64,000 nucleotides of DNA from Dietzia timorensis (GTDB lineage Bacteria; Actinomycetota; Actinomycetes; Mycobacteriales; Mycobacteriaceae), in contig NZ_CP015961.1 of assembly GCF_001659785.1 (NCBI RefSeq), positions 930,001 through 994,000 of the forward strand, given 5' to 3'. The position numbers and the translations under genes are program-made. The notes under the pieces were generated by a model, which had not been told where the DNA came from, did no database searches, and saw nothing but the letters and a program-made list of their open reading frames with translations. This document shows positions 1-64,000 of the stretch, piece by piece (the first letter of the stretch is position 1; each line of letters starts with the position of its first letter).

Positions 1-3
1 GAT

Positions 4-25
4 GCCGCCCGGGCGCCCGGGCGGC
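4..25 (-). terminator. Palindrome downstream of serC, likely terminator
   Basis: A perfect 22-bp GC palindrome lies 14 bp past the serC stop codon on the minus strand. It would form a strong hairpin but has no T-run, so it is an actinobacterial-style terminator at best. Confidence 0.5.
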
Positions 26-38
26 GCTCCCCCGGGAG

Positions 39-2121
<2,083 letters not shown>

Positions 2122-2376
2122 CCAGAGCGCGTGGGCCCCGGCGGATCTAACAGTCTCGGTTAGTCCTCGCCAACCGGCTTTCGCTGAGCGAATAATGAGG
2201 GGACCATATGCCGCAGCCCCGGTGTACGGGCTAAAGTGGACACGACTGGGACGACCAGGCTTACGGACGCTCACACGTGAACCACCAAAACCTGGTGCGC
2301 GTCCGCGCCATCGTGTGCCCGCATCGAAAACGGTGGGGCGCAAACGCACAACGTACCGAGCTTGAGAGGTCAACGC
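2122..2376 (+). promoter_or_regulatory. gltA upstream region
   Basis: No gene was seen here. Possible -10 hexamers are TAAAGT at 2232-2237 and the AATAAT block near 2191, neither with a convincing -35. A short CTAAC/GTTAG inverted repeat at 2147-2163 is too weak to call a pdxH terminator. In corynebacteria this promoter integrates several carbon regulators, but I could not place such sites with confidence. Confidence 0.3.
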
Positions 2377-3660
2377 ATGCCTGCAGAAGCGAACGGAATG
2401 GCCACCCTTTCCACGCCCAACGGAGATCTGGACCTGGAAGTGGTTAAGGCCACCGAGGGCAGTTCGGGCATGCAGCTCGGCAAGCTGCTCGGCCAGACGG
2501 GGATGACGACGCTCGACGTCGGTTTCGTCAACACCGCCGCGTGCCAATCGGAGATCACCTTCATCAACGGCGACGAGGGCATCCTTCGTCACCGCGGTTA
2601 CCCGATCGCCCAGCTCGCCGAGAAGGCGTCGTTCCTCGAGGTGTCGTACATCCTCATCTACGGCGAGGATCCGACTCCGGCACAGCTGCAGTCGTTCACC
2701 GAGTCGATCATGGGCGAGACCACGCTGCCCGAGGTCATCTCGCCTGTGCTGCGCGCGTTCCCCGCCGAGACCCACCCGATGCCGGTTCTGTCGGCGGGCG
2801 TGTCGCTGTTCGGGACGCTGGGCGACGACATCAGCATCAAGGACGACAAGCAGATCGATCTCGCCACCGCGCGCCTGCTCGGCCGCACGCCCACCCTCGC
2901 GGCGGCAATCCACCGCGTTCGCGGCGGCAAGGATCCGATCGCTCCCGATGCATCGCTCGGATACGTCGGCAACCTGCTCCGAATGACCTTCGGCGAGGAC
3001 TATGAGATCACCGACGAGCTCGTCCGCGCGCTCGACATGCTCCTCGTCCTCCACGCCGACCACGAACAGAACTGTTCGACCTCGACCGTCCGCATGGTCG
3101 GTTCCTCCAATGCGCCGCTGTACGCCTCGATCGTCGGCGGCATCAATGCTCTTTACGGGCCCTTGCACGGCGGTGCCAACCAGGCAGTCCTCGAAATGCT
3201 CGAGCGCATTCACTCCAACGAGGGCGGCGACGCCACCAAGTACATGGACAAGGTCAAGAACAAGGAAGACGGTGCGAAGCTCATGGGCTTCGGCCACCGC
3301 GTCTACAAGTCTTACGACCCGCGCGCGGTCATCGCGAAGGAATTCGCGACCGACGTGCTGTCCAAGGCGAACGATCCGCTGCTCGAGATCGCCCAGGAAC
3401 TCGAGGAAAAGGCCCTCGCGGACGACTACTTCGTCGAGCGCAAGCTGTACCCGAACGTCGATTTCTATACCGGCCTCATCTACCGCGCCATGGGTTTCCC
3501 GACCGAGATGTTCACCGTCTTGTTCGCCCTCGGCCGCATGCCCGGTTGGATCGCGCACTGGCGCGAGCAGCATTCCGACCCGGCCACCAAGATCAATCGT
3601 CCGCGCCAGGTTTACGTCGGCGCGACGGAAAAGAACTTCGTACCGGTATCCGAGCGTTAG
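2377..3660 (+). CDS. gltA: Citrate synthase (type II)
   Basis: Citrate synthase condenses acetyl-CoA and oxaloacetate, the entry step of the TCA cycle. The 427-residue protein has the full-length type II form: an N-terminal strand domain, then the LHADHEQNCSTSTVR helix near residues 225-240 and GPLHGGANQAVLEML (catalytic His about 265). GFGHRVYKSYDPRA (catalytic His about 307) and PNVDFYTG (catalytic Asp about 361) follow. The ATG at MPAEANGM has GAGAGG seven bases upstream; a TTG five codons earlier would overlap that ribosome site and is rejected. The gene lies between pdxH and an FKBP gene, the same order as serC-gltA-FKBP in C. glutamicum. Hexameric NADH-sensitive regulation cannot be judged from sequence alone. 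Confidence 0.96.
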   Translation: MPAEANGMATLSTPNGDLDLEVVKATEGSSGMQLGKLLGQTGMTTLDVGFVNTAACQSEITFINGDEGILRHRGYPIAQLAEKASFLEVSYILIYGEDPTPAQLQSFTESIMGETTLPEVISPVLRAFPAETHPMPVLSAGVSLFGTLGDDISIKDDKQIDLATARLLGRTPTLAAAIHRVRGGKDPIAPDASLGYVGNLLRMTFGEDYEITDELVRALDMLLVLHADHEQNCSTSTVRMVGSSNAPLYASIVGGINALYGPLHGGANQAVLEMLERIHSNEGGDATKYMDKVKNKEDGAKLMGFGHRVYKSYDPRAVIAKEFATDVLSKANDPLLEIAQELEEKALADDYFVERKLYPNVDFYTGLIYRAMGFPTEMFTVLFALGRMPGWIAHWREQHSDPATKINRPRQVYVGATEKNFVPVSER

Positions 3661-3668
3661 GATCGGGG

Positions 3669-3698
3669 GAACCGGTCCTCGTCGCCGAGGCCCGGTTC
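3669..3698 (+). terminator. Hairpin after gltA
   Basis: GAACCGG (3669-3675) pairs with CCGGTTC (3692-3698), and inside it CCTCG pairs with CGAGG. There is no T-run, so this may be a partial terminator or an RNA-stabilising stem between gltA and the FKBP gene. Confidence 0.5.
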
Positions 3699-3817
3699 TC
3701 GCCGGACCGGCAGCCATGTGCTGCGTACTCGTCGGACGTTCCGACCAGAAGGTACCGGCCGATTCCTCGGCGGAAAGCACTGCCGAGACAACTGTTACAC
3801 AATCAGAGGACTCCGAA

Positions 3818-4180
3818 ATGACTCTCGAAAAGCCAGAGATCGAGCCCGCAGAAGGCCCCGCCCCGACCGAACTCGTCATCGAGGACGTGATCGTGGGCGA
3901 CGGAGCCGAGGCCGTCGCTGGCGGAAATGTCACTGTGCATTACGTCGGTGTCGACTTCGAAAATGGCGAGCAGTTCGACTCGTCCTGGGATCGGGGGGAG
4001 TCGATCTCGTTCCCGCTCAACGGTCTGATTCAGGGCTGGCAGGAAGGTATTCCGGGTATGAAGGTCGGGGGCCGTCGCAAGCTGACAATCCCACCGGAAA
4101 TGGCCTACGGAACCTCGGCGGCTCTGCACCCGCTCGGCGGACGCACCCTGGTGTTCATGATCGACCTGATCGACGCCTAG
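3818..4180 (+). CDS. fkpA: FKBP-type peptidyl-prolyl cis-trans isomerase
   Basis: A 120-residue single-domain FKBP that catalyses cis-trans isomerisation of X-Pro bonds. There is no signal peptide, so it is cytosolic. Family marks are VHYVGVDFENGEQFDSSWDRG, FPLNGLIQGWQEGIPGMKVGGRR, IPPEMAYG and the terminal LVFMIDLIDA; the pocket Tyr, Asp, Trp and Phe positions are present. The start follows AGAGGA by seven bases. It lies about 157 bp after gltA on the same strand, as in C. glutamicum, and may be read from the gltA transcript or its own promoter. The acidic N-terminal tail (residues 1-18) is typical of actinobacterial members. Confidence 0.93.
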   Translation: MTLEKPEIEPAEGPAPTELVIEDVIVGDGAEAVAGGNVTVHYVGVDFENGEQFDSSWDRGESISFPLNGLIQGWQEGIPGMKVGGRRKLTIPPEMAYGTSAALHPLGGRTLVFMIDLIDA

Positions 4181-4200
4181 GCGCGCACACGTACGAACTT

Positions 4201-4238
4201 TTTCGGCCCTCGAAAAGCATGCTTTTCGAGGGCCGAAA
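4201..4238. terminator. Bidirectional terminator, 38-bp perfect palindrome
   Basis: A perfect 38-bp inverted repeat sits between the convergent FKBP gene and the HhH/DUF1801 gene. The stem begins with TTTCGGCCCT and ends AGGGCCGAAA, giving short A/T tracts on both sides, so it can terminate transcription from either direction. Confidence 0.9.
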
Positions 4239-4264
4239 CTCATTTCGCCATTTCTGTCGATGGG

Positions 4265-4918
4265 CTAGCTGTGCGCCGCGTGGCGAACGAGCTCCTCGAG
4301 AACCCCGAGGTCTACGTCCTCGGGCTCGTTGATCCAGACGCAGCCCGCGCCGACCTTGTGCTTGCCCAGCGCAGCGAGAAGTTCCTCGGAGCGCGGGTGC
4401 CCCTGGAGGCCATAGAGAGCGAGGTTCGCCTTGCGCGGGCTGAACCCGGTCTGGAACCAGTCGCCCTCGCGCCCGGTGTGTGAGGCGTAGTGGACCGCGC
4501 CGTAGCCAACCATGGACGGGCCCCACATCACCGGCGTCTCACCGGTGGCGCGGTTGAACAGCTCGAGCAGCAACGCCCCGTGCTCGCGTCGCTTCGGCCA
4601 GGGCAACTCGGCGATCCACTCGGAAGGTGCTACGTCGGTGGGCGCGGTCTTGATATCGGCCGCATTCTTTCCGGTGTGTCCTTTGGTGACGGTGGCGCCG
4701 AGCTTTTTCGGCGCCGGCACGGTCCCGCCCATCGTCTTGCCCTGCGCCTGCAGCGCTTCTTGGAGGCGGTCGAGGGCGCGCGGACCCACCCCGTGGAGCG
4801 CGGCCAGCTCGGCGTAGTCGACACCTGCGAGCGACTCCACGTCGTCGTATCCGGCGGCCCGCAGCGCTCCGCGGGCGGGATTGCCCATCCCTCTCACGTC
4901 ATCGAAGGATGTCGACAT
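4265..4918 (-). CDS. Helix-hairpin-helix plus DUF1801-like protein
   Basis: The 217-residue protein has two parts. Residues 1-60 read like tandem helix-hairpin-helix motifs (GMGNPARGALRAAGY and LAALHGVGPRALDRLQEAL), the fold seen in DNA-repair and ligase proteins. After a linker, residues 95-217 resemble the DUF1801/YdhG fold, with WPKRREHGALLLELF, WGPSMVGYGAVHY and TGFSPRKANLALY. The DUF1801 function is unknown; in isolation the domain is often annotated iron-chaperone-like. The stop lies five bases before the minus-strand gene downstream (prpE), so the two are likely cotranscribed from a promoter upstream of this gene... the reading order is this gene first? No: on the minus strand prpE is upstream and this gene follows it by five bases. 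Function is not assigned. Confidence 0.75.
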   Translation of the reverse strand: MSTSFDDVRGMGNPARGALRAAGYDDVESLAGVDYAELAALHGVGPRALDRLQEALQAQGKTMGGTVPAPKKLGATVTKGHTGKNAADIKTAPTDVAPSEWIAELPWPKRREHGALLLELFNRATGETPVMWGPSMVGYGAVHYASHTGREGDWFQTGFSPRKANLALYGLQGHPRSEELLAALGKHKVGAGCVWINEPEDVDLGVLEELVRHAAHS

Positions 4919-4923
4919 GGCGG

Positions 4924-6867
4924 CTACTCCGCCTCTCCGCGCAGGATCGGGGCGAGGGCGTCGAGTACGTCCGGATCCTCGATCGTCGAAGGCACGCTGG
5001 GGGACTGGCCGTCTGCGATCTGCCGCATGGTCTTGCGCAGGATCTTGCCCGAGCGGGTCTTCGGCAGGCCCTGCACGATATGGGTCTCGCGGAACGAGGC
5101 CACCGCGCCGATGTGTTCGCGCACGAGCGCCGCGAGCTCGTCACGAAGCGTCGCAGGGTCGGCGACGACCCCGGACTTGAGCACGACATACCCGACGGGG
5201 AGCTGTCCCTTGAGCTCGTCCTTGACTCCGATGACGGCGACCTCCGCAACACTGTCGTGGACGCCGATCGCGGCCTCGATGGAACCGGTAGAAAGGCGGT
5301 GGCCTGCGACGTTGATGACATCGTCGGTGCGTCCCATGACGAACACATAGCCGTCGGAATCGATGTACCCGCCGTCGCCGGTCGCGTAGAAGCCCTCGAA
5401 CGTGGCCATGTACGAGGACACGAAACGCTCGTCGTCGTTCCACAGCCCGATCATGTTGCCGGGGGCGAGTGGTAGCCGCACCGCGAGGTTGCCCTCCACG
5501 CCCGGGGCGACCTCGTTGCCCTCGCCGTCGAGAACGACGAGATCGGAGCCGGGTACGGCAACGGTCGGTGAGCCGAGCTTGATCGGCATCGGGGAGAGTC
5601 CGCGCAGATTCGAGGCGAGCGGCCAGCCGGTCTCGGTCTGCCACCAGTTGTCGATGACGGGTTTGCCGAGTTTGTCCATCGCCCACGTCTGGGTTTCGGG
5701 GTCGAGCCGCTCGCCGGCGGAGAACAGCGTCTCGAACTTCGACAGATCGTATTTCCCGATCTCCTCGCCCTTCGGGTCGACGCGGCGGATCGCGCGGATC
5801 GCGGTCGGCGCGGTGAACATGGCGCGCACGCCGTGTTCCGCGATCACCCGCCAGAACGCGCCGGCGTCCGGGGTTCCCACCGGTTTGCCCTCGTAGAGCA
5901 CGGTCGTGGCGCCGATGAGCAGCGGCGCATACACGATGTAGGAATGTCCGACGACCCAGCCGACGTCGGACGCCGACCACCACACATCGCCTGCGGAGAT
6001 GCCGTAGACGTTCCACATCGACCATGCCAGGGCGACGGCGTGCCCGCCGTTGTCGCGGACGACGCCCTTGGGCATCCCGGTCGTGCCGGAGGTGTAGAGG
6101 ATGTACAGCGGGTCGGCGGAGTCGAGCTCTTCCGGGACGGCGGCCTCCGCGCCGTCGACGAAATCGGCCCACCGGACCCACGCCGCGCCGCGCGCCTCGT
6201 CTCCGGAGGGCAGCGCGCCTCCGCCGAACTCCGCACGCTCGTGCACCACGACGGTCGTGGGTGTATGGCGGGACAGCTCCAACGCCTTCACGATGATCGG
6301 CACATACGGGACCTGGCGGCTCGGCTCGATCCCTCCATCCGCGGTAAGTATGACGGCGGGCTTGGCATCATCCACGCGGATCGCGAGCTCGGGTGCCGCG
6401 AATCCGCCGAACACGACCGAGTGGACCGCGCCGATGCGCGCGCACGCCAGGATCGCGACGATTGCCTCGGGGATCATCGGCATGTAGATGACGACGCGGT
6501 CGCCCTTGCGGACGCCATCGGCCTGCAGCGCACCCGCCAACCGCGACACGCGCGCGAGGAGTTCGTTGTAGGTGATGGTCTGCGTGGTGCCGGTGACGGG
6601 GGAATCGTAGATGATCGCGGCCTGTTCGCCGCGGCCCGAATCGACGTGCCGGTCCACGGCGTTATAGCAGGTGTTGAGCTTGCCGTCCGGGAACCATCTG
6701 TTGTGCGGCGAGTTCGACACGTCGACGGCGGAGCTCGGCGGCTGGATCCACTCGATGAGCCGGGCTGCCTCGAGCCAGAAGCCGTCGCGGTCCGAGACGG
6801 ATTGCTCGAATGCCTTGTCGTACGCCTCGCGCTCGGCCGCGGTCGGGGACGGAGATTCCTGGGACAC
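4924..6867 (-). CDS. prpE: Propionyl-CoA synthetase (PrpE-type acyl-CoA synthetase)
   Basis: A 647-residue AMP-forming acyl-CoA synthetase that activates a short acid (most likely propionate, possibly acetate) with ATP and CoA. It has the P-loop-like LYILYTSGTTGMPKGVV, the PrpE-like GHSYIVYAPLLIGATT, NWWQTETGWP, the YATGDGGYIDSDGYVFVMGR hinge and the catalytic lysine in LPKTRSGKILRK near the C terminus. A GTG start is chosen because AAGGAG lies seven bases upstream; the 69 codons of open frame before it are not coding. The HhH/DUF1801 gene follows after five bases and is probably in the same transcript. A nearly perfect inverted repeat sits upstream and may be its operator. Neighbouring accD3 and mctC also concern short-acid and acyl-CoA metabolism. 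Confidence 0.88.
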   Translation of the reverse strand: MSQESPSPTAAEREAYDKAFEQSVSDRDGFWLEAARLIEWIQPPSSAVDVSNSPHNRWFPDGKLNTCYNAVDRHVDSGRGEQAAIIYDSPVTGTTQTITYNELLARVSRLAGALQADGVRKGDRVVIYMPMIPEAIVAILACARIGAVHSVVFGGFAAPELAIRVDDAKPAVILTADGGIEPSRQVPYVPIIVKALELSRHTPTTVVVHERAEFGGGALPSGDEARGAAWVRWADFVDGAEAAVPEELDSADPLYILYTSGTTGMPKGVVRDNGGHAVALAWSMWNVYGISAGDVWWSASDVGWVVGHSYIVYAPLLIGATTVLYEGKPVGTPDAGAFWRVIAEHGVRAMFTAPTAIRAIRRVDPKGEEIGKYDLSKFETLFSAGERLDPETQTWAMDKLGKPVIDNWWQTETGWPLASNLRGLSPMPIKLGSPTVAVPGSDLVVLDGEGNEVAPGVEGNLAVRLPLAPGNMIGLWNDDERFVSSYMATFEGFYATGDGGYIDSDGYVFVMGRTDDVINVAGHRLSTGSIEAAIGVHDSVAEVAVIGVKDELKGQLPVGYVVLKSGVVADPATLRDELAALVREHIGAVASFRETHIVQGLPKTRSGKILRKTMRQIADGQSPSVPSTIEDPDVLDALAPILRGEAE

Positions 6868-6917
6868 GGGTGGACTCCTTCGGTTCGTTCTCGATTCGTG
6901 GGTCTCGATGTGGCGTC

Positions 6918-6940
6918 GAACCGGTTCTCGAGAACGGTTC
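6918..6940. promoter_or_regulatory. Inverted repeat upstream of prpE, candidate operator
   Basis: GAACC-G-GTTCTCGAGAAC-GGTTC: a perfect 12-bp palindrome (6924-6935) enclosed by a further 5-bp paired arm with one bulged G. It is centred about 62 bp upstream of the prpE start. It resembles a dimer or double operator; the spacing does not fit the usual actinobacterial LexA box. Confidence 0.4.
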
Positions 6941-7006
6941 GTGCGTCGGAGCTTCCGGCGAATGCGATCGACTTTAGTCGAACGCCGCGCCGCGGGAGCA
7001 GCGTTT

Positions 7007-8536
7007 CTACGAGAGCATGCGGTAGCGGCGCAGCCGGTCGGATTGGCGGATGTGTTGCGGCGTACGGCGGGCATACCTCAGGCCCTCGGCGATCGATTCG
7101 GCGAGACGATGGCAGAACGTGACCGGTTCGTCGGCGGCGTCGGGTTTCTCCGCGATGATCTCGTCGACGATGCCGTGTCGCAGCAATTCAGGCGCCGATA
7201 TGTGCTGCGAGCGCGCCATATCCGCAGCCCGGTCGGGCGTTCGGTGGACGATCGCGCTCGCGCCTTCCGGTGGCAGTGGCGACAGCCACCCGTTCTCCGC
7301 GGACAGCACTCTGTCTGCGGGCAGAAGCGCCAGTGCGCCTCCGCCGGTTCCCTGTCCCATGATCACCGAGATCGTGGGGGAGGGGAGGGTGACGAGGTCG
7401 GCGAGGCTACGAGCGATTTCCCCGGCGAGGCCGCCTTCCTCTGCGTCCTTGGACAAGTCGGCGCCGCGGGTGTCGATGATGGCGACGAGCGGCACCCCGA
7501 GCTCGCGGGACAGACGCATCCCGCGGCGAGCGGTGCGAAGCGTTTCCGGCCCCATTGGTCGATCGCGTTCGACCACGCGGTCCTGGCCGACGATCACGGC
7601 CGCCTGCCCACGAATTCTCCCGAGGCACAGCGAAAGGGGCCCCGAATCCTCGCCCTGCCCGGTACCGGAAAGCGGGACCAGCTCCGTAACCGCGGTGGAA
7701 AGGAACGATTTGGTTCCCGGTCGGTCGGGGCGCCTGGTTGCCTCCACGGACCGCCAGGGGTCCTGGTGGTCCGGAACTATCAGTGGGCTCGGTCCTGTCG
7801 CTTCATCTTCGTTGGGCTCAACGATCTGAGGAGAGAGTTCTTCTGGGGTAGGGGGATCCATGCACAACACGCGCAGTGTGCGATGGGCTCGGTCACGGAC
7901 GTGGCGATTTCCGACGACGCCGTCGATGACACCCTTGTTCGCGAGGTTCTCCGATTCCTGGACGCCGTCGGGGAAAGGCACGTCATAAAGCGTTTCGTAG
8001 ACGCGGGGACCGAGAAATCCGACGAGTGCCCTCGGCTCGGCGACAGTGACGTGCCCGAGGGAGGCCCATGAGGCGAAAACGCCACCCGTCGTGGGGTGTC
8101 GTAGGTAGACGAGGTAGGGGAGTCCTGCGGACTTGTGAGCAGCGACAGCGGCCGCGATCTTGATCATCTGGACGAAGGCGACTGTGCCCTCCTGCATTCG
8201 CGTACCGCCAGAGGTAGGCGCCGCGAGTACGGGAAGTCGTTCGGCCGTGGCGCGTTGTATCGCCTCGGTGACCCGGCTCGCCGCAGCAACTCCGATGGAT
8301 CCGGCGAGGAACGTGAACTCGCCGACAACGACGCAGACGCGCCGACCGTGGAGGGTGCCCTGTCCTGTGACGACGGACTCGTCCACACCGGACTTCTCTC
8401 GTGCCGCAGCCAGTTCTTCGGGGTAGTTCTCGATCGATTGCGCCCACATCGGAGGGCCGGTCGGGCTGTCCCAGGACACGAAGCTGCCTTCGTCGAGGAC
8501 CAGATCGAGCAGTTCTGCGGCGGAGATTCGTGGCAT
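7007..8536 (-). CDS. accD3: Fused acyl-CoA carboxylase carboxyltransferase (AccD3-like)
   Basis: A 509-residue carboxyltransferase with two crotonase-like halves fused in one chain, like M. tuberculosis AccD3 (Rv0904c) and C. glutamicum AccDA. The first half includes GTLHGRRVCVVVGEFTFLAG, SGGTRMQEGTVAFVQM and TTGGVFASWASLGH. The second includes GQAAVIVGQ, RGMRLSRELGVPLVAIIDTRGA, SVIMGQGTGGGALALLPADRVL and a helical tail. Such enzymes transfer CO2 from biotin to an acyl-CoA, but no biotin carboxylase or carrier gene is in the window and the substrate is unknown. The start is placed at MPRISAAELL, with only a weak GGGA upstream; 41 more codons are open but unconvincing. It diverges from echA6, exactly as in mycobacteria. 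Confidence 0.85.
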   Translation of the reverse strand: MPRISAAELLDLVLDEGSFVSWDSPTGPPMWAQSIENYPEELAAAREKSGVDESVVTGQGTLHGRRVCVVVGEFTFLAGSIGVAAASRVTEAIQRATAERLPVLAAPTSGGTRMQEGTVAFVQMIKIAAAVAAHKSAGLPYLVYLRHPTTGGVFASWASLGHVTVAEPRALVGFLGPRVYETLYDVPFPDGVQESENLANKGVIDGVVGNRHVRDRAHRTLRVLCMDPPTPEELSPQIVEPNEDEATGPSPLIVPDHQDPWRSVEATRRPDRPGTKSFLSTAVTELVPLSGTGQGEDSGPLSLCLGRIRGQAAVIVGQDRVVERDRPMGPETLRTARRGMRLSRELGVPLVAIIDTRGADLSKDAEEGGLAGEIARSLADLVTLPSPTISVIMGQGTGGGALALLPADRVLSAENGWLSPLPPEGASAIVHRTPDRAADMARSQHISAPELLRHGIVDEIIAEKPDAADEPVTFCHRLAESIAEGLRYARRTPQHIRQSDRLRRYRMLS

Positions 8537-8685
8537 ATCCCGATAGTAGGCAGTGCCGGGCGGTCCCGTGGCCGATATGGACGGCGCGCGCCGGGTACCG
8601 TTACCGATAGACATATCCGAAAGGCGCTGGTCATCCCAGGTGGTGGCTGCCGCCTGCATTCTTCGAAAGTGAACTGAGGTTGCGA

Positions 8686-9432
8686 ATGCTGGAAGTACGT
8701 CGCGAGGGCGCGGTGGCCGTCATCGCCATGGATCGGCACGAGAAGCGGAATTCGATCAACGCCGACGTGTGCCGCGCACTCCGTGAGGCCTTCGAAGAGC
8801 AGGTCGCGACGCTCGACACCGAGGACCCCGTCCGCGTGATCATGTTCACCGGTAACGGCACCGCCTTCTCGGCAGGCGCCGATCTCGGCGGCGGCGTGTA
8901 TTCCGAAGAATTCTACGATCAGCATGAGCGTCTTTTGCGGACCATGGAGTCGATCCCGATCCCGGTGGTCGCCGCTGTGAACGGCCCGGCCGTGGGAGCC
9001 GGCGTCCAGCTCGCGCTCGCCGCGGACCTTCGTGTGATGGACTCCCAGGCATTCCTCGCGGTTCCGGTCGTCAAGGTCGGTCTTGCTCTGGACTGGTGGA
9101 CGGTTCAACGCGCCTCCGCCGTCATTGGTGGTGGCCATGCGCGGACCCTGCTGTACTCGGCGCAGCCAGTCGATGCGAGCTTCTGCGAGCGCGTCGGGTT
9201 CGCGAACAAGATCGGGGACGCCACAGAGGCGATGGCGTACTGCCAGGAGCTCGCGACGTTCGCGCCACTTTCGCTGCAGCACATCAAGGGCGTGATCAAC
9301 GATGATCTCGCGCGCGCCGACCACGATCCGGCTCGCGAGGAGCTTCAGCGCAAGGCGTGGTATTCCGACGACGCGTCCGAATTCCGTATCGCGCGCCAGG
9401 AGAAGCGCATGCCGAAGTTCACCGGCAAGTAG
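8686..9432 (+). CDS. echA6: Enoyl-CoA hydratase/isomerase family protein, EchA6-like
   Basis: A 248-residue crotonase-fold protein, divergent from accD3 as Rv0905 echA6 is in M. tuberculosis. Visible are RHEKRNSINADVC, the oxyanion-hole segment GTAFSAGADLGG (residues 58-69) and NGPAVGAGVQLALAADL. The two catalytic glutamates of true enoyl-CoA hydratases appear to be absent: the first position reads Gln (about 108) and the second Val (about 128). The DWW motif follows at 136-138. EchA6 of mycobacteria is known as a non-catalytic acyl-CoA-binding shuttle for mycolate precursors, and this protein may act the same way; that is inference. TGAGG lies six bases before the ATG. A strong terminator follows. 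Confidence 0.82.
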   Translation: MLEVRREGAVAVIAMDRHEKRNSINADVCRALREAFEEQVATLDTEDPVRVIMFTGNGTAFSAGADLGGGVYSEEFYDQHERLLRTMESIPIPVVAAVNGPAVGAGVQLALAADLRVMDSQAFLAVPVVKVGLALDWWTVQRASAVIGGGHARTLLYSAQPVDASFCERVGFANKIGDATEAMAYCQELATFAPLSLQHIKGVINDDLARADHDPAREELQRKAWYSDDASEFRIARQEKRMPKFTGK

Positions 9433-9463
9433 TAGGGAGCACTACTGCGCTCGACTTTCGTAA

Positions 9464-9499
9464 AGGGGCGTCCGCCATAGCGGCGGGCGCCCCTCTTTT
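9464..9499 (+). terminator. Rho-independent terminator after echA6
   Basis: AGGGGCG pairs with CGCCCCT around an inner CCGCC/GGCGG stem, followed by CTTTTG. This is a good intrinsic terminator. Confidence 0.88.
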
Positions 9500-9570
9500 G
9501 TTTCCCGACCTACGTTGTTCTGCGGAAACGCTGATCGATAATGGCCTCCTGCGCGGCAATCCTGGGCACA

Positions 9571-9586
9571 TGTTCACATGTGAACA
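9571..9586. promoter_or_regulatory. 16-bp perfect palindrome, candidate operator for the DUF485-mctC operon
   Basis: TGTTCACATGTGAACA is a perfect palindrome about 190 bp upstream of the DUF485 start. It lies in the non-coding 9500-9763 region just before an unusually AT-rich stretch. It resembles a dimeric helix-turn-helix site. The GlxR consensus (TGTGA-N6-TCACA) is not matched. Confidence 0.5.
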
Positions 9587-9639
9587 CCGCGCTTGATGGG
9601 CAATGTCAACGCATTGAACTGCACAAGTAAAAGTAGAAA

Positions 9640-9763
9640 GCTTAAAAGTTGAGGTTTGATTCAACATTTATAAGTGTTCTGTGACACACTTAGCAAGTCA
9701 TTGGTTGGCCCCGTCGTTCACCCGGTTTCCGGGTCGTCGGATATCAGCGAAGGGAGGGTGTCC
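9640..9763 (+). promoter_or_regulatory. AT-rich promoter region of the DUF485-mctC operon
   Basis: The 9600-9700 stretch is the most AT-rich in this part of the chromosome. TATAAG at 9669-9674 could be a -10, and TTGAGG at 9649-9654 a -35 with a short 14-base spacer. An imperfect AACA/TGTT palindrome overlaps the -10. AGGGAGG at 9751-9757 is the ribosome site of the DUF485 gene. Confidence 0.4.
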
Positions 9764-10147
9764 GTGTCCACACCGGCAGAGTCCAACGCGGATCCTCATG
9801 CTGCAGGAGAGGCGGAAACCCCGCGCATTCTCACAGCGGCAGAATTTCATGCAGCACGCCAAAGCCCCGAGTTCCAGGAGCTGAAGCGACGGTTCCGGAA
9901 GTTCGTCTTCCCCATGACCGTCGCGTTCCTCGTCTGGTATTTCCTCTACGTTTTGTTTGCCGTGTACGCCGTCGACTTCATGTCGACGAACGTAGTCGGC
10001 GAGATCAATGTCGGGCTGATTTTCGGTGTCCTCCAGTTCGTGAGCACCTTCGGGATCACGGCCCTCTACATTCGCTTCGCCGATCGTCAGGTCGATCCGC
10101 GTGCGGCCGAAATCCGTAACAAGATGGAGAGCGGGGACTACCGGTGA
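9764..10147 (+). CDS. DUF485 membrane protein, partner of the acid transporter
   Basis: A 127-residue small membrane protein of the DUF485 (YjcH-like) family. It has a hydrophilic N terminus, TAAEFHAARQSPEFQELKRRFRKF (the family signature region), then two transmembrane helices: about residues 47-69 and 86-107. Such genes are paired with ActP/MctC-type sodium/acid symporters, and here the stop overlaps the mctC start by four bases (GTGA). Two in-frame GTG codons are adjacent; the second (9764) is six bases after AGGGAGG and is preferred, because the first leaves no spacing. The protein probably helps assemble or regulate the transporter; that role is inferred from pairing. Confidence 0.85.
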   Translation: MSTPAESNADPHAAGEAETPRILTAAEFHAARQSPEFQELKRRFRKFVFPMTVAFLVWYFLYVLFAVYAVDFMSTNVVGEINVGLIFGVLQFVSTFGITALYIRFADRQVDPRAAEIRNKMESGDYR

Positions 10148-11766
10148 GCGATTACCTACTCGATATTCACGAGCTCGTACCGGGCGAGGCGGTCGGCTCG
10201 ACCGTGCTCAACATGGTCGTGTTCGGCATCTTCATCGTCATCACGATGGGCCTTGTCATCCGGGCGTCGAACTCCACAAAGTCCGCGGCCGACTTCTATA
10301 CCGCTTCTGGTGGATTCTCGGGCACGCAGAATGGATTTGCCATCGCCGGCGACTACCTCTCGGCGGCTTCGTTCCTCGGTATCGCTGGGGCCATCGCGCT
10401 CCAGGGCTACGACGGATTCCTGTACTCCATCGGCTTCCTCGTAGCCTGGCTCGTCGCCCTGTTGCTGGTCGCGGAGCTCATGCGCAACACCGGGCGCTTC
10501 ACGATGGCAGACGTGCTTTCGTTCCGCCTGCAGCAGCGGCCGGTCCGCATGGCCGCCGCGCTGGCCACCCTCGCCGTTTGCTTGTTCTATCTGATCGCGC
10601 AGATGGCGGGCGCCGGCGGACTTGTCGCGCTCCTGCTCAACATCGATAGCGAGACCGGCCAATCTGTCGTCGTCGCCATCGTCGGCGTGCTCATGATCCT
10701 CTACGTCCTCATCGGCGGGATGAAGGGCACGACTTATGTGCAGATGATCAAGGCCGTGTTGCTCGTCGGCGGTGTCCTCGTCATGTGCCTGCTCGTCCTC
10801 GTCGCCGTGCGCGGAAACTTCTCCGAGTTGCTCTCGGCGGCGATCAACCGTTCGGGCGAACCGCTTACCGACCCAGGTCTCAAGTACGGCGCCACGGAGA
10901 CGACGAAGCTCGACTTCCTCTCCCTCGGCATCGCGCTCGTTTTCGGTACCGCCGGACTCCCGCACGTGCTCATGCGCTTCTACACCGTCCCGACGGCTAA
11001 GGAAGCGCGCCGCTCGGTCACCTGGGCGATCGCGCTCATCGGTGCGTTCTACCTGTTCACGCTCGTGCTCGGCTTCGGCGCCGCGGCGATGGTCGGCAGC
11101 GACGTCATCGAGGCGGCTCCAGGCGGCGTCAATTCCGCGGCCCCGCTCCTGGCCTACGCGCTGGGTGGCGAGATCTTCATGGGCATCATCTCCGCGGTCG
11201 CGTTCGCGACGATTCTCGCAGTGGTCGCCGGCCTTGCCATCTCGGCATCCGCCTCGCTGGCACACGACATCTACAACGGCGTCATCAAGCACGGCAAGGC
11301 TACGGAGCAGCAGCAACTCAAGGTCTCGCGGATCACGGTGGTTGTCATCGGCATCGTGTCGATCGTGCTCGGAATCGGCGCAATGGGACAGAACATTGCG
11401 TTCCTCGTCGCCCTCGCGTTCGCGGTAGCGGCGTCGGCAAACCTGCCGACGATCATCTACTCCCTGTTCTGGCGTCGTTTCAACACGAGAGGCGCGCTGT
11501 TCTCGATATACGGCGGTCTAATCTCCACGCTCGTGCTCATCTTCTTCTCGCCGGCCATTTCCGGTTCCGAGACGGCGATGCTCCCGAACGCCGACTGGGC
11601 GATCTTCCCGCTGTCCAACCCGGGAATCATCTCGATCCCCTTCGGCTTCCTCATGGGAATCATCGGTACATTCCTCGGCAAGTCCGACGAATTCCCGGAC
11701 AAGGAAGCGGAGATGGAAGTGCGTTCGATGACCGGCGTCGGAGTCGAGAAGGCGGTCCAGCACTAA
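10144..11766 (+). CDS. mctC: Cation/monocarboxylate symporter of the SSS family (ActP/MctC-like)
   Basis: A 540-residue transporter of the sodium:solute symporter family with about 13 hydrophobic helices. Typical segments are FYTASGGFSGTQNGFAIAGDYLSAASFLGIAG, LPHVLMRFYTVPTAKEARRS (the conserved SSS motif) and ASASLAHDIYNGVIKH. It most resembles acetate permease ActP and C. glutamicum MctC, which take up acetate, propionate and pyruvate. The GTG start overlaps the DUF485 stop, so the two are coupled. The order accD3-DUF485-mctC is that of C. glutamicum. With prpE nearby, uptake and activation of short acids would be linked. A strong hairpin follows the gene. Confidence 0.9.
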   Translation: MSDYLLDIHELVPGEAVGSTVLNMVVFGIFIVITMGLVIRASNSTKSAADFYTASGGFSGTQNGFAIAGDYLSAASFLGIAGAIALQGYDGFLYSIGFLVAWLVALLLVAELMRNTGRFTMADVLSFRLQQRPVRMAAALATLAVCLFYLIAQMAGAGGLVALLLNIDSETGQSVVVAIVGVLMILYVLIGGMKGTTYVQMIKAVLLVGGVLVMCLLVLVAVRGNFSELLSAAINRSGEPLTDPGLKYGATETTKLDFLSLGIALVFGTAGLPHVLMRFYTVPTAKEARRSVTWAIALIGAFYLFTLVLGFGAAAMVGSDVIEAAPGGVNSAAPLLAYALGGEIFMGIISAVAFATILAVVAGLAISASASLAHDIYNGVIKHGKATEQQQLKVSRITVVVIGIVSIVLGIGAMGQNIAFLVALAFAVAASANLPTIIYSLFWRRFNTRGALFSIYGGLISTLVLIFFSPAISGSETAMLPNADWAIFPLSNPGIISIPFGFLMGIIGTFLGKSDEFPDKEAEMEVRSMTGVGVEKAVQH

Positions 11767-11792
11767 CGCCCTATGCGAACGCTCTCACCAGG

Positions 11793-11820
11793 GGGCCGGT
11801 GGCGATATTGCCACCGGCCC
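11793..11820 (+). terminator. Hairpin terminator after mctC
   Basis: An 11-bp perfect stem (GGGCCGGTGGC with GCCACCGGCCC) has a GATATT loop. There is no long T-run. Confidence 0.75.
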
Positions 11821-12009
11821 TCCCGGCGTATTCACACATTACTTAGCCGTCGAAACCCGCGTCGGCATCGTCGAATTTGCACAAACTCTACTTTTATCGT
11901 CTTGATCACGATAAGGTCACTGGGTCGAAAGTGGCAGGTGGCCCCGGGAACGCCGTGTGCCTGTGGGTAATGGTGTGCTCGTTTACATGCGCGGTAGGTC
12001 GGGAGAGAG

Positions 12010-13641
12010 ATGGGTTCGAGGCATCGCGCAGCGACGGATAGTGTCCACAGCGCGAGGAAAGTTTTGGTGCGGGCATTGGTGCTGGTGGCGATCATCATCA
12101 TCGCTGTTGCCCTCTACCGGGTGGCAACGGGAAAGCCGCTTCTGCCGTGCGGCGGCAGCCATCCTGTGACCCTCGCGGCGGACCCCTCGATCTCCGAGGA
12201 GATCGAGCAACTCGCCGCAGAGTCGGGTGGCAATGGATGTACGTCTTACGAAGTCGAGAGCACATCCACCGGGGCGATGCTACGCAAGCTTGCCGACCGC
12301 AAAGAGCTTCCGGACCTGTGGATCCCGACCTCGACGGTGCAGTCCGATCGCGTATCGCGTGATTCGCAACTGCCGTTCGAGACGGTCCTCAACTCGGTCG
12401 CATCGACGCCTGTGGTGCTCGCGGTCAAGGACGGCGATCCTTCGATTCGAAATTGGACAGAAGCGCTCGGCACACCGGGAATGATCGTTGACGACGTTGC
12501 CGATTCGGGCGTCGCCGATGGTGCGATGCTCGCCGCCGCGGCGGAAAGGGAAGCGGGGCTCGTCAGCGCCGAACAGGTTCAGCAGTCGCTTGCCGTGCTC
12601 GCGCAGGGGCAGCGACCTTCGAACGAGGGGCTCGTGGATCAGCTCGCCAAGACAGGTGGGGTCGCCGTCGTCACCGAGCAGGAGCTTTCCGCCCGCGGCG
12701 AGCAGAACGAGGCCGACGGCATCCGCATCCAGGTGCCGGTCACCGGCGCGAACTACCTCAGCTTTCCGCTGGTCATCACCGCGCAGGATCCGGGGCGCCG
12801 CGACGACGTGCGTGAGGCGGCCCAGGAGCTCGCGGACGAGGCCACGGACGATGATTTCGCGAACACTCTCGCCGATGCCGGTTTTCGCACCGCAGACCGT
12901 GCACCGCTAGATGGGGATGTCGGCGTCGGCGAGACCGAGCGCCTCGTCGTCCGCGACTCCGGGGCGCTCGACGAAGCGGTCCGCGAGTGGCGGCTGATGT
13001 CGATGCCCACGAATTCTCTCGCGCTCGTCGATTCCTCGGGGTCGATGGCGCTGGACGTGCCGACGCTCGGTACCACGCGGATGGGCATGATGGTCCAAAC
13101 CCTCACCCGAGGCTTGGAATACTTCTCCGACTCGTCCTCGCTCGGCCTGTGGGCCTTCAACGCGGCCGACCCCACGCGCGCCGAGCCGTACGTCGAGGTC
13201 CAGCCGCTCGGCGGGCTCAGCGGGCCTTCGGCCTCGGGCGCGCAGGGCACCCACCGCGACGATCTGGTCTCCGGCCTCGCGGGCCTGCCCGAGTACGTCG
13301 GCGGGGCGACCGAGTTGTACTCCACTGTCCTCGCTGCCTACCGCTCGGTCCTCGATTCCTATGATCCCAATGCCATCAACACCATCATGGTGTTCAGCGA
13401 CGGCGCGAACGATGCCGCAGACACCATCGGCCGCGACGAATTCTTCACCCAGTTGCGCGAGATGCAGGATCCGCAGCGCCCGGTCAAGGTCGTCACGATC
13501 GGTGTGCTCGACGACGTCGACACCACCGTGCTCGCGGAGATCGCCGAAGCCACCGGCGGCTCCAGCCATATCTCCCGCACACCTGAAGAGATTCCGCAGG
13601 TCTTCGCCGCTGCGATCGCGGATCGCAGCACACCCGCCTAA
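12010..13641 (+). CDS. Membrane-anchored protein with substrate-binding-like and von Willebrand A domains
   Basis: A 543-residue protein. Residues 19-38 form one transmembrane anchor (VLVRALVLVAIIIIAVALY), so most of the chain should be outside the cell. Residues 50-300 look like an extracellular solute-binding fold (LPDLWIPTSTVQSDR, TPVVLAVKDGDP, GVAVVTEQEL). Residues about 335-540 are a von Willebrand A domain with the MIDAS motif DSSGSM, then a Thr and a second Asp (MVFSDGAND). A role in metal-dependent adhesion or envelope protein complexes is plausible, but no partner is visible. Its own promoter is expected in 11821-12009, where I found no clear hexamers. GGGAGA precedes the ATG. Confidence 0.8.
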   Translation: MGSRHRAATDSVHSARKVLVRALVLVAIIIIAVALYRVATGKPLLPCGGSHPVTLAADPSISEEIEQLAAESGGNGCTSYEVESTSTGAMLRKLADRKELPDLWIPTSTVQSDRVSRDSQLPFETVLNSVASTPVVLAVKDGDPSIRNWTEALGTPGMIVDDVADSGVADGAMLAAAAEREAGLVSAEQVQQSLAVLAQGQRPSNEGLVDQLAKTGGVAVVTEQELSARGEQNEADGIRIQVPVTGANYLSFPLVITAQDPGRRDDVREAAQELADEATDDDFANTLADAGFRTADRAPLDGDVGVGETERLVVRDSGALDEAVREWRLMSMPTNSLALVDSSGSMALDVPTLGTTRMGMMVQTLTRGLEYFSDSSSLGLWAFNAADPTRAEPYVEVQPLGGLSGPSASGAQGTHRDDLVSGLAGLPEYVGGATELYSTVLAAYRSVLDSYDPNAINTIMVFSDGANDAADTIGRDEFFTQLREMQDPQRPVKVVTIGVLDDVDTTVLAEIAEATGGSSHISRTPEEIPQVFAAAIADRSTPA

Positions 13642-13767
13642 CAGCACACCGCCCATGACGTCGAGCATGCCGATTCTTCATACCCACGGTCGATCTCGCC
13701 GTGCGGGTACCGTCGGTCTCACGCCGGCAATCGGCACCAGCACAACGAGATCGGGTGATCTAGCGCC

Positions 13768-15024
13768 ATGAATGATCGAGAGTTCGACGTCATCGTCTTC
13801 GGGGCCACGGGCTTCGTCGGAAAGCTCACGGCGGCCTACCTCGCCGAGCACGCGCCAGTGGGCACGCGCATCGCGCTCGCCGGGCGTACGCGCTCCAAAC
13901 TAGAAACGGTCCGCGCAGAGCTTCCTGCCGCGGCAGCGCAGTGGCCACTCGTCAGCGCCGACGCCGACTCTGCCGAAGAGCTCGGCGCGATGGCTGCCCG
14001 CACCCGCGTCGTGTGCACCACCGTCGGGCCCTACCTGCGCTACGGCGAGAAGCTCGTCGCCGCGTGTGCCGAAGAGGGCACCGATTACGTCGACTTGACC
14101 GGCGAGGTGCCCTTCGTGCGCACCACGATCGACAAGTTCGACTCCATCGCCAAGGAGAGCGGCGCCCGCATCGTCCACGCCTGCGGCTTCGACTCCGTTC
14201 CCAGCGACATCGGCGCCTTCGCCCTCCACAAGCGCGTCGAGGCGGACGGTGCAGGCCAGATGGGCGATACGACGATGATCGTCCGGAGCTTCCGCGGCGG
14301 AATCAGCGGCGGGACAATCGACTCGATGCGCGTCATCGCGCGCCAGGCCACGGACTCCGATGTCCGCAAAGTCCTCGGGAATCCGCACGCGCTCTCTTCG
14401 GCGGGAGCGCCGAAGTCGTCCGGAGGCGAGCGGCTGCGCGAACCAAGCGACCTCGCCCCGGTCGACGCCTCGAAGGTCGACCGGAGTCTCACGGGAACGC
14501 TCGCGCCGTTCTTCATGGCCAGCTCGAACACGCGCATCGTGCGCCGCTCGAACGCCGTGCTCGGGGGCGCCTACGGCGAGAAGTTCCGCTATGGCGAGGC
14601 GATGTACGTCGGAGAAACCCCGGTCGTATCGACTATCGCAGCGAGCGCCGTCGCCGCCGTCACCGCCGGGTTCTTCGGTCTTATGGCGGTGAAACCGCTC
14701 GCCCCGCTCGTCGACCGCGTGCTGCCGAAGCCGGGGGATGGGCCGAGCGAGTCGGCGCGCGATAACGGACACTTCACCACGAAGACCTACACGACCACCT
14801 CGACCGGAAAGCGGTACGTCGCGACGTTCCACTCGGACGGCGATCCGGGCTACAAGGCGACAGCGCGCATGCTCGGCGAAAGCGCGCTGACGCTGGCGCT
14901 GGACCGAGATGCGCTGCCGAAACGCGCAGGCATTCTCACGCCGGCCTCGGCGATGGGGGATGCACTCATTTCGCGTCTGACGTCGGCGGGCGTCGAAATC
15001 GATACCGACGAACTCTCGGCGTAG
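13768..15024 (+). CDS. Saccharopine dehydrogenase-like / trans-acting enoyl reductase family protein
   Basis: A 418-residue protein with an N-terminal Rossmann dinucleotide site (VIVFGATGFVGKLTA, residues 9-24) and the family segments LAGRTRSKLE, VGPYLRYGEKLVAAC, YVDLTGEVPFV and HACGFDSVPSD. It resembles mycobacterial Rv2449c and the trans-acting enoyl reductases that serve polyketide or lipid synthases. The exact substrate is unknown, and it is not the lysine-pathway enzyme. No clear ribosome site precedes the ATG, so it may be weakly translated or leaderless. It is the last chromosomal gene before the integrated element; a terminator separates them. Confidence 0.82.
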   Translation: MNDREFDVIVFGATGFVGKLTAAYLAEHAPVGTRIALAGRTRSKLETVRAELPAAAAQWPLVSADADSAEELGAMAARTRVVCTTVGPYLRYGEKLVAACAEEGTDYVDLTGEVPFVRTTIDKFDSIAKESGARIVHACGFDSVPSDIGAFALHKRVEADGAGQMGDTTMIVRSFRGGISGGTIDSMRVIARQATDSDVRKVLGNPHALSSAGAPKSSGGERLREPSDLAPVDASKVDRSLTGTLAPFFMASSNTRIVRRSNAVLGGAYGEKFRYGEAMYVGETPVVSTIAASAVAAVTAGFFGLMAVKPLAPLVDRVLPKPGDGPSESARDNGHFTTKTYTTTSTGKRYVATFHSDGDPGYKATARMLGESALTLALDRDALPKRAGILTPASAMGDALISRLTSAGVEIDTDELSA

Positions 15025-15028
15025 CGTA

Positions 15029-15059
15029 AAGGGCGTCGCCGGGTTGCGGCGACGCCCTT
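15029..15059 (+). terminator. Hairpin terminator at the left edge of the element
   Basis: A perfect 12-bp stem (AAGGGCGTCGCC with GGCGACGCCCTT) has a 7-base loop, five bases after the stop codon and ten bases before the attachment core. Confidence 0.85.
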
Positions 15060-15068
15060 GTCGTATGT

Positions 15069-15092
15069 GTGCCCCCGACAGGATTCGAACCT
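15069..15092. other. attL core, 24-bp repeat of tRNA-Arg 3' end
   Basis: This 24-bp sequence is identical to the T-arm/acceptor end of the tRNA-Arg gene at 26226-26249. The rest of the tRNA is missing here: sequence beyond 15092 diverges at once. Inside the element the core is followed by a CACTCG/CGAGTG inverted repeat (15093-15115). Confidence 0.9.
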
Positions 15093-15238
15093 CACTCGTG
15101 CTGTTCGTCCGAGTGGACTGCTACCAGCATACATACCGCGCTTGTCCTGGCAAGACGATAAGTAGTCGTGTCGCGCTGGTGTGCATACGTTAGCATAAGA
15201 TCGTATTCGGATCGGTTGGTAGATCGTATGGGGGAACC

Positions 15239-16405
15239 GTGGCAGGCAAACCAGGGCGCCGAGGATGGGGCTATATCCGCAAGCTCCCAAGCGGGCGCTA
15301 CCAAGCGTCCTACGTCGCCCCGAACGGCAGAACCTTCTACGGCCCCCGAGGTCCGTTCTCCGCGAAAACCGACGCCGAATTTTGGCTTGCGAGCGAACGA
15401 CGCTTAATCGAGCGCGACGAGTGGACTTCCCCGAAAGAGCGTGCCGCCGCTGAGGACGAGCGAGGCGGCGCGTCCCCGCTGACGTTCGGGCAATACGCCG
15501 CGGTGTGGATCGAGCAGCGCAAGCTGAAACCGACGACCCGCAACCTTTACCGCTCGCAGCTGGAGGCGCATATCCTCCCCGAGTTTGCCGACAGGCCGAT
15601 AACCGAAATCGCCGCGCCCGAGGTTCGCGCCTGGTACTCGAAACTTGAGCGCAAGCCGGCGCGCGCAGCCGGCAACGGAGTGCGCACAGGGGGGACCCGA
15701 ACCGCCCGCACGTACGCGCTACTCAAAACGATCTTCGGCACTGCGGTTGAGGACGGGCTCATCGAGTCGAACCCGGCCCGAATTAAGGGCGCTTCGCAGG
15801 TCGATCGCCGGCACAAGATCGAGGTTCTTACCCCCGCCCAGCTCGACGCGCTCGCCGCCGCCATGCCGCCCCAGTACCGGGCACTCGTGCTCGTCGCCGC
15901 GTGGGCCGGCCTGCGTCGTGGGGAAGTGGTTGCCCTTCGCCGCCGAGACATCGAACCGGACGGGGCCGAGATCCATGTTCACCGTGCCGCGTCGTGGATC
16001 CGCGGTAAGGCGACGATCGGCACGACAAAGAGCGCAGCGGGTGCCCGCGATGTGACGGTGCCGCCGCACCTTCGCAGCGTGCTCGTGGCGCACCTTGCCG
16101 AACATGTGCGCCGCGGGAGAGACGCGCTCGTGTTCCCCGGTAGTGGCGGCGGGCTGCTCGACGAATGGACCCTGCGCTATCACTTCAAGGCCGCTACGGA
16201 GACTATCGGCGTGCCTGAGTTTCGGTTCCATGATCTGCGGCACCAGGGCGCCGTTTACGCCGCCCGGGCCGGGGCGACGACGAAAGAGTTAATGAGCCGG
16301 TTGGGCCACTCGACGCCGCAAATGAGTATGAGGTACCAACACGCCGCACAGGGCCGAGACGCCGAGATCGCGGAGAGAATGTCACGAATGATCGAGGGGG
16401 AATAG
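15239..16405 (+). CDS. int: Tyrosine-recombinase integrase of the element
   Basis: A 388-residue phage-type tyrosine recombinase. The N-terminal part has an arm-binding-like beta domain (KPGRRGWGYIRKLPSGRYQASY), then a SAM-like core-binding domain (LTFGQYAAVWIEQRKLKPTT...). The C-terminal catalytic domain has Arg in GLRRGEV (about 225), Lys in TTKSAAG (about 263), His-x-x-Arg in FHDLRHQG (about 330), the LGH motif (about 357) and the nucleophilic Tyr in MRYQH (about 365). All catalytic residues are present, so it should be active. It lies 146 bp from attL. A GTG start follows GGGGGA. Two copies of AGATCGTAT at 15198 and 15221 are in its leader. Confidence 0.95.
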   Translation: MAGKPGRRGWGYIRKLPSGRYQASYVAPNGRTFYGPRGPFSAKTDAEFWLASERRLIERDEWTSPKERAAAEDERGGASPLTFGQYAAVWIEQRKLKPTTRNLYRSQLEAHILPEFADRPITEIAAPEVRAWYSKLERKPARAAGNGVRTGGTRTARTYALLKTIFGTAVEDGLIESNPARIKGASQVDRRHKIEVLTPAQLDALAAAMPPQYRALVLVAAWAGLRRGEVVALRRRDIEPDGAEIHVHRAASWIRGKATIGTTKSAAGARDVTVPPHLRSVLVAHLAEHVRRGRDALVFPGSGGGLLDEWTLRYHFKAATETIGVPEFRFHDLRHQGAVYAARAGATTKELMSRLGHSTPQMSMRYQHAAQGRDAEIAERMSRMIEGE

Positions 16406-16749
16406 TGGCTAAGAAATTCGGGCGGGTGCGGTGCGGTTCGTGCGACCGCGTGATCTACGACCCCGGGCAAGGGTTCCGCACACCGCGACCGCAGGAACAG
16501 GCCGAGCTCGACGCGATGGAACCGAGCCTCGAATCGGGGGCGGCGCTATACCGCGCGATCTCAGGGGGCGGGGCGCTCGACGCTCACACCCGTATCACTT
16601 TCGAGGACGACGCACAGACAGTGGCGCTGTTTCAATGCGCCGGCAAGGGCTGCGGTATTCGGTATCGAGTCGAGGGCTATCCGGCGCAGCTTGCCGACGC
16701 GATCGCCCGTACCGCTGATTTGGTGCTGTTTCACTCGCAGCGAACCTAG
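16405..16749 (+). CDS. Small zinc-ribbon-like protein of the element
   Basis: A 114-residue protein of unknown function. The GTG start overlaps the last base of the integrase stop, so it is coupled to int. Cysteines at 10 and 13 (RCGSCDR) and 78 and 83 (QCAGKGC) could bind one zinc ion. The middle is a helical region with many Ala and Asp residues. It could help the integrase or be an accessory DNA-binding protein; I recognise no family. Confidence 0.65.
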   Translation: MAKKFGRVRCGSCDRVIYDPGQGFRTPRPQEQAELDAMEPSLESGAALYRAISGGGALDAHTRITFEDDAQTVALFQCAGKGCGIRYRVEGYPAQLADAIARTADLVLFHSQRT

Positions 16750-16900
16750 ACACGTGAGGTAGTTCGTAGGAACTTAAACAAAACAATGCTAACGTAATCA
16801 ACGAATCGAATATCGCGGCCCAGCAATGGGCACCGACGACACCGGACGTACCTGTCGCGAGAAACGTCCCGTTCGCCTCATGGGGGCACGGGAGTTTTGC

Positions 16901-17107
16901 ATGTCCAAATCACGGGCGCCTCGCCGCCTCGATTCCATTCCTAACGCCGCCGAGAATTACGGCGTGCATCATTCCACCATCCGCAGGTGGATTTCACAGG
17001 GCCGCATCCACGGCTACCGCTTCGGCCCGAAAATGTTGCGCGTCGATCTCAATGAGCTTGACGCCCTGCTCCGCCCCCTCGCTACGGCAGGCGGTGCGGA
17101 TAAGTGA
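16901..17107 (+). CDS. Excisionase-like HTH protein
   Basis: A 68-residue basic protein with the excisionase/MerR-like helix-turn-helix seen in actinobacterial phages and plasmids: NAAENYGVHHSTIRRWISQGRIHGYRFGPKMLRVDLNELDALL, where the last part is the usual wing. It probably acts as recombination directionality factor for Int or as a transcription regulator. The ATG at MSKSRAPRR has GGGAG six bases upstream; a longer in-frame start upstream lacks a site. Upstream sequence 16760-16815 is AT-rich and should hold the promoter of the following gene chain. Confidence 0.7.
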   Translation: MSKSRAPRRLDSIPNAAENYGVHHSTIRRWISQGRIHGYRFGPKMLRVDLNELDALLRPLATAGGADK

Positions 17108-17409
17108 GCAAGAAAAATGAGTACGCCCCGGCGGGGAACCGGGGCGCGACTAATGAGATTCAATGCGTGGAAGATCTCGCGTCTGAGTCTACCGCCGAGC
17201 GTGGCGCCCCTGGTAGCGCCTCGACGCACCTACCCGCGATCCCCGCGTACATGCTGATTGTCGAAATCAAGGGCGACAAGTACCAGCGCCGGCCCTACAT
17301 GAGCCTGTCGAGCGCAGAGAAGGCGGTCGAGCGTGCACGCTCCCAAGGCCGCTACGCGACGGTTCGCCTGGTCGCCTGCACTCCGGTGCCGGGTGGTGAT
17401 CTCGCATGA
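17104..17409 (+). CDS. Hypothetical element protein
   Basis: A 101-residue protein whose GTG start overlaps the previous stop by four bases and whose stop overlaps the primase gene start by four. The N-terminal half is polar; the C-terminal half (AYMLIVEIKGDKYQRRPYMSLSSAEKAVERARSQGRYATVRLVAC) has the look of a small beta-alpha-beta fold. Its place directly before the primase/helicase gene suggests a replication-accessory role. No family was recognised. Confidence 0.6.
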   Translation: MSKKNEYAPAGNRGATNEIQCVEDLASESTAERGAPGSASTHLPAIPAYMLIVEIKGDKYQRRPYMSLSSAEKAVERARSQGRYATVRLVACTPVPGGDLA

Positions 17410-19343
17410 GTCTCGCGATCGACCGGCTCCGCGAGGCATGGCAACAGCAAGGCCTCGCGTGGAAGGACACCAGCTCGTCAACCGCGAGCGCGCAAGCCCC
17501 CGGCCATTCCGCTAAGGATCAGAGCGTCAGTGTTCGACAGATCGACGGGCAAGTCCTCATCCATTGCCATGCAGGCGAGGACACCGCCGAAGTGCTCGAC
17601 AAGCTAGGCCTCACCGTGGGCGACCTATTCGACAACCCCGCAGGGATCGAATACCGCTACCACGACGGGCGCGTCGTTAACCGCACGCCCAACAAGAAGT
17701 TTCGGCAGGCCGGCAACACGCGCGGAACTGCGCTCTACCGCGTCGAAACGCTGCCCACCGACCGAACCGCCACCGTGTTCGTGACAGAAGGCGAGAAAGA
17801 CGTTCACGCCCTCGAATCCGTCGATGCGATCGCGGTGTGCGGGGCAATGGGCGCGGGCAAGGCAAAGAAATTCGACTGGACACCGCTGGAAGGCCGACCC
17901 GTCACCGTCATCGCGGACAATGACGAACCCGGCTACAAGCACGCCGCCGAAGTTGCCGAACTACTCTCAGGCCTCGCAGCGTCAGTGACCATCGTTCGCG
18001 CCGCAGCCGGCAAAGACGCCGCCGACCATATCGCAGCCGGCCACCCGCTCACCGAGCTCGTGCCGCTCGACTACCGCCCCAAAGGCCGGCGCCTCAACAT
18101 CACCCGCGGAACCGACGTGCACCCCAAACGCATCCGTTGGATTATTCGTGAGTGGATTCCCGCCGCCTCGCTCACCCTGCTCGCAGGGCGCGAGGGTTTG
18201 GGCAAGTCCACGATCTCGGCAAGGATCTGCGCAGACATCACCCGCGGCACCTTGGAAGGCGAATATTTCGGACAGCCCCGCACGGTGCTTTACGTCCACA
18301 CCGAGGACAGCCGCGAACACACCGTGGCCCCGAGGCTGCAAGCCGCGGGCGCCGATATGTCACGTGTCTTATTCGTGGACGTGGCTACCGAGTACAGCGA
18401 CCACGCCACCCTCACCTTGCCCACCGATGTGCTCGCGCTAGAACAGCTCGTGGAGCGGGAGAACATCGGCATGGTGGTGCTCGACGCCGCAACGTCAGCG
18501 ATGAGCGCCGAGCTGTCAGGCCGAGACGATCGAGACGTGAGGCAATTCCTCGAACCGCTCGCGATGCTCGCCGCAAGACAATCCACCGCAGTGCTCGGGC
18601 TCGTGCACTTCGGCAAGCGCGACGGCGCCGACACCGGAAAGCTCATTCTCGGTTCGATCGCATGGTCACAGGTTGCTCGCTCGGTGCTTTCGGTGGCCCT
18701 CGATGAGGACACCGGCAAGCTCGTGGTGACGAACACGAAAACCAACCTCGCCACGCGGGTCCACTCGCAAGAGGCCGCGATCGTTAACGGCACCGTGGAA
18801 ACCGACGACGGCCCCGCCGAAGTCGGAGTGTGCCAGTGGGGAGAGGCCACGAACCGTGACGCACGAGACCTACTCGCAGGCGATCCCGAGGACGACGACC
18901 GCGGCGAAATTGAGAGCGTCGTTTTCGACTACCTCGAGACGCAAGGCGGATCGGCCCCAGCCGGCGACGTACTCAAGGCAACCCGCGCCGCAGGGCTCAA
19001 TGACAACGCCGTCAAAAAGGCCCGAAGGAAGCTCGGAGTCAAGACCGAGCGCCGAGGTTTCGGGCCGGGAGCTCAGTGGGTTTGGGCCATTGATTCCGGC
19101 ATAGATTCGATAGATTCCCATTCACGTGCAAGGGAATCTATGGCACCTATGGCACCTATGGATGCTGCGAAGGTGCCCGAAGAATCCATAGATACCCCTC
19201 CACAAGTACGGGAATCTTCGGCACCTATAGCGGCCCCAGGCGAGGCCGGCTCGCCGTGCGCCGAGTGCGGGCAAACGCTACTGCTCGACTCGCCAGACGG
19301 ACTTTGCACCCGTTGCGGTGGCCGTTGGGCGGTGGGGCAATGA
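17406..19343 (+). CDS. Toprim plus AAA primase/helicase (RepA-like)
   Basis: A 645-residue replication protein. Residues about 85-220 form a Toprim domain, with VFVTEGEKDVHALESV (acidic residue near 130) and VTVIADNDEPGYKHA (Asp pair near 168). Residues about 240-480 are a RecA/AAA-like ATPase with Walker A GREGLGKST (261-269), an HTEDS segment and a Walker B-like IGMVVLDAAT. Residues 500-570 look like a winged helix (LETQGGSAPAGDVLKATRAAGLNDNAVKKARRKL). The C terminus is low in complexity and ends in a zinc ribbon (CAECGQ and CTRCGG). The architecture is that of plasmid and satellite primase-helicases; it lacks an obvious N-terminal catalytic primase zinc finger. The gene is coupled to its neighbours by ATGA overlaps. 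Confidence 0.85.
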   Translation: MSLAIDRLREAWQQQGLAWKDTSSSTASAQAPGHSAKDQSVSVRQIDGQVLIHCHAGEDTAEVLDKLGLTVGDLFDNPAGIEYRYHDGRVVNRTPNKKFRQAGNTRGTALYRVETLPTDRTATVFVTEGEKDVHALESVDAIAVCGAMGAGKAKKFDWTPLEGRPVTVIADNDEPGYKHAAEVAELLSGLAASVTIVRAAAGKDAADHIAAGHPLTELVPLDYRPKGRRLNITRGTDVHPKRIRWIIREWIPAASLTLLAGREGLGKSTISARICADITRGTLEGEYFGQPRTVLYVHTEDSREHTVAPRLQAAGADMSRVLFVDVATEYSDHATLTLPTDVLALEQLVERENIGMVVLDAATSAMSAELSGRDDRDVRQFLEPLAMLAARQSTAVLGLVHFGKRDGADTGKLILGSIAWSQVARSVLSVALDEDTGKLVVTNTKTNLATRVHSQEAAIVNGTVETDDGPAEVGVCQWGEATNRDARDLLAGDPEDDDRGEIESVVFDYLETQGGSAPAGDVLKATRAAGLNDNAVKKARRKLGVKTERRGFGPGAQWVWAIDSGIDSIDSHSRARESMAPMAPMDAAKVPEESIDTPPQVRESSAPIAAPGEAGSPCAECGQTLLLDSPDGLCTRCGGRWAVGQ

Positions 19344-19549
19344 GAGATCAGCTCATTACGTTCCGGCAGTGGATCCGCGAACAGAAACCCGCCCCGAAAT
19401 CATTACCGTGCCGAGGCTGCGACCGTCCGAAGTTCGACGGCGTGAAGGGGGACGGCCTGTGCGGACCGTGCCCACGGTTCGCCGCCGCGCCGCCTGTGGC
19501 GAGCAGCCCCGCGGAACAGTCTGCGATCGAGTGGGAGCCTCCGGCATGA
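19340..19549 (+). CDS. Small zinc-ribbon protein
   Basis: A 69-residue protein whose ATG overlaps the primase stop (ATGA). It has CRGCDRPKFDG and CGPCPRF, four cysteines in two CxxC pairs, as in a zinc ribbon. Its function is unknown. It sits between the primase/helicase and the WhiB-like gene in one coupled transcript. Confidence 0.55.
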   Translation: MRDQLITFRQWIREQKPAPKSLPCRGCDRPKFDGVKGDGLCGPCPRFAAAPPVASSPAEQSAIEWEPPA

Positions 19550-19800
19550 GCGACCTGGAAAAGACTCTCGCGAGTCTCGCAGACCCGCGACTCGACGGCG
19601 CCGCCTGTAAAGGCAAAGCGCCGTTGTTCGACGATCGAGGGCCACGGGAATCTTGGTACAACTACCGCGCCCGAATCGCGGAAGCTCGCAGCTATTGCCA
19701 AGTCTGCAAGATCCGAACGGTATGCGCCCAGATCATCGAGGAAACCCCGCGAACCCGCCGCGCAGGCATGTGGGCCGGCCACGTCCAAGGAGAGGCATGA
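19546..19800 (+). CDS. WhiB-like [4Fe-4S] regulator
   Basis: An 84-residue protein with the WhiB cysteine pattern: Cys21, then Cys51-x2-Cys54-x5-Cys60 (SYCQVCKIRTVC), followed by the conserved turn GMWAGH (normally GVWGG). The cysteines would hold an iron-sulphur cluster, and WhiB proteins bind the primary sigma factor. Members on mobile elements and phages can control host or element transcription. The start overlaps the previous stop (ATGA). The basic C-terminal tail that contacts DNA in host WhiB proteins is short here, so it may act only through the sigma factor. Confidence 0.82.
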   Translation: MSDLEKTLASLADPRLDGAACKGKAPLFDDRGPRESWYNYRARIAEARSYCQVCKIRTVCAQIIEETPRTRRAGMWAGHVQGEA

Positions 19801-19928
19801 GATTTCTTTTGATCCCAGAAGCGCCCATGAAAATCGCCACCCGAACCGGCGCAGATTGGCCGACACACCGAGGAAGAGCACGCCGACATAAGCGACGCGT
19901 CACAGCACGAAAGCGGGGGAGAAAATGA
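19797..19928 (+). CDS. Small basic protein of the element
   Basis: A 43-residue, strongly basic protein (theoretical tail HRGRARRHKRRVTARKRGRK) whose ATG overlaps the stop of the WhiB-like gene. The C terminus could bind nucleic acid. A second in-frame ATG ten codons later is possible. I recognise no family, and a gene this short needs expression evidence. Confidence 0.4.
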   Translation: MRFLLIPEAPMKIATRTGADWPTHRGRARRHKRRVTARKRGRK

Positions 19929-20122
19929 AAATCGCGCGTCTGCGACAGGGCAACCGCTTTGCGATTCTCAAGGTTCTGCCGGCTCCGGCAGGTGACGGCG
20001 TGACGCTCGTGTTCGGGACGTTCACGCTCACACTCAACCAAGACAAATCATTCCGCCTTGCGAACGCAATCGCGGATATCTGCGAGACGCAAGAACCCCG
20101 AGAATCGGGCAAAGGGAAATGA
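19925..20122 (+). CDS. Hypothetical element protein
   Basis: A 65-residue protein linked to both neighbours by four-base ATGA overlaps. The sequence (QGNRFAILKVLPAPAGDGVTLVFGTFTLTLNQDKSFRLANAIADICE) suggests a small beta sheet followed by a helix. No family was recognised. Confidence 0.5.
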   Translation: MKIARLRQGNRFAILKVLPAPAGDGVTLVFGTFTLTLNQDKSFRLANAIADICETQEPRESGKGK

Positions 20123-20463
20123 GCTCGGAACAGGTTGCCGGGGTGCTGGTGTCGGGGCAGGATCTCGCCGCGCTCGCGGAAGCCGTCAGAATCGCCAGTG
20201 CCGTACGCACCCGCTACGGCCTCAACGTGCCGCCCGAATGGGCCAAACTGCGAGCACTCGCGACCGGGAACGGTCACGAGGACGCCCCGCCGATAGAGGC
20301 CGACGAGGATCTTTTATCGACAGCCGAGATCGCTCGACTGTTGCACTGCTCCCCTCGCCAGGCTCGAAGAATGGTTCCCCTGCTAGACGGTCGCCTGGTG
20401 GGAGGGCGGTGGCTAGCACCGCGCGCGGCGGTGCTCGAACACCTGAAAGGAATGAGCGCGTGA
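20119..20463 (+). CDS. Helix-turn-helix protein (AlpA/excisionase-like domain)
   Basis: A 114-residue protein. The C-terminal half (LLSTAEIARLLHCSPRQARRMVPLLDGRLVGGRWLAPRAAVLEHL, residues about 66-110) is a helix-turn-helix of the HTH_17 type used by AlpA and excisionase proteins. The N-terminal half is helical. It could control the element's genes or be a second directionality factor. Start and stop overlap the neighbouring genes. Confidence 0.65.
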   Translation: MSSEQVAGVLVSGQDLAALAEAVRIASAVRTRYGLNVPPEWAKLRALATGNGHEDAPPIEADEDLLSTAEIARLLHCSPRQARRMVPLLDGRLVGGRWLAPRAAVLEHLKGMSA

Positions 20464-20618
20464 AGCTCAACAACCTTGCGAAGAAGATGCTCCACCCCGA
20501 ACAGATCGGAGCCATGCGAACGATGCTCGGCGCCGAGAAGTTCGAAGAGAAGTACATGGAGCCCGACACCGAACCCGAGAACCCAGAGACCCCCGAAGAA
20601 GAAGGAGAATCCGCATGA
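20460..20618 (+). CDS. Small acidic-tailed protein
   Basis: A 52-residue protein starting with GTG that overlaps the previous stop by four bases. A helical N-terminal part (KLNNLAKKMLHPEQIGAMRTMLGAEKF) is followed by a strongly acidic tail. No family was recognised. Confidence 0.5.
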   Translation: MKLNNLAKKMLHPEQIGAMRTMLGAEKFEEKYMEPDTEPENPETPEEEGESA

Positions 20619-20857
20619 GCACCAACACCGACGAGAGCAACGCGAGCACCACGACTCGCCACGATCCGAAGACCGACGAGCTGACACAGGAGCAGGTCGA
20701 GCAGTACCTCATCGACTGTGACCAGGGCACGTTCGAAAACCTCATGGCCGAGGTTCACGCCGAGCGTGCCGCCGCGTCGAAGGACGGCCTCGCCCGCGGC
20801 GCCCGCCTGTACGAGCGGAACAAGGCCAACGGTGGGTTCAACATCGAGGGGCGATGA
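20615..20857 (+). CDS. Hypothetical element protein
   Basis: An 80-residue protein overlapping both neighbours by four bases. Polar N terminus, then a helical region (LTQEQVEQYLIDCDQGTFENLMAEVHAERAAASKDGLARGARLYERNK). No family was recognised. Confidence 0.5.
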   Translation: MSTNTDESNASTTTRHDPKTDELTQEQVEQYLIDCDQGTFENLMAEVHAERAAASKDGLARGARLYERNKANGGFNIEGR

Positions 20858-20955
20858 GCATCGCCGCCGCCGTCTACCTTCACGCCCTCATCGGCGCCGA
20901 GGTCGACGAAACCCTCGCCAGGATCTACAGGAAGCGAGCAGCCAATGACCGCTAA
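20854..20955 (+). CDS. Very small ORF in the coupled chain
   Basis: A 33-codon reading frame begins with ATG overlapping the previous stop (ATGA) and ends inside the next gene's start region. The peptide MSIAAAVYLHALIGAEVDE plus a basic tail would form one amphipathic helix. It may be real because all its neighbours use the same overlap pattern, but it could be chance. Confidence 0.35.
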   Translation: MSIAAAVYLHALIGAEVDETLARIYRKRAANDR

Positions 20956-21775
20956 TCGAGTTGCCGTAGGGGCAAAGTCGGCACGAGTGCTCGACCTCGC
21001 TGAAAGGCTCGACCTTCCCGCCGACATTCGCGACGACCTCGCAGCCGCCGAACAGATCTGCCTCAACGTCCACGGCGTAGCCAAGGGCGTGCAGTCGGTG
21101 GACGTAGCGAAGGCCCGCATCATCGCCGCCGCAAGAGAAGGCAAGACACCAGACCCCGGCGACGTTGCCGCGGTCGCCGCATGGTCCGACCTCAATGCGA
21201 TCATCAGCGCCGCCACCAACGGGGCGCAAAGTGAGCTTGCGACCGTCATCGCCGGCCACGCCGACGAGATCACCCACGCGATCGCAGAACAGTGGCATGC
21301 CCCCGCCGTCGCCGCACTCACCCGGGTATCCGCCTGGTGGACCGGGGAGACCTCCGGGCAGCTGTTCACCGCGGGTAGGGACGCCGAGGCCGAACAGCTC
21401 CGCGCCGCCGAAACCTCGCACGCCCAACTAGGCGAAGCGTTGCAAGCACGCGATGCCGTGTACTCGGGGCAAGGCGCGGTAGGTATCCCGGAGTACGGGG
21501 CGCTCGGCTATGCCCGCTACCACGCCGAGCACAACACGCCGCCGCGAGATCGGTGGGGCAAGGTCGCCGGCCCTTGGGTTACGACACCGCCGCGCATCGC
21601 ACTCGGCAAGATGGGCGACACCCTGCGCCTGCTTGCCGAGGGAGTGGACCTGTGGTTGCCAACTCTCGATGAGGCAGCGGACGAACAGCGCAGGATCATC
21701 GACGAGTTCAACCGCGACGGTGAACGCGAACGCGAAGCGAAGAGAGGTCAGCGCCAGTACGTCAGGATCACCTGA
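20945..21775 (+). CDS. Hypothetical protein, last gene of the chain
   Basis: A 276-residue, mostly helical protein with many Ala, Asp and Glu residues. It has a Trp-rich middle (EQWHAPAVAALTRVSAWWTG) and a charged C terminus. No catalytic motif or known family was seen. A strong intrinsic terminator lies 18 bases after its stop and ends the chain that starts at the excisionase gene. It is the largest unknown protein of the element, so it is a good target for structure prediction. Confidence 0.6.
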   Translation: MTANRVAVGAKSARVLDLAERLDLPADIRDDLAAAEQICLNVHGVAKGVQSVDVAKARIIAAAREGKTPDPGDVAAVAAWSDLNAIISAATNGAQSELATVIAGHADEITHAIAEQWHAPAVAALTRVSAWWTGETSGQLFTAGRDAEAEQLRAAETSHAQLGEALQARDAVYSGQGAVGIPEYGALGYARYHAEHNTPPRDRWGKVAGPWVTTPPRIALGKMGDTLRLLAEGVDLWLPTLDEAADEQRRIIDEFNRDGEREREAKRGQRQYVRIT

Positions 21776-21792
21776 CAAACCGCAGACCAGAG

Positions 21793-21821
21793 AGGGACGC
21801 AAGCCAAGTGCTTGCGTCCCT
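21793..21821 (+). terminator. Rho-independent terminator of the element gene chain
   Basis: A perfect 12-bp stem (AGGGACGCAAGC with GCTTGCGTCCCT) has a 5-base loop and is followed by TTCGTCATTT. Confidence 0.9.
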
Positions 21822-21832
21822 TTCGTCATTTC

Positions 21833-22439
21833 GTAACGATAAAACGTTTCAACCAGCACAAACAGCCAAACGCAATAACCGCAACAGTAAGCACAGACAC
21901 AGAACGCACACAAAAACACGCCCCAAAACCCGCCTGACCAGCCCAAACACACCCAAGGCAGACGTGCCGAGAAAATGCCGGGGAGAAATGGGTCATATGC
22001 CGGGGAGTCGCCGCAACCGTCGACCCCGGAGCGTTCCCGCACCCCACCAGCCGAAAAGAGCGGCCTAGATCGAACGCTGACGGCCTCGCAGACAGTCCGA
22101 GGGGTGGCATTTGGGATGCGACCCCCTGAAAAGTCCAGACCCGTACGCACATCGAGCATGTATGCCGGGAGGGGAGAGCGAAGCCCGAAGGGGAAACCCC
22201 TGGCACCCCTGCTGTGACTAGCGGTGTGCCGCTTTCGGTTTCGAGCGCGGGCCGGTTGCTTGTGTCGATGGGTGGGGACGAGTCCCGGTCACCGCCGCCG
22301 TTGCGTTGCCCACGCGGCATAGAGGATCCCCCCGAAGGTGAAAAGGTGGGTGGTGGTTTCGTGGGGTTTTAGGCCTGGTGTTGGGCTGCTGTTTGGGGTT
22401 GTTTGCTGGTTTGTGCTGGTTGAGTGCTTTTGTTGTTAC
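21833..22439. repeat. Origin-like non-coding region with a 39-bp inverted repeat
   Basis: The arms at 21833-21871 and 22401-22439 are inverted copies, 30 of 39 bases identical, with a perfect 15-bp core (21849-21863 against 22409-22423). The left arm side is A/C-rich and the right arm side G/T-rich on the plus strand. The whole 21822-22454 stretch has no convincing gene. The right arm ends 15 bases before the primase-polymerase start. Together with the direct repeats below and the flanking replication genes, it could be a replication origin or a double promoter. Confidence 0.55.
21975..22171 (+). repeat. Iterated ATGCCGGGGAG motif
   Basis: The 11-mer ATGCCGGGGAG occurs at 21975-21985 and again at 21997-22007, exactly 22 bases apart (two helix turns). 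A one-base-shorter copy, ATGCCGGGAG, is at 22162-22171. Such phased repeats are typical of initiator-binding iterons. Confidence 0.45.
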
Positions 22440-22454
22440 AAGTTTCGCGATAGA

Positions 22455-23030
22455 ATGTTGAGTGTGAAACACGTTTGTCAGCGTTGCGGTTCGTTGTTCG
22501 TCCAGTCTGGTCGCGGGATCTCCCCGAGGTTCTGTTCGGGTGCGTGTCGGCAGGCTGCGCATCGTGCGCGGCAACCGCAGATACCTCATGGTTTGCGTTC
22601 GCGTGATCGGTGGACGCGAGCGGATGGTAAACGTCCTGTGCAGGTTGGGGGCGGCCCAGCGTCGTCGACGAACGAGAGGACGTGGACGAGCTGGGGCAAG
22701 GTTCGTTCGGGTGCGGGCGATGGGTTCGGGTTCATGCTCGGTGATGGTGTTGGCTGCATCGACCTCGACCATTGCCTAGACGAGAACGGTGCTGTCGTGT
22801 CTACGGTTGCCGCTGCGGTGCTCGATGCGAACCCTGGCGCGTGGGTTGAGGTGTCTCGCTCGGGGCGCGGGCTGCACGTGTGGGGTTTGTTGCCGGAGGG
22901 TTCGGGCCGGCGCGTGGAAGGGTGCGAGGTTTACAGCCGTGCCCGGTTCATGGTGGTGACGGGCAGGGTGTTTCGTGCGGGCAGGTTGGTGCCGCTGACG
23001 GTGCCTGCGGGTGTGCTCGACGCGGCCTAG
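22455..23030 (+). CDS. Zinc-finger primase-polymerase-like protein
   Basis: A 191-residue protein. Residues 8-31 hold a zinc finger (CQRCGSLF and FCSGACRQAAHRAR). The rest resembles the small archaeo-eukaryotic primase-polymerase fold of plasmid and phage enzymes: KRPVQVGGGPASSTNERTW (residues 59-77), the metal motif GCIDLDHC (Asp103, Asp105), SRSGRGLHVWG with a His (about 141) and CEVYSRARFMVVTG with a Glu (about 158). It may prime or copy the element's DNA. I recognise it by motif only. The frame is open 39 codons upstream, but ATG at 22455 lies just before the zinc finger. Base use is more T-rich than in neighbouring genes. Confidence 0.7.
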   Translation: MLSVKHVCQRCGSLFVQSGRGISPRFCSGACRQAAHRARQPQIPHGLRSRDRWTRADGKRPVQVGGGPASSTNERTWTSWGKVRSGAGDGFGFMLGDGVGCIDLDHCLDENGAVVSTVAAAVLDANPGAWVEVSRSGRGLHVWGLLPEGSGRRVEGCEVYSRARFMVVTGRVFRAGRLVPLTVPAGVLDAA

Positions 23031-23065
23031 GTTGCGGTGCTCAGCACCGTGACTGCGTGCGAGGT

Positions 23066-23257
23066 TTACCGCTGGGTTTGCCAAAGCGCGTGTAGCGCCT
23101 CGCGTGGTTGGGTAGGGGTGTAGGCGTGTTGGCCGGCGTGCTCGAACCGTTCCCCGGTCTCGACGTCGCGCAGCTCGAACCGATCGCCGGACCCCTCGAT
23201 GTAGTGGCCGAGGCCGAGGGCCGCGGCGCGCAGATGATCCGGGAGGGTCGTACTCAT
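23066..23257 (-). CDS. Small hypothetical protein
   Basis: A 63-residue protein whose ATG overlaps by four bases the stop of the zinc-finger frame before it on the minus strand. The sequence (ALGLGHYIEGSGDRFELRDVETGERFEHAGQHAYT) is a short beta-rich piece. It converges with the primase-polymerase gene. Function unknown. Confidence 0.5.
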   Translation of the reverse strand: MSTTLPDHLRAAALGLGHYIEGSGDRFELRDVETGERFEHAGQHAYTPTQPREALHALWQTQR

Positions 23258-23460
23258 TTCTGTGCGCGTGCCCGGTGGGCTGCGACTCGGCAGCGTCCCG
23301 AGCAGTAGCGGGAATCGGTGCGGGGCGGGGTGTAGTTGTCGCCGCAGTGGTCGCAAGCTTGGATGCGCGGCGCTGGTGTTCGGCAGGTCCAGCATTTGTA
23401 TGGGGACCGCCCGAGGTAGCTCGACCTGTCGGGGGGGGCTGATGCACGGTTAGGTGACAC
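23254..23460 (-). pseudogene. 3' part of a zinc-finger gene, cut by the insertion sequence
   Basis: A 68-residue frame containing KCWTCRTPAP, CDHCGDNYTP and the motif RYCSGRCRVAAHRARAQK, which closely matches the finger at the start of the primase-polymerase (FCSGACRQAAHRAR). Its only start codon, a GTG, lies inside the terminal repeat of the insertion sequence. It reads in the same direction as the truncated frame on the other side of that insertion (24684-24890), so it is probably the C-terminal half of one disrupted protein. Confidence 0.55.
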
Positions 23461-23466
23461 GGTTAG

Positions 23467-24327
23467 TCACGCGGCCTGAGGGGCCTCGTGGTTGATGATT
23501 GTCTCGAATTCGATGGGGGTCAATCTGCCGAGGCGGTCTTGTCGTCTGCGGCGGTGGTAGGTGCGTTCGATCCAGTGCACGATGGCGGCCCGGAGCTCGT
23601 CTCTGGTGGCCCAGGATCGGCGGTCGAGGACGTTGTTCTGTAGCAGCGAGAAGAAGCTCTCCATGGCTGCGTTGTCCCCAGCAGCGCCGACCCTTCCCAT
23701 CGACCCGAGCATGCCGTGCCGGGTGATGGCCTTCTGCATCTTCTTCGAGCGAAATTGAGATCCTCGATCGCTGTGTAGGACGCAGCCGGTCACGTCGCCC
23801 CGCCTGGCGACGGCGCTGTTCAGTGCGGCCACGGCCAGGCGGGACTTCATCCTGGAGTCGATCGAATACCCGACGATGCGGCCCGAGTAGACGTCCTTGA
23901 TCGCGCACAGGTACAGCTTTCCCGCCGCCGTCCAGTGCTCGGTGATGTCGGTGAGCCACAGCTCGTTCGGGCCCACGGCGGTGAAGTCCCGCTCGACGAG
24001 ATCGTCGTGCACGGGTGGGCCGGCCTTGCGATGCTTGCCGCGGCCTTTCTTGCTGATGGCACTGGTCCAGCCACCGGTTGAGCAGATTCGCCAGGCGGTC
24101 CGCCGGCACATCTTCTCGCCTGCGGTCTCGGCTTCGTCGGCGAGGTAGCGGTAGCCGAACTCGGGGTCCTCCCGGTGGGCGTCGTACAGGGCGTTGGCCC
24201 GGTACGCCTCGGCGAGTTCGGCATCGGTGACAGGGTTCTTGAGCCATCGGTAGTAGGGCTGACGAGCTATTCCAAGTACCCGGCACGCCACCGTGACGGG
24301 GATGCCGTCAGCGGCGAGCTCGTTCAC
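23467..24327 (-). CDS. IS3-family transposase, OrfB
   Basis: A 286-residue integrase-core transposase. The N-terminal part has an HTH_21-like segment (VTVACRVLGIARQPYYRWLK). The DDE residues are Asp in LWLTDITEHW, Asp in LHSDRGSQFRS and Glu in NAAMESFFSLLQNN. It begins with a GTG that overlaps the orfA stop by four bases. In the IS3 family, OrfA and OrfB are usually joined by a -1 frameshift; a GGGAAAAGG run near the end of orfA could be the slippery site. All catalytic residues are intact. Confidence 0.92.
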   Translation of the reverse strand: MNELAADGIPVTVACRVLGIARQPYYRWLKNPVTDAELAEAYRANALYDAHREDPEFGYRYLADEAETAGEKMCRRTAWRICSTGGWTSAISKKGRGKHRKAGPPVHDDLVERDFTAVGPNELWLTDITEHWTAAGKLYLCAIKDVYSGRIVGYSIDSRMKSRLAVAALNSAVARRGDVTGCVLHSDRGSQFRSKKMQKAITRHGMLGSMGRVGAAGDNAAMESFFSLLQNNVLDRRSWATRDELRAAIVHWIERTYHRRRRQDRLGRLTPIEFETIINHEAPQAA

Positions 24328-24632
24328 GAGCGGGTACCACCTTTTCCCGGCAGATTCGCCTGGGACAGGTAGGCAGCAGCGCGGCGCAGAACCTCGTTCT
24401 CCTGCTCCAGCAGGCGCACACGCCGCTTGGCTTCACGCAGCTCACGCGACTCGGCCGACGTGGTGCCGGGCTTGATTCCGGCTTCGACGTCGGCCTTGCG
24501 GATCCACTTCTGCAACGTCATGGGGTGGATACCGAAGTCGGCGGCGATCTGCTCGAGAGTCACACCGTCTTCACGGGCCTGGGCGACGCGAACCACGTCG
24601 TCGCGGAACTCCTGGGGATAGGGCTTGGGCAC
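24324..24632 (-). CDS. IS3-family transposase, OrfA
   Basis: A 102-residue protein with the HTH_Tnp_1 domain (YPQEFRDDVVRVAQAREDGVTLEQIAADFGIHPMTLQKWIRKAD), followed by a leucine-zipper helix (ELREAKRRVRLLEQENEVLRRAAAYL). It binds the terminal repeats and pairs with OrfB. A GTG start is chosen because AAGGA lies a suitable distance upstream; the longer frame upstream runs into the terminal repeat. Confidence 0.88.
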   Translation of the reverse strand: MPKPYPQEFRDDVVRVAQAREDGVTLEQIAADFGIHPMTLQKWIRKADVEAGIKPGTTSAESRELREAKRRVRLLEQENEVLRRAAAYLSQANLPGKGGTRS

Positions 24633-24683
24633 AACAACATCCTTCCAGGCCGCCCCGGCAGGGCAAGCCAGATCAGATGTCAC

Positions 24684-24890
24684 CTACTCGTGCACCAGCC
24701 CCGGGTACTCGCATGACGGTTTGAGTTCGTGGCAGGCGCAGCACCGTTTGAGTTTCATGCGCCGCATGCACGGTTCCCATTGTTCTAGGGGTGCGCTTTG
24801 GTCTTTCGGGGTGAATGCCGTTTGGCCGGCAGGGCGGGCGCGGTGCGCGATGTTGCGCATGCGCTGGTGTTCGTCTGTAACGGCTTTCAT
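24684..24890 (-). pseudogene. 5' part of a zinc-finger gene, truncated by the insertion sequence
   Basis: A 68-residue frame from its ATG ends at a TAG made by the insertion's terminal repeat. The last residues before the end, MKLKRCCACHELKP...CEYP, have the CxxC...KP pattern that in phage zinc-ribbon/HNH proteins is followed by Y-x-C-x2-C, and exactly such a KCWTC segment starts the frame on the other side of the insertion. Joined, the two would make a protein of roughly 130 residues. Confidence 0.5.
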
Positions 24891-24898
24891 GGCTTAAT

Positions 24899-24910
24899 TA
24901 AACCGGTTTA
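24899..24910. promoter_or_regulatory. 12-bp palindrome in a divergent promoter region
   Basis: TAAACCGGTTTA is a perfect palindrome in the AT-rich gap between the truncated zinc-finger gene (minus) and the winged-helix gene (plus). It could be an operator for the winged-helix protein. Confidence 0.4.
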
Positions 24911-24959
24911 CCCGTTACAAGGCAAGGTAGGGATCTTCCCCGAACGGTACACTTAGAGC

Positions 24960-25394
24960 ATGTCCCGAGGCATCGGCAAGACCCAACGCAGAATCCTCGA
25001 TTTTGTGAACGCTGGCGACGAACCATCGACAATCAGCGAGATAAGCGAATCGCTCGAAATCCCCCCGAGGCAGATACGAACCGCCGTGCAATCGCTGCAT
25101 GAACGCGGCCTCGTGTTCGCCGGCAAAGGGTGGCGCGGTGACTTTCGAGAACCAGCGATTTCGTGGCGGTACACACCGGAGAAGATCGACGACCTCGACC
25201 GGCAAACCGTTGTTGCGTTCAAGGGTCTGCCGTGGCCGGGGAAGCCGGGAAAAGTGGCGCCTGGGTGGGGCACGTTCGTTGCGGTTGAACATCGGATGCC
25301 GACCGGCGTGCAACTGTATGTCCACCCGACGCGGGAGGTTGAGCGTATCCGGGAGCTACACCGAAAGATCGCGGCGATTTGGGCGGGAGCTTAG
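24960..25394 (+). CDS. Winged-helix DNA-binding protein
   Basis: A 144-residue protein. The N-terminal 60 residues are a winged helix (GKTQRRILDFVNAGDEPSTISEISESLEIPPRQIRTAVQSLHERGLV), as in MarR-type or replication-initiator proteins. The C-terminal half (FVAVEHRMPTGVQLYVHPTREVERIRELHRKIA) is unassigned. It is read rightward, away from the insertion sequence, with a palindrome just upstream. It is a plausible repressor or copy-control protein of the element. No good ribosome site precedes the ATG. Confidence 0.6.
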   Translation: MSRGIGKTQRRILDFVNAGDEPSTISEISESLEIPPRQIRTAVQSLHERGLVFAGKGWRGDFREPAISWRYTPEKIDDLDRQTVVAFKGLPWPGKPGKVAPGWGTFVAVEHRMPTGVQLYVHPTREVERIRELHRKIAAIWAGA

Positions 25395-25729
25395 AGAAGC
25401 CCCTTCGGGGCTGACGGTGGGCACAAGTGCCCCGGAGTGTTTTGCCCTGCCTCCCAAAGCTCCCGATCAACCATTGCCACATAGACCCTCTGTGCCACGC
25501 TTCGCGGCCCCGGCTCGAAGGTGAGCCGCGGCTATCGAAAATGGCAGGTCCGCGAAATTGCAAGGTTCACGTCCTGGCGGTGATCCCCGTTCGATCGCCG
25601 TCTATAGCGTTACCGGGTGCCTCAAGGGTTGTTGTCGCGGTCGGGCCGAAAACTCCCGCGTGGATGCGCCAGCTGAGCGCCCAACGCGCACGCCCTAGAG
25701 TGATTGCCCAGGGCGGGCACGCAAGGGGC
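25395..25729. other. Gap without a recognised gene
   Basis: No convincing gene was seen. A hairpin AGCCCC/GGGGCT at 25398-25412 directly follows the winged-helix stop and may be a weak terminator. The remaining sequence has ordinary composition and only chance reading frames. Confidence 0.4.
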
Positions 25730-26080
25730 TCAGAGTGCGTTTGAGGGGCCGGTTTCCGAATCGCGGGCGGTTTTGATGGCCTCGATGATCGCGAGAGCGA
25801 ACTCTTCGGCCTCAACCGGGCTCAACGCGCGTTCAGGGTCGTAGACGCGAACCGTCGTTGGGTAGGCGGTCGTGCCGTCCAGGGTGGTCACGTCTTCCGC
25901 GAGAAGGTCGACGCCCCACGATTTGCCGGGGCGGGAGAAGGATCGCACCCAGGTGTGGAATTGGGCGCCGGTTTTCCGGTCGACGCCAGTATCTTCGGCC
26001 TCGGTTTCGAGGCACCATGCAGGTCGCTCGCCGGGGCTGCGGTGATTGTCGATCTGGGAAGGTAAGCTGTTGCTTGCCAT
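25730..26080 (-). CDS. Hypothetical protein near attR (DUF6907-like)
   Basis: A 116-residue protein with a good AAGGGAG ribosome site. It has RPAWCLETEAEDTG near the start and YDPERALSPVEAEEFALAIIEAIKTA at the end. This arrangement resembles a family of small actinobacterial phage and plasmid proteins (DUF6907) with a PxWC motif and a terminal LSPxEAxxLAxA helix. That match is from memory and weak. Function unknown. Confidence 0.5.
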   Translation of the reverse strand: MASNSLPSQIDNHRSPGERPAWCLETEAEDTGVDRKTGAQFHTWVRSFSRPGKSWGVDLLAEDVTTLDGTTAYPTTVRVYDPERALSPVEAEEFALAIIEAIKTARDSETGPSNAL

Positions 26081-26105
26081 GAGGGTTGTGCTCCCTTGTG
26101 GTCAC

Positions 26106-26139
26106 GACCCCGGAAGTTCGCGCTTCGCGGGGTCTTTTT
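26106..26139 (+). terminator. Terminator facing the tRNA at the element's right edge
   Basis: GACCCCG (26106-26112) pairs with CGGGGTC (26128-26134) around an inner GAAG/CTTC stem, followed by TTTTTA. It would stop rightward transcription from the element before the tRNA-Arg gene. Confidence 0.7.
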
Positions 26140-26223
26140 AATTGACCAGCAAGAGTGAGACCGTACCGCTAATCGTATCCTTGACCCTTGCGGGCTTAGA
26201 TAAGCGTTTTACCTGCGGTTATA

Positions 26224-26299
26224 TGGTGCCCCCGACAGGATTCGAACCTGTGACACCTTCTTTAGGAGAGAAGTGCTCTATCCCCTGAGCTACGAGGGC
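26224..26299 (-). tRNA. tRNA-Arg (anticodon CCU), with encoded CCA
   Basis: Read on the minus strand, the 76 bases fold as a complete tRNA. The acceptor GCCCTCG pairs with CGGGGGC, followed by discriminator A and an encoded CCA. The anticodon stem CTTCT/AGAAG holds loop CTCCTAA with anticodon CCT, reading AGG. The T-arm has GGTTCGAATCC. The 3' half is the att core, so the element's own DNA completes the gene. Confidence 0.95.
26226..26249. other. attR core inside tRNA-Arg
   Basis: The second copy of the 24-bp att sequence, identical to 15069-15092, covers the T-arm and acceptor 3' end of the tRNA. Confidence 0.9.
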
Positions 26300-26542
26300 C
26301 CGGGACGTTCGCACTCGCCCGTCTGGCGCTCGAATGATCGAGTCCGGCGGGTAACGCGTGCGCCGTTCCTGCTGGGCGCTTCTGACACGCGTGCGTCCCG
26401 CGCGTCGGCGTCAACGCCCTAGCGGAAAGTGTATATGCCGGTGGCGGTGCCGTGCACGTCGAAACGTCGCCTGCTCGGTGGCTGCGCCGCTGCGGAAGCG
26501 TGAGGGAAGGTCTATCACGGGCGAAGGGGAGAAAGCTGTGGA

Positions 26543-27109
26543 ATGCTGGCAGGCATGTCTGTTCTGCAATTCAATGTTCTCGTCTTCCAGCAGACTCGGA
26601 ACTTCTCGAAGAACGATTTCGCCATTTCCGAACCGAATGGCACGCAGGTTGCCCACGTGGAAACCGGCGGCAGCACGCTGGGTCGGATGTTGGGCGGCGC
26701 CCGTGAGCTCACGGTGTTCGACGGACCCGGAAGGCCGGTACTCCGCGTCTACGACACGATGACGCTTGGGCGCGAGCGGATGGAATTCCAGGATCCGGAC
26801 GGTAATCCGATCGGCAACCTCGTCAAGCGGATCTCCTTGTTCAAGACCAAGATCGACCTCGAGGTCCTCGGGGAGCAGCTTCAGCTCGACGGAAACCTAT
26901 GGGGCTTCGACTTCAACATCAACAGCCCGCAAGGCCCCATCGCCGGGGTCTCCCGCGAGTGGTCGGGCATGTCGAACGCCTTGTTCGGAAAATCCACCTA
27001 CTCGCTGCGGCTGGCCGAGTGGGCCTCGGTGCCGCAGCGGCTGGGAATCATCGGTGGCGTGCTTGCTCTCGACCTCATTCGCGAGAAGCAGGAGCGCAAC
27101 AACGGGTAG
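26543..27109 (+). CDS. LURP-one-related (scramblase-like) protein
   Basis: A 188-residue protein of the LURP/phospholipid-scramblase-like beta-barrel family: VLQFNVLVFQQTRNFSKNDFAI, EPNGTQVAHVE, LTVFDGPGRPVLRVYD and IGNLVKRISLFKTKIDLEV show the repeated strands. A C-terminal hydrophobic helix (RLGIIGGVLALDLI) may hold it at the membrane. The role of bacterial members is unknown. The ATG at 26543 has GGGGAG 11 bases upstream; an ATG four codons later (MSVLQF) is also possible and is where many homologues begin. Confidence 0.7.
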   Translation: MLAGMSVLQFNVLVFQQTRNFSKNDFAISEPNGTQVAHVETGGSTLGRMLGGARELTVFDGPGRPVLRVYDTMTLGRERMEFQDPDGNPIGNLVKRISLFKTKIDLEVLGEQLQLDGNLWGFDFNINSPQGPIAGVSREWSGMSNALFGKSTYSLRLAEWASVPQRLGIIGGVLALDLIREKQERNNG

Positions 27110-27197
27110 CCAAGAGTTCTGGCGCCGGCTCCTCGGCGTCGGCTGGCGGAAGCGCTTCGCATTACTTCGAAAGTGGAACGGAACTCGATTCGGCAGA

Positions 27198-27217
27198 ACT
27201 TGAATCTGGATTCAAGT
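27198..27217. promoter_or_regulatory. 9-2-9 inverted repeat upstream of the HAD/acyl-CoA dehydrogenase cluster
   Basis: ACTTGAATC-TG-GATTCAAGT is a perfect 9-bp inverted repeat with a 2-base spacer, 12 bases before the chosen HAD start. It looks like an operator for a TetR- or MerR-type regulator; the TetR gene two genes downstream is a candidate binder. Confidence 0.55.
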
Positions 27218-27229
27218 ATGGTCGGTGCC

Positions 27230-27964
27230 ATGGACATCGAAGCCCATCCGGCGCCGGGGCCGGCGCGCGCATTGCTAGTCGATTTCGGTGGCGTGCTCAC
27301 CGCGCCGCTCGGGCAGGCGTTCGGCCGGTTGGATGCGGAGCTGGGGCTCGCGCGAGGGACTGCTCTGTCCCTGTTCGGCACGCATGAGGGCGCCCGGCGG
27401 GCGCTCAGCGAGCACGAGAAAGGACAGCTGGACGACGCCGGATTCGAGGCCGCCTTCGGCGCCGCGCTGGCCGAGGCGGGGGCCTCGTTCGACGGGGCGA
27501 GCGTCCACGGAGGCGCCGCTGGCGATCGCGCGGGGGAGCGCGGACTGCTGGAGCTCCTGAATGAGGGGCTCGAGATCGACGAGGCCATGGTCGCGGTGGT
27601 CGCCGAGATTCGCGGCGCCGGGGTTCCCGTGGCGCTGGTCTCGAATGCGCTCGGGTCTACGCTCTACGACGGCATCGATCTCGCCGAAATCGCCGACTCC
27701 GCCGTCATATCCGCGGAAATCGGGGTGCGCAAACCCTCCCGCCAGATCTACCGCGTCGCGTGCGAGCGGCTCGGAATCGCGCCGGAGGTCGCGCTGATGG
27801 TCGACGATTTGCAACAGAACCTCGACGGCGCCGCGCGGATAGGCATCCGCGGGATTCTGCACACCGACGCTGCCGCGACCATCGACGAGCTTTCCAGGGC
27901 CTTTGAAATCGAACTTTCCACTACACCTGTCGAGCACGCGTCGACGTCACACGAAGGGCGATAA
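27230..27964 (+). CDS. HAD-superfamily hydrolase
   Basis: A 244-residue haloacid-dehalogenase-fold protein. Motif I is ALLVDFGGVLTAPLG (nucleophile Asp), motif II VALVSNALGS, motif III with Lys in GVRKPSRQIY and motif IV LMVDDLQQN. It is closest to the epoxide-hydrolase N-terminal/ACAD10-type phosphatases. The stop is three bases before the acyl-CoA dehydrogenase gene, so the two are cotranscribed. The start is uncertain: ATG at 27230 or 27218 are both possible, and neither has a good ribosome site. An upstream inverted repeat overlaps the presumed promoter. Confidence 0.8.
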   Translation: MDIEAHPAPGPARALLVDFGGVLTAPLGQAFGRLDAELGLARGTALSLFGTHEGARRALSEHEKGQLDDAGFEAAFGAALAEAGASFDGASVHGGAAGDRAGERGLLELLNEGLEIDEAMVAVVAEIRGAGVPVALVSNALGSTLYDGIDLAEIADSAVISAEIGVRKPSRQIYRVACERLGIAPEVALMVDDLQQNLDGAARIGIRGILHTDAAATIDELSRAFEIELSTTPVEHASTSHEGR

Positions 27965-27967
27965 GCC

Positions 27968-29200
27968 ATGACCACCATGTTCGAAAACACCGAGCGCGGA
28001 ACCGAGTACGTAAAGCGGCTCACGGCGTTCATGGACAGCCATGTTTATCCGGCGGAGGCCGTGTACGCGCAGCAGATGCGCGAGTCCGGAAACCCGAACC
28101 ATCACCCGCAGATTCTCGAGGACCTCAAGGCCGAGGCCAAGTCGCAGGGGCTATGGAACCTCTTCCATCCGCATGCCGAGTGGGGGCCGGGGCTGACAAA
28201 CCTCGAGTACGCGCACCTTGCGGAGATCACCGGGCGGAGCCCGCAGCTCGCGCCGGAGGCCACGAACTGCAACGCACCGGACACCGGAAACATGGAGGTG
28301 CTCACGCTTTTCGGCACCGACGAGCACAAGGAGAAGTGGCTGCGGCCGCTGCTCGACGGCGAGATCGCCTCGGCCTTTGCGATGACCGAACCCGCGGTCG
28401 CGAGCTCGGACGCGACAAATATCGAGACCTCGATGGTGCGCGAAGGCGACGAGTACGTGATCAATGGCCGCAAGTGGTGGACGTCGAACGCGCTGCACGA
28501 AAACTGCAAGGTCATGATCGTGATGGGCAAGACCGATCCCGACGCGCCGACGCACCGGCAGCAGTCGATGATGGTCGTGCCGATGGACACCCCCGGCGTG
28601 AAGGTTGTCCGCGGGCTCCCCGTGTTCGGCTACCAGGACCGCGAGGGCCACGCCGAGGTCCTTTTCGACAACGTGCGCGTGCCGACCTCCGCGCTGCTCG
28701 CGGGGGAGGGCGACGGGTTCATGATCTCCCAGGCGCGTCTCGGCCCCGGGCGGATCCACCACTGCATGCGCGTGATCGGCATGGCCGAGAGGGCGCTCGA
28801 CCTGCTCATCGCCCGCGCGCAGCAGCGGGTGACCTTCGGCAAACCCATCGCCACCCGCGAGAACATCAAGGATTGGATCGCCGAATCGCGTATGGAGATC
28901 GAGATGGCGCGGTTGCTCACGCTCAAGGCCGCGCATCTCATGGACACCGTGGGCAACAAGCAGGCGCGGATGGAGATCGCCGCGATCAAGGTCGTAGCGC
29001 CGAATGTGGCCCTGAAGGTCATCGACCGCGCCATCCAGATCCACGGAGGCGGCGGGGTGAGTGACGATTTCCCGCTCGCGGAAATGTGGGCGCACGTGCG
29101 TACGCTCCGCCTCGCCGACGGGCCGGACGAGGTCCACAAGATGACCATCGCGCGGCAGGAGCTGCGCCGGGTCGACCCTGAGTGGGGACGGAAGAAGTAA
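27968..29200 (+). CDS. Acyl-CoA dehydrogenase (ACAD10/11- or FadE2-like)
   Basis: A 410-residue FAD flavoprotein that oxidises acyl-CoA. Signatures are [20 protein letters not shown] (FAD/substrate loop), [51 protein letters not shown] and [19 protein letters not shown]. The missing tight substrate motif and the ALHENCK segment suggest the ACAD10/11 or FadE2 branch, which accepts longer or branched chains. The HAD phosphatase gene directly upstream copies the domain pair found fused in human ACAD10. The catalytic base was not assigned. Confidence 0.88.
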
Positions 29201-29865
29201 TGTCGCCCACCCCCACGCCGGCACTGGCAAGCGATGTGCCGATGGGAGCCCGCCCGCTGTCGGCGCGCGGCGAGCGCACCCGCGCGAAGCTCATCGCGGC
29301 GGCGCGCGTCGTCTTTGAGCGCGACGGCTACATCGATTCCCGCCTCACCGACATCACCGACGAGGCGAAGATGTCGATCGGCACCTTCTACACCTGGTTC
29401 GACGGCAAGGAAGAAGTGCTCGCCGCGGTGCTCCACGAGGCGAAGGACGAGATGCTCCACCCCGGCACTGCCCGAATGGCCCCGAAGGACGATCCCGCCG
29501 GGATCATCTCCGAGAGCAACCGCGCCTACTTCGAGGCGTACAAGCGCAATGCGAAACTCAATCACCTCCTCACCCAGGTCGCTTTGGTCGACGGTCGTTT
29601 CGCCGCGCTCCGGCGCGCGCGCACCGAGGCGTTTGTCGACCGCAACGCGCGGGCGATCGCCGACCTGCAACGCCGCGGCCTCGCCGACCCCGAGCTCGAC
29701 CCTCAGCTCGCCTCGATGGGGCTGAGCGGAATGGTCTCGCGGATGGCCTCGGAATCCTTCCGCACCGGATCAGAGGACGCCGATATCGACACACTCGTCC
29801 GCACCGCCACCGCCCTGTGGACCAATGCCCTGGGGATGACGTCGCAGCCCCCGCGCGCCCCCTGA
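29200..29865 (+). CDS. TetR-family transcriptional regulator
   Basis: A 221-residue regulator. The N-terminal helix-turn-helix is SARGERTRAKLIAAARVVFERDGYIDSRLTDITDEAKMSIGTFYTWFDGKEEVLAAVL, with a variable C-terminal ligand domain. The ATG overlaps the dehydrogenase stop by one base (TAATG); a longer in-frame GTG is less likely. It probably represses the HAD/acyl-CoA dehydrogenase cluster, perhaps at the 27198-27217 repeat, and responds to an acyl-CoA; that is inference. Confidence 0.88.
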   Translation: MSPTPTPALASDVPMGARPLSARGERTRAKLIAAARVVFERDGYIDSRLTDITDEAKMSIGTFYTWFDGKEEVLAAVLHEAKDEMLHPGTARMAPKDDPAGIISESNRAYFEAYKRNAKLNHLLTQVALVDGRFAALRRARTEAFVDRNARAIADLQRRGLADPELDPQLASMGLSGMVSRMASESFRTGSEDADIDTLVRTATALWTNALGMTSQPPRAP

Positions 29866-29932
29866 CCACACGGATCTCACCGAACTCGACCCACGCGGCC
29901 GCGACGGTCGCGCCACGAAAGGACCACACGAC

Positions 29933-30886
29933 ATGCACGCGATCTCCATCACCACCCTCGACGGGCCTGACGCCATCGAATATGCCGAGCTGCCGGACCC
30001 GGAGGCCGGCGAGCACGTGATCGTCGACGTCAAGGCTGCGGGTGTGGCGTTCCCCGAGCTCCTGCAAACCCGCGGGCAGTACCAGATCAAGCCGCCGCTG
30101 CCGTTCGTTCCCGGCGCCGAGGTCGCGGGCATCGTGAAATCCGCGCCCGAAGGCAGCGGCCTCGCGCCCGGCGACCGCGTCGCCGCGCTGTCCCTCATCG
30201 GCGGATTCGCGGAGAAGGCGGCCTGCCGCGCGGACCTCACCTTCGCGCTGCCGGACTCCGTGGGCTTCAACGAGGGCGCGGCGTTCCTGTTCAACTACTG
30301 CACTGCATACTTCTCGCTCGTCGAACGCGGCAAACTCGCCGAGGGCGAGACCGTCCTTGTGCAGGGCGCCGCGGGCGGCATCGGCACCGCCTCGATCCAG
30401 GTGGCCAAGGCGTTCGGCGCCGGAAAGGTGATCGCAGTCGTCTCCACCCACGACAAGGGCGAGGCCGCCCGAAAGGCCGGCGCCGACGAGGTCGTCATGG
30501 CCGAAGGCTTCCTCGAAGCAGTGGGGAAGAAGTCCGTCGACATCGTCGTCGACCCGGTCGGCGGGGACCGCTTCACCGACTCGCTGCGCACCCTGCGCCG
30601 CGACGGCCGGATACTCGTCATCGGATTCACCGGCGGCGAGATCCCCACGGTCAAGGTCAACCGCCTGCTGCTCAATAACATCGGGGTCATCGGCGTCGGC
30701 TGGGGCGAGTATGCGCTCGCCCACGAGGGGCACATCGCCGGCGAATACGAGGCAATGCGCCCGCACCTCGAATCCGGTGCGCTCGCCCCACTCGTCGGGT
30801 CCACCTACCCGCTCGAAGCGGCTACGGAAGCGCTCAAGTCCATGGAGAGCCGCACCGTGATCGGCAAGGTCGTGCTCACGACCTAG
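29933..30886 (+). CDS. NADPH:quinone oxidoreductase-like (zinc-free MDR) protein
   Basis: A 317-residue medium-chain dehydrogenase/reductase of the quinone-reductase branch: PLPFVPGAEVAGIV, ALSLIGGFAEKA, VLVQGAAGGIGTASIQVAKAFGA (the NADP site near residues 142-160) and IVVDPVGGDRF. It lacks the structural-zinc cysteine cluster of alcohol dehydrogenases. It is same-strand after the TetR gene with a 67-base gap, and GAAAGG precedes the ATG by about 8 bases. The substrate is unknown. Confidence 0.85.
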   Translation: MHAISITTLDGPDAIEYAELPDPEAGEHVIVDVKAAGVAFPELLQTRGQYQIKPPLPFVPGAEVAGIVKSAPEGSGLAPGDRVAALSLIGGFAEKAACRADLTFALPDSVGFNEGAAFLFNYCTAYFSLVERGKLAEGETVLVQGAAGGIGTASIQVAKAFGAGKVIAVVSTHDKGEAARKAGADEVVMAEGFLEAVGKKSVDIVVDPVGGDRFTDSLRTLRRDGRILVIGFTGGEIPTVKVNRLLLNNIGVIGVGWGEYALAHEGHIAGEYEAMRPHLESGALAPLVGSTYPLEAATEALKSMESRTVIGKVVLTT

Positions 30887-30976
30887 CGGTGTGGGGCATA
30901 GGATTCGCACATGTCCTCCGGGCGCGCGCCCGGAACTCCCCGAGGAAGAACTGCACAGAAGTAGAGGTAGTGGCCC

Positions 30977-32305
30977 GTGTCCATAGCGCCAGAATCTCGC
31001 CCCGCGGTGTATGCGGCTGCGAAACGCAAGGCCATCGTGCGGCTCATGCCGCTGTTGCTGCTCGCCTACTTCATCGCCAACATCAACCGCACGAACGTAT
31101 CGATCGCAAAGCAGAATCTGGAGATCCACGCCGGGATCGACGCAGCCGCATTCGGTCTCGGCGCCGGCCTGTTCTTCGTCACCTACGCGATCTTCGAGAT
31201 CCCGAGCAACATGGTGCTGCGCCGCGTCGGCGCGCGCATCTGGATCGCCCGCATCGCGGTGTCCTGGGGGATCATCTCCGTCGCGCTCATGTTCACCACG
31301 GGGCCGGTGTACTTCTATATCGTCCGGATGCTTCTCGGTGCGGCCGAAGCCGGCATCTTCCCGGCGATCCTCTACCTGATCACCCGATGGTTCGCGCAGG
31401 AGGACCGCGGGAAAATGTCGGGCGTCGTACTCGCGACTGCGGCGCTGTCCTCGGTGGTCGCCGCGCCCGCCGGCGGCGCGCTGCTCTCGCTCGAGGGCCT
31501 GTTCGGCCTGCACGGCTACCAGCTGCTGTTCCTTCTCGAGGGCATCCCGGCGATCATCATCGGGATCATTATCTTCTTCACCCTGCCCAGCGGACCCGAG
31601 GATGCCGCCTGGCTCACCGAGGACGAGCGCGAGGTCGTGCTCGACATCGCGGGAGAGGAGCAACCCGGCCACGAGACCATCGGCGGGATCCTCCGGGCGG
31701 CACTGGCCAACCCGCTCATCGTCCTCGCGGCCGTGTTCTACGTGTTCAACATGCTCGCCGCGTACGGGATCATCTTCTTCACCCCGTCGATCATCTTCGC
31801 CATGGGCGTGGAGAACACCTTCCACGTCGGGCTCATCGCGGCGATCGTGAGCATCGGCTCGGCCGCGGGACTACTCATCGTCCCGCGCCTCATCCCGAAG
31901 GCCGGCGGAGAGATGCGGCTGCTGTGGTGCACCACCGGCGCGACCATCGTGACCGCAGCGCTGTTCCTCGCCTCGGCGGCGGGGGTGGGGCTGCCGAACA
32001 GCCACGCGCTGCAGATCGGGATCCTCGCGCTCGTGATGTTCTTCGTCTCCGCCTCGCAGCCGCTGCTGTGGTCCTCGCTCATGGCGCGCATCACCGGAGC
32101 CGTCGCCGCGACCGGGCTCGCGTTCGTGAGCATGTTCGGCCAGATCGGCTCGTTTATCGGCCCATACGCGTTCGGGCTGGTGGAGAAGAACACCGGGGAC
32201 GCGAACGCGTCGGTGTGGCTGATCCTCGCGGCCACCGTCTGCGGCCTGGCGTTGCTGCCGCTGCTCGCGCGCGTCCTGGGGCGCGCGGCAGGTCCGACGT
32301 CATAA
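30977..32305 (+). CDS. MFS transporter, anion:cation symporter (ACS) type
   Basis: A 442-residue carrier with 12 predicted helices. Marks of the ACS branch (tartrate, phthalate, hydroxycinnamate permeases) are INRTNVSIAKQNL in helix 1, GLGAGLFFVTYAIFEIPSNMVLRRVGAR, LLGAAEAGIFPAILYLITRWF and LPSGPEDAAWLTEDER in the central loop. The substrate is likely an organic acid. A GTG start follows GAGG; the gene begins 90 bases after the quinone reductase. Confidence 0.85.
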   Translation: MSIAPESRPAVYAAAKRKAIVRLMPLLLLAYFIANINRTNVSIAKQNLEIHAGIDAAAFGLGAGLFFVTYAIFEIPSNMVLRRVGARIWIARIAVSWGIISVALMFTTGPVYFYIVRMLLGAAEAGIFPAILYLITRWFAQEDRGKMSGVVLATAALSSVVAAPAGGALLSLEGLFGLHGYQLLFLLEGIPAIIIGIIIFFTLPSGPEDAAWLTEDEREVVLDIAGEEQPGHETIGGILRAALANPLIVLAAVFYVFNMLAAYGIIFFTPSIIFAMGVENTFHVGLIAAIVSIGSAAGLLIVPRLIPKAGGEMRLLWCTTGATIVTAALFLASAAGVGLPNSHALQIGILALVMFFVSASQPLLWSSLMARITGAVAATGLAFVSMFGQIGSFIGPYAFGLVEKNTGDANASVWLILAATVCGLALLPLLARVLGRAAGPTS

Positions 32306-32323
32306 AGCGGTGAAAAACCCGGT

Positions 32324-32352
32324 TTGGTGACGGCGAACTGACGCCGTAACAT
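32324..32352 (+). promoter_or_regulatory. rplM-rpsI promoter
   Basis: TTGGTG (32324-32329), a 17-base spacer and TAACAT (32347-32352) make a good sigma-A-type promoter. About 150 bases of untranslated leader lie before rplM. Confidence 0.65.
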
Positions 32353-32509
32353 GGACCCTCGGTGTTTTTCCTCGTCCCGAGGCGCTTGTAGTCCCGGGTG
32401 CGAGAAGTTCGCGCGGGTCCCAACCGGCCGCCGTGCGAAAGACGGGAAACCCGCTGGCCCCGTGCCAGTTCGGCCGGCAATCCACGATAGGTTCCGGAAG
32501 GTTAATCCT

Positions 32510-32953
32510 ATGTCTACTTACGCCCCAAAGGCGGGAGACGTGGAGCGCGCCTGGTACGTCGTCGACGCCACTGATGTGGTGCTCGGCCGACTCGCAGTCC
32601 AGGTCGCAGGTCTCCTCCGCGGCAAGCACAAGCCGCAGTTCGCACCGAACGCCGACGTCGGCGACTTCGTTGTGGTCATCAACGCCGACAAGGTCGCGAT
32701 TTCCTCGACGAAGCGTGAGCGCGTCGTCCACTACCGCCACTCGGGCTTCCCGGGCGGCATCAAGTCCGAGAAGCTCGGTCGCGCGATGGACACCCGTCCG
32801 GACCGCGTCGTGGAGAAGGCCATCAAGGGCATGCTCCCGTCGAACAAGCTCGGCCGTTCCATGGCCTCGAAGCTCAAGGTGTACGCAGGTGCCGAGCACC
32901 CGCACACCGCTCAGAAGCCGCAGCCGTTCGAGATCAAGCAGGTGGCACAGTGA
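32510..32953 (+). CDS. rplM: 50S ribosomal protein L13
   Basis: The 147-residue L13 protein of the large ribosomal subunit. The family sequence is clear: [93 protein letters not shown] lies eight bases before the ATG. The stop overlaps the rpsI GTG by four bases, so the pair is coupled, as in nearly all bacteria. Confidence 0.97.
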
Positions 32954-33480
32954 CCGAAGAGAATTTGAACACCGAGAACGAGATCGAAGATCCGATCGAG
33001 GACGTTGTCGCCGAGGTCGCCGACGATTCCTACACCGAAGAGGTGCTCCCGGGCTCCGAGTACGGTGACGTGACCCCGCCGGCACCGGTCCTCGACGGAC
33101 CGGCCCAGGCTGTTGGCCGCCGCAAGGAGGCCATCGTCCGCGTGCGCCTCGTGCCCGGCTCCGGCAACTTCACGCTCAACGGCCGCACCCTCGAGGATTA
33201 CTTCCCGAACAAGGTGCACCAGCAAATCGTCAAGTCCCCGCTGGTCAACGTCGAGCGCGAAGAGCAGTTCGACATCATCGCGCTGCTTCGCGGCGGAGGT
33301 CCCTCGGGTCAGGCAGGCGCCACGCGCCTCGCCATCGCCCGCGCGCTGACCATCTACAGCCCGGACGATCGTCCGTCGCTGAAGAAGGCCGGCTACCTCA
33401 CGCGTGACGCCCGTGCGGTGGAGCGCAAGAAGGCCGGTCTCAAGAAGGCCCGCAAGGCTCCGCAGTACTCGAAGCGCTGA
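32950..33480 (+). CDS. rpsI: 30S ribosomal protein S9
   Basis: A 176-residue S9. The conserved domain ([26 protein letters not shown]...[29 protein letters not shown]) is preceded by an acidic N-terminal extension of about 50 residues, as in other actinobacteria. The C-terminal SKR tail reaches the P-site tRNA. The GTG start overlaps the rplM stop. Confidence 0.96.
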
Positions 33481-33508
33481 TCTGTTCGCAGATCTCTGCT
33501 CGCGCCCG

Positions 33509-33544
33509 AAGGCGCTCGCCGATTCGTTCGGCGGGCGCCTTTCG
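33509..33544 (+). terminator. Terminator after rpsI
   Basis: AAGGCGC/GCGCCTT encloses CGCCGA/TCGGCG with a short loop; TTTCGGCGTTTT follows. Confidence 0.8.
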
Positions 33545-33675
33545 GCGTTTTCGGGCGCGGAAGCTGCGGCGCGAAGGGCGCCGGGTTTAGAATTTTCAGG
33601 TAATCCCTCACTGCGGCACTCAACGTCCGCGACCCGCGCTCGGCGCACATCATCGACCAGGAGGCTCTACTACCT

Positions 33676-35043
33676 ATGCCCCGAATGTTTGGAACGGACG
33701 GAGTCCGCGGACTAGCCAATAAGTCCTTGACCGTGGATCTGGCCCTTTCGCTCGGGGCGGCTGCCGCCTCGGTGCTCGCTTTCGACCCGGCCGCCGACAC
33801 AGGCCACGAATCCAGCCGGGACCGGCAGCGCCCGCTCGCCGTGATCGGCCGCGACCCGCGCGTGTCGGGGGAGATGCTCGAGTCGGCGCTCGCGGCGGGC
33901 CTCGCCTCGCAGGGCGTCGATGTGATGCTCGTCGGACAGGTCCCGACGCCGGCGGTTGCGCATCTCACCGGGCATCATCAGGCCGCGCTCGGCGCGATGA
34001 TCTCGGCCTCGCACAACCCGATGCCCGATAACGGCATCAAATTCTTCGCCGCCGGCGGGCGCAAGCTGTCCGACGAGCTCGAGGATCGTATCGAGGATGC
34101 CCTCGAGGCGCGGATCACGGGACCGACGGGAAACCGCGTCGGCCGCATCTCGCGCCTCGACCGCGAAACCGCTCTCGCCCCGTACCTCGAGCACCTGCTC
34201 GGAACGGTCCGCCACCCGCTCGCCGGACTGAAGGTCGTCGTCGACTGTGCCCACGGCGCCGCATTCGAGGCGGCCCCGGCGGCGTATGCGAAGGCGGGCG
34301 CCGAGGTCGTGGCGATCAACGCCGAACCGGACGGCTACAACATCAACGAGGGAGTCGGCTCGACGCACATCGAGGGGCTGCAGCGCGCGGTCGTCGAACA
34401 CGGCGCCGCGCTCGGGCTCGCCCACGACGGAGACGCAGACCGCTGCCTCGCCGTTGACGCCTCCGGTGCGCTCGTCGGTGGAGACGAGATCATGGCGGTC
34501 CTCGCTCTCGGCATGTCCGAGGCCGGGGAACTCAAGGACAATACGCTCGTCGCTACCGTGATGAGCAACCTGGGGTTGCACCTGGGCCTGACCGAGCACG
34601 GCATCTCCGTCGTCACGACAAAGGTGGGCGACAGGTACGTGCTGGAGAAGCTCGCCGACGGGGAGTACTCGCTGGGCGGGGAGCAGTCAGGGCACCTCGT
34701 TCTGCCCGAGCACGCGACGACCGGCGACGGGACTTTGACCGGACTGTTCCTCATGGCGCGGATGGCAGAGACGGGGAAGTCGCTGGCGGAACTCGCCGCG
34801 GTGATGACCGTGATGCCGCAGGTGCTCATCAACGTGCAGGTCGCGGACAAGGCGAAGGTGTCGGTTTCGGATTCGGTGAAGTCGGCAGTCGAAAAGGAGG
34901 AAGCCGCGCTTGGCGAGACCGGGAGGGTGCTACTGCGCCCGTCGGGCACCGAGCAGGTCGTCCGCGTGATGGTCGAGGCCGAATCCCACGACGTCGCGCG
35001 GGAGAGCGCCGAGCGCCTCGCCGAGATCGTCGGAGCGGTCTAG
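33676..35043 (+). CDS. glmM: Phosphoglucosamine mutase
   Basis: A 455-residue enzyme that converts glucosamine-6-phosphate to glucosamine-1-phosphate for peptidoglycan precursors. It has FGTDGVRG at the start, the active serine in [16 protein letters not shown] (about 112), the metal loop DGDADRC and the phosphate-binding [12 protein letters not shown] near the end. AGGAGG lies 11 bases before the ATG; a second ATG at MFGTDGV three codons later is possible. Human-type insertions are absent. glmS, which makes its substrate, is 1 kb downstream, and the order rplM-rpsI-glmM is conserved. Confidence 0.95.
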
Positions 35044-35083
35044 CGCCGCTCAGCTCGTTGCCGTCTTGTGGCGGGCGTCCGCG

Positions 35084-35971
35084 CTAGCGCTTGATCGCGG
35101 CGCGGGCGACCGTCTGCCACATGGGGACTTCCTTCGCCTCCTTGGCGAGGGCGTCCTCCTCTTCCTTCTGGATCAACTTCCCGTCGACCAGCGTCGTGCC
35201 CGGGATCTCGGTTTCCGGATCGGAGAACGCCGCGTATTCGGCGTCCCCGGCGAGCTCGGAGAGCAGGAAACCGGTGGCCAGGCGGCGCACGAGTACCTGC
35301 GTCTTGTGGTCGCCCGAAGCGAGGCCCACCCCCCGAAGCAGCGGATTGCCCTCGACGAGTCCACCCTCCTCGGCCTTGACGCGGCGGTGGACGCATTCGC
35401 CGTTCCATGTCTGCCCGAGCCACATCGCCTCCGCCGCGTCTTCGCTGCCGTCGGCACTGATGATCAGCCCCGGAGCCGAGACCAGAGAGGAGCGGCCGAC
35501 GGCGCCGGCGGCGACAGGCTTGGGGAATGCGGCCACGACGGCCGAGATGTCCGTGCGGTAGGACGCGAGGACAGTCGCGGCGCCTGCGCCGAGCCCGTGC
35601 CCCATGACGCCGATGCGTCCGGTATCCGGGCGGAGATTGCCGGAGCCGAGGTCCGCGTTGAATACCGCCTCGATCGAATCCGAGAGCGCGTCGACGTAGG
35701 AGGCCTGCTTGGCGAAGAAGCCCGAACCCGAATCGGTCGCGACGACGATGAATCCCCAGGACGCGAAGTGCTTGAGGGTGTCCTGGTAGTGCTTGCTCGA
35801 CTTGGTCCAGTCGTGAGCGAAGGCGAGCAGGGGAGCCCGCCGCGCGTCCATCCGCGGTACGTAGACCTTGCCGGGGACGCCCGCGAAGCCGAGATCGCCG
35901 AAGTCGATATCGAACCGGCCACGACGGCCGAGCGGACCCATGAGTTTCTTCGCCTTCTTAGCCACGCCCAC
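35084..35971 (-). CDS. Alpha/beta-hydrolase (dienelactone/chlorophyllase-like) without the nucleophile serine
   Basis: About 295 residues of alpha/beta-hydrolase fold: PLLAFAHDWTKSSKHYQDTLKHFASWGFIVVATDSGSG, then the elbow GRIGVMGHGLGAG. The elbow normally reads G-x-S-x-G, but here the nucleophile position is glycine (GHGLG), so classic hydrolysis is unlikely. GLIISADGSED may hold the acid residue. It lies convergent with glmM and divergent from glmS. The start is unclear: GTG at 35971, a GTG two codons later, or a TTG at 35995; no ribosome site was seen. It may be a pseudo-enzyme. Confidence 0.72.
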   Translation of the reverse strand: MGVAKKAKKLMGPLGRRGRFDIDFGDLGFAGVPGKVYVPRMDARRAPLLAFAHDWTKSSKHYQDTLKHFASWGFIVVATDSGSGFFAKQASYVDALSDSIEAVFNADLGSGNLRPDTGRIGVMGHGLGAGAATVLASYRTDISAVVAAFPKPVAAGAVGRSSLVSAPGLIISADGSEDAAEAMWLGQTWNGECVHRRVKAEEGGLVEGNPLLRGVGLASGDHKTQVLVRRLATGFLLSELAGDAEYAAFSDPETEIPGTTLVDGKLIQKEEEDALAKEAKEVPMWQTVARAAIKR

Positions 35972-36084
35972 AAGGTTAACGTCTATCGACGGCAAACGCC
36001 GGATGTGGCGGCCGAAATGAGCAGATGTTCGCTGCGATATTCGCCTTTACCCCGCGCTGTGTGCGCCCCGGTTTGGTGAACGTC

Positions 36085-36090
36085 TATAGA
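36085..36090 (+). promoter_or_regulatory. -10 element of the glmS promoter, near-leaderless
   Basis: TATAGA ends ten bases before the glmS ATG, and no ribosome site lies between them. The transcript should start within a few bases of the ATG, so a leaderless or near-leaderless mRNA is expected. Confidence 0.55.
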
Positions 36091-36100
36091 CTTTCTTTCT

Positions 36101-37957
36101 ATGTGCGGAATTGTTGGATATGTCGGCGGCCGGCCCGCTAAGGATGTGCTGATAGGCGGACTCCGCCGCTTGGAATACCGCGGATACGATTCCGCCGGTA
36201 TCGCGGTGGTGGACGATCAGAATCGACTCCATGTCGAGAAGAAGGAAGGCAAGCTCGCCAACCTCGAGGGCGCACTCGCCGAGTCCGGCGATGATTTCGC
36301 CGGCGGCACCGGGATCGGTCACACCCGCTGGGCGACGCACGGCCGCCCGAGTGACCGCAACTCGCACCCGCACGTCGCGGGCCGGATCGCGGTCGTGCAC
36401 AACGGGATCATCGAGAACTTCGCCTCTCTGCGCGCCGAGCTCGAATCGGACGGGCGCGACTTCAACTCCGACACCGACACCGAGGTCGTCGCCCAACTCA
36501 TCGACCGCGAGGTCACCGGTGGTGCGACCGCCGGCGACTTCGTCGCGTCCTGCCGCGCTGTCCTCGCCCGCCTCGAGGGCGCGTTCACCCTCGTCATCGC
36601 CGACGCGCAGGCGCCCGGAACCATCGTTGCGGGCCGTCGAAACACCCCGCTCGTGCTCGGTCGCGGCGAGGGCGAGATGTTCATCGGTTCCGATGTCGCC
36701 GCGTTCATCGACTACACGAAGGAGGCCGTCGAGGTCGGGCAGGACACCTTCGCTGTGATCACCGCAGGCGGGTACGAGGTGTTCCCGTTCCTCGAGGGCG
36801 GCGCCGCGGAGTCCCGCGAGTTCACCATCGACTGGGATCTCGATGCCGCCGAGAAGGGCGGTTACGAGTACTTCATGCTCAAGGAGATCGCCGAGCAGCC
36901 GTCCGCCGTCGCCGACACGCTCCTCGGCAAGCTCGTCGACGGGCGTATCGTGCTCGACGAGCAGCGCCTGTCGGACCAGGAACTGCGCGATATCGACAAG
37001 GTCTTCATCGTCGCCTGCGGCTCCGCCTACCACTCCGGTCTCGTCGCCAAGTATGCGATCGAGCATTGGACCCGAATTCCCTGCGAGGTCGAGATCGCCT
37101 CGGAGTTCCGCTACCGCGACCCGGTCCTCGACCGATCCACGCTTGTCGTCGCGATCTCCCAGTCGGGCGAGACCGCCGACACGCTCGAGGCCGTGCGGCA
37201 CGCGAAGTCCCAGAAGGCTCGCGTCCTCGCGGTGTGCAATACCAATGGCGCGCAGATTCCGCGTGAGGCCGATGCGGTGCTCTACACGCACGCCGGCCCC
37301 GAGATCGGTGTCGCCTCGACGAAGGCCTACCTCGCCCAGATCGCCGCGAACTACCTCGTGGGCCTTGCCCTCGCGCAGGCGCGCGGCACCAAGTTCCCGG
37401 ACGAGGTCTCGGCCGAGTTCCACGCGCTCGAGCAGATGCCCGAACTCATCGGACAGGTCGTCGAACGTCTCGACCAGGTCCGCCAGATCGCCCGCGAACT
37501 CGCCGACTCCAAGTCCGTGCTGTTCCTCGGTCGCCACGTCGGTTACCCGACCGCGCTCGAGGGCGCACTCAAGCTCAAGGAGCTCGCCTACATGCACGCC
37601 GAGGGCTTCCCGGCAGGCGAGCTCAAGCACGGCCCGATCGCGCTCATCGAGGAGGGGCTGCCGGTGTTCGTGGTGATGCCCCCGCTGCACGGGCGTTCGC
37701 TGCTGCACTCGAAGCTCATCTCCAACATCCAGGAGATCAAGGCCCGCGGCGCGCGCACCATCATCATCTCTGCGGAGGGGGATGAGGTCGTCAAGCCGTT
37801 CGCCGACTACCTCATCGAGATCCCGGAGACGACGACGCTGCTGCAGCCGTTGCTGTCGACGATCCCGTACCAGGCGTTCGCCGCCGAGGTCGCAGCCGCG
37901 CGCGGCTATGACGTCGACAAGCCGCGTAACCTCGCCAAGTCTGTCACCGTCGAGTAG
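36101..37957 (+). CDS. glmS: Glutamine:fructose-6-phosphate aminotransferase
   Basis: A 618-residue enzyme that makes glucosamine-6-phosphate. The N-terminal glutaminase has catalytic Cys2 (MCGIVGYVGG), HTRWATHGRPS and HNGIIENF. Two SIS sugar-isomerase domains follow (VACGSAYHSGLVAKYAIE, SQSGETADTLEAVRHAK, LGRHVGYPTALEGALKLKEL), with the C-terminal KPRNLAKSVTVE. Length and motifs are those of the full enzyme. It is probably transcribed without a leader (see the -10 at 36085). nnr begins 46 bases after its stop, perhaps separated by a hairpin. Confidence 0.96.
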   Translation: MCGIVGYVGGRPAKDVLIGGLRRLEYRGYDSAGIAVVDDQNRLHVEKKEGKLANLEGALAESGDDFAGGTGIGHTRWATHGRPSDRNSHPHVAGRIAVVHNGIIENFASLRAELESDGRDFNSDTDTEVVAQLIDREVTGGATAGDFVASCRAVLARLEGAFTLVIADAQAPGTIVAGRRNTPLVLGRGEGEMFIGSDVAAFIDYTKEAVEVGQDTFAVITAGGYEVFPFLEGGAAESREFTIDWDLDAAEKGGYEYFMLKEIAEQPSAVADTLLGKLVDGRIVLDEQRLSDQELRDIDKVFIVACGSAYHSGLVAKYAIEHWTRIPCEVEIASEFRYRDPVLDRSTLVVAISQSGETADTLEAVRHAKSQKARVLAVCNTNGAQIPREADAVLYTHAGPEIGVASTKAYLAQIAANYLVGLALAQARGTKFPDEVSAEFHALEQMPELIGQVVERLDQVRQIARELADSKSVLFLGRHVGYPTALEGALKLKELAYMHAEGFPAGELKHGPIALIEEGLPVFVVMPPLHGRSLLHSKLISNIQEIKARGARTIIISAEGDEVVKPFADYLIEIPETTTLLQPLLSTIPYQAFAAEVAAARGYDVDKPRNLAKSVTVE

Positions 37958-37965
37958 AACGCACG

Positions 37966-37981
37966 CCCCGCACGGGCGGGG
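37966..37981 (+). terminator. Small hairpin between glmS and nnr
   Basis: CCCCGC pairs with GCGGGG around a 4-base loop. There is no T-run, so it may attenuate rather than end transcription. Confidence 0.35.
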
Positions 37982-38003
37982 AGACGCTAGGAGCGCGAGG
38001 AAC

Positions 38004-39587
38004 ATGACCCACCGAGACGACTTCCGCGCGTACTTCGCCGCAGATATCCGCCGTGCCGAGGCGCCCGTCGTCGAGGCGGCGCCCACCGACGCGGTGATGC
38101 GGAGGGCGGCGTGGGCCGTCGCGGATGTCGCACGCACCGTCGTGCGTGCGCAGGAGGTTATCGGTGACGGCGGAGGCCACGTCTACGGGGCGAGCGCGGC
38201 CGCGCTGATCGGCGCCGGCGATAACGGCGGCGACGGGCTCTACGCCCTCGCCGACCTCGCCCGCAGCGGGATGGCCGTCCACGCGGTCCTTCTCTCCCCG
38301 GACCGCGCCCATCCCCGCGCGCTCGACGCGTGTCGCCGTGCCGGGGGCCGGGTGCACGAACCGGCAGATCCCGATGCGCTTGAGCAGCTCCTGCGCAGGC
38401 TCCGGCCCGCCGTCGCGCTCGACGCGATCGTGGGTCTCGGCGCCAGCGGGCCGCCACGGGAAATGGCCGGACACGCGGCGGGGGTCCTCGAGGAGCTTGG
38501 CACGCCTGTCGTCGCGGTCGACATCCCGTCGGGAATCGATCCCGACACCGGCGTCCGGCACCCCGGCGCCATCCGGCCGACCGCGACGGTAACCTTCGGC
38601 CTGTTCCGGCGCGCCCATCTGCTCGCCTCCACCGACTGCGGCGCACTGGAGCTCGCCGAGATTGGTATCGGTGCCCCAGCCGCCGACGACGGGCGCCCGG
38701 CCGAGATGCTCACGAGCATCGGCACCGCCACCGCCGGCGAGCTGTGGCCCGTCCCCGACGTCTCGGACAACAAGTACTCGGGCGGAGTGGTCGCCATTCG
38801 CGCGGGCTCGCAGCGCTATCCCGGCGCGGCCGTGCTCGCCTCCCACGCGGCGGTGATGTCCACGAGCTCCATGGTCCGCTACGTCGGCCCGTGCCGCGAT
38901 CAGGTACTCGCCGACCGTCCCGAAATCGTCGCCTCCTCCGTCGTCACAAATGCGGGGCGCGCCCAGGCATGGGTGTCCGGGCCCGGCATGGGGACGGGAC
39001 CGGAGACCGCGCAGGAGCTCGCGTGGATCCTGTCCCAGGATGTGCCGGTGGTGCTCGACGCCGACGCGCTGCGCGTGCTCGCCGAGCATCCGTCTATTCT
39101 GCGGCGACGCGACGCGCCACTCGTACTCACGCCGCACGCCGGCGAATTCGACGCCCTCGCGCAGACCTTCGCGCCCGCGCAGGCGGGCCTGCTGGCCGGG
39201 GACCGGGCGGGCGCGGTGCGGGGGCTCGTCGCCGAACTCGACTCCCGCGGGGTGAACGCGACGGTGCTGCTCAAGGGCAGGATCACACTTATCGACGACG
39301 GACGATCCGCGTTCGCCCAGGATGCCGGCACCTCGTGGTCCGCGACCCCGGGTTCCGGCGATGTCCTCGCCGGCATGATCGGCGCGATCCTCGCAGCCAG
39401 GGAAGGCCCGGGCGCGCTCGCGGACGTCGAGGTCCCGCGAGCTGTGGCCGTCGCGCAGGTCGTCCACTCGGTCGCGGCGCGGCTCGCCGCGGAGGAATTC
39501 GGGCGCCCCGGATCGCCGATCGGTGCGTCCGATCTGCTCGGCGCGATCGGAGAAGCTGTGGCAAAGGTGCGCGCGGTGGCAGGATAA
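38004..39587 (+). CDS. nnr: Bifunctional NAD(P)H-hydrate epimerase/dehydratase
   Basis: A 527-residue repair enzyme for hydrated NAD(P)H. The N-terminal half is the YjeF_N epimerase (AALIGAGDNGGDGLYALADLARSG, VAVDIPSGIDPDTG). The C-terminal half is the ADP-dependent dehydratase (DNKYSGGVVAIRAGSQRYPGAAVLAS, LTPHAGEFDALA, TPGSGDVLAGMIGA). The ATG is preceded by AGGAG. The gene opens the long operon nnr-alr-hydrolase-tsaE-tsaB-rimI-tsaD; the alr ATG comes seven bases after its stop. Confidence 0.92.
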   Translation: MTHRDDFRAYFAADIRRAEAPVVEAAPTDAVMRRAAWAVADVARTVVRAQEVIGDGGGHVYGASAAALIGAGDNGGDGLYALADLARSGMAVHAVLLSPDRAHPRALDACRRAGGRVHEPADPDALEQLLRRLRPAVALDAIVGLGASGPPREMAGHAAGVLEELGTPVVAVDIPSGIDPDTGVRHPGAIRPTATVTFGLFRRAHLLASTDCGALELAEIGIGAPAADDGRPAEMLTSIGTATAGELWPVPDVSDNKYSGGVVAIRAGSQRYPGAAVLASHAAVMSTSSMVRYVGPCRDQVLADRPEIVASSVVTNAGRAQAWVSGPGMGTGPETAQELAWILSQDVPVVLDADALRVLAEHPSILRRRDAPLVLTPHAGEFDALAQTFAPAQAGLLAGDRAGAVRGLVAELDSRGVNATVLLKGRITLIDDGRSAFAQDAGTSWSATPGSGDVLAGMIGAILAAREGPGALADVEVPRAVAVAQVVHSVAARLAAEEFGRPGSPIGASDLLGAIGEAVAKVRAVAG

Positions 39588-39593
39588 GGGGCT

Positions 39594-40793
39594 ATGACAA
39601 CAATCGTGCCCGCTGCAGGTTCCACCGCCCCGATCCCGGCGGGGCCCGCGCGCGTGGACATCGACCTGCCCGCGATTGCGCATAACACCGAGATCCTCGC
39701 GGCCAAGGCGCCCGATGCCGAGGTCATGGCAGTGGTCAAGGCCGACGGCTACGGCCACGGCGCCCCCGCAGTCGCGCGCACGGCGCTGGAGGCCGGCGCG
39801 ACCTCGCTCGGCGTCACCACCCTTGCCGAAGCGGTCGCGTTGCGGCAGGTCGGCATCTCCGCTCCGATCCTCGCGTGGCTGTACTCGGCAGGTGATGATG
39901 TCTCGGGCGTCATCGGCGCCGGGATCGACATCGCCGTTCCCAGCCCGGAGCACCTCGACGCCGTTGTGGCAGGCGCACGCAAGTCCGGCATGCGGGCAAG
40001 AGTGACCCCAAAACTCGACACCGGCCTCGGTCGCTCGGGAATCATGCCGCTGCATTGGGAGCGGACCTTCGACCGACTCGTCGCCGCTGAGCGCGAAGGA
40101 ATTATCGAGGTCACCGGGCTGATGGCGCATTTCGCCAACGCCGACGCTCCCGGCGATCCGGTGATCGACTCGCAGGTCACCGCGCTGCACGAGGCTGTCG
40201 AGCAGGCGCGATCGATGGGCCTGGAATGCCCCCGCAACCATCATTCGAACTCCGCGGGAACGCTCACTCGCGGCTCGGACGGATTCGAGATCGTCCGCCC
40301 GGGAATCGCGCTGTACGGGCTGAGCCCCATCGAGGGCGAGGACTTCGGACTACGCCCCGCGATGACGTTTTCCGCCGAGGTTCTCATGGTCAAGGACGTG
40401 AACGAAGGGCAGGGGATCAGCTACGGGCACTCCTGGATCGCGCCCCGGGACACCGTCGTCGCGCTCGTCGCGGCCGGCTACGCCGACGGGGTCTGGAGAC
40501 TTTTATCCAACAATTTCGATGTACAGCTACGCGGAGGGCGTTACGCTCAGGTCGGGCGAGTGTGCATGGACCAATTCGTTGTCGAGCTCGGCCCGCGAAC
40601 GGCGTCTGGAGCGGTGCCCGGCGGGATCAGGGCAGGCGACAGGGCCGTGATGTTCGGGGATCCCGCCCGGGGAGCCCCGCACGCCGGTGACTGGGCGGAC
40701 AAGCTCGGCACCATCCACTACGAGGTTGTGTGCGCGGCCCGCGGGCGAGCAGCCCGCTACGTACACACGACCTCGCTCCAGGGGGAGGAGTAG
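39594..40793 (+). CDS. alr: Alanine racemase
   Basis: A 399-residue PLP enzyme that converts L- to D-alanine for peptidoglycan. The PLP lysine is in VVKADGYGHG (about residue 50), the second catalytic residue is the Tyr in GISYGHSW, and the C-terminal domain has VGRVCMDQFVVELG. It follows nnr after six bases. The hydrolase gene downstream starts six bases after its stop. The gene order alr-(hydrolase)-tsaE-tsaB is typical of Mycobacteriales. Confidence 0.95.
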   Translation: MTTIVPAAGSTAPIPAGPARVDIDLPAIAHNTEILAAKAPDAEVMAVVKADGYGHGAPAVARTALEAGATSLGVTTLAEAVALRQVGISAPILAWLYSAGDDVSGVIGAGIDIAVPSPEHLDAVVAGARKSGMRARVTPKLDTGLGRSGIMPLHWERTFDRLVAAEREGIIEVTGLMAHFANADAPGDPVIDSQVTALHEAVEQARSMGLECPRNHHSNSAGTLTRGSDGFEIVRPGIALYGLSPIEGEDFGLRPAMTFSAEVLMVKDVNEGQGISYGHSWIAPRDTVVALVAAGYADGVWRLLSNNFDVQLRGGRYAQVGRVCMDQFVVELGPRTASGAVPGGIRAGDRAVMFGDPARGAPHAGDWADKLGTIHYEVVCAARGRAARYVHTTSLQGEE

Positions 40794-40798
40794 CGCAC

Positions 40799-42187
40799 AT
40801 GGTGCGAATGGACGCTCCGCGGCAGGCGCGGGCAGCAATGGACGATACGGGAACCGAGAACGTGGGTTGTCGTCGCTTCTTCTCGCGAGGTTTGAAGGCG
40901 GCACGCGAAGAGGACCGAGGGAGTAGGCCAGTGGACCCGGACAGCGACACGCTTTGGGGCACCGTTCGGGGGAAGATGCCCAGCCTTCCGCGTATGCCCG
41001 TACCGCGGGCGCTGCGCCCGCACCTGCCGCGCACGGAGGTCGATCGAGCCGAGGCGGACAGCGATTTCCACCCCCCGATGTCCTCGGGAGTCGTTGCAGG
41101 GGTCAGCGCGTTGCTGGTGTCCGCGGCGAGCCAGCTGCCGGATTTGCTTCCGCTGCGCTCCTACGATGCCCACGAGGGCGAACCCGTGTGGGACATCGGC
41201 TCCGATCGCGGCGAGATCGTCGCCGCGTCCGACGGTAACCCGCTCGCGGTCCGCGAGGTCGGTCCGGTCGACGCCGAGCTCACCGTCGTTTTCGTCCACG
41301 GATTCACCCTGTCGATGGATTCGTTCCACTTTCAGTCCACCGGTCTGAAGGAAAAGTACGGCTCCGACATTCGCATGGTGTTCTACGACCAGCGCGGACA
41401 CGGGCTCTCCGGGCGCGCCGATAGCCGTACCTACACGATTACCCAGCTTGCCGAGGATCTCCACAATGTGATCGGTTCCGTGGCGCGGACCGGCCCGATC
41501 GTGCTGGTCGGACATTCCATGGGCGGGATGACCGTACTCAAGTTCGCCGAGATGTATCCCGATCTGGTCCGGGACAGGCTCGTCGGCGTCAGCCTGCTCG
41601 CCACTGCGGCGGACAAGCTCCCCGAGGCAGGTCTACCGGCGATCCTCGACAATCCGCTCATCACCTCGGTGGCGTGGTCGGCCGAGAAAACTCCCGGCGT
41701 TTACCACAGCGGCCGTCGCGCGCTGGGCATGGTCATCGAACCGCTCATCAAGGCCGGAGCCTTCGGTAATCCGACGATGGTCGGCAAGACCGTCGTCGAA
41801 TTCACCAACGACCTCATCGGTTCGGCCGATGTCGAGGTCATGGCGGGATTCGTCGAGGCGCTGGTGACTCTCGACGCGAAGGGCGCATATCCGATTCTCG
41901 AGGACGTCTCCGTATCGATCCTGTGCGGCGACGCGGACCTGATGACCCCGGTGAATCGCTCGATCGAGATGTCTCGCGATATGCCCGGCGCCCGCTTCGT
42001 CGTCGTACCCGGTTGCGGTCACATGGTGCAGCTCGAGGCCATCGAGATCACCAACGACGAGATCGCCTACGTCATCGACGGCGCCTTCGACTCCATCGGG
42101 ATCGAGCGCGAGCGTGTCAGTTCGGTGTGGACACGCACCGAGAACGGCACCGATACCATTCACGACGTGCGCCGCACCGAACGTTGA
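40799..42187 (+). CDS. Alpha/beta-hydrolase in the alr-tsa operon
   Basis: A 462-residue hydrolase. The first 130 residues are a charged, low-complexity region with a possible hydrophobic segment (VAGVSALLVSAASQLPDLLPL). The catalytic domain has VVFVHGFTLSMDSFHFQ, the oxyanion YDQRGHGLSGR, Ser in VLVGHSMGGMTVLKF, Asp in LCGDADLMTP and His in PGCGHMVQLE. The triad is intact. The substrate is unknown; a lipid or cell-wall ester is plausible from its neighbours. GGAGGAG lies about 8 bases before the ATG. The stop overlaps the tsaE TTG by four bases. Confidence 0.88.
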   Translation: MVRMDAPRQARAAMDDTGTENVGCRRFFSRGLKAAREEDRGSRPVDPDSDTLWGTVRGKMPSLPRMPVPRALRPHLPRTEVDRAEADSDFHPPMSSGVVAGVSALLVSAASQLPDLLPLRSYDAHEGEPVWDIGSDRGEIVAASDGNPLAVREVGPVDAELTVVFVHGFTLSMDSFHFQSTGLKEKYGSDIRMVFYDQRGHGLSGRADSRTYTITQLAEDLHNVIGSVARTGPIVLVGHSMGGMTVLKFAEMYPDLVRDRLVGVSLLATAADKLPEAGLPAILDNPLITSVAWSAEKTPGVYHSGRRALGMVIEPLIKAGAFGNPTMVGKTVVEFTNDLIGSADVEVMAGFVEALVTLDAKGAYPILEDVSVSILCGDADLMTPVNRSIEMSRDMPGARFVVVPGCGHMVQLEAIEITNDEIAYVIDGAFDSIGIERERVSSVWTRTENGTDTIHDVRRTER

Positions 42188-42732
42188 GCGGGCAGGGCTT
42201 CCCGGAACACGGCAGCCGCGAGCTGGCGGACCTCGACCAGACCCACGCGTTCGGCAGGGAACTCGGCGCGGCCCTGGGAGCCGGGGACGTGGTCATCCTC
42301 ACCGGCCCGCTCGGCGCGGGAAAGACCTCGCTCACCCAGGGACTCGCCGAGGCGCTCGCGGTGTCGGGGCGCGTGACCTCCCCGACGTTCCAGCTCGCCC
42401 GACGTCATAAACCGACCGAACCGGGCGGGCCGGGGCTCGTCCACGTCGACGCGTACCGGTTGCGCGCGGACTCCGATCTCGAGGCGAGCGCAGCCGGCAC
42501 CGGCGCGGCGCCGTCGAACCCGCACGCGCTGGCCGACGAACTCGAATCGCTCGACCTGGACGAGTTCCTGGGCACCGACGTCGTCGTCATCGAGTGGGGA
42601 GAGGGGCTCGGAGAAGTCCTCGCCGAGCGGCCGTGGCTCGTGCGCCTCGAACGCAACGATGCCGCCGACACCCGCACCGCTCGGTGGGCCCGCGGCCCCG
42701 AGGGTTTCCCGCCCGGCCCCGCCGCCGAGTAG
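42184..42732 (+). CDS. tsaE: tRNA t6A ATPase TsaE
   Basis: A 182-residue P-loop ATPase of the t6A complex: Walker A in LTGPLGAGKTSLTQGLAEAL, then SPTFQLARRH, VHVDAYRL and VVIEWGEGL. It works with TsaB and TsaD to place threonylcarbamoyl on A37 of tRNAs reading ANN codons. The TTG start overlaps the hydrolase stop (TTGA). The stretch ASAAGTGAAPSNPHALADE between YRL and LDLDEFL is an insert longer than in E. coli. Confidence 0.9.
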   Translation: MSGQGFPEHGSRELADLDQTHAFGRELGAALGAGDVVILTGPLGAGKTSLTQGLAEALAVSGRVTSPTFQLARRHKPTEPGGPGLVHVDAYRLRADSDLEASAAGTGAAPSNPHALADELESLDLDEFLGTDVVVIEWGEGLGEVLAERPWLVRLERNDAADTRTARWARGPEGFPPGPAAE

Positions 42733-42743
42733 CCTGTGTACCC

Positions 42744-43523
42744 GTGATCGTCGTCGCCCTGGATACCGCCACCTCCGCCGTCACGAGCGGTGTCGTTCGC
42801 CTCGACCCGTCGGGGGCGGATGGGGGCAGGCCTGTCGAGCTCGCCGCGACTTACACCCTCGATCCGCGTGCGCATGCCGAGCTGCTCATCCCGCAACTTC
42901 TCGGATGCCTACATGCGGCGGGGCTGGACGGCGGGGATGTCGACGCGGTCGTCGTCGGCTGCGGCCCCGGCCCGTTCACCGGTCTGCGCGTGGGCATGGC
43001 GACCGCCGCCGGGTACGCCGATGCGCTCGGGGTGCCGTGCCATCCCGTCGTCACCCTCGATGCCATCGCCACCACCGCCCGCTGGGCGCTCGCCGATGCC
43101 GGCGACATGGTAGCCGCCGCGGCCCCGCTTCTCGTGGTCACCGACGCGCGCCGCCGGGAGGCCTACTACGCCGCCTATGACGCCGGAGGTGCCCGCACCC
43201 AGGCCCCCGCCGTGCTCGCGGCGCGCGACATCTCCTCGCCGGTCGCCGCCGACGGGGCCGCGGCGATCGCGTGCGGGGATCCGGGACGGCTCGCCGAGCT
43301 GGCGCCGGGGCCCGCGATCCGCTCCGACCTCCAGGCGTTCCCCGCCGTTTCGGCGCTCGTCGACCGCGCCGCCGAGCCTCTGCTGGCCGGCGCCACGCCG
43401 GCCCCGCTCGAACCTCTCTACCTGCGGCGCCCCGATGCGGTGGAGCCGAAGCCGCGACCGATCTCGCCCGCGCTCACCGGCCGCGACAATGCCGCAGCCG
43501 AAGATTCTGGCGGGCAGCGATGA
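42744..43523 (+). CDS. tsaB: tRNA t6A complex protein TsaB
   Basis: A 259-residue ASKHA-fold protein ([61 protein letters not shown]) that dimerises with TsaD to form the t6A synthase. The GTG start is 12 bases after the tsaE stop; the stop overlaps the rimI ATG by four bases. Confidence 0.9.
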
Positions 43524-44035
43524 GCACGCTGGCTATCGACGCGTTCGCGCCGGGCGATTCGGCCGCCGCCGCCGCGCTCGAGCGGGTGCTGTTCCCGCGC
43601 CAGGACCCGTGGAGCGAATCCCAGTTCCGCGACACCCTCGGCCAGGAACACGTGCGCATGTGGGCCGCGCGCGGCGGCGACCGGCTCGCCGGCTATGCCG
43701 TGCTCGGCGCCTTCGGCCCGGACGGCGACCGCGAGTTCGAAGTGTTCAACATTGCCGTCGACCCCGATTTCCAGGGACGGGGCCTCGGCCGCGCGTTGCT
43801 TGCCGAGATGCTCGCCGTCGCCGATGCCGAGTCCGCGCCCGTTCTGCTCGAGGTCGCCACCGGCAACATCGCGGCGCGCACGCTCTACGAGTCGCACGGC
43901 TTCTCGGTCGTCGGCCTGCGCCGCAATTACTATCGACCCAGCGGAGAGGACGCCTATGCGATGGTGCGCTCCGCCGTCATAGGTGGGTCCGGGCCGCAGC
44001 CCGGCGAGCCCGCCGCATTCCCCGAGGAGGCGTGA
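43520..44035 (+). CDS. rimI: Ribosomal-protein-alanine N-acetyltransferase-like RimI
   Basis: A 171-residue GNAT acetyltransferase. The acetyl-CoA motif is [24 protein letters not shown], followed by [30 protein letters not shown] and an expected C-terminal YAMV. It may acetylate S18 or other N-termini. It is linked to tsaB by ATGA and to tsaD by a one-base overlap; this tsaB-rimI-tsaD order is widespread. Confidence 0.9.
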
Positions 44036-45141
44036 TGTCCACCGCTGCCACCGCCGGCGCCGCCGCGCCGCAGGTCGTCCCCGCCGCGCCGCTGGACCTA
44101 TCGGCGCCGCGCGTGGTGCTCGGGATCGAGTCCTCGTGCGACGAGACAGGCGTCGCGCTGTCGCGAGTGCACCCGGGCGGCGAGATCGAACTGCTCTCCG
44201 ATGTTGTCGCGTCGTCGATGGAGGAGCACGCGCGCTTCGGCGGGGTTGTGCCCGAGATCGCCTCGCGCGCGCACCTCGAGGCGCTCGTGCCCACTGTGCG
44301 GCGCGCGCTCGACGAGGCCGGCATCGAACGGCCCGACGCGGTCGCCGCGACCATCGGGCCAGGCCTGGCGGGGGCTTTGCTCGTAGGCGTAGCCGGCGCG
44401 AAGGGCTATGCCGCCGCGTGGGGCGTGCCGTTCTACGCGATCAACCATCTCGTCGGACATGTCGCGGTCGCGCAGTTCGACGGCGGGGCCCTGCCTCCCG
44501 CGGTGGCGCTTCTCGTCTCCGGCGGGCACACCCAGTTACTCCACGTGCCCTCGCTCGCCGATCCGCTGCGCGAGCTCGGCTCCACCGTCGACGACGCCGC
44601 CGGCGAGGCCTACGACAAGGTCGCGCGCCTCTTGGGGCTCGGATACCCCGGCGGACCCGTGGTCGATAAGGCCGCGCGCGGGGGAAATTCTGCGGCGATC
44701 GCATTCCCACGCGGCATGACCGGACCGCGCGATGCGCCCTTCGACTTCTCCTTCTCAGGGCTCAAGACATCCGTCGCCCGTTATCTCGAACGCGCCGAGG
44801 CCGCGGGGGAGACCGTCGCTCTCGCCGACGTGGCCGCGTCCTTCCAGGAGGCGGTGGCGGATGTTCTGACGTCGAAGGCCGTGCGCGCCTGCGCCGACAC
44901 CGGCGCGGAGCGCCTGCTCATCGGCGGCGGAGTGGCAGCCAATTCTCGGCTCCGGGAACTCGCGGCCGAGCGCTGCGAAGCCGCGGGGATCGAGCTGCGA
45001 ATTCCGCGTCCGCGCCTGTGCACCGATAACGGCGCGATGGTCGTGGCTGTGGCCGGATCCATGATTGCCGCGGGCAGGATGCCCTCGACCCTCGGCGCCG
45101 CGACCGACCCCGGGCTGCACGTGAGCCAGAGCCTGCTCTAG
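44035..45141 (+). CDS. tsaD: tRNA t6A synthase subunit TsaD
   Basis: A 368-residue metal-dependent ASKHA protein that transfers threonylcarbamoyl to A37. It has [22 protein letters not shown], metal-binding His-x3-His in [44 protein letters not shown] and [19 protein letters not shown] precedes the ATG. The stop ends the operon. The first 22 residues (Ala/Pro-rich) are a lineage extension. Confidence 0.95.
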
Positions 45142-45173
45142 CCGGGCTGCCCGGGTGGAGTCCGCCGCAGGGG

Positions 45174-45614
45174 CTAGCCGAGCAACGCGAGCAGGTCGAG
45201 ATCCATGAACAGGTGAATGCTGCCGAGGACGACCAGCTCGAACAGCAGGCCCGCGTAGCTGAGCACGAGCGCGGCGATGGCCAGCGACCTGCCCGCCTGG
45301 TGCGACCGGCGCACGCTGCGCAGGGCGAGATGGCCGAGCACGATCCCGAGCACGCACATCGCGAGCGTGAACAGCGGGAACAGGATCATCGACAGCGTGC
45401 CGACGACGAGATTGAAGATCGTGAGTAGGAACGCGAAGACGGCCAGCTTGTTTGTCGAGCGGACCTCATACGGGCCATAAGGCGCGAAGGACGACGGCGG
45501 CACCGCCGGGTCGGTGCATTCGGGAGACACCATCGAGGGGTTGCCGAAAGCGCCGGTATCCGTCCTCACACACTGGGACTCGGGATGCTGTTGCCTCCCG
45601 TACGGGCTCCACAC
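45174..45614 (-). CDS. DUF4190-type membrane protein
   Basis: A 146-residue protein with a proline-rich cytosolic N terminus and three hydrophobic segments: LAVFAFLLTIFNLVVGTLSMILF, LAMCVLGIVLGHLALRSV and SLAIAALVLSYAGLLFELVVLG. The middle part, GIVLGHLALRSVRRSHQAGRSLAIAAL, is the DUF4190 signature. A GTG start is chosen because AAGGAGG lies ten bases upstream; 66 open codons before it lack a site. A hairpin at 45646-45668 sits just before the ribosome site. Function unknown. It is divergent from groES. Confidence 0.75.
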   Translation of the reverse strand: MWSPYGRQQHPESQCVRTDTGAFGNPSMVSPECTDPAVPPSSFAPYGPYEVRSTNKLAVFAFLLTIFNLVVGTLSMILFPLFTLAMCVLGIVLGHLALRSVRRSHQAGRSLAIAALVLSYAGLLFELVVLGSIHLFMDLDLLALLG

Positions 45615-45645
45615 GTGCTCCGAACCTCCTTGACCGGCACAACGA

Positions 45646-45668
45646 ATTCCGCCCGTCGAGGGCGGAAT
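45646..45668 (-). promoter_or_regulatory. Leader hairpin before the DUF4190 gene
   Basis: ATTCCGCCC pairs perfectly with GGGCGGAAT around a 5-base loop, 15 bases before the AAGGAGG site on the minus strand. It could be an attenuator or translation-control element. Confidence 0.4.
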
Positions 45669-45798
45669 CGTATGACGCCGGAAACTCCAAAAGCCCTGGT
45701 CATGGCCAAAACGTGGGCATTCGCGTGTTATTGCGTCCAGGTGGACCTTACGCGGGCAGTCTGAAAGTTCTGTGATTGCGAACCAAGAATCGAGTACC

Positions 45799-45825
45799 TT
45801 GTAAGTTGGCACTCTCGGGTATAGA
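45799..45825 (+). promoter_or_regulatory. groES promoter overlapping CIRCE
   Basis: TTGTAA (45799-45804) and TATAGA (45820-45825) have a 15-base spacer. The -10 lies in the CIRCE spacer and right arm, so repressor binding would block it. Confidence 0.5.
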
Positions 45826-45832
45826 GTGCCAA
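45806..45832. promoter_or_regulatory. CIRCE operator (HrcA site)
   Basis: TTGGCACTC-N9-GAGTGCCAA is a perfect inverted repeat and differs from the CIRCE consensus (TTAGCACTC-N9-GAGTGCTAA) at only one position per arm. HrcA would repress groES here until heat stress. Confidence 0.95.
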
Positions 45833-45934
45833 TTGGTTAGAGGGTCGAGTTGTACGCCACCCGCGACGGCTATTCATCGCGGCCCTCCCGGCCAGGAAAC
45901 GTACCTTTTAAACTTTACGCATCAGGAGGATCCC

Positions 45935-46222
45935 GTGGCGATCAAGCCGCTTGAGGACAAGATTCTCGTCGAGGTCAGCGCTGCTGAGACCACGACCGCT
46001 TCCGGACTCGTTATCCCGGACACCGCCAAGGAGAAGCCCCAGGAGGGCTCCGTAGTCGCGGTCGGCCCGGGCCGTTTCGACGAGCAGGGCAAGCGCATCC
46101 CCGTGGATGTCGCCGAGGGCAACAAGGTGATCTTCTCCAAGTACGGAGGAACCGAGATCTCCTACGACGGTCAGGACTACCTGATCCTGTCGGCTCGCGA
46201 CATTCTCGCGGTCATCGACTAG
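45935..46222 (+). CDS. groES: Co-chaperonin GroES
   Basis: A 95-residue Cpn10: [26 protein letters not shown], the flexible loop, [39 protein letters not shown]. It caps the GroEL ring. A GTG start follows AGGAGG by five bases. It is under a CIRCE operator. A strong terminator-like hairpin separates it from groL. Confidence 0.97.
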
Positions 46223-46254
46223 AACCGAGCGCCGAGGTTTCTATCGGCGCCAGG

Positions 46255-46300
46255 CCCCGGCGCTGCCGCTCGCAAGCGAACCGCAGCGGCCGGGGTTTTC
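46255..46300 (+). terminator. Hairpin between groES and groL
   Basis: CCCCGGC pairs with GCCGGGG, with an inner GCTGC/GCAGC stem, followed by TTTTCT. This looks like a true intrinsic terminator inside what is usually a single operon, so groL is probably expressed by read-through or after RNA processing. Confidence 0.75.
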
Positions 46301-46312
46301 TACTCTCCTTAG

Positions 46313-47962
<1,650 letters not shown>

Positions 47963-48000
47963 GGTTTTCCCTGGCCCGGGTCGAATATTCGGGTCTATGA

Positions 48001-48040
48001 ACGGCCCCGCGTGCTACGAACGTCCAGCACGCGGGGCCGT
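48001..48040 (+). terminator. Strong terminator after groL
   Basis: A perfect 15-bp stem (ACGGCCCCGCGTGCT with AGCACGCGGGGCCGT) has a 10-base loop, followed by TTGGTTTTG. Confidence 0.92.
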
Positions 48041-48299
48041 TTGGTTTTGTCGCAATAAAATTCAGGAAGTTTCGGGGTCGTGGCGCCATCGAAACCGGTT
48101 GCCGTTACGCTCATCGCCTGTAGCGTGGAAATCTCCGCTCGAAAAGCGGCGATATTGCCATACTGAAGAGAATGGCGGAACATAAGCCGGGGCCAAATGC
48201 TCTCAAAGGTATTGATGGGCCGAGCTCGAGAAATTTCTTGGTGATCACTCTGCAGAGGAAGGGACCAGCAGCGACGTAACGTTCGCGCACACGAAGTCG
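48041..48299. other. groL-sigD gap without a gene
   Basis: No gene was seen on either strand. In mycobacteria and corynebacteria a whiB-family gene lies here; the WhiB cysteine pattern is absent in all frames. GTAACG at 48276-48281 with GAT 17 bases later weakly resembles a sigma-D-type promoter, but it would start inside sigD. Confidence 0.5.
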
Positions 48300-48881
48300 A
48301 TGACACAGACAGCAGACGAGTTGGAACTCGCAGTGGCTTCCGCCGTAAAGGGCGATAAGGCCGCGGCAAGCCGGGTGCTTGGATTAATCAAGCCCGGCGT
48401 CGCGCGCTATTGTCGTTCGCGCGTCGGCGTCGCTGACAAGGGCCTGCTCTCTGCGGACGATGTCACACAAGAAGTTCTCATCGCGGTTCTCTCGGCAATT
48501 CCGGGGTACCGAGATCAGGGCAAGCCGTTCATGGCGTTCGTATACGGCATCGCTTCGCACAAGGTTGCAGACGCACACCGAAGCGCGGGGCGAAATCGGT
48601 CCGATCCCGTGGAGCACCTGCCCGAAACGCTTGCCGCCGATGGCGGACCGGAGGATGCGGCGCTGGCCAACGATGCCAACGCCAAACTCGGAGCACTGCT
48701 CGCAGAGCTCCCGGAAAAGGCGCGGGAGATCATCCGATTGCGTGTCATTGTCGGACTATCCGCGGACGAGACCGCGGAAGTCGTCGGCAGCACCCCGGGA
48801 GCTGTGCGAGTCGCGCAACATCGCGCGATCAAGCAGCTCCGGGAGCGTATTGAAAGGGATGGTGAAGGGAGATGGCGCTAG
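48300..48881 (+). CDS. sigD: RNA polymerase sigma factor SigD (ECF)
   Basis: A 193-residue ECF-type sigma factor: region 2 is SRVGVADKGLLSADDVTQEVLIAVLSAIPGYRDQGKPFMAFVYGIASHKVADAHRSAGR, with a linker and region 4 LPEKAREIIRLRVIVGLSADETAEVVGSTPGAVRVAQHRAIKQLRERI. SigD controls cell-envelope and ribosomal genes in mycobacteria and corynebacteria. The anti-sigma gene overlaps its end by ten bases, so the two are made together. No good ribosome site was seen before the ATG. Confidence 0.93.
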   Translation: MTQTADELELAVASAVKGDKAAASRVLGLIKPGVARYCRSRVGVADKGLLSADDVTQEVLIAVLSAIPGYRDQGKPFMAFVYGIASHKVADAHRSAGRNRSDPVEHLPETLAADGGPEDAALANDANAKLGALLAELPEKAREIIRLRVIVGLSADETAEVVGSTPGAVRVAQHRAIKQLRERIERDGEGRWR

Positions 48882-49909
48882 ATCGCGACCGGTTCGACGA
48901 GAACCGCGTCGACGGCATTCTGGACGCCCTCGGTCAGGGGGAGCGGCCCGATGCCGTCACCTCGACCGATGATGCTCTTTTCGACCTGCTTCTCGGAGCT
49001 AGGAGCGCCACTGAGGCTGCCCCTTTCCCCGAGGGGCCGAGCGAGTACGACATTGACACCGCTTTCGAACGTGGCGCCGCTACAGATGAAGACGGAACAG
49101 ATCACGTCACGAGCCTCGATGAGGCGCGCGAACGTCGTGAGCATCGGCGTGGGGGCCGCAAACGCGGCCTGAGCACTATCGCGGTGGGCGCTGCGTCGCT
49201 CGTCGCCGTGGCCGTGGGCAGCTTGTCCATCATGGCCTTCAACGCACAGCCGGGAGACCCGCTGTGGAACGTCAACCAATCGATTTTCGGCGGGGAATCC
49301 AGCGACGTCGAACTCGTCTCGGCGCTCGAACGTGATCTCGCCGCAGCGAACGATGCCCTGTCGCGGGGAGACACGGCCGAGGCCGACCGGCTACTGCAGT
49401 CGGTGTCCGAGCGCCTCGACGGCGTCGAGTCGGCGGCGGATCGGGTCAACCTGATCCGGATCCGCGACCAGATCCAGCGCCAGCTCGACCGCGGCCAGGC
49501 GGGGGAGCGCGGCGCGCTTCCCGCTCCGGAGTCGCCGGATCCGAACTCGGGGCAGATCCAGCCGAACGAAGAACAGGCCCCCGTGCCCACCACGGAGACC
49601 TCGGTGCCCAACAGCGCGCAGCAGCAGGCTCCGGAGCCGACGGGCGCACCCGTCCCGCCACCGAACAATCAGGATCCGGTGCCGCCACCGCCGGCGACCC
49701 CGGCTCCGGACCGCAGTATCGATCCGGTGAGCCCGCTCGATCCGACCGATATGCAGCAGTTGCGGCAGGCGGTGCCAACCCAGTCGAACCAGAGCAACCC
49801 CTCGCCGACGCAGGAAACTACGCAGAGCGGTAATTCCGGGGGAAACTCCGGCGGTTCTGGGCGCAACATGGACATGCTCGAATCGCCGAAGACGTCAACG
49901 CCGAGATAG
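48872..49909 (+). CDS. rsdA: Anti-sigma-D factor RsdA
   Basis: A 345-residue membrane anti-sigma factor. The N-terminal cytosolic part begins with DENRVDGILDALGQGERPDAVTSTDDALFDLLLGAR, the known SigD-binding region. One transmembrane helix is at residues 100-122. The outside part holds PGDPLWNVNQSIFG and a helical repeat, then a long Pro/Gln/Ser-rich tail. Regulated cleavage would release SigD. The ATG follows GAAGGGAG and overlaps sigD. Confidence 0.9.
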   Translation: MALDRDRFDENRVDGILDALGQGERPDAVTSTDDALFDLLLGARSATEAAPFPEGPSEYDIDTAFERGAATDEDGTDHVTSLDEARERREHRRGGRKRGLSTIAVGAASLVAVAVGSLSIMAFNAQPGDPLWNVNQSIFGGESSDVELVSALERDLAAANDALSRGDTAEADRLLQSVSERLDGVESAADRVNLIRIRDQIQRQLDRGQAGERGALPAPESPDPNSGQIQPNEEQAPVPTTETSVPNSAQQQAPEPTGAPVPPPNNQDPVPPPPATPAPDRSIDPVSPLDPTDMQQLRQAVPTQSNQSNPSPTQETTQSGNSGGNSGGSGRNMDMLESPKTSTPR

Positions 49910-49945
49910 CGATTCGGCAGAGGGCGGCGCAGACGACGTCGTCAC

Positions 49946-49983
49946 ACGAGAATGAGCCAGCGACTTCGCTGGCTCATTCTCGT
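49946..49983. terminator. Bidirectional terminator between rsdA and the DUF5319 gene
   Basis: An 18-bp perfect stem with a 2-base loop (arms begin ACGAGAATGA and end TCATTCTCGT) separates two convergent genes. Confidence 0.92.
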
Positions 49984-50027
49984 ATTATCCGGTTCTCGTC
50001 GCACGTAGCTGCGCGCGGGCCGACTGT

Positions 50028-52183
<2,156 letters not shown>

Positions 52184-52205
52184 TCCCGACTAAAAGGAAA
52201 TCTCC

Positions 52206-53378
52206 ATGCGCGACGTCGTTGAAATCGGGATGGGCCGCGAGGCCCGCCGCACCTACAACCTGCACGACGTGGACATCGTCCCGTCCCGCAGGACCCGCTC
52301 CGCGAAGCATGTGTCGACCACCTGGCAGATCGATGCGTACTCGTTCGAGATGCCGCTGATGACCCATCCGAGTGACGCCGTGGTGTCCCCGGAATCGGCG
52401 GCCGAGTTCTCGCGGCTCGGGGGACTGTCGGTGCTCAATGGCGAAGGACTGTGGGCGCGCCACGAGGACCCGGCCGCGGAAATCGCGAAGTTGCGCGAGC
52501 TCGCTGCCGACTGGGACCCGACCGACCTGTCCAAGCCGAATAAGGCCGTGCGGTACCTGCAGCAGCTGCACCAAGCTCCGCTGCGCCACGACCTTCTGGA
52601 GAACGTCGTAGCGACGATGCGCGAGTCCGGTCACACCGTCGCCGTGCGGGTGTCCCCGCAGCATGCCGAGGAGCTCGCGCCGGTGCTCATCAAGGCCGGC
52701 GTGGAGATGCTCGTCGTGCAGGGCACGATCATCTCCGCAGAGCATGTAATCGGCGAGCCGGGCGAGGACGGAACGACGCCGGAGCCGCTCAACCTCAAGG
52801 ACTTCATCTACCAGCTCGATATCCCGGTCATCGCCGGCGGTGTCGTCGACTACCGTACGGCGCTGCACCTCATGCGAACCGGTGCCGCCGGCGTCATTGT
52901 CGGTTTCGGGCACGTTCCCGGAGTATCGACCACCGGTGAGGTACTCGGCATGAACGTGGCGATGGCGACCGCGATCGCCGACGCTGCGGCCGCGCGCCGC
53001 GACTATCTCGACGAGACCGGCGGGCGCTACGTCCACGTGATCGCAGACGGCGACATCGCCGCCTCCGGCGACATCACCCGTGCGATCGCCTGCGGCGCCG
53101 ACGCGGTCTCGCTGGGCCTGCTGCTCGCGCAGTCCGACGAGGCGCCGGGCAAGGGGACCTTCTGGCAGTCCACGGCCGCGCACCCGTCGGTGCCACGCGG
53201 GGACGTGCAGCCGGTGTTCGACTCGACCGTGCCGATGGAGGAAGTCCTCCTCGGGCCGACCGCGGAACCCTTCGGTACCCGGAACCTTCTCGGCGGCCTG
53301 CGCCGGGCGATGGGTAAATCCGGCTACACCGACGTCAAGGGATTCCAAAAGGTCGACCTCGCGGTCCGGCCGGACTAG
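52206..53378 (+). CDS. guaB3: GuaB3, IMP dehydrogenase/GMP reductase family protein
   Basis: A 390-residue TIM-barrel protein of the IMPDH family without CBS domains. EIGMGREARRTYNLHDVDIVPSRRTRSAKHVSTTW and VIVGFGHVPGVSTTGEVLGMNVAMATAIADAAAARRDYLDE mark the GuaB3 branch. The catalytic loop cysteine of GuaB (SICTTR) is replaced (GVSTTGEV), so it cannot use the standard IMPDH mechanism; its activity is not settled. AAGGAAA precedes the ATG, and it starts 22 bases after guaB. Confidence 0.93.
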   Translation: MRDVVEIGMGREARRTYNLHDVDIVPSRRTRSAKHVSTTWQIDAYSFEMPLMTHPSDAVVSPESAAEFSRLGGLSVLNGEGLWARHEDPAAEIAKLRELAADWDPTDLSKPNKAVRYLQQLHQAPLRHDLLENVVATMRESGHTVAVRVSPQHAEELAPVLIKAGVEMLVVQGTIISAEHVIGEPGEDGTTPEPLNLKDFIYQLDIPVIAGGVVDYRTALHLMRTGAAGVIVGFGHVPGVSTTGEVLGMNVAMATAIADAAAARRDYLDETGGRYVHVIADGDIAASGDITRAIACGADAVSLGLLLAQSDEAPGKGTFWQSTAAHPSVPRGDVQPVFDSTVPMEEVLLGPTAEPFGTRNLLGGLRRAMGKSGYTDVKGFQKVDLAVRPD

Positions 53379-53465
53379 CGACCACCGAAATTAGACAAAT
53401 CGCCCCCGAATGTAAGGCCGGCTACCGCGGGGATCTGACCACGGAGTAGGGTTCTGTGTAACCCA

Positions 53466-53485
53466 AGCCACTCCCCGGAGTGGCT
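53466..53485 (+). terminator. Hairpin in the guaB3-choD gap
   Basis: AGCCACTC pairs with GAGTGGCT around a short loop, 27 bases before the AGGAGG of choD. It may be a guaB3 terminator or an attenuator; no T-run follows. Confidence 0.5.
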
Positions 53486-53523
53486 GACGGGTGTTTGGTC
53501 AGCCCCTGCCCAGGAGGACTTAC

Positions 53524-55284
53524 ATGTCGGCCGTCCCGAATTCCGCCGCCTCTGCCCGTAAAACCGCCGGACCCGTCGACGTCGACGTGCTCGTCGTCGG
53601 CTCCGGATTCGGAGGCTCGGTGTCCGCGCTGCGGCTCACCGAGAAGGGCTATAAGGTCGCCGTCGTCGAGGCGGGGCGACGCTTCGAGGACGACCAGATG
53701 GCCAAGACCTCGTGGCGGCTGCACAAGTACGTGTGGGCGCCGAAACTCGGTCTGTTCGGCGTGCAGCGTATGCATCTGCTCAAGGACGTGATGATCCTCG
53801 CCGGAGCGGGCGTCGGTGGAGGCTCACTCAATTACGCGAACACCCTCTACAAGCCGGGTGAGACGTTCTTCAAGGACAAGCAGTGGGCCCACATCACCGA
53901 CTGGGATGACGAGCTCTCGCCGTTCTACGATCAGGCCCGCCGCATGCTCGGCGTGGTGACAAACCCGCTGGACACCCCGTCGGATTCGGTGATGCAGCGC
54001 GTCGCCGCGAAGATGGGCGCCTCGGACACCTTCCGCAAGACGCCGGTGGGCGTGTACTTCGGGAAGAAGACCGGCGGCAAGGGCGACATCGGGGAGACCG
54101 TCGAGGATCCGTACTTCGGCGGCGTGGGGCCGAATCGGACGGTGTGCACCGAGTGCGGTAACTGCATGGTCGGCTGCCGCGTCGGTGCGAAGAACACGCT
54201 GCTCAAGAATTATCTCGGGCTCGCCGAGAAGGCGGGCGCGAGGATCTGGGATCGCACGACCGTGACCGGTCTGCGGCCCCGCTCGGACGGAACGTGGGAG
54301 GTGCAGCTCGAGCGCACCGGCAGGTGGACGAAATGGGGCAAGAAGGCGCGCACCGTTGTCGCCGGGCAGGTTGTGCTCGCCGCCGGCACCTGGGGAACCC
54401 AGCACCTCCTGCACTTCGCGAAGGCCGATGGGCGGCTCCCGAACCTGTCCCCGGCGCTCGGAGAGCTGACGCGCACGAACTCCGAGTCGATCCTCGGCGC
54501 GATGGCGGACGAGGTCGACCCCGAGGCCGATTATTCGTCGGGCATCGCGATTACGTCCTCGTTCTATCCGCGTCCGGACACCCACATCGAGCCGGTGCGC
54601 TATGGCAAGGGATCGAACGCGATCGGCGCGCTCCAGACCCTGCTCACCGACGGCGATCGTTCTCGAATCGGCCAGTTGCTCGCCGGGGTCATGAAGAACC
54701 CGTTGCTGCCGCTCAAGCTGCTCAACCTGCGGCACTGGTCCGAGCGCACGATTATCGCGTTGGTGATGCAGAACCTCGACAACTCGCTGACGACATACGT
54801 CCACAGGTTCGGCCCCTTCAAGTTCGTCACCTCCCGGCAGGGGCACGGGGCGCCGAACCCGACATGGATCCCGGCGGGCAACGAGGCCACCCGTCATATT
54901 GCCGACGAGATCAACGGCATCGCCGGTGGCACGTGGAGCGAGATCGCCAATATCCCCCTGACGGCGCACTTCCTCGGCGGATGCGCGATCTCTGATCAAC
55001 CGGACAAGGGCGTCCTCGATCCCTTCCACCGCGTGTGGAACTATCCGACGCTCCACGTGGTCGACGGCGCCTCGATTTCGGCGAACCTCGGCGTCAACCC
55101 CTCGCTTTCCATTACGGCGCAGGCCGAGCGCGCGATGTCGCTGTGGCCCAATAAGGGAGAGGCGGATACGCGCCCCGAGCAGGGCGAGGGCTACCGGCGG
55201 ATCACTCCGGTGGCGCCGACCGCGCCGGTCGTGCCGGAGTCGGCACCGGGTGCGCTGCGGCTGCCGATCGTCGCCGTCGGTTAG
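53524..55284 (+). CDS. choD: ChoD-family GMC oxidoreductase
   Basis: A 586-residue FAD oxidoreductase: [35 protein letters not shown] (FAD site), GGGSLNYAN, a Cys cluster [11 protein letters not shown] (two CxxC and CxxxC spacings), [26 protein letters not shown] at the C terminus. It matches mycobacterial ChoD (Rv3409c), which is not the classic secreted cholesterol oxidase, and the true substrate is unsure. There is no signal peptide. AGGAGG lies six bases before the ATG. The gene lies between guaB3 and guaA. Confidence 0.88.
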
Positions 55285-55303
55285 CGGCGCAGCGCCGCCC
55301 GTC

Positions 55304-55309
55304 TACACT
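55304..55309 (+). promoter_or_regulatory. -10 element for a leaderless guaA transcript
   Basis: TACACT ends seven bases before the GTG of guaA. Transcription should start at or next to the start codon, and no ribosome site is present. Confidence 0.55.
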
Positions 55310-55316
55310 GGTTTCC

Positions 55317-56909
55317 GTGACAGAGCCGCAGAACTCAGCAGTGTCCCTCTCCGCCCCGCGACCCGTGCTCGTCGTGGATTTCGGCGCGCAGTACGCGCAG
55401 CTCATCGCGCGCCGTGTGCGCGAGGCCCGCATCTACTCCGAGGTGGTGCCGCACACCGCGACCGCCGCGGAGATCGAGGCGAAGAACCCGGTGGCGATCG
55501 TGCTGTCCGGCGGCCCCGCTTCGGTGTACGCCGACGGCGCGCCGAGCATCGACCCGGGCGTGTTCGATCTCGGGTTGCCGATGTTCGGCATCTGCTACGG
55601 CTTCCAGGTAATGGCCCAGGCGCTCGGCGGCGAAGTAGCGAAGACCGGTTCGCGCGAGTACGGCCGCACCGATATGGAGGTCTCCGGCGGTGCGCTGCAC
55701 GCCGGCCTACCCGGCTCGCATCCGGTGTGGATGAGCCACGGCGACTCGGTACACGCCGCTCCGGAGGGCTTCGAGGTGACGGCGACGACCGCCGGCGCCC
55801 CGGTCGCCGCGTTCGAGAACACCGCAGGCAAGATGGCCGGCGTCCAGTACCACCCGGAGGTGCTGCACTCGCCGCACGGCCAGGAGGTACTCACCCGCTT
55901 CCTCACCGAGGTCGCAGGGCTCGAGCCGAGTTGGACGGCGGCGAATATTGCGGACCAGCTCATCGACGCGGTGCGTGAGCAGGTCGGTGAGGGACGCGCG
56001 ATCTGCGGGCTCTCCGGCGGCGTCGATTCGGCTGTCGCGGCGGCGCTCGTGCAGCGCGCGATCGGCGACCGGCTCACGTGCGTCTTCGTCGATCACGGCC
56101 TGCTGCGCGCGGGCGAGCGCGAGCAGGTGGAGAAGGAATTCGTCGCCTCGACGGGCGCCCGTCTGGTCACCCGCGACGATTCGGACACCTACCTCGGCTT
56201 CCTCGACGGGGTCACCGATCCGGAGGAGAAGCGCAAGATCATCGGCCGCGAGTTCATCCGTTCCTTCGAGGGCGCGGTGTCCGAGGTGTTGGGCGCGGAA
56301 TCCGAGAGTGGCGCGAGCGTCGATTTTCTCGTGCAGGGCACGCTGTACCCGGACGTGGTCGAGTCCGGTGGCGGAGCCGGCACGGCGAACATCAAGAGCC
56401 ACCACAACGTCGGCGGGCTGCCGGAGGATCTCGAGTTTTCCCTCGTCGAGCCGCTTCGGCTGCTGTTCAAGGACGAGGTTCGTGCGGTCGGGCGCGAGCT
56501 TGGCCTGCCCGAGTCTATCGTCGGCCGGCACCCGTTCCCGGGGCCGGGACTTGCGATTCGCATTGTCGGCGCCGTGTCGCGCGAGCGCCTGGACACACTG
56601 CGCGCGGCGGACGCGATTGCGCGCGAGGAGATGACGGCGGCGGGCCTCGACGACCAGGTGTGGCAGTGCCCCGTTGTGCTGTTGGCCGATGTTCGTTCCG
56701 TCGGCGTGCAGGGCGATGGCCGGACCTACGGCCATCCGATCGTGCTGCGGCCGGTGTCGTCGGAGGACGCCATGACGGCGGACTGGACGCGGATGCCGTA
56801 TGAGACGCTGGCGAAGATTTCGAACCGGATCACGAACGAGGTGCCCGACGTCAACCGCGTGGTTCTCGATGTGACGAGCAAGCCACCGGGGACGATCGAG
56901 TGGGAGTAG
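55317..56909 (+). CDS. guaA: GMP synthase (glutamine-hydrolysing)
   Basis: A 530-residue enzyme that aminates XMP to GMP. The glutaminase half has Cys in [16 protein letters not shown] and His/Glu in [11 protein letters not shown]. The ATP-pyrophosphatase half has [21 protein letters not shown], and the C-terminal dimerisation domain ends in KPPGTIEWE. The GTG start seems to be leaderless. With guaB it completes the GMP branch. Confidence 0.96.
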
Positions 56910-56925
56910 CTGCCGGCGGCGCCTA

Positions 56926-57327
56926 TTAGATGGCGCCCTGGGCGTGGAGCTCGCGGAGACCCTGAGTGGTTTTCTTCGCGAGCTCTTCGCGTATTTCGGC
57001 CACCGTCGTCGCGCCGATGTCGAGATTGCCGGCCGCCTCGACCAGTTCGTCATCGGTGAGCGAGGCGAGGACATGTTCCGAGGAGCGCAGCAGGTCCGCG
57101 TCTCCGAAGAAGGGGCGCCGGGCGACCATGGCGGTGGCCCAGCGCGCCGAACCCGACAGCGCGCGCAGCTCGGGGGTGATCTCGCGGATGCAGGATCCGG
57201 CGAGCGCGCCCTGCCCTGCGGTCGGTACCGCGCAGGAATTGGCGTCGGGTCCGGTGTTCATCAGGATCTCCTCGTCGCGCGTGGGTTGTAGGTCTGTGCG
57301 GTTCAACGCCGTTCGGGCGCGACTCAT
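56926..57327 (-). CDS. Small protein, weakly OHCU-decarboxylase-like, coupled to a PPE-like gene
   Basis: A 133-residue protein whose ATG overlaps the stop of the PPE-like gene by four bases (ATGA), so it is the third gene of that operon. The middle, GSARWATAMVARRPFFGDADLLRSSEHVLASLTDDELVEAAGNLDIG, resembles the start of UraD/OHCU decarboxylases (SxRWAxxMxxxRPF...LL...). In those enzymes the next motif is HPxIG with a catalytic His; here it reads GNLDIG, so the catalytic His is missing and the chain is shorter than usual. It may be a pseudo-enzyme or an unrelated small protein. Confidence 0.6.
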   Translation of the reverse strand: MSRARTALNRTDLQPTRDEEILMNTGPDANSCAVPTAGQGALAGSCIREITPELRALSGSARWATAMVARRPFFGDADLLRSSEHVLASLTDDELVEAAGNLDIGATTVAEIREELAKKTTQGLRELHAQGAI

Positions 57328-59126
57328 TCCGCGGAGCTTCGGTTGCCGCGGAGGACGGGTTGCACGGCGGCGGGGAGGTCGCCGATGAGCTCGCTCGAAT
57401 GGGACGGGTGGACGAGGTAGTCGGGCGGGGAGTGCGACTTGTCGCCGGACCGCGCGCCTGCGCCCATGGGCATCGCGCCCATCATCGGTCCGCCCATGCG
57501 CGAGCCGGCCGTCGATCCGGCGGAACCGGGGGAAGCGACAGGCGAGCCCGAACCCGCGGTGAGCCCGGTTCCTGCGCTCGGCCCTGTGCCCGCGCGCGGC
57601 GCACCGCCGGCCGCGCCGGGACCGCCCGATGTGCCGGCTCCGCTCGAGGTGTTTCCGCCCGTAGAGAACGGCAGACCCGAGCGGGCAGAACCTCCGCCGG
57701 CAGTTGCGCTAAGCGGTCTCGCACTCGCCGAAGTGCCGCTCCCGACCGCGCCCGCACCGGTCGAGCTCGAACCATTTGGCATTCCGCGCGCGCCGATCGG
57801 CGCCGAGGAGGAAGTCCCGGACACCGTTCTCGCGCCCGGGGAGGAACTCGAATCCCGCCCAACTGTGGTGCTCGTGCCACTCGCCGCAGGGGTAGGCGCG
57901 GCGGCGCCGGATCGGCTCGGGCTTGTGGCAGTCGCGCTCACGGGGCGTGTCGCTCCGCCGGATGCCGCGCCTACGCCCGCCGGCATGACGCCGGACGCCG
58001 CATGCCCCGACGCGGCCGATGTCCCCACCACCGGTGAACCGGCGGAAGACGGCGAGCCGCCACCTCCCGCGGGTGCCGGCGCGCTGGCGCCGCCTGCGGA
58101 GCTGGACGCTGCCTGGGTGGCCGCATCCACGCCGGTCCGAGATGCGCCGCCTACCCCGCCTTCGGGCCCGACGATCTCGCGGTTCCACAACGCCACCGGC
58201 GATACGCCTTCGGTGCCGACCCCGCCGGCACTGCCGACGCGGTGTGCCGGGGTAAAGGTGAGCCCAGAGAGGTTTGCGCCTTCAAGACGCGGGTTGTAGT
58301 CGGAATGGATCACGCGTTGCGCGTCCAGCCGGGCGGACTCGCGCGAAGCCGCAGCCTCGCTGTCGCGGCCTGCGCCGGTATCGGGCGTGATTCCGCCGAC
58401 GCGGTCGCGAGTGAACTCGTAGCCTTCGGCCAGGGAATTCGCCCGGTCTGCGACAGTCGTCAATTGACCGGCCAGTTCGGTCGCCGAGCTGTGGAATTGC
58501 GCTACGTTCGATATCGCAGTGTTCGCGAACTCGCCCTGCCAGGACGATCCGAGTTCGCTGTTCACGCTTGCGAGGAGCTGGTCTGCTGCGGAACTCAATG
58601 TCTGCGAGGCAGTGGAGAACTGTTCAGCTGTCGAGCGAAGGTCACCGGGGGACAGGCTCTCGGCACCCGACTTCATCTCGTCCAGCGACATCCCGGAAGC
58701 GTCCTCGCCGGCCACCCAGCTGAACTTGTCGGTTCGCGAGCTCTCCGCGTCGAAGGCACTGATGGAACTGAGGCCGGCGATCGCCATTGACGGACCATTG
58801 ATCGACGGCGGCGCGCTGGCCGCGTTCTTGAGCGCAGCGGCTGCTTCCTCATCCTGTGCAGATAGATTTCCACCTGCGATCTGAAAGAGTGCCCCCATCG
58901 CCGTCGCCTGAGAATGGAAATCGTCAAGCAACTGCGGAAGAGCCTGGCTTCCGCAGTTTGAGTAGACCCCATTTATTTCTGCGGCTGACCTAAAGTCAGG
59001 GCTCGTAAATGACCGACTTTTCGTCGCGGATGAATTTGTAGTTTGCAGGATCGCTTCTGAAAACTGCCGACAAGAAGCGCTAAGTCTTTCCGCCGCGGCC
59101 GGGTCAAGGTAAAACTGATCACTCAT
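57324..59126 (-). CDS. PPE/WXG100-like ESX-type secreted protein
   Basis: A 600-residue protein. The N-terminal helical region of about 280 residues contains WQGEFANTAISNVAQFHSSATELAGQLTTVADRANSLAEGYEFTRDRV, a WXG-like helix-turn (SSWQGEF). A very Gly/Ser/Ala/Thr/Pro-rich linker of about 270 residues follows, then a short conserved-looking end (PPDYLVHPSHSSELIGDLPAAVQPVL) like that of PPE-like proteins in other actinobacteria. It is probably exported by a type VII system encoded elsewhere. It overlaps the lipoprotein gene (ATGA) and the next gene (ATGA). Confidence 0.72.
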   Translation of the reverse strand: MSDQFYLDPAAAERLSASCRQFSEAILQTTNSSATKSRSFTSPDFRSAAEINGVYSNCGSQALPQLLDDFHSQATAMGALFQIAGGNLSAQDEEAAAALKNAASAPPSINGPSMAIAGLSSISAFDAESSRTDKFSWVAGEDASGMSLDEMKSGAESLSPGDLRSTAEQFSTASQTLSSAADQLLASVNSELGSSWQGEFANTAISNVAQFHSSATELAGQLTTVADRANSLAEGYEFTRDRVGGITPDTGAGRDSEAAASRESARLDAQRVIHSDYNPRLEGANLSGLTFTPAHRVGSAGGVGTEGVSPVALWNREIVGPEGGVGGASRTGVDAATQAASSSAGGASAPAPAGGGGSPSSAGSPVVGTSAASGHAASGVMPAGVGAASGGATRPVSATATSPSRSGAAAPTPAASGTSTTVGRDSSSSPGARTVSGTSSSAPIGARGMPNGSSSTGAGAVGSGTSASARPLSATAGGGSARSGLPFSTGGNTSSGAGTSGGPGAAGGAPRAGTGPSAGTGLTAGSGSPVASPGSAGSTAGSRMGGPMMGAMPMGAGARSGDKSHSPPDYLVHPSHSSELIGDLPAAVQPVLRGNRSSAE

Positions 59127-59764
59127 GATCTGGGCTCCGGAATTGATGCAGACAAAGCAATGAAGACGTCCGTCACGCTTTCGCAAGTGTCCTGATCGTT
59201 TCGGACTGCGTTAGATTCGGTCGTTACTCGAATTGCGTCCAGGGTTATCAGTCCACGATTGGTTTCAGCCGCAACGCCACAGGCCATTTGTCGATTCCGA
59301 GAAGGCCGTTCCAACGTCCCAAGAACATATGAGCCGATGTCACTTACGGACGTAATTTCTTCGGAGAATCCGTCTGAGAGTTGGTCCATCGGCGTCCAGA
59401 GCGAACCGATACTGAGTGTGAAATTGGCAGACTTCCAACCGCACTGGCGAAAGGGAGGATCCTCAGAAGAATCATCCGCTTCTGGCCAGGGCGTCGGGTT
59501 TTCGAGGCCCGCCGCGGCGAGGTCCTCGAGGGAGATCTCGGTGCACGGGTTGAACAGTTCGGGGCGGTCCTCGATGGGAAGGGTCCACGGATCCACGGCA
59601 GCGGGCGCCGATGCGGCGGTGTCCGCCGCAGCGGAGCCTTCGGGGAGCGGAGCCGCGCCGTCATCCCCCAACGAGCAGGCGGACAGCGTGCCACCGAGCA
59701 CCGCAAGAAAAGCGCAGGATGCGCCGACTCTTATCCTCATGTCCACAACGACGTTCCGTCCCAT
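59123..59764 (-). CDS. DUF3558-like lipoprotein
   Basis: A 213-residue lipoprotein. The signal RIRVGASCAFLAVLGGTLSAC ends in the lipobox LSAC, so the Cys should be lipidated and the protein anchored outside. The mature part (DPWTLPIEDRPELFNPCTEISLEDLAAAGL, then FRQCGWKS and late CGV and CES) has the spaced cysteines of the DUF3558 family found with ESX-associated genes. ATG at 59764 follows GGGGA; an ATG eight codons later is also plausible. It is the first gene of a three-gene operon. Confidence 0.75.
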   Translation of the reverse strand: MGRNVVVDMRIRVGASCAFLAVLGGTLSACSLGDDGAAPLPEGSAAADTAASAPAAVDPWTLPIEDRPELFNPCTEISLEDLAAAGLENPTPWPEADDSSEDPPFRQCGWKSANFTLSIGSLWTPMDQLSDGFSEEITSVSDIGSYVLGTLERPSRNRQMACGVAAETNRGLITLDAIRVTTESNAVRNDQDTCESVTDVFIALSASIPEPRS

Positions 59765-59865
59765 GTCTCTGGTTCCCCGAACTTGAGAGAAAGTTTTGCA
59801 CGAAAACCTTTTCGCTGCGGACGAGCGGCCCGAAGAAACTCGCCCGACGGCGCAAGCTGGCGGGT

Positions 59866-59871
59866 TAATCT
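59866..59871 (+). promoter_or_regulatory. -10 element for a leaderless lldD transcript
   Basis: TAATCT ends six bases before the lldD ATG, with no ribosome site between. Confidence 0.5.
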
Positions 59872-59877
59872 TGGGCC

Positions 59878-61173
59878 ATGAGTTTCCTCGGCGCAGGACG
59901 GGCAGCCCAGTCGGCCATCTTCTCCCGCGGGGTCGCGGGGCTAAAGCCCAAGGTCCCGACCTCGCCGCGCGCGCTGGAGGAGGCGGCGTGCAAGGCGATG
60001 GGAGCGAAGGCGCGTGCCTACGTCGTGGGCAGCGCCGGCGCGGAGAACTCTGCGAACGCGAACCGCACGTCCCTCGACCGGGTCGAAATCCTTCCGCGCA
60101 TGCTGCGGGAGACGACCGCGCGCGATATGTCGACCACGGTGCTCGGGCAACACCTGGAGGCTCCCGTGCTGGTCGCGCCGGTCGGGGCGGCTGGGCTCGT
60201 CCGGCGTCATTCCGATGTGGCAATCGGAGAGGCGGCGGCGAAGGTCGGCGTGCCGTACATACTGTCGAGCCAGGGCTCGGACCCGATGGAAGAGGTCGCG
60301 GCGGCGATGGGCGCGGGGCCGCGCTGGTTCCAGCTCTATTGGAGTAAGGACACAGAGCTCGTGCGCAGTTTCGTGCGGCGCGCGGAGTCGGCGGGTGCGG
60401 GGGCGATCGTGCTCACCGTCGACACGACGCTGCTCGGGTGGCGCCCGCGCGACCTCGACCTCGGTAGCCTGCCGTTCGCGCGCGGGATCGGCATCGCGCA
60501 ATACACCACCGACCCGCGGTTCGAAGAGCTCGTCGCCGAGCGGCTGGCGGCGCCGCCCGAAAATTCCGACGCGCAGGCCGATCCGCCGCCGACGCCCGCC
60601 GCGGTGCGTACGCTGCTCGACATTTGTAGAAACCACCCTGGCGATTTCCTCGACAACCTCCGCTCGCCCGTGCCGCGCGCAGCGGTGCAGACGTTTCTTG
60701 ACGTGTACTCGAATCCCGCCCTGTCCTGGGAGCACGTGGAACAGCTTCGCGGGATGACGTCGCTGCCCGTCGTCATCAAGGGAATCCTGACCCCCGCCGA
60801 TGCGAAGCGGGCGTTCGCCGTGGGAGCCGACGCGGTGATGGTGTCCAACCACGGCGGGCGGCAGGTCGACGGGACGATCGGCGCGCTCGACGCGCTGCGC
60901 GAGATTCGCGGCGCCGTGTCCCGTACCGACACGTTGCTGTTCGATTCGGGCGTGCGTGGCGGGGCGGATGTGTTCAAGGCGATCGCGTGCGGCGCGGACG
61001 CGGTAACGATTGGGCGGCCGAGCATCTACGGGCTCGCGATCGATGGCAGGCGGGGGGTGGAGGCGGTGCTGCGCAACATCATCGCCGAGTTCGACCTGAC
61101 GATGGCGCTCGCCGGTGTGCGTTCGCTCGCGGAGATCGATGCGTCGACGGTGCGTACGCGCGAGGCGCTGTAG
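59878..61173 (+). CDS. FMN-dependent alpha-hydroxyacid dehydrogenase (LldD-like)
   Basis: A 431-residue TIM-barrel flavoenzyme: LVAPVGAAGLVRRHSDVAIGEAAAKVGVPYILSSQGSDPMEEVA, WFQLYWSKDTELVRSFVRRAE, LTVDTTLLGWRPRDLDLG, VIKGILTPADAKRAF, VSNHGGRQVDG (catalytic His and substrate Arg) and FDSGVRGGADVFKAIACGADAVTIGRP. It oxidises lactate or a related 2-hydroxyacid. It is longer than typical lactate 2-monooxygenase inserts suggest, with a Pro/Ala-rich insert around residues 225-245. The gene diverges from the ESX operon. Confidence 0.88.
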   Translation: MSFLGAGRAAQSAIFSRGVAGLKPKVPTSPRALEEAACKAMGAKARAYVVGSAGAENSANANRTSLDRVEILPRMLRETTARDMSTTVLGQHLEAPVLVAPVGAAGLVRRHSDVAIGEAAAKVGVPYILSSQGSDPMEEVAAAMGAGPRWFQLYWSKDTELVRSFVRRAESAGAGAIVLTVDTTLLGWRPRDLDLGSLPFARGIGIAQYTTDPRFEELVAERLAAPPENSDAQADPPPTPAAVRTLLDICRNHPGDFLDNLRSPVPRAAVQTFLDVYSNPALSWEHVEQLRGMTSLPVVIKGILTPADAKRAFAVGADAVMVSNHGGRQVDGTIGALDALREIRGAVSRTDTLLFDSGVRGGADVFKAIACGADAVTIGRPSIYGLAIDGRRGVEAVLRNIIAEFDLTMALAGVRSLAEIDASTVRTREAL

Positions 61174-61292
61174 TCCCTCCGCCTGGGAGTCCGCGGCCAG
61201 CGTTTCTTCGCGCTCCGGCGTAGGCTCGGCTGCAGGGGCGACCGAAGTTCCTCGGGAACCGGCCGGGGCCGGTCGCTGGAGGGAGATTCGTT

Positions 61293-62519
61293 ATGGCTCA
61301 GCAACTTTCAGACTCGTATGAGTATGTAATCGTCGGCGGTGGGGTCGCCGCAGATAAGGCTGCGCGGGCGATCTCCGCGGAGTCCGGCGGCGGGGGAATC
61401 CTCGTCGTGTCGGCCGATCCGGACGGCCCCGTCTACCGCCCGGACCTGTCGAAAGACCTGTGGCAGAAATCGGGCGCAGAGGCGGACCCTGCCGGCTCAC
61501 TGCTCGGTACAGGGGAAGTCGACGGAGTCGAGCTGGCGCTCGACGCGACCGCGACCGCTCTCGATCCCGACGCACACACCGTCACTATCGCGGCCGGCGG
61601 CGAGGAAAAGGTCGTGTCCTTCGGCAAGCTCCTGCTCGCCACGGGAGCGAGCCCGAACAAGCCCGCCGAGCTCGACGATCCGCGCGTGGTCTACCTGCGA
61701 AGCACCGATGACTATCGCCGACTCCGGAGCCTCGCCCATGATGGCGTGCGCGCGATCGTCGCAGGTGGCGGATATATTGGCTCCGAGATCGCGGCGGCGC
61801 TCGTGGCGAACGGAGCGCGCACCACGATGGTCTACCGCGAGGCAAAGCTACTCAGCCAGATGTTCTCCTCGTCGATTGTCGAGCGTGTGGAGGAATCGTT
61901 CCGGTCGGGCGGCGTCGAGCTGCGCCCCGCGTTCGAGATCGGCGAGATCGTCGCGGGAAACGAGCAGGTTTCCGTCGTCAGTGCGTCGGGAGAGGCGGTG
62001 GACGGCGACCTTGTCGTCGTCGGCTTCGGCGTCCACCCGAACATTGATCTCGCCGAGGCTGCGGGACTCACCGTTGACGGCGGGGTGGTGGTCGATTCCG
62101 AACTACGCACCTCGGCGCCGGACGTGTACGCGGCCGGTGATCTCGTGGTGTTTGAGGATCCGCTGTTCGGGCGTCGACGCGTCGAGCACGTCGACCACGC
62201 CGAGCACTCGGGGGAGACGGCCGGCAAGAACATGGCCGGGGCGTCCGAGAACTACGACTACACGCCGATGTTCTGGTCCGACCTGTTCGATGACGGCTAT
62301 GAGGCGGTCGGCAGCCTCGACGGGCACGCCGAGACCATCGAAACGTGGGACGACGACGGCAGCGCCGCGGTGGTGTGGTACCTACGCGACGCCTCGCCGA
62401 TCGGCGTGCTGCTGTGGAACACGTGGGATTCGGTGGGCAAGGCAAAGCAGGCAATCGCCGACGTCAAGGCGGGAAAGCTTGCCGTCGACGACCTGCGCAC
62501 GGTGATTGAGCCGGGGTAG
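61293..62519 (+). CDS. FAD-dependent pyridine-nucleotide oxidoreductase (AIF/ferredoxin-reductase-like)
   Basis: A 408-residue flavoprotein: YEYVIVGGGVAADKAARAI (FAD site; the fourth Gly is Ala), GLLLATGASPNKP-like LLLATGASPNKPAELDDPRVVYLRSTDDYRRL, a second nucleotide site AIVAGGGYIGSEIAAALVANGARTTMVYRE, YAAGDLVVF and a C-terminal domain (FWSDLFDDGYEAVGSLDG). It resembles rubredoxin/ferredoxin reductase or apoptosis-inducing-factor-type enzymes. GGAGGGAG precedes the ATG. The partner is unknown. Confidence 0.85.
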   Translation: MAQQLSDSYEYVIVGGGVAADKAARAISAESGGGGILVVSADPDGPVYRPDLSKDLWQKSGAEADPAGSLLGTGEVDGVELALDATATALDPDAHTVTIAAGGEEKVVSFGKLLLATGASPNKPAELDDPRVVYLRSTDDYRRLRSLAHDGVRAIVAGGGYIGSEIAAALVANGARTTMVYREAKLLSQMFSSSIVERVEESFRSGGVELRPAFEIGEIVAGNEQVSVVSASGEAVDGDLVVVGFGVHPNIDLAEAAGLTVDGGVVVDSELRTSAPDVYAAGDLVVFEDPLFGRRRVEHVDHAEHSGETAGKNMAGASENYDYTPMFWSDLFDDGYEAVGSLDGHAETIETWDDDGSAAVVWYLRDASPIGVLLWNTWDSVGKAKQAIADVKAGKLAVDDLRTVIEPG

Positions 62520-62537
62520 GTCGGCAATGGGAGCCCG

Positions 62538-63029
62538 TTAGCGCGACATTGCGCGACGAGCACCGAGAATCCAGGTGATCCCGGCTGCGAGCAGTCCGCA
62601 CACGGCGCCGACGAGCGTGCCGGTGACGATGCTCGACACCGCCGCGAAGGCTCGGACGATCGCGTCGTTAACCACGGGCGAGAGCTCGGAGAGGTTCCCG
62701 CCGAGCTGCGGAGTGCCGTCGGGGAACGACGAGGTCCACAAGAGCTGATGGCCGGCCATGAGCCCGATCCCGTAGACGATGCCGACGACGGTGAGCGTGA
62801 GGAACGGCTTTCGAATCCGCGCGAATACGGCAACTCCGATCCAGACCAGCGGCGGCACGAACACGAACAGTGTGTTGACGACCGTACCTTCGTCGATCAC
62901 GCCGAGGTCGTGGAGGATCACCCGCGGTACGGCGAGCGCGGCGAGCACGAGGATGGCCCGGAGAGGCAAACCGAGCCGGGGTAGGCGAGTGTCGTGGGAA
63001 GAGGGATGGGTGGGCGCGGAAGCTGTCAT
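62538..63029 (-). CDS. Four-helix membrane protein
   Basis: A 163-residue integral membrane protein. Hydrophobic segments are LRAILVLAALAVPRVIL, TLFVFVPPLVWIGVAVFA, LTLTVVGIVYGIGLMAG and IVTGTLVGAVCGLLAAGITWILGA. No family was recognised. It converges with the FAD oxidoreductase gene. Confidence 0.65.
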   Translation of the reverse strand: MTASAPTHPSSHDTRLPRLGLPLRAILVLAALAVPRVILHDLGVIDEGTVVNTLFVFVPPLVWIGVAVFARIRKPFLTLTVVGIVYGIGLMAGHQLLWTSSFPDGTPQLGGNLSELSPVVNDAIVRAFAAVSSIVTGTLVGAVCGLLAAGITWILGARRAMSR

Positions 63030-63135
63030 GCCAGTTAGTCAATCCGGCTCCGCGCGGGAAGACATCGGCCTCCGGGCGCGCCCTAGGTATGCAAAAAGCG
63101 ACACCCGGGCGCGCCTCAACGCGACGCCCGCGCAC

Positions 63136-64000
63136 TCAGTCCAACCGGAAGCGCACCTGGGTGCCGGGCGCGGCCTGCGCGAGCAGCGGCAGGTCGTCGG
63201 GGTGGACCACGGCGATCACGGGATACCCTCCGGTCGTGGGGTGATCGGCCATGAAGACCAGCGGTTGCCCGCTCGCCGGAACCTGGATCGCCCCGCAGAT
63301 GATGCCCTCCGACGTCAGCTCGTCGGTGATGCTGCGTTCGAGCTCCGGCCCCTCGAGGCGCACGCCGATCCGATTCGAGCGCGCGCCGACGGAGTAGGCA
63401 GATGTGCGTAGCAGCTTGAGCGCGTCGTCGGTGAACCAGTCGAGCCGCGGGCCGGGCAAAATGCGGGCCTCGACCACCTTCGCGATGGGGGCGACGGCGG
63501 CGTGGTCGATCCACGCGGTCGGCGACTCCGCGGGGTCCGGCACGCCCACCGGGATCGAGGTGCCATCGGCCAGCGGATCGGGACCGAGTCCGGACAATAC
63601 ATCCGTAGAGCGGGAAGCGAACAGCGCGGGCGCATCGAACCCGCCCGCAACCGCGAGGTAGGAGCGCAAGCCCGCCCGCGGCATGCCGAGGCGCACCGGC
63701 GTGCCAGCCGGAACGCGGAGGGCGGCATTGATGCCCTCAAGCCGCTCGCCGACGAACACGTCGAGCTCGGCGCCGGTGACCGCGAGGCGCACGTCCTCGT
63801 CGAACTCCACCTCGAGCCCGCCGAGCGTGGCCTCGATCGTCGCGCGGTGCTCGCCGTTGCCCACGAGCCTGTTCGCGAGCCCGTGGCTGCGCCGATCCAT
63901 CGCTCCCGAGACCGGGATGCCCGTGCCCATATGGCCGGCGCGGCCGAGGTCCTGGAGAGTCGACAGCGGCCCTGCCTTGCGGATGAGTGCGTGCGACGTC
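63136..64000 (-). CDS. pxpC: 5-oxoprolinase subunit C / biotin-dependent carboxyltransferase (PxpC), start outside the window
   Basis: At least 288 residues; the frame stays open past the window end: TSHALIRKAGPLSTLQDLGRAGHMGTGIPVSGAMDRRSHGLANRLVGN, where the first 23 residues lie in 63931-63999. The ATG at 63930 is therefore internal and not the start. Later motifs are GLRSYLAVAGGFDAPALFASRSTDVLSGLG, SNRIGVRLEGP and GGYPVIAVVHPDDLPLLAQAAPGTQVRFR, typical of the KipA/PxpC family, which with PxpA and PxpB cleaves 5-oxoproline with ATP. pxpB is expected just outside. Confidence 0.88.
   Translation of the reverse strand, partial: TSHALIRKAGPLSTLQDLGRAGHMGTGIPVSGAMDRRSHGLANRLVGNGEHRATIEATLGGLEVEFDEDVRLAVTGAELDVFVGERLEGINAALRVPAGTPVRLGMPRAGLRSYLAVAGGFDAPALFASRSTDVLSGLGPDPLADGTSIPVGVPDPAESPTAWIDHAAVAPIAKVVEARILPGPRLDWFTDDALKLLRTSAYSVGARSNRIGVRLEGPELERSITDELTSEGIICGAIQVPASGQPLVFMADHPTTGGYPVIAVVHPDDLPLLAQAAPGTQVRFRLD

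What the first reader, a model, noticed from the sequence alone, without database searches (positions are those of the whole stretch)
15069..26249. An 11.2-kb integrated element with its own replication genes but no packaging or transfer genes
24-bp direct repeats (15069-15092, 26226-26249) place it in tRNA-Arg(CCU). It has an intact integrase, two different primase-type proteins, many small unknown genes and a WhiB-like regulator, yet no recognisable capsid, terminase, relaxase or FtsK/TraB gene. This set fits a phage satellite or a reduced integrative plasmid, a class little described in Mycobacteriales.
Basis: partly seen in the sequence, partly recalled or inferred. Interest (0 to 1): 0.75.

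Follow-up and report, generated by a model that had tools for sequence, protein, structure and literature searches.

The report
Phage satellite with borrowed packaging start
An 11-kb piece of DNA sitting in a bacterial tRNA gene looks like a parasite of viruses: it can insert and probably copy itself, but it carries the DNA-loading start region of a bacterial virus without the virus's own loading motor or shell, so it very likely travels inside virus particles made by others.

Summary
The element is real: exact 24-bp repeats at 15069-15092 and 26226-26249, the second in tRNA-Arg(CCT), with integrase, excisionase-like gene and Toprim-AAA replicase; no terminase, portal or capsid match.

The "second primase" (g15, 22455-23030) is the key. 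It belongs to phrog_8643 (1.8e-63), which in cos-type actinophages is gene 1, beside cos and before the terminase. Of 56 other genomic loci of this family, 47 have a terminase near by. Five of the nine without lie in 8.7-13.1-kb tRNA-integrated, integrase-bearing elements of other Actinobacteria. Gene 1 of the satellites is not one clade; where well supported, it nests with phages of the same or related hosts. One Bifidobacterium satellite shares an 84-nt, 83% identical cos block with a Bifidobacterium prophage.

A cos-like site lies 134 nt before g15 (moderate evidence). Best reading: an actinobacterial phage satellite packaged through a helper-type cos plus gene-1 module. Helper, induction and packaging are unshown. 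Candidate PICIs are reported in Mycobacterium (PMC10654092), so satellites are not new there; repeated capture of cos plus this primase-like gene appears to be.

The parts
15069..15092 (.). attL core: left copy of the 24-bp direct repeat
   Evidence: exact repeat
15239..16405 (+). g01 tyrosine integrase, 388 aa
   Evidence: Pfam 3.9e-15, phrog_1 8.8e-67
16405..16749 (+). g02 unknown, 114 aa
   Evidence: no significant family
16901..17107 (+). g03 excisionase-like HTH, 68 aa
   Evidence: HTH_17 1.3e-7; TIGR01764 excise 33.8 bits over its 28.8 cut-off
17104..17409 (+). g04 unknown, 101 aa
   Evidence: no family
17406..19343 (+). g05 replicase: Toprim plus AAA_25 helicase-like, 645 aa
   Evidence: AAA_25 2.1e-34, Toprim_3 3.5e-8; full-length about 30% matches in Microbacterium phages
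19340..19549 (+). g06 unknown small protein, 69 aa
   Evidence: no significant family
19546..19800 (+). g07 WhiB-like regulator, 84 aa
   Evidence: Whib 6.4e-6, above cut-off
19797..20122 (+). g08 (19797-19928) and g09 (19925-20122), unknown small proteins
   Evidence: g08 only phrog_15402 at 0.0061 (unknown function), g09 none
20119..20463 (+). g10 HTH protein, 114 aa
   Evidence: HTH_17 4e-5, under its cut-off
20460..20955 (+). g11 (20460-20618), g12 (20615-20857), g13 (20854-20955), unknown small proteins
   Evidence: no significant family
20945..21775 (+). g14, 276 aa, last gene before the non-coding block; the place held by a capsid gene in two Bifidobacterium satellites
   Evidence: no significant family; 249-aa and 276-aa proteins in the same place in L064 and L097, 20-29% identity in a forced alignment; AlphaFold pLDDT 44
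21776..22454 (+). 679-nt non-coding block (candidate origin plus cos region)
   Evidence: no called gene; AT-skew reversal
21833..21871 (+). left arm of a 39-nt inverted repeat (77%)
   Evidence: score 16.5 against 13.0 for the best of 200 random sequences
22271..22293 (+). G-run/C-run element before the cos-like site, as in phages
   Evidence: read by eye against phage cos ends; the fold is not unusually stable
22310..22335 (+). cos-like site, GGCAT|AG...ATCCCCCCGA, cut expected after 22320 by analogy
   Evidence: phage-only model 6.4 bits; 3 of 3000 random 679-nt sequences reach it; second best in the whole window, E 0.78
22401..22439 (+). right arm of the inverted repeat, with the GTTAC motif seen upstream of gene 1
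22455..23030 (+). g15: phage gene-1 homologue, zinc finger plus prim-pol fold, 191 aa
   Evidence: phrog_8643 1.8e-63; AlphaFold pLDDT 93.3; NrS-1 primase-polymerase N-terminal domain, Foldseek 5.3e-11
23066..23254 (-). g16 unknown, 62 aa
   Evidence: no significant family; one head-protein hit at 0.026
23254..23460 (-). downstream fragment of g17 (treble-clef-like), interrupted by the IS
   Evidence: ORF; weak zinc-finger matches
23435..24702 (-). IS3-family insertion sequence, tnpA 24324-24683 and tnpB 23467-24327; a later passenger, not part of the satellite plan
   Evidence: terminal inverted repeats, transpos_IS3 4.9e-76, 91% to Gordonia plasmids
24684..24890 (-). upstream fragment of g17
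   Evidence: ORF; no significant family
24960..25394 (+). g18 winged-HTH protein, possible regulator
   Evidence: MarR_2 1.3e-5, just under its cut-off
25730..26080 (-). g19 unknown, 116 aa
   Evidence: no significant family
26226..26249 (.). attR core: right copy of the repeat, 3' end of tRNA-Arg(CCT) 26224-26299

Best explanation
The element is a phage satellite. Shown from sequence: a tyrosine integrase and excisionase-like gene between att repeats in tRNA-Arg(CCT), a phage-type Toprim-AAA replicase, no detected virion or terminase gene, and a cos-side phage gene (g15) preceded by a cos-like site. Inferred: a helper phage entering the cell (no terminase was found in the host genome with two models) leads to excision; the replicase copies the circle, probably from the 21.8-22.4-kb block bracketed by inverted repeats; the helper's terminase recognises the cos-like site near 22320 and loads the satellite DNA into helper-made particles. 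g15, a minimal prim-pol with a zinc finger, works at the cos/terminase start, as gene 1 presumably does in the helper, and makes the satellite's cos acceptable to it. g14 may adapt the capsid or terminase; that is a guess from its position.
For: g15's family is gene 1, starting 0.2-0.3 kb from the left genome end, in Poushou, Juicebox, Krakatau, B22, Bauer and Samy; Samy's cos is annotated at the record end and was predicted from sequence coverage at termini (PMC11302927, passage). 47 of 56 other genomic loci have TerL near by, and 79 of the 80 viral contigs kept have TerL or portal. Five terminase-less loci are bounded by tRNA plus repeat and hold an integrase: L064 56 bp, L089 53+32, L096 29+22, L097 24, L105 47 bp. 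L064 has a similar plan: integrase, HTH_17 gene, replicase (DUF3987, 6e-99), small genes, a 249-aa protein, a gap, gene 1. Tree of 57 gene-1 proteins: 8 satellite rows need 7 label changes, at least 6 forced by well-supported branches; L097 groups (100/100) with L109, a prophage of the same strain, and L086; L097 and L109 are 85% identical over 474 nt of gene 1. L089's cos block is 83% identical over 84 nt to prophage L080 at the same distance from gene 1; the 14-mer ACCGCCGGATAGCA occurs in 8 of 128 loci, seven prophages and L089, 185-251 nt before gene 1. Window cos-like site: 3 of 3000 random gap sequences reach its score.
Against: No excised circle, induction, helper or particle is shown. 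Across the whole 64-kb window the phage-only cos model ranks the site second, E 0.78, and at least 10 of 100 random windows score above it (the list stops at ten, all 6.5 or more). An ungapped motif model did not find it. The exact-pattern hit used spacing 3-9, widened to fit the window; the phage sites I had read have 4-9. The cos region does not fold unusually well (z +1.37, 190 of 200 shuffles at least as stable). Six of 23 genus genomes have a terminase, but the six pieces fetched from five of them hold neither gene 1 nor this cos pattern. No empty site was found. An IS has interrupted one gene, so the copy may be decaying. In the tree the window's own gene 1 is on a long branch with no well-supported neighbour. 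L064's WhiB-like and HTH genes were named by eye; Pfam has no match for either.
Confidence: 0.74

Rival explanations
1. Remnant of a larger prophage that lost its late genes by deletion, keeping cos and gene 1 by chance.
For: Gene 1 and cos are phage parts; an IS has inserted; a high share of actinobacterial prophage elements is described as cryptic (PMC10023795, passages).
Against: Clean att repeats at both ends, open integrase and replicase, and five compact elements of 8.7-13.1 kb with integrase, own replication-type or unknown genes and gene 1 in different hosts; random decay would hardly give the same plan each time. No late-gene remnant was found in the window element.
Confidence: 0.12
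2. Integrative plasmid or AICE-like element that moves by conjugation and uses two primases for replication.
For: Own replicase and primase-type genes; tRNA integration; a related Rep occurs in two 7-kb elements without gene 1 (L025, L026).
Against: No FtsK/TraB or relaxase match; the second primase family sits near a terminase in 47 of 56 loci. Of 94 plasmid records with a g15 match, 20 are listed; the best, and the only actinobacterial one listed, is phiCmus45274, which has terminase and portal genes.
Confidence: 0.08
3. Satellite as proposed, but g15 acts in replication or as a decoy against the helper, not in packaging.
For: The fold is a prim-pol with invariant D103, D105 and H141, so a role in DNA synthesis is plausible.
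Against: The element already has a Toprim-AAA replicase; the family tracks cos and terminase, and in 11 of 12 loci where it is inverted it still lies between an HNH gene and TerL.
Confidence: 0.3

Closest known systems
PICIs with cos packaging (SaPIbov5, EcCICFT073)
   Same: Integrase, regulator, replication module, no structural genes, about 12-15 kb; cos carried in cis (PMC6092414 passages; PMC10690885 part 1)
   Different: No master regulator identified here; carries a helper-type gene 1 beside the cos-like site, which the passages I saw do not mention
PICMIs of Vibrionaceae
   Same: Minimal: integrase, AlpA-type HTH (HTH_17), own replicase, no capsid gene (PMC10803314 passages)
   Different: PICMIs sit at fis and their model asks for DUF3987/DUF5906 primase; here tRNA-Arg and Toprim-AAA (the relative L064 does have DUF3987, 6e-99)
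cf-PICIs
   Same: Small integrated satellites; tmp genes also reported in some (PMC12987554 passage)
   Different: cf-PICIs encode capsid, portal and terminase (PMC10690885 part 1); the window has none detected, and the Bifidobacterium relatives have a capsid gene but no terminase or portal match
Candidate PICIs of Mycobacterium, including phiRv1 and phiRv2
   Same: Related bacteria, integrase, often in tRNA genes (PMC10654092 section 9)
   Different: Defined there by a capsid gene, not detected here
Mulch and Flayer satellites of Streptomyces
   Same: Actinobacterial phage satellites
   Different: Encode capsid and packaging genes, lack key replication genes, have direct terminal repeats (PMC10690885 part 1): close to the reverse of this element

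Membership tests
Phage satellite (general) | Integrated element with integrase and att sites, no full virion set | tested here: met
Phage satellite (general) | Packaged in helper particles | not testable with these tools
   only sequence held; cos-like site and gene 1 are indirect
PICI (criteria in PMC6092414) | Integrase, replication module and master regulator in conserved order | tested here: inconclusive
   integrase and replicase present; regulator only a guess (WhiB-like g07, HTH g10, wHTH g18)
PICI (criteria in PMC6092414) | No structural or lytic genes | tested here: met
   no match; lytic genes only by Pfam and PHROGs
PICI (criteria in PMC6092414) | att site never used by prophages | not tested
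   no census of tRNA-Arg(CCT) was made
PICI (criteria in PMC6092414) | Size about 12-15 kb | tested here: not met
   11,181 bp from attL to attR, about 9.9 kb without the IS; slightly small
cf-PICI | Own capsid, portal and terminase genes | tested here: not met
   no match
PICMI | Integration next to fis | tested here: not met
   tRNA-Arg(CCT)
PICMI | DUF3987/DUF5906 primase | tested here: not met
   Toprim and AAA_25 instead
AICE (definition recalled) | FtsK/TraB-type translocase | tested here: not met
   no Pfam match in 20 called proteins
cos-side gene-1 family, phrog_8643 (member: g15) | Profile match over nearly full length | tested here: met
   1.8e-63, positions 3-176 of 179

The most novel reading that the evidence does not exclude
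Actinophages have an undescribed packaging-start factor: a minimal zinc-finger prim-pol encoded beside cos that licenses cos for the terminase. Satellites have independently taken the cos plus gene-1 module from local phages several times, because cos alone is not enough. The variable gene carried with it (g14-like protein, capsid gene, or tape measure) then decides which virion part is remodelled, so that capsid-less, capsid-bearing and tail-altering satellites are variants of one plan.
Probability: 0.35. Interest if true: 0.86.

Novelty: new variant of a known kind. Interest (0 to 1): 0.66.

Why it matters
It gives a search key (gene 1 without a terminase near by) for satellites that capsid-based searches miss, places them in several actinobacterial families including Bifidobacteriaceae, and points to a prim-pol at cos whose role in packaging can be tested directly. 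One strain, Galactobacter caseinivorans JZ R-183, holds both a satellite (L097) and a terminase-bearing prophage (L109) with closely related gene 1 (85% over 474 nt), a ready-made test pair.

Tried and rejected
An ungapped cos motif learned by iteration from 32 co-directional loci drifted and did not find the window's site; left out. Before it I dropped L028, L091, L102, L072, L023 and the duplicates L066, L071, L074. A phage-only gapped model does find the site, but weakly; in leave-one-out it recovers 8 of 9 phage sites and misses L106. In L064 its best hit is the cos candidate (4.2 bits, E 6.5); it does not find the candidates in L089, L096, L097 and L105, which I read by eye. The random sequences are first-order Markov sequences, not shuffles.

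Helper search: a TerL profile in 23 genus genomes gave 6 with a match, none in G000; PF20441 found none in G000. Six pieces from five of the six had no gene 1, no matching cos pattern and no convincing similarity to the window's block; G006 was not fetched.

g14: structure prediction from three sequences gave pLDDT 44, so no fold search was made; it shows no similarity to the 222-aa protein of L026. Empty-site test: the right-flank gene occurs in 5 other genus genomes, but the 2.8-3.6 kb held there show neither the left-flank gene nor a tRNA.

Defence genes: no convincing PADLOC match; the replicase matches an RT-associated DnaG-like model at 9.4e-10 through its Toprim, which I do not read as defence.

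The Rep relatives L025, L026, L030, L031 are small tRNA elements in which no gene 1 was found; L029 has its own HNH and TerL. Not counted in the census: 16 weaker matches (E 3.9e-5 or worse), G113, the matches in 17 genomes outside the class (24 matches, 16 in frames of 500 aa or more, not examined), and the 10 Clostridia loci. In the genome searches only up to 8 candidates per genome were scored, so they are lower bounds. The TerL profile was iterated on the same ORFs it was used on.
Full report
Observation. The repeats, integrase, replicase, WhiB-like gene and lack of detected virion or transfer genes are as described. The element is 11,181 bp, of which 1,268 bp is an IS3-family insertion that splits a small minus-strand gene. 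The IS is 91% identical to copies on two Gordonia plasmids and 90% to one on a Dietzia plasmid. Dietzia is my guess from genome size and this IS, not a result.

The second primase. g15 matches phrog_8643 at 1.8e-63. In Poushou, Juicebox, Krakatau and B22 this is gene 1, starting 0.2-0.3 kb from the left genome end, followed by one gene and the large terminase; Bauer and Samy agree, with two or three genes between. Samy's record annotates its cos as the last 11 bases, and the Samy paper predicts it from sequence coverage at termini (PMC11302927, passage seen). The predicted structure of g15 is confident (pLDDT 93.3) and matches the N-terminal domain of the NrS-1 primase-polymerase (Foldseek 5.3e-11). 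Four cysteines of an N-terminal finger and D103, D105 and H141 are invariant in 15 and in 19 sequences. That these acids and the histidine are the catalytic set is recalled from the AEP family.

Census. A genome-contig scan with the gene-1 alignment gave 54 loci, 44 of them actinobacterial. Five more came from class and order searches. Of these 56 loci, 47 have a TerL match near gene 1. Nine do not: L028, L064, L089, L091, L096, L097, L102, L105, L222. Of the nine, five have integrase, tRNA and matching repeats. L091 and L102 have gene 1 at a contig end. L222 is a contig with gene 1 followed by a tape measure gene and no terminase match. L028 is unresolved. In viral contigs at least 552 relatives exist; of the 80 kept, 79 have TerL or portal. 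That collection favours contigs with phage hallmark genes (general knowledge), so it says little about satellites.

The five relatives. L097 (Galactobacter, 10.7 kb, tRNA-Ser) has a DUF3631 protein and a 276-aa protein before gene 1. L089 and L096 (Bifidobacterium, 8.7 and 9.0 kb, tRNA-Phe and tRNA-Gly) have a major head protein there (phrog_10 1.6e-23 and 3.9e-21), L089 with a weak scaffold match (0.0037). L105 (Microbacteriaceae, 13.1 kb, tRNA-Arg) has a tape measure gene after gene 1 (1.6e-81) (lengths). The replicases differ, so the shared parts are integrase, tRNA site and gene 1 with its upstream region. Satellite-coded tape measures are known from PLE11 and some cf-PICIs (PMC12987554, passages), so that part is not new in kind.

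Origins. In a tree of 57 gene-1 proteins the 8 satellite rows (L091 and L102 counted as satellites) need 7 label changes, at least 6 forced by well-supported branches. The shuffle test shows no clustering of the label (147 of 500 as low). L097 groups with L109, a terminase-bearing prophage of the same strain, and with L086 (100/100); L097 and L109 are 85% identical over 474 nt of gene 1. The Bifidobacterium rows, satellites and phages, group together (100/99), and L105 pairs with L103 (98/97). The window's row and L064 have no well-supported close neighbour.

cos. Phage ends show a G-run/C-run stretch, then a short CAT-like cut, then family-specific letters (by eye). Bifidobacterium prophages L077, L080 and L085 share ACCGCCGGATAGCA with satellite L089; the motif is in 8 of 128 loci, 185-251 nt before gene 1. 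L089 and L080 align at 83% over 84 nt, at the same distance from gene 1. This is the strongest sign that a satellite carries the cos of local phages. In the window, GGCAT|AGAGGATCCCCCCGA at 22316-22335 resembles the sites of L078, L092, L099, L108 and Bauer. The pattern hit (0 of 100 shuffles) was fitted with knowledge of the window. The fair test is the phage-only model: 6.4 bits, second in 64 kb at E 0.78, exceeded by at least 10 of 100 random windows, but reached by only 3 of 3000 random 679-nt gaps. So the site rests on position plus moderate similarity.

Other features. The 39-nt inverted repeat (21833-21871/22401-22439) scores 16.5 against at most 13.0 in 200 random sequences and may mark the origin or bracket the cos region. 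A GTTAC/GTAAC motif lies within 110 nt upstream of gene 1 in 31 of 46 phage-type loci and 4 of 7 satellites (the window among them), against 1 of 45 in each of two control stretches; it may be a shared promoter element. In the window element as a whole the motif is not frequent (6 sites).

Mechanism. Shown: integration anatomy, replicase, no detected virion genes, family of g15. Supported by comparison: cos-like site and module capture. Inferred: helper infection triggers excision, replication, helper terminase cutting at cos and packaging; g15 helps cos start. Guess: g14 adapts capsid or terminase. With no terminase found in the host genome by two models the helper would have to come from outside.

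Known systems. By mechanism it resembles cos-type PICIs and PICMIs (PMC6092414, PMC10803314; passages only). It is not filed as PICI, cf-PICI, PICMI or AICE because at least one tested feature of each is not met (for PICI only the size). Candidate PICIs in Mycobacterium are in print (PMC10654092, section 9 read), and a survey suggests that actinobacterial elements under 15 kb could be satellites, with validation lagging (PMC10023795, passages). My nine searches listed no title or abstract describing satellites that carry cos with this gene; they cover open-licence PubMed Central papers only, and I saw capped lists.

Noticed in passing
L105:10546-13392 and L222:3670-7293: Two terminase-less gene-1 loci carry their own tape measure gene (1.6e-81; 9e-130), suggesting satellites that set their own tail length.
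   Followed up: partly
L089:8545-9432 and L096:8619-9530: Bifidobacterium satellites encode a major head protein but no terminase or portal match, unlike cf-PICIs.
   Followed up: partly
window 22435 and upstream of gene 1 in many loci: GTTAC/GTAAC motif within 110 nt upstream of gene 1 in 31 of 46 phage-type loci and 4 of 7 satellites, 1 of 45 in each of two control stretches; possible shared promoter.
   Followed up: partly
L068, L073, L075, L076, L081, L083, L090, L093, L095, L098, L100, L101: In 12 of 44 loci gene 1 is inverted relative to TerL; in 11 of the 12 it still lies between an HNH gene and TerL.
   Followed up: partly
L025:5934-13144 and L026:6847-13957: Two 7.1-7.2-kb tRNA elements in the same genus with a Rep about 61-62% identical to g05 and a shared 222-244-aa protein, no gene 1 found.
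   Followed up: partly
L029:6315-15973: 9.7-kb tRNA-Val element with integrase, Rep, HNH and its own TerL: another satellite type.
   Followed up: no
window 23435-24702: IS3-family element inside the satellite, 91% identical to copies on Gordonia plasmids.
   Followed up: partly
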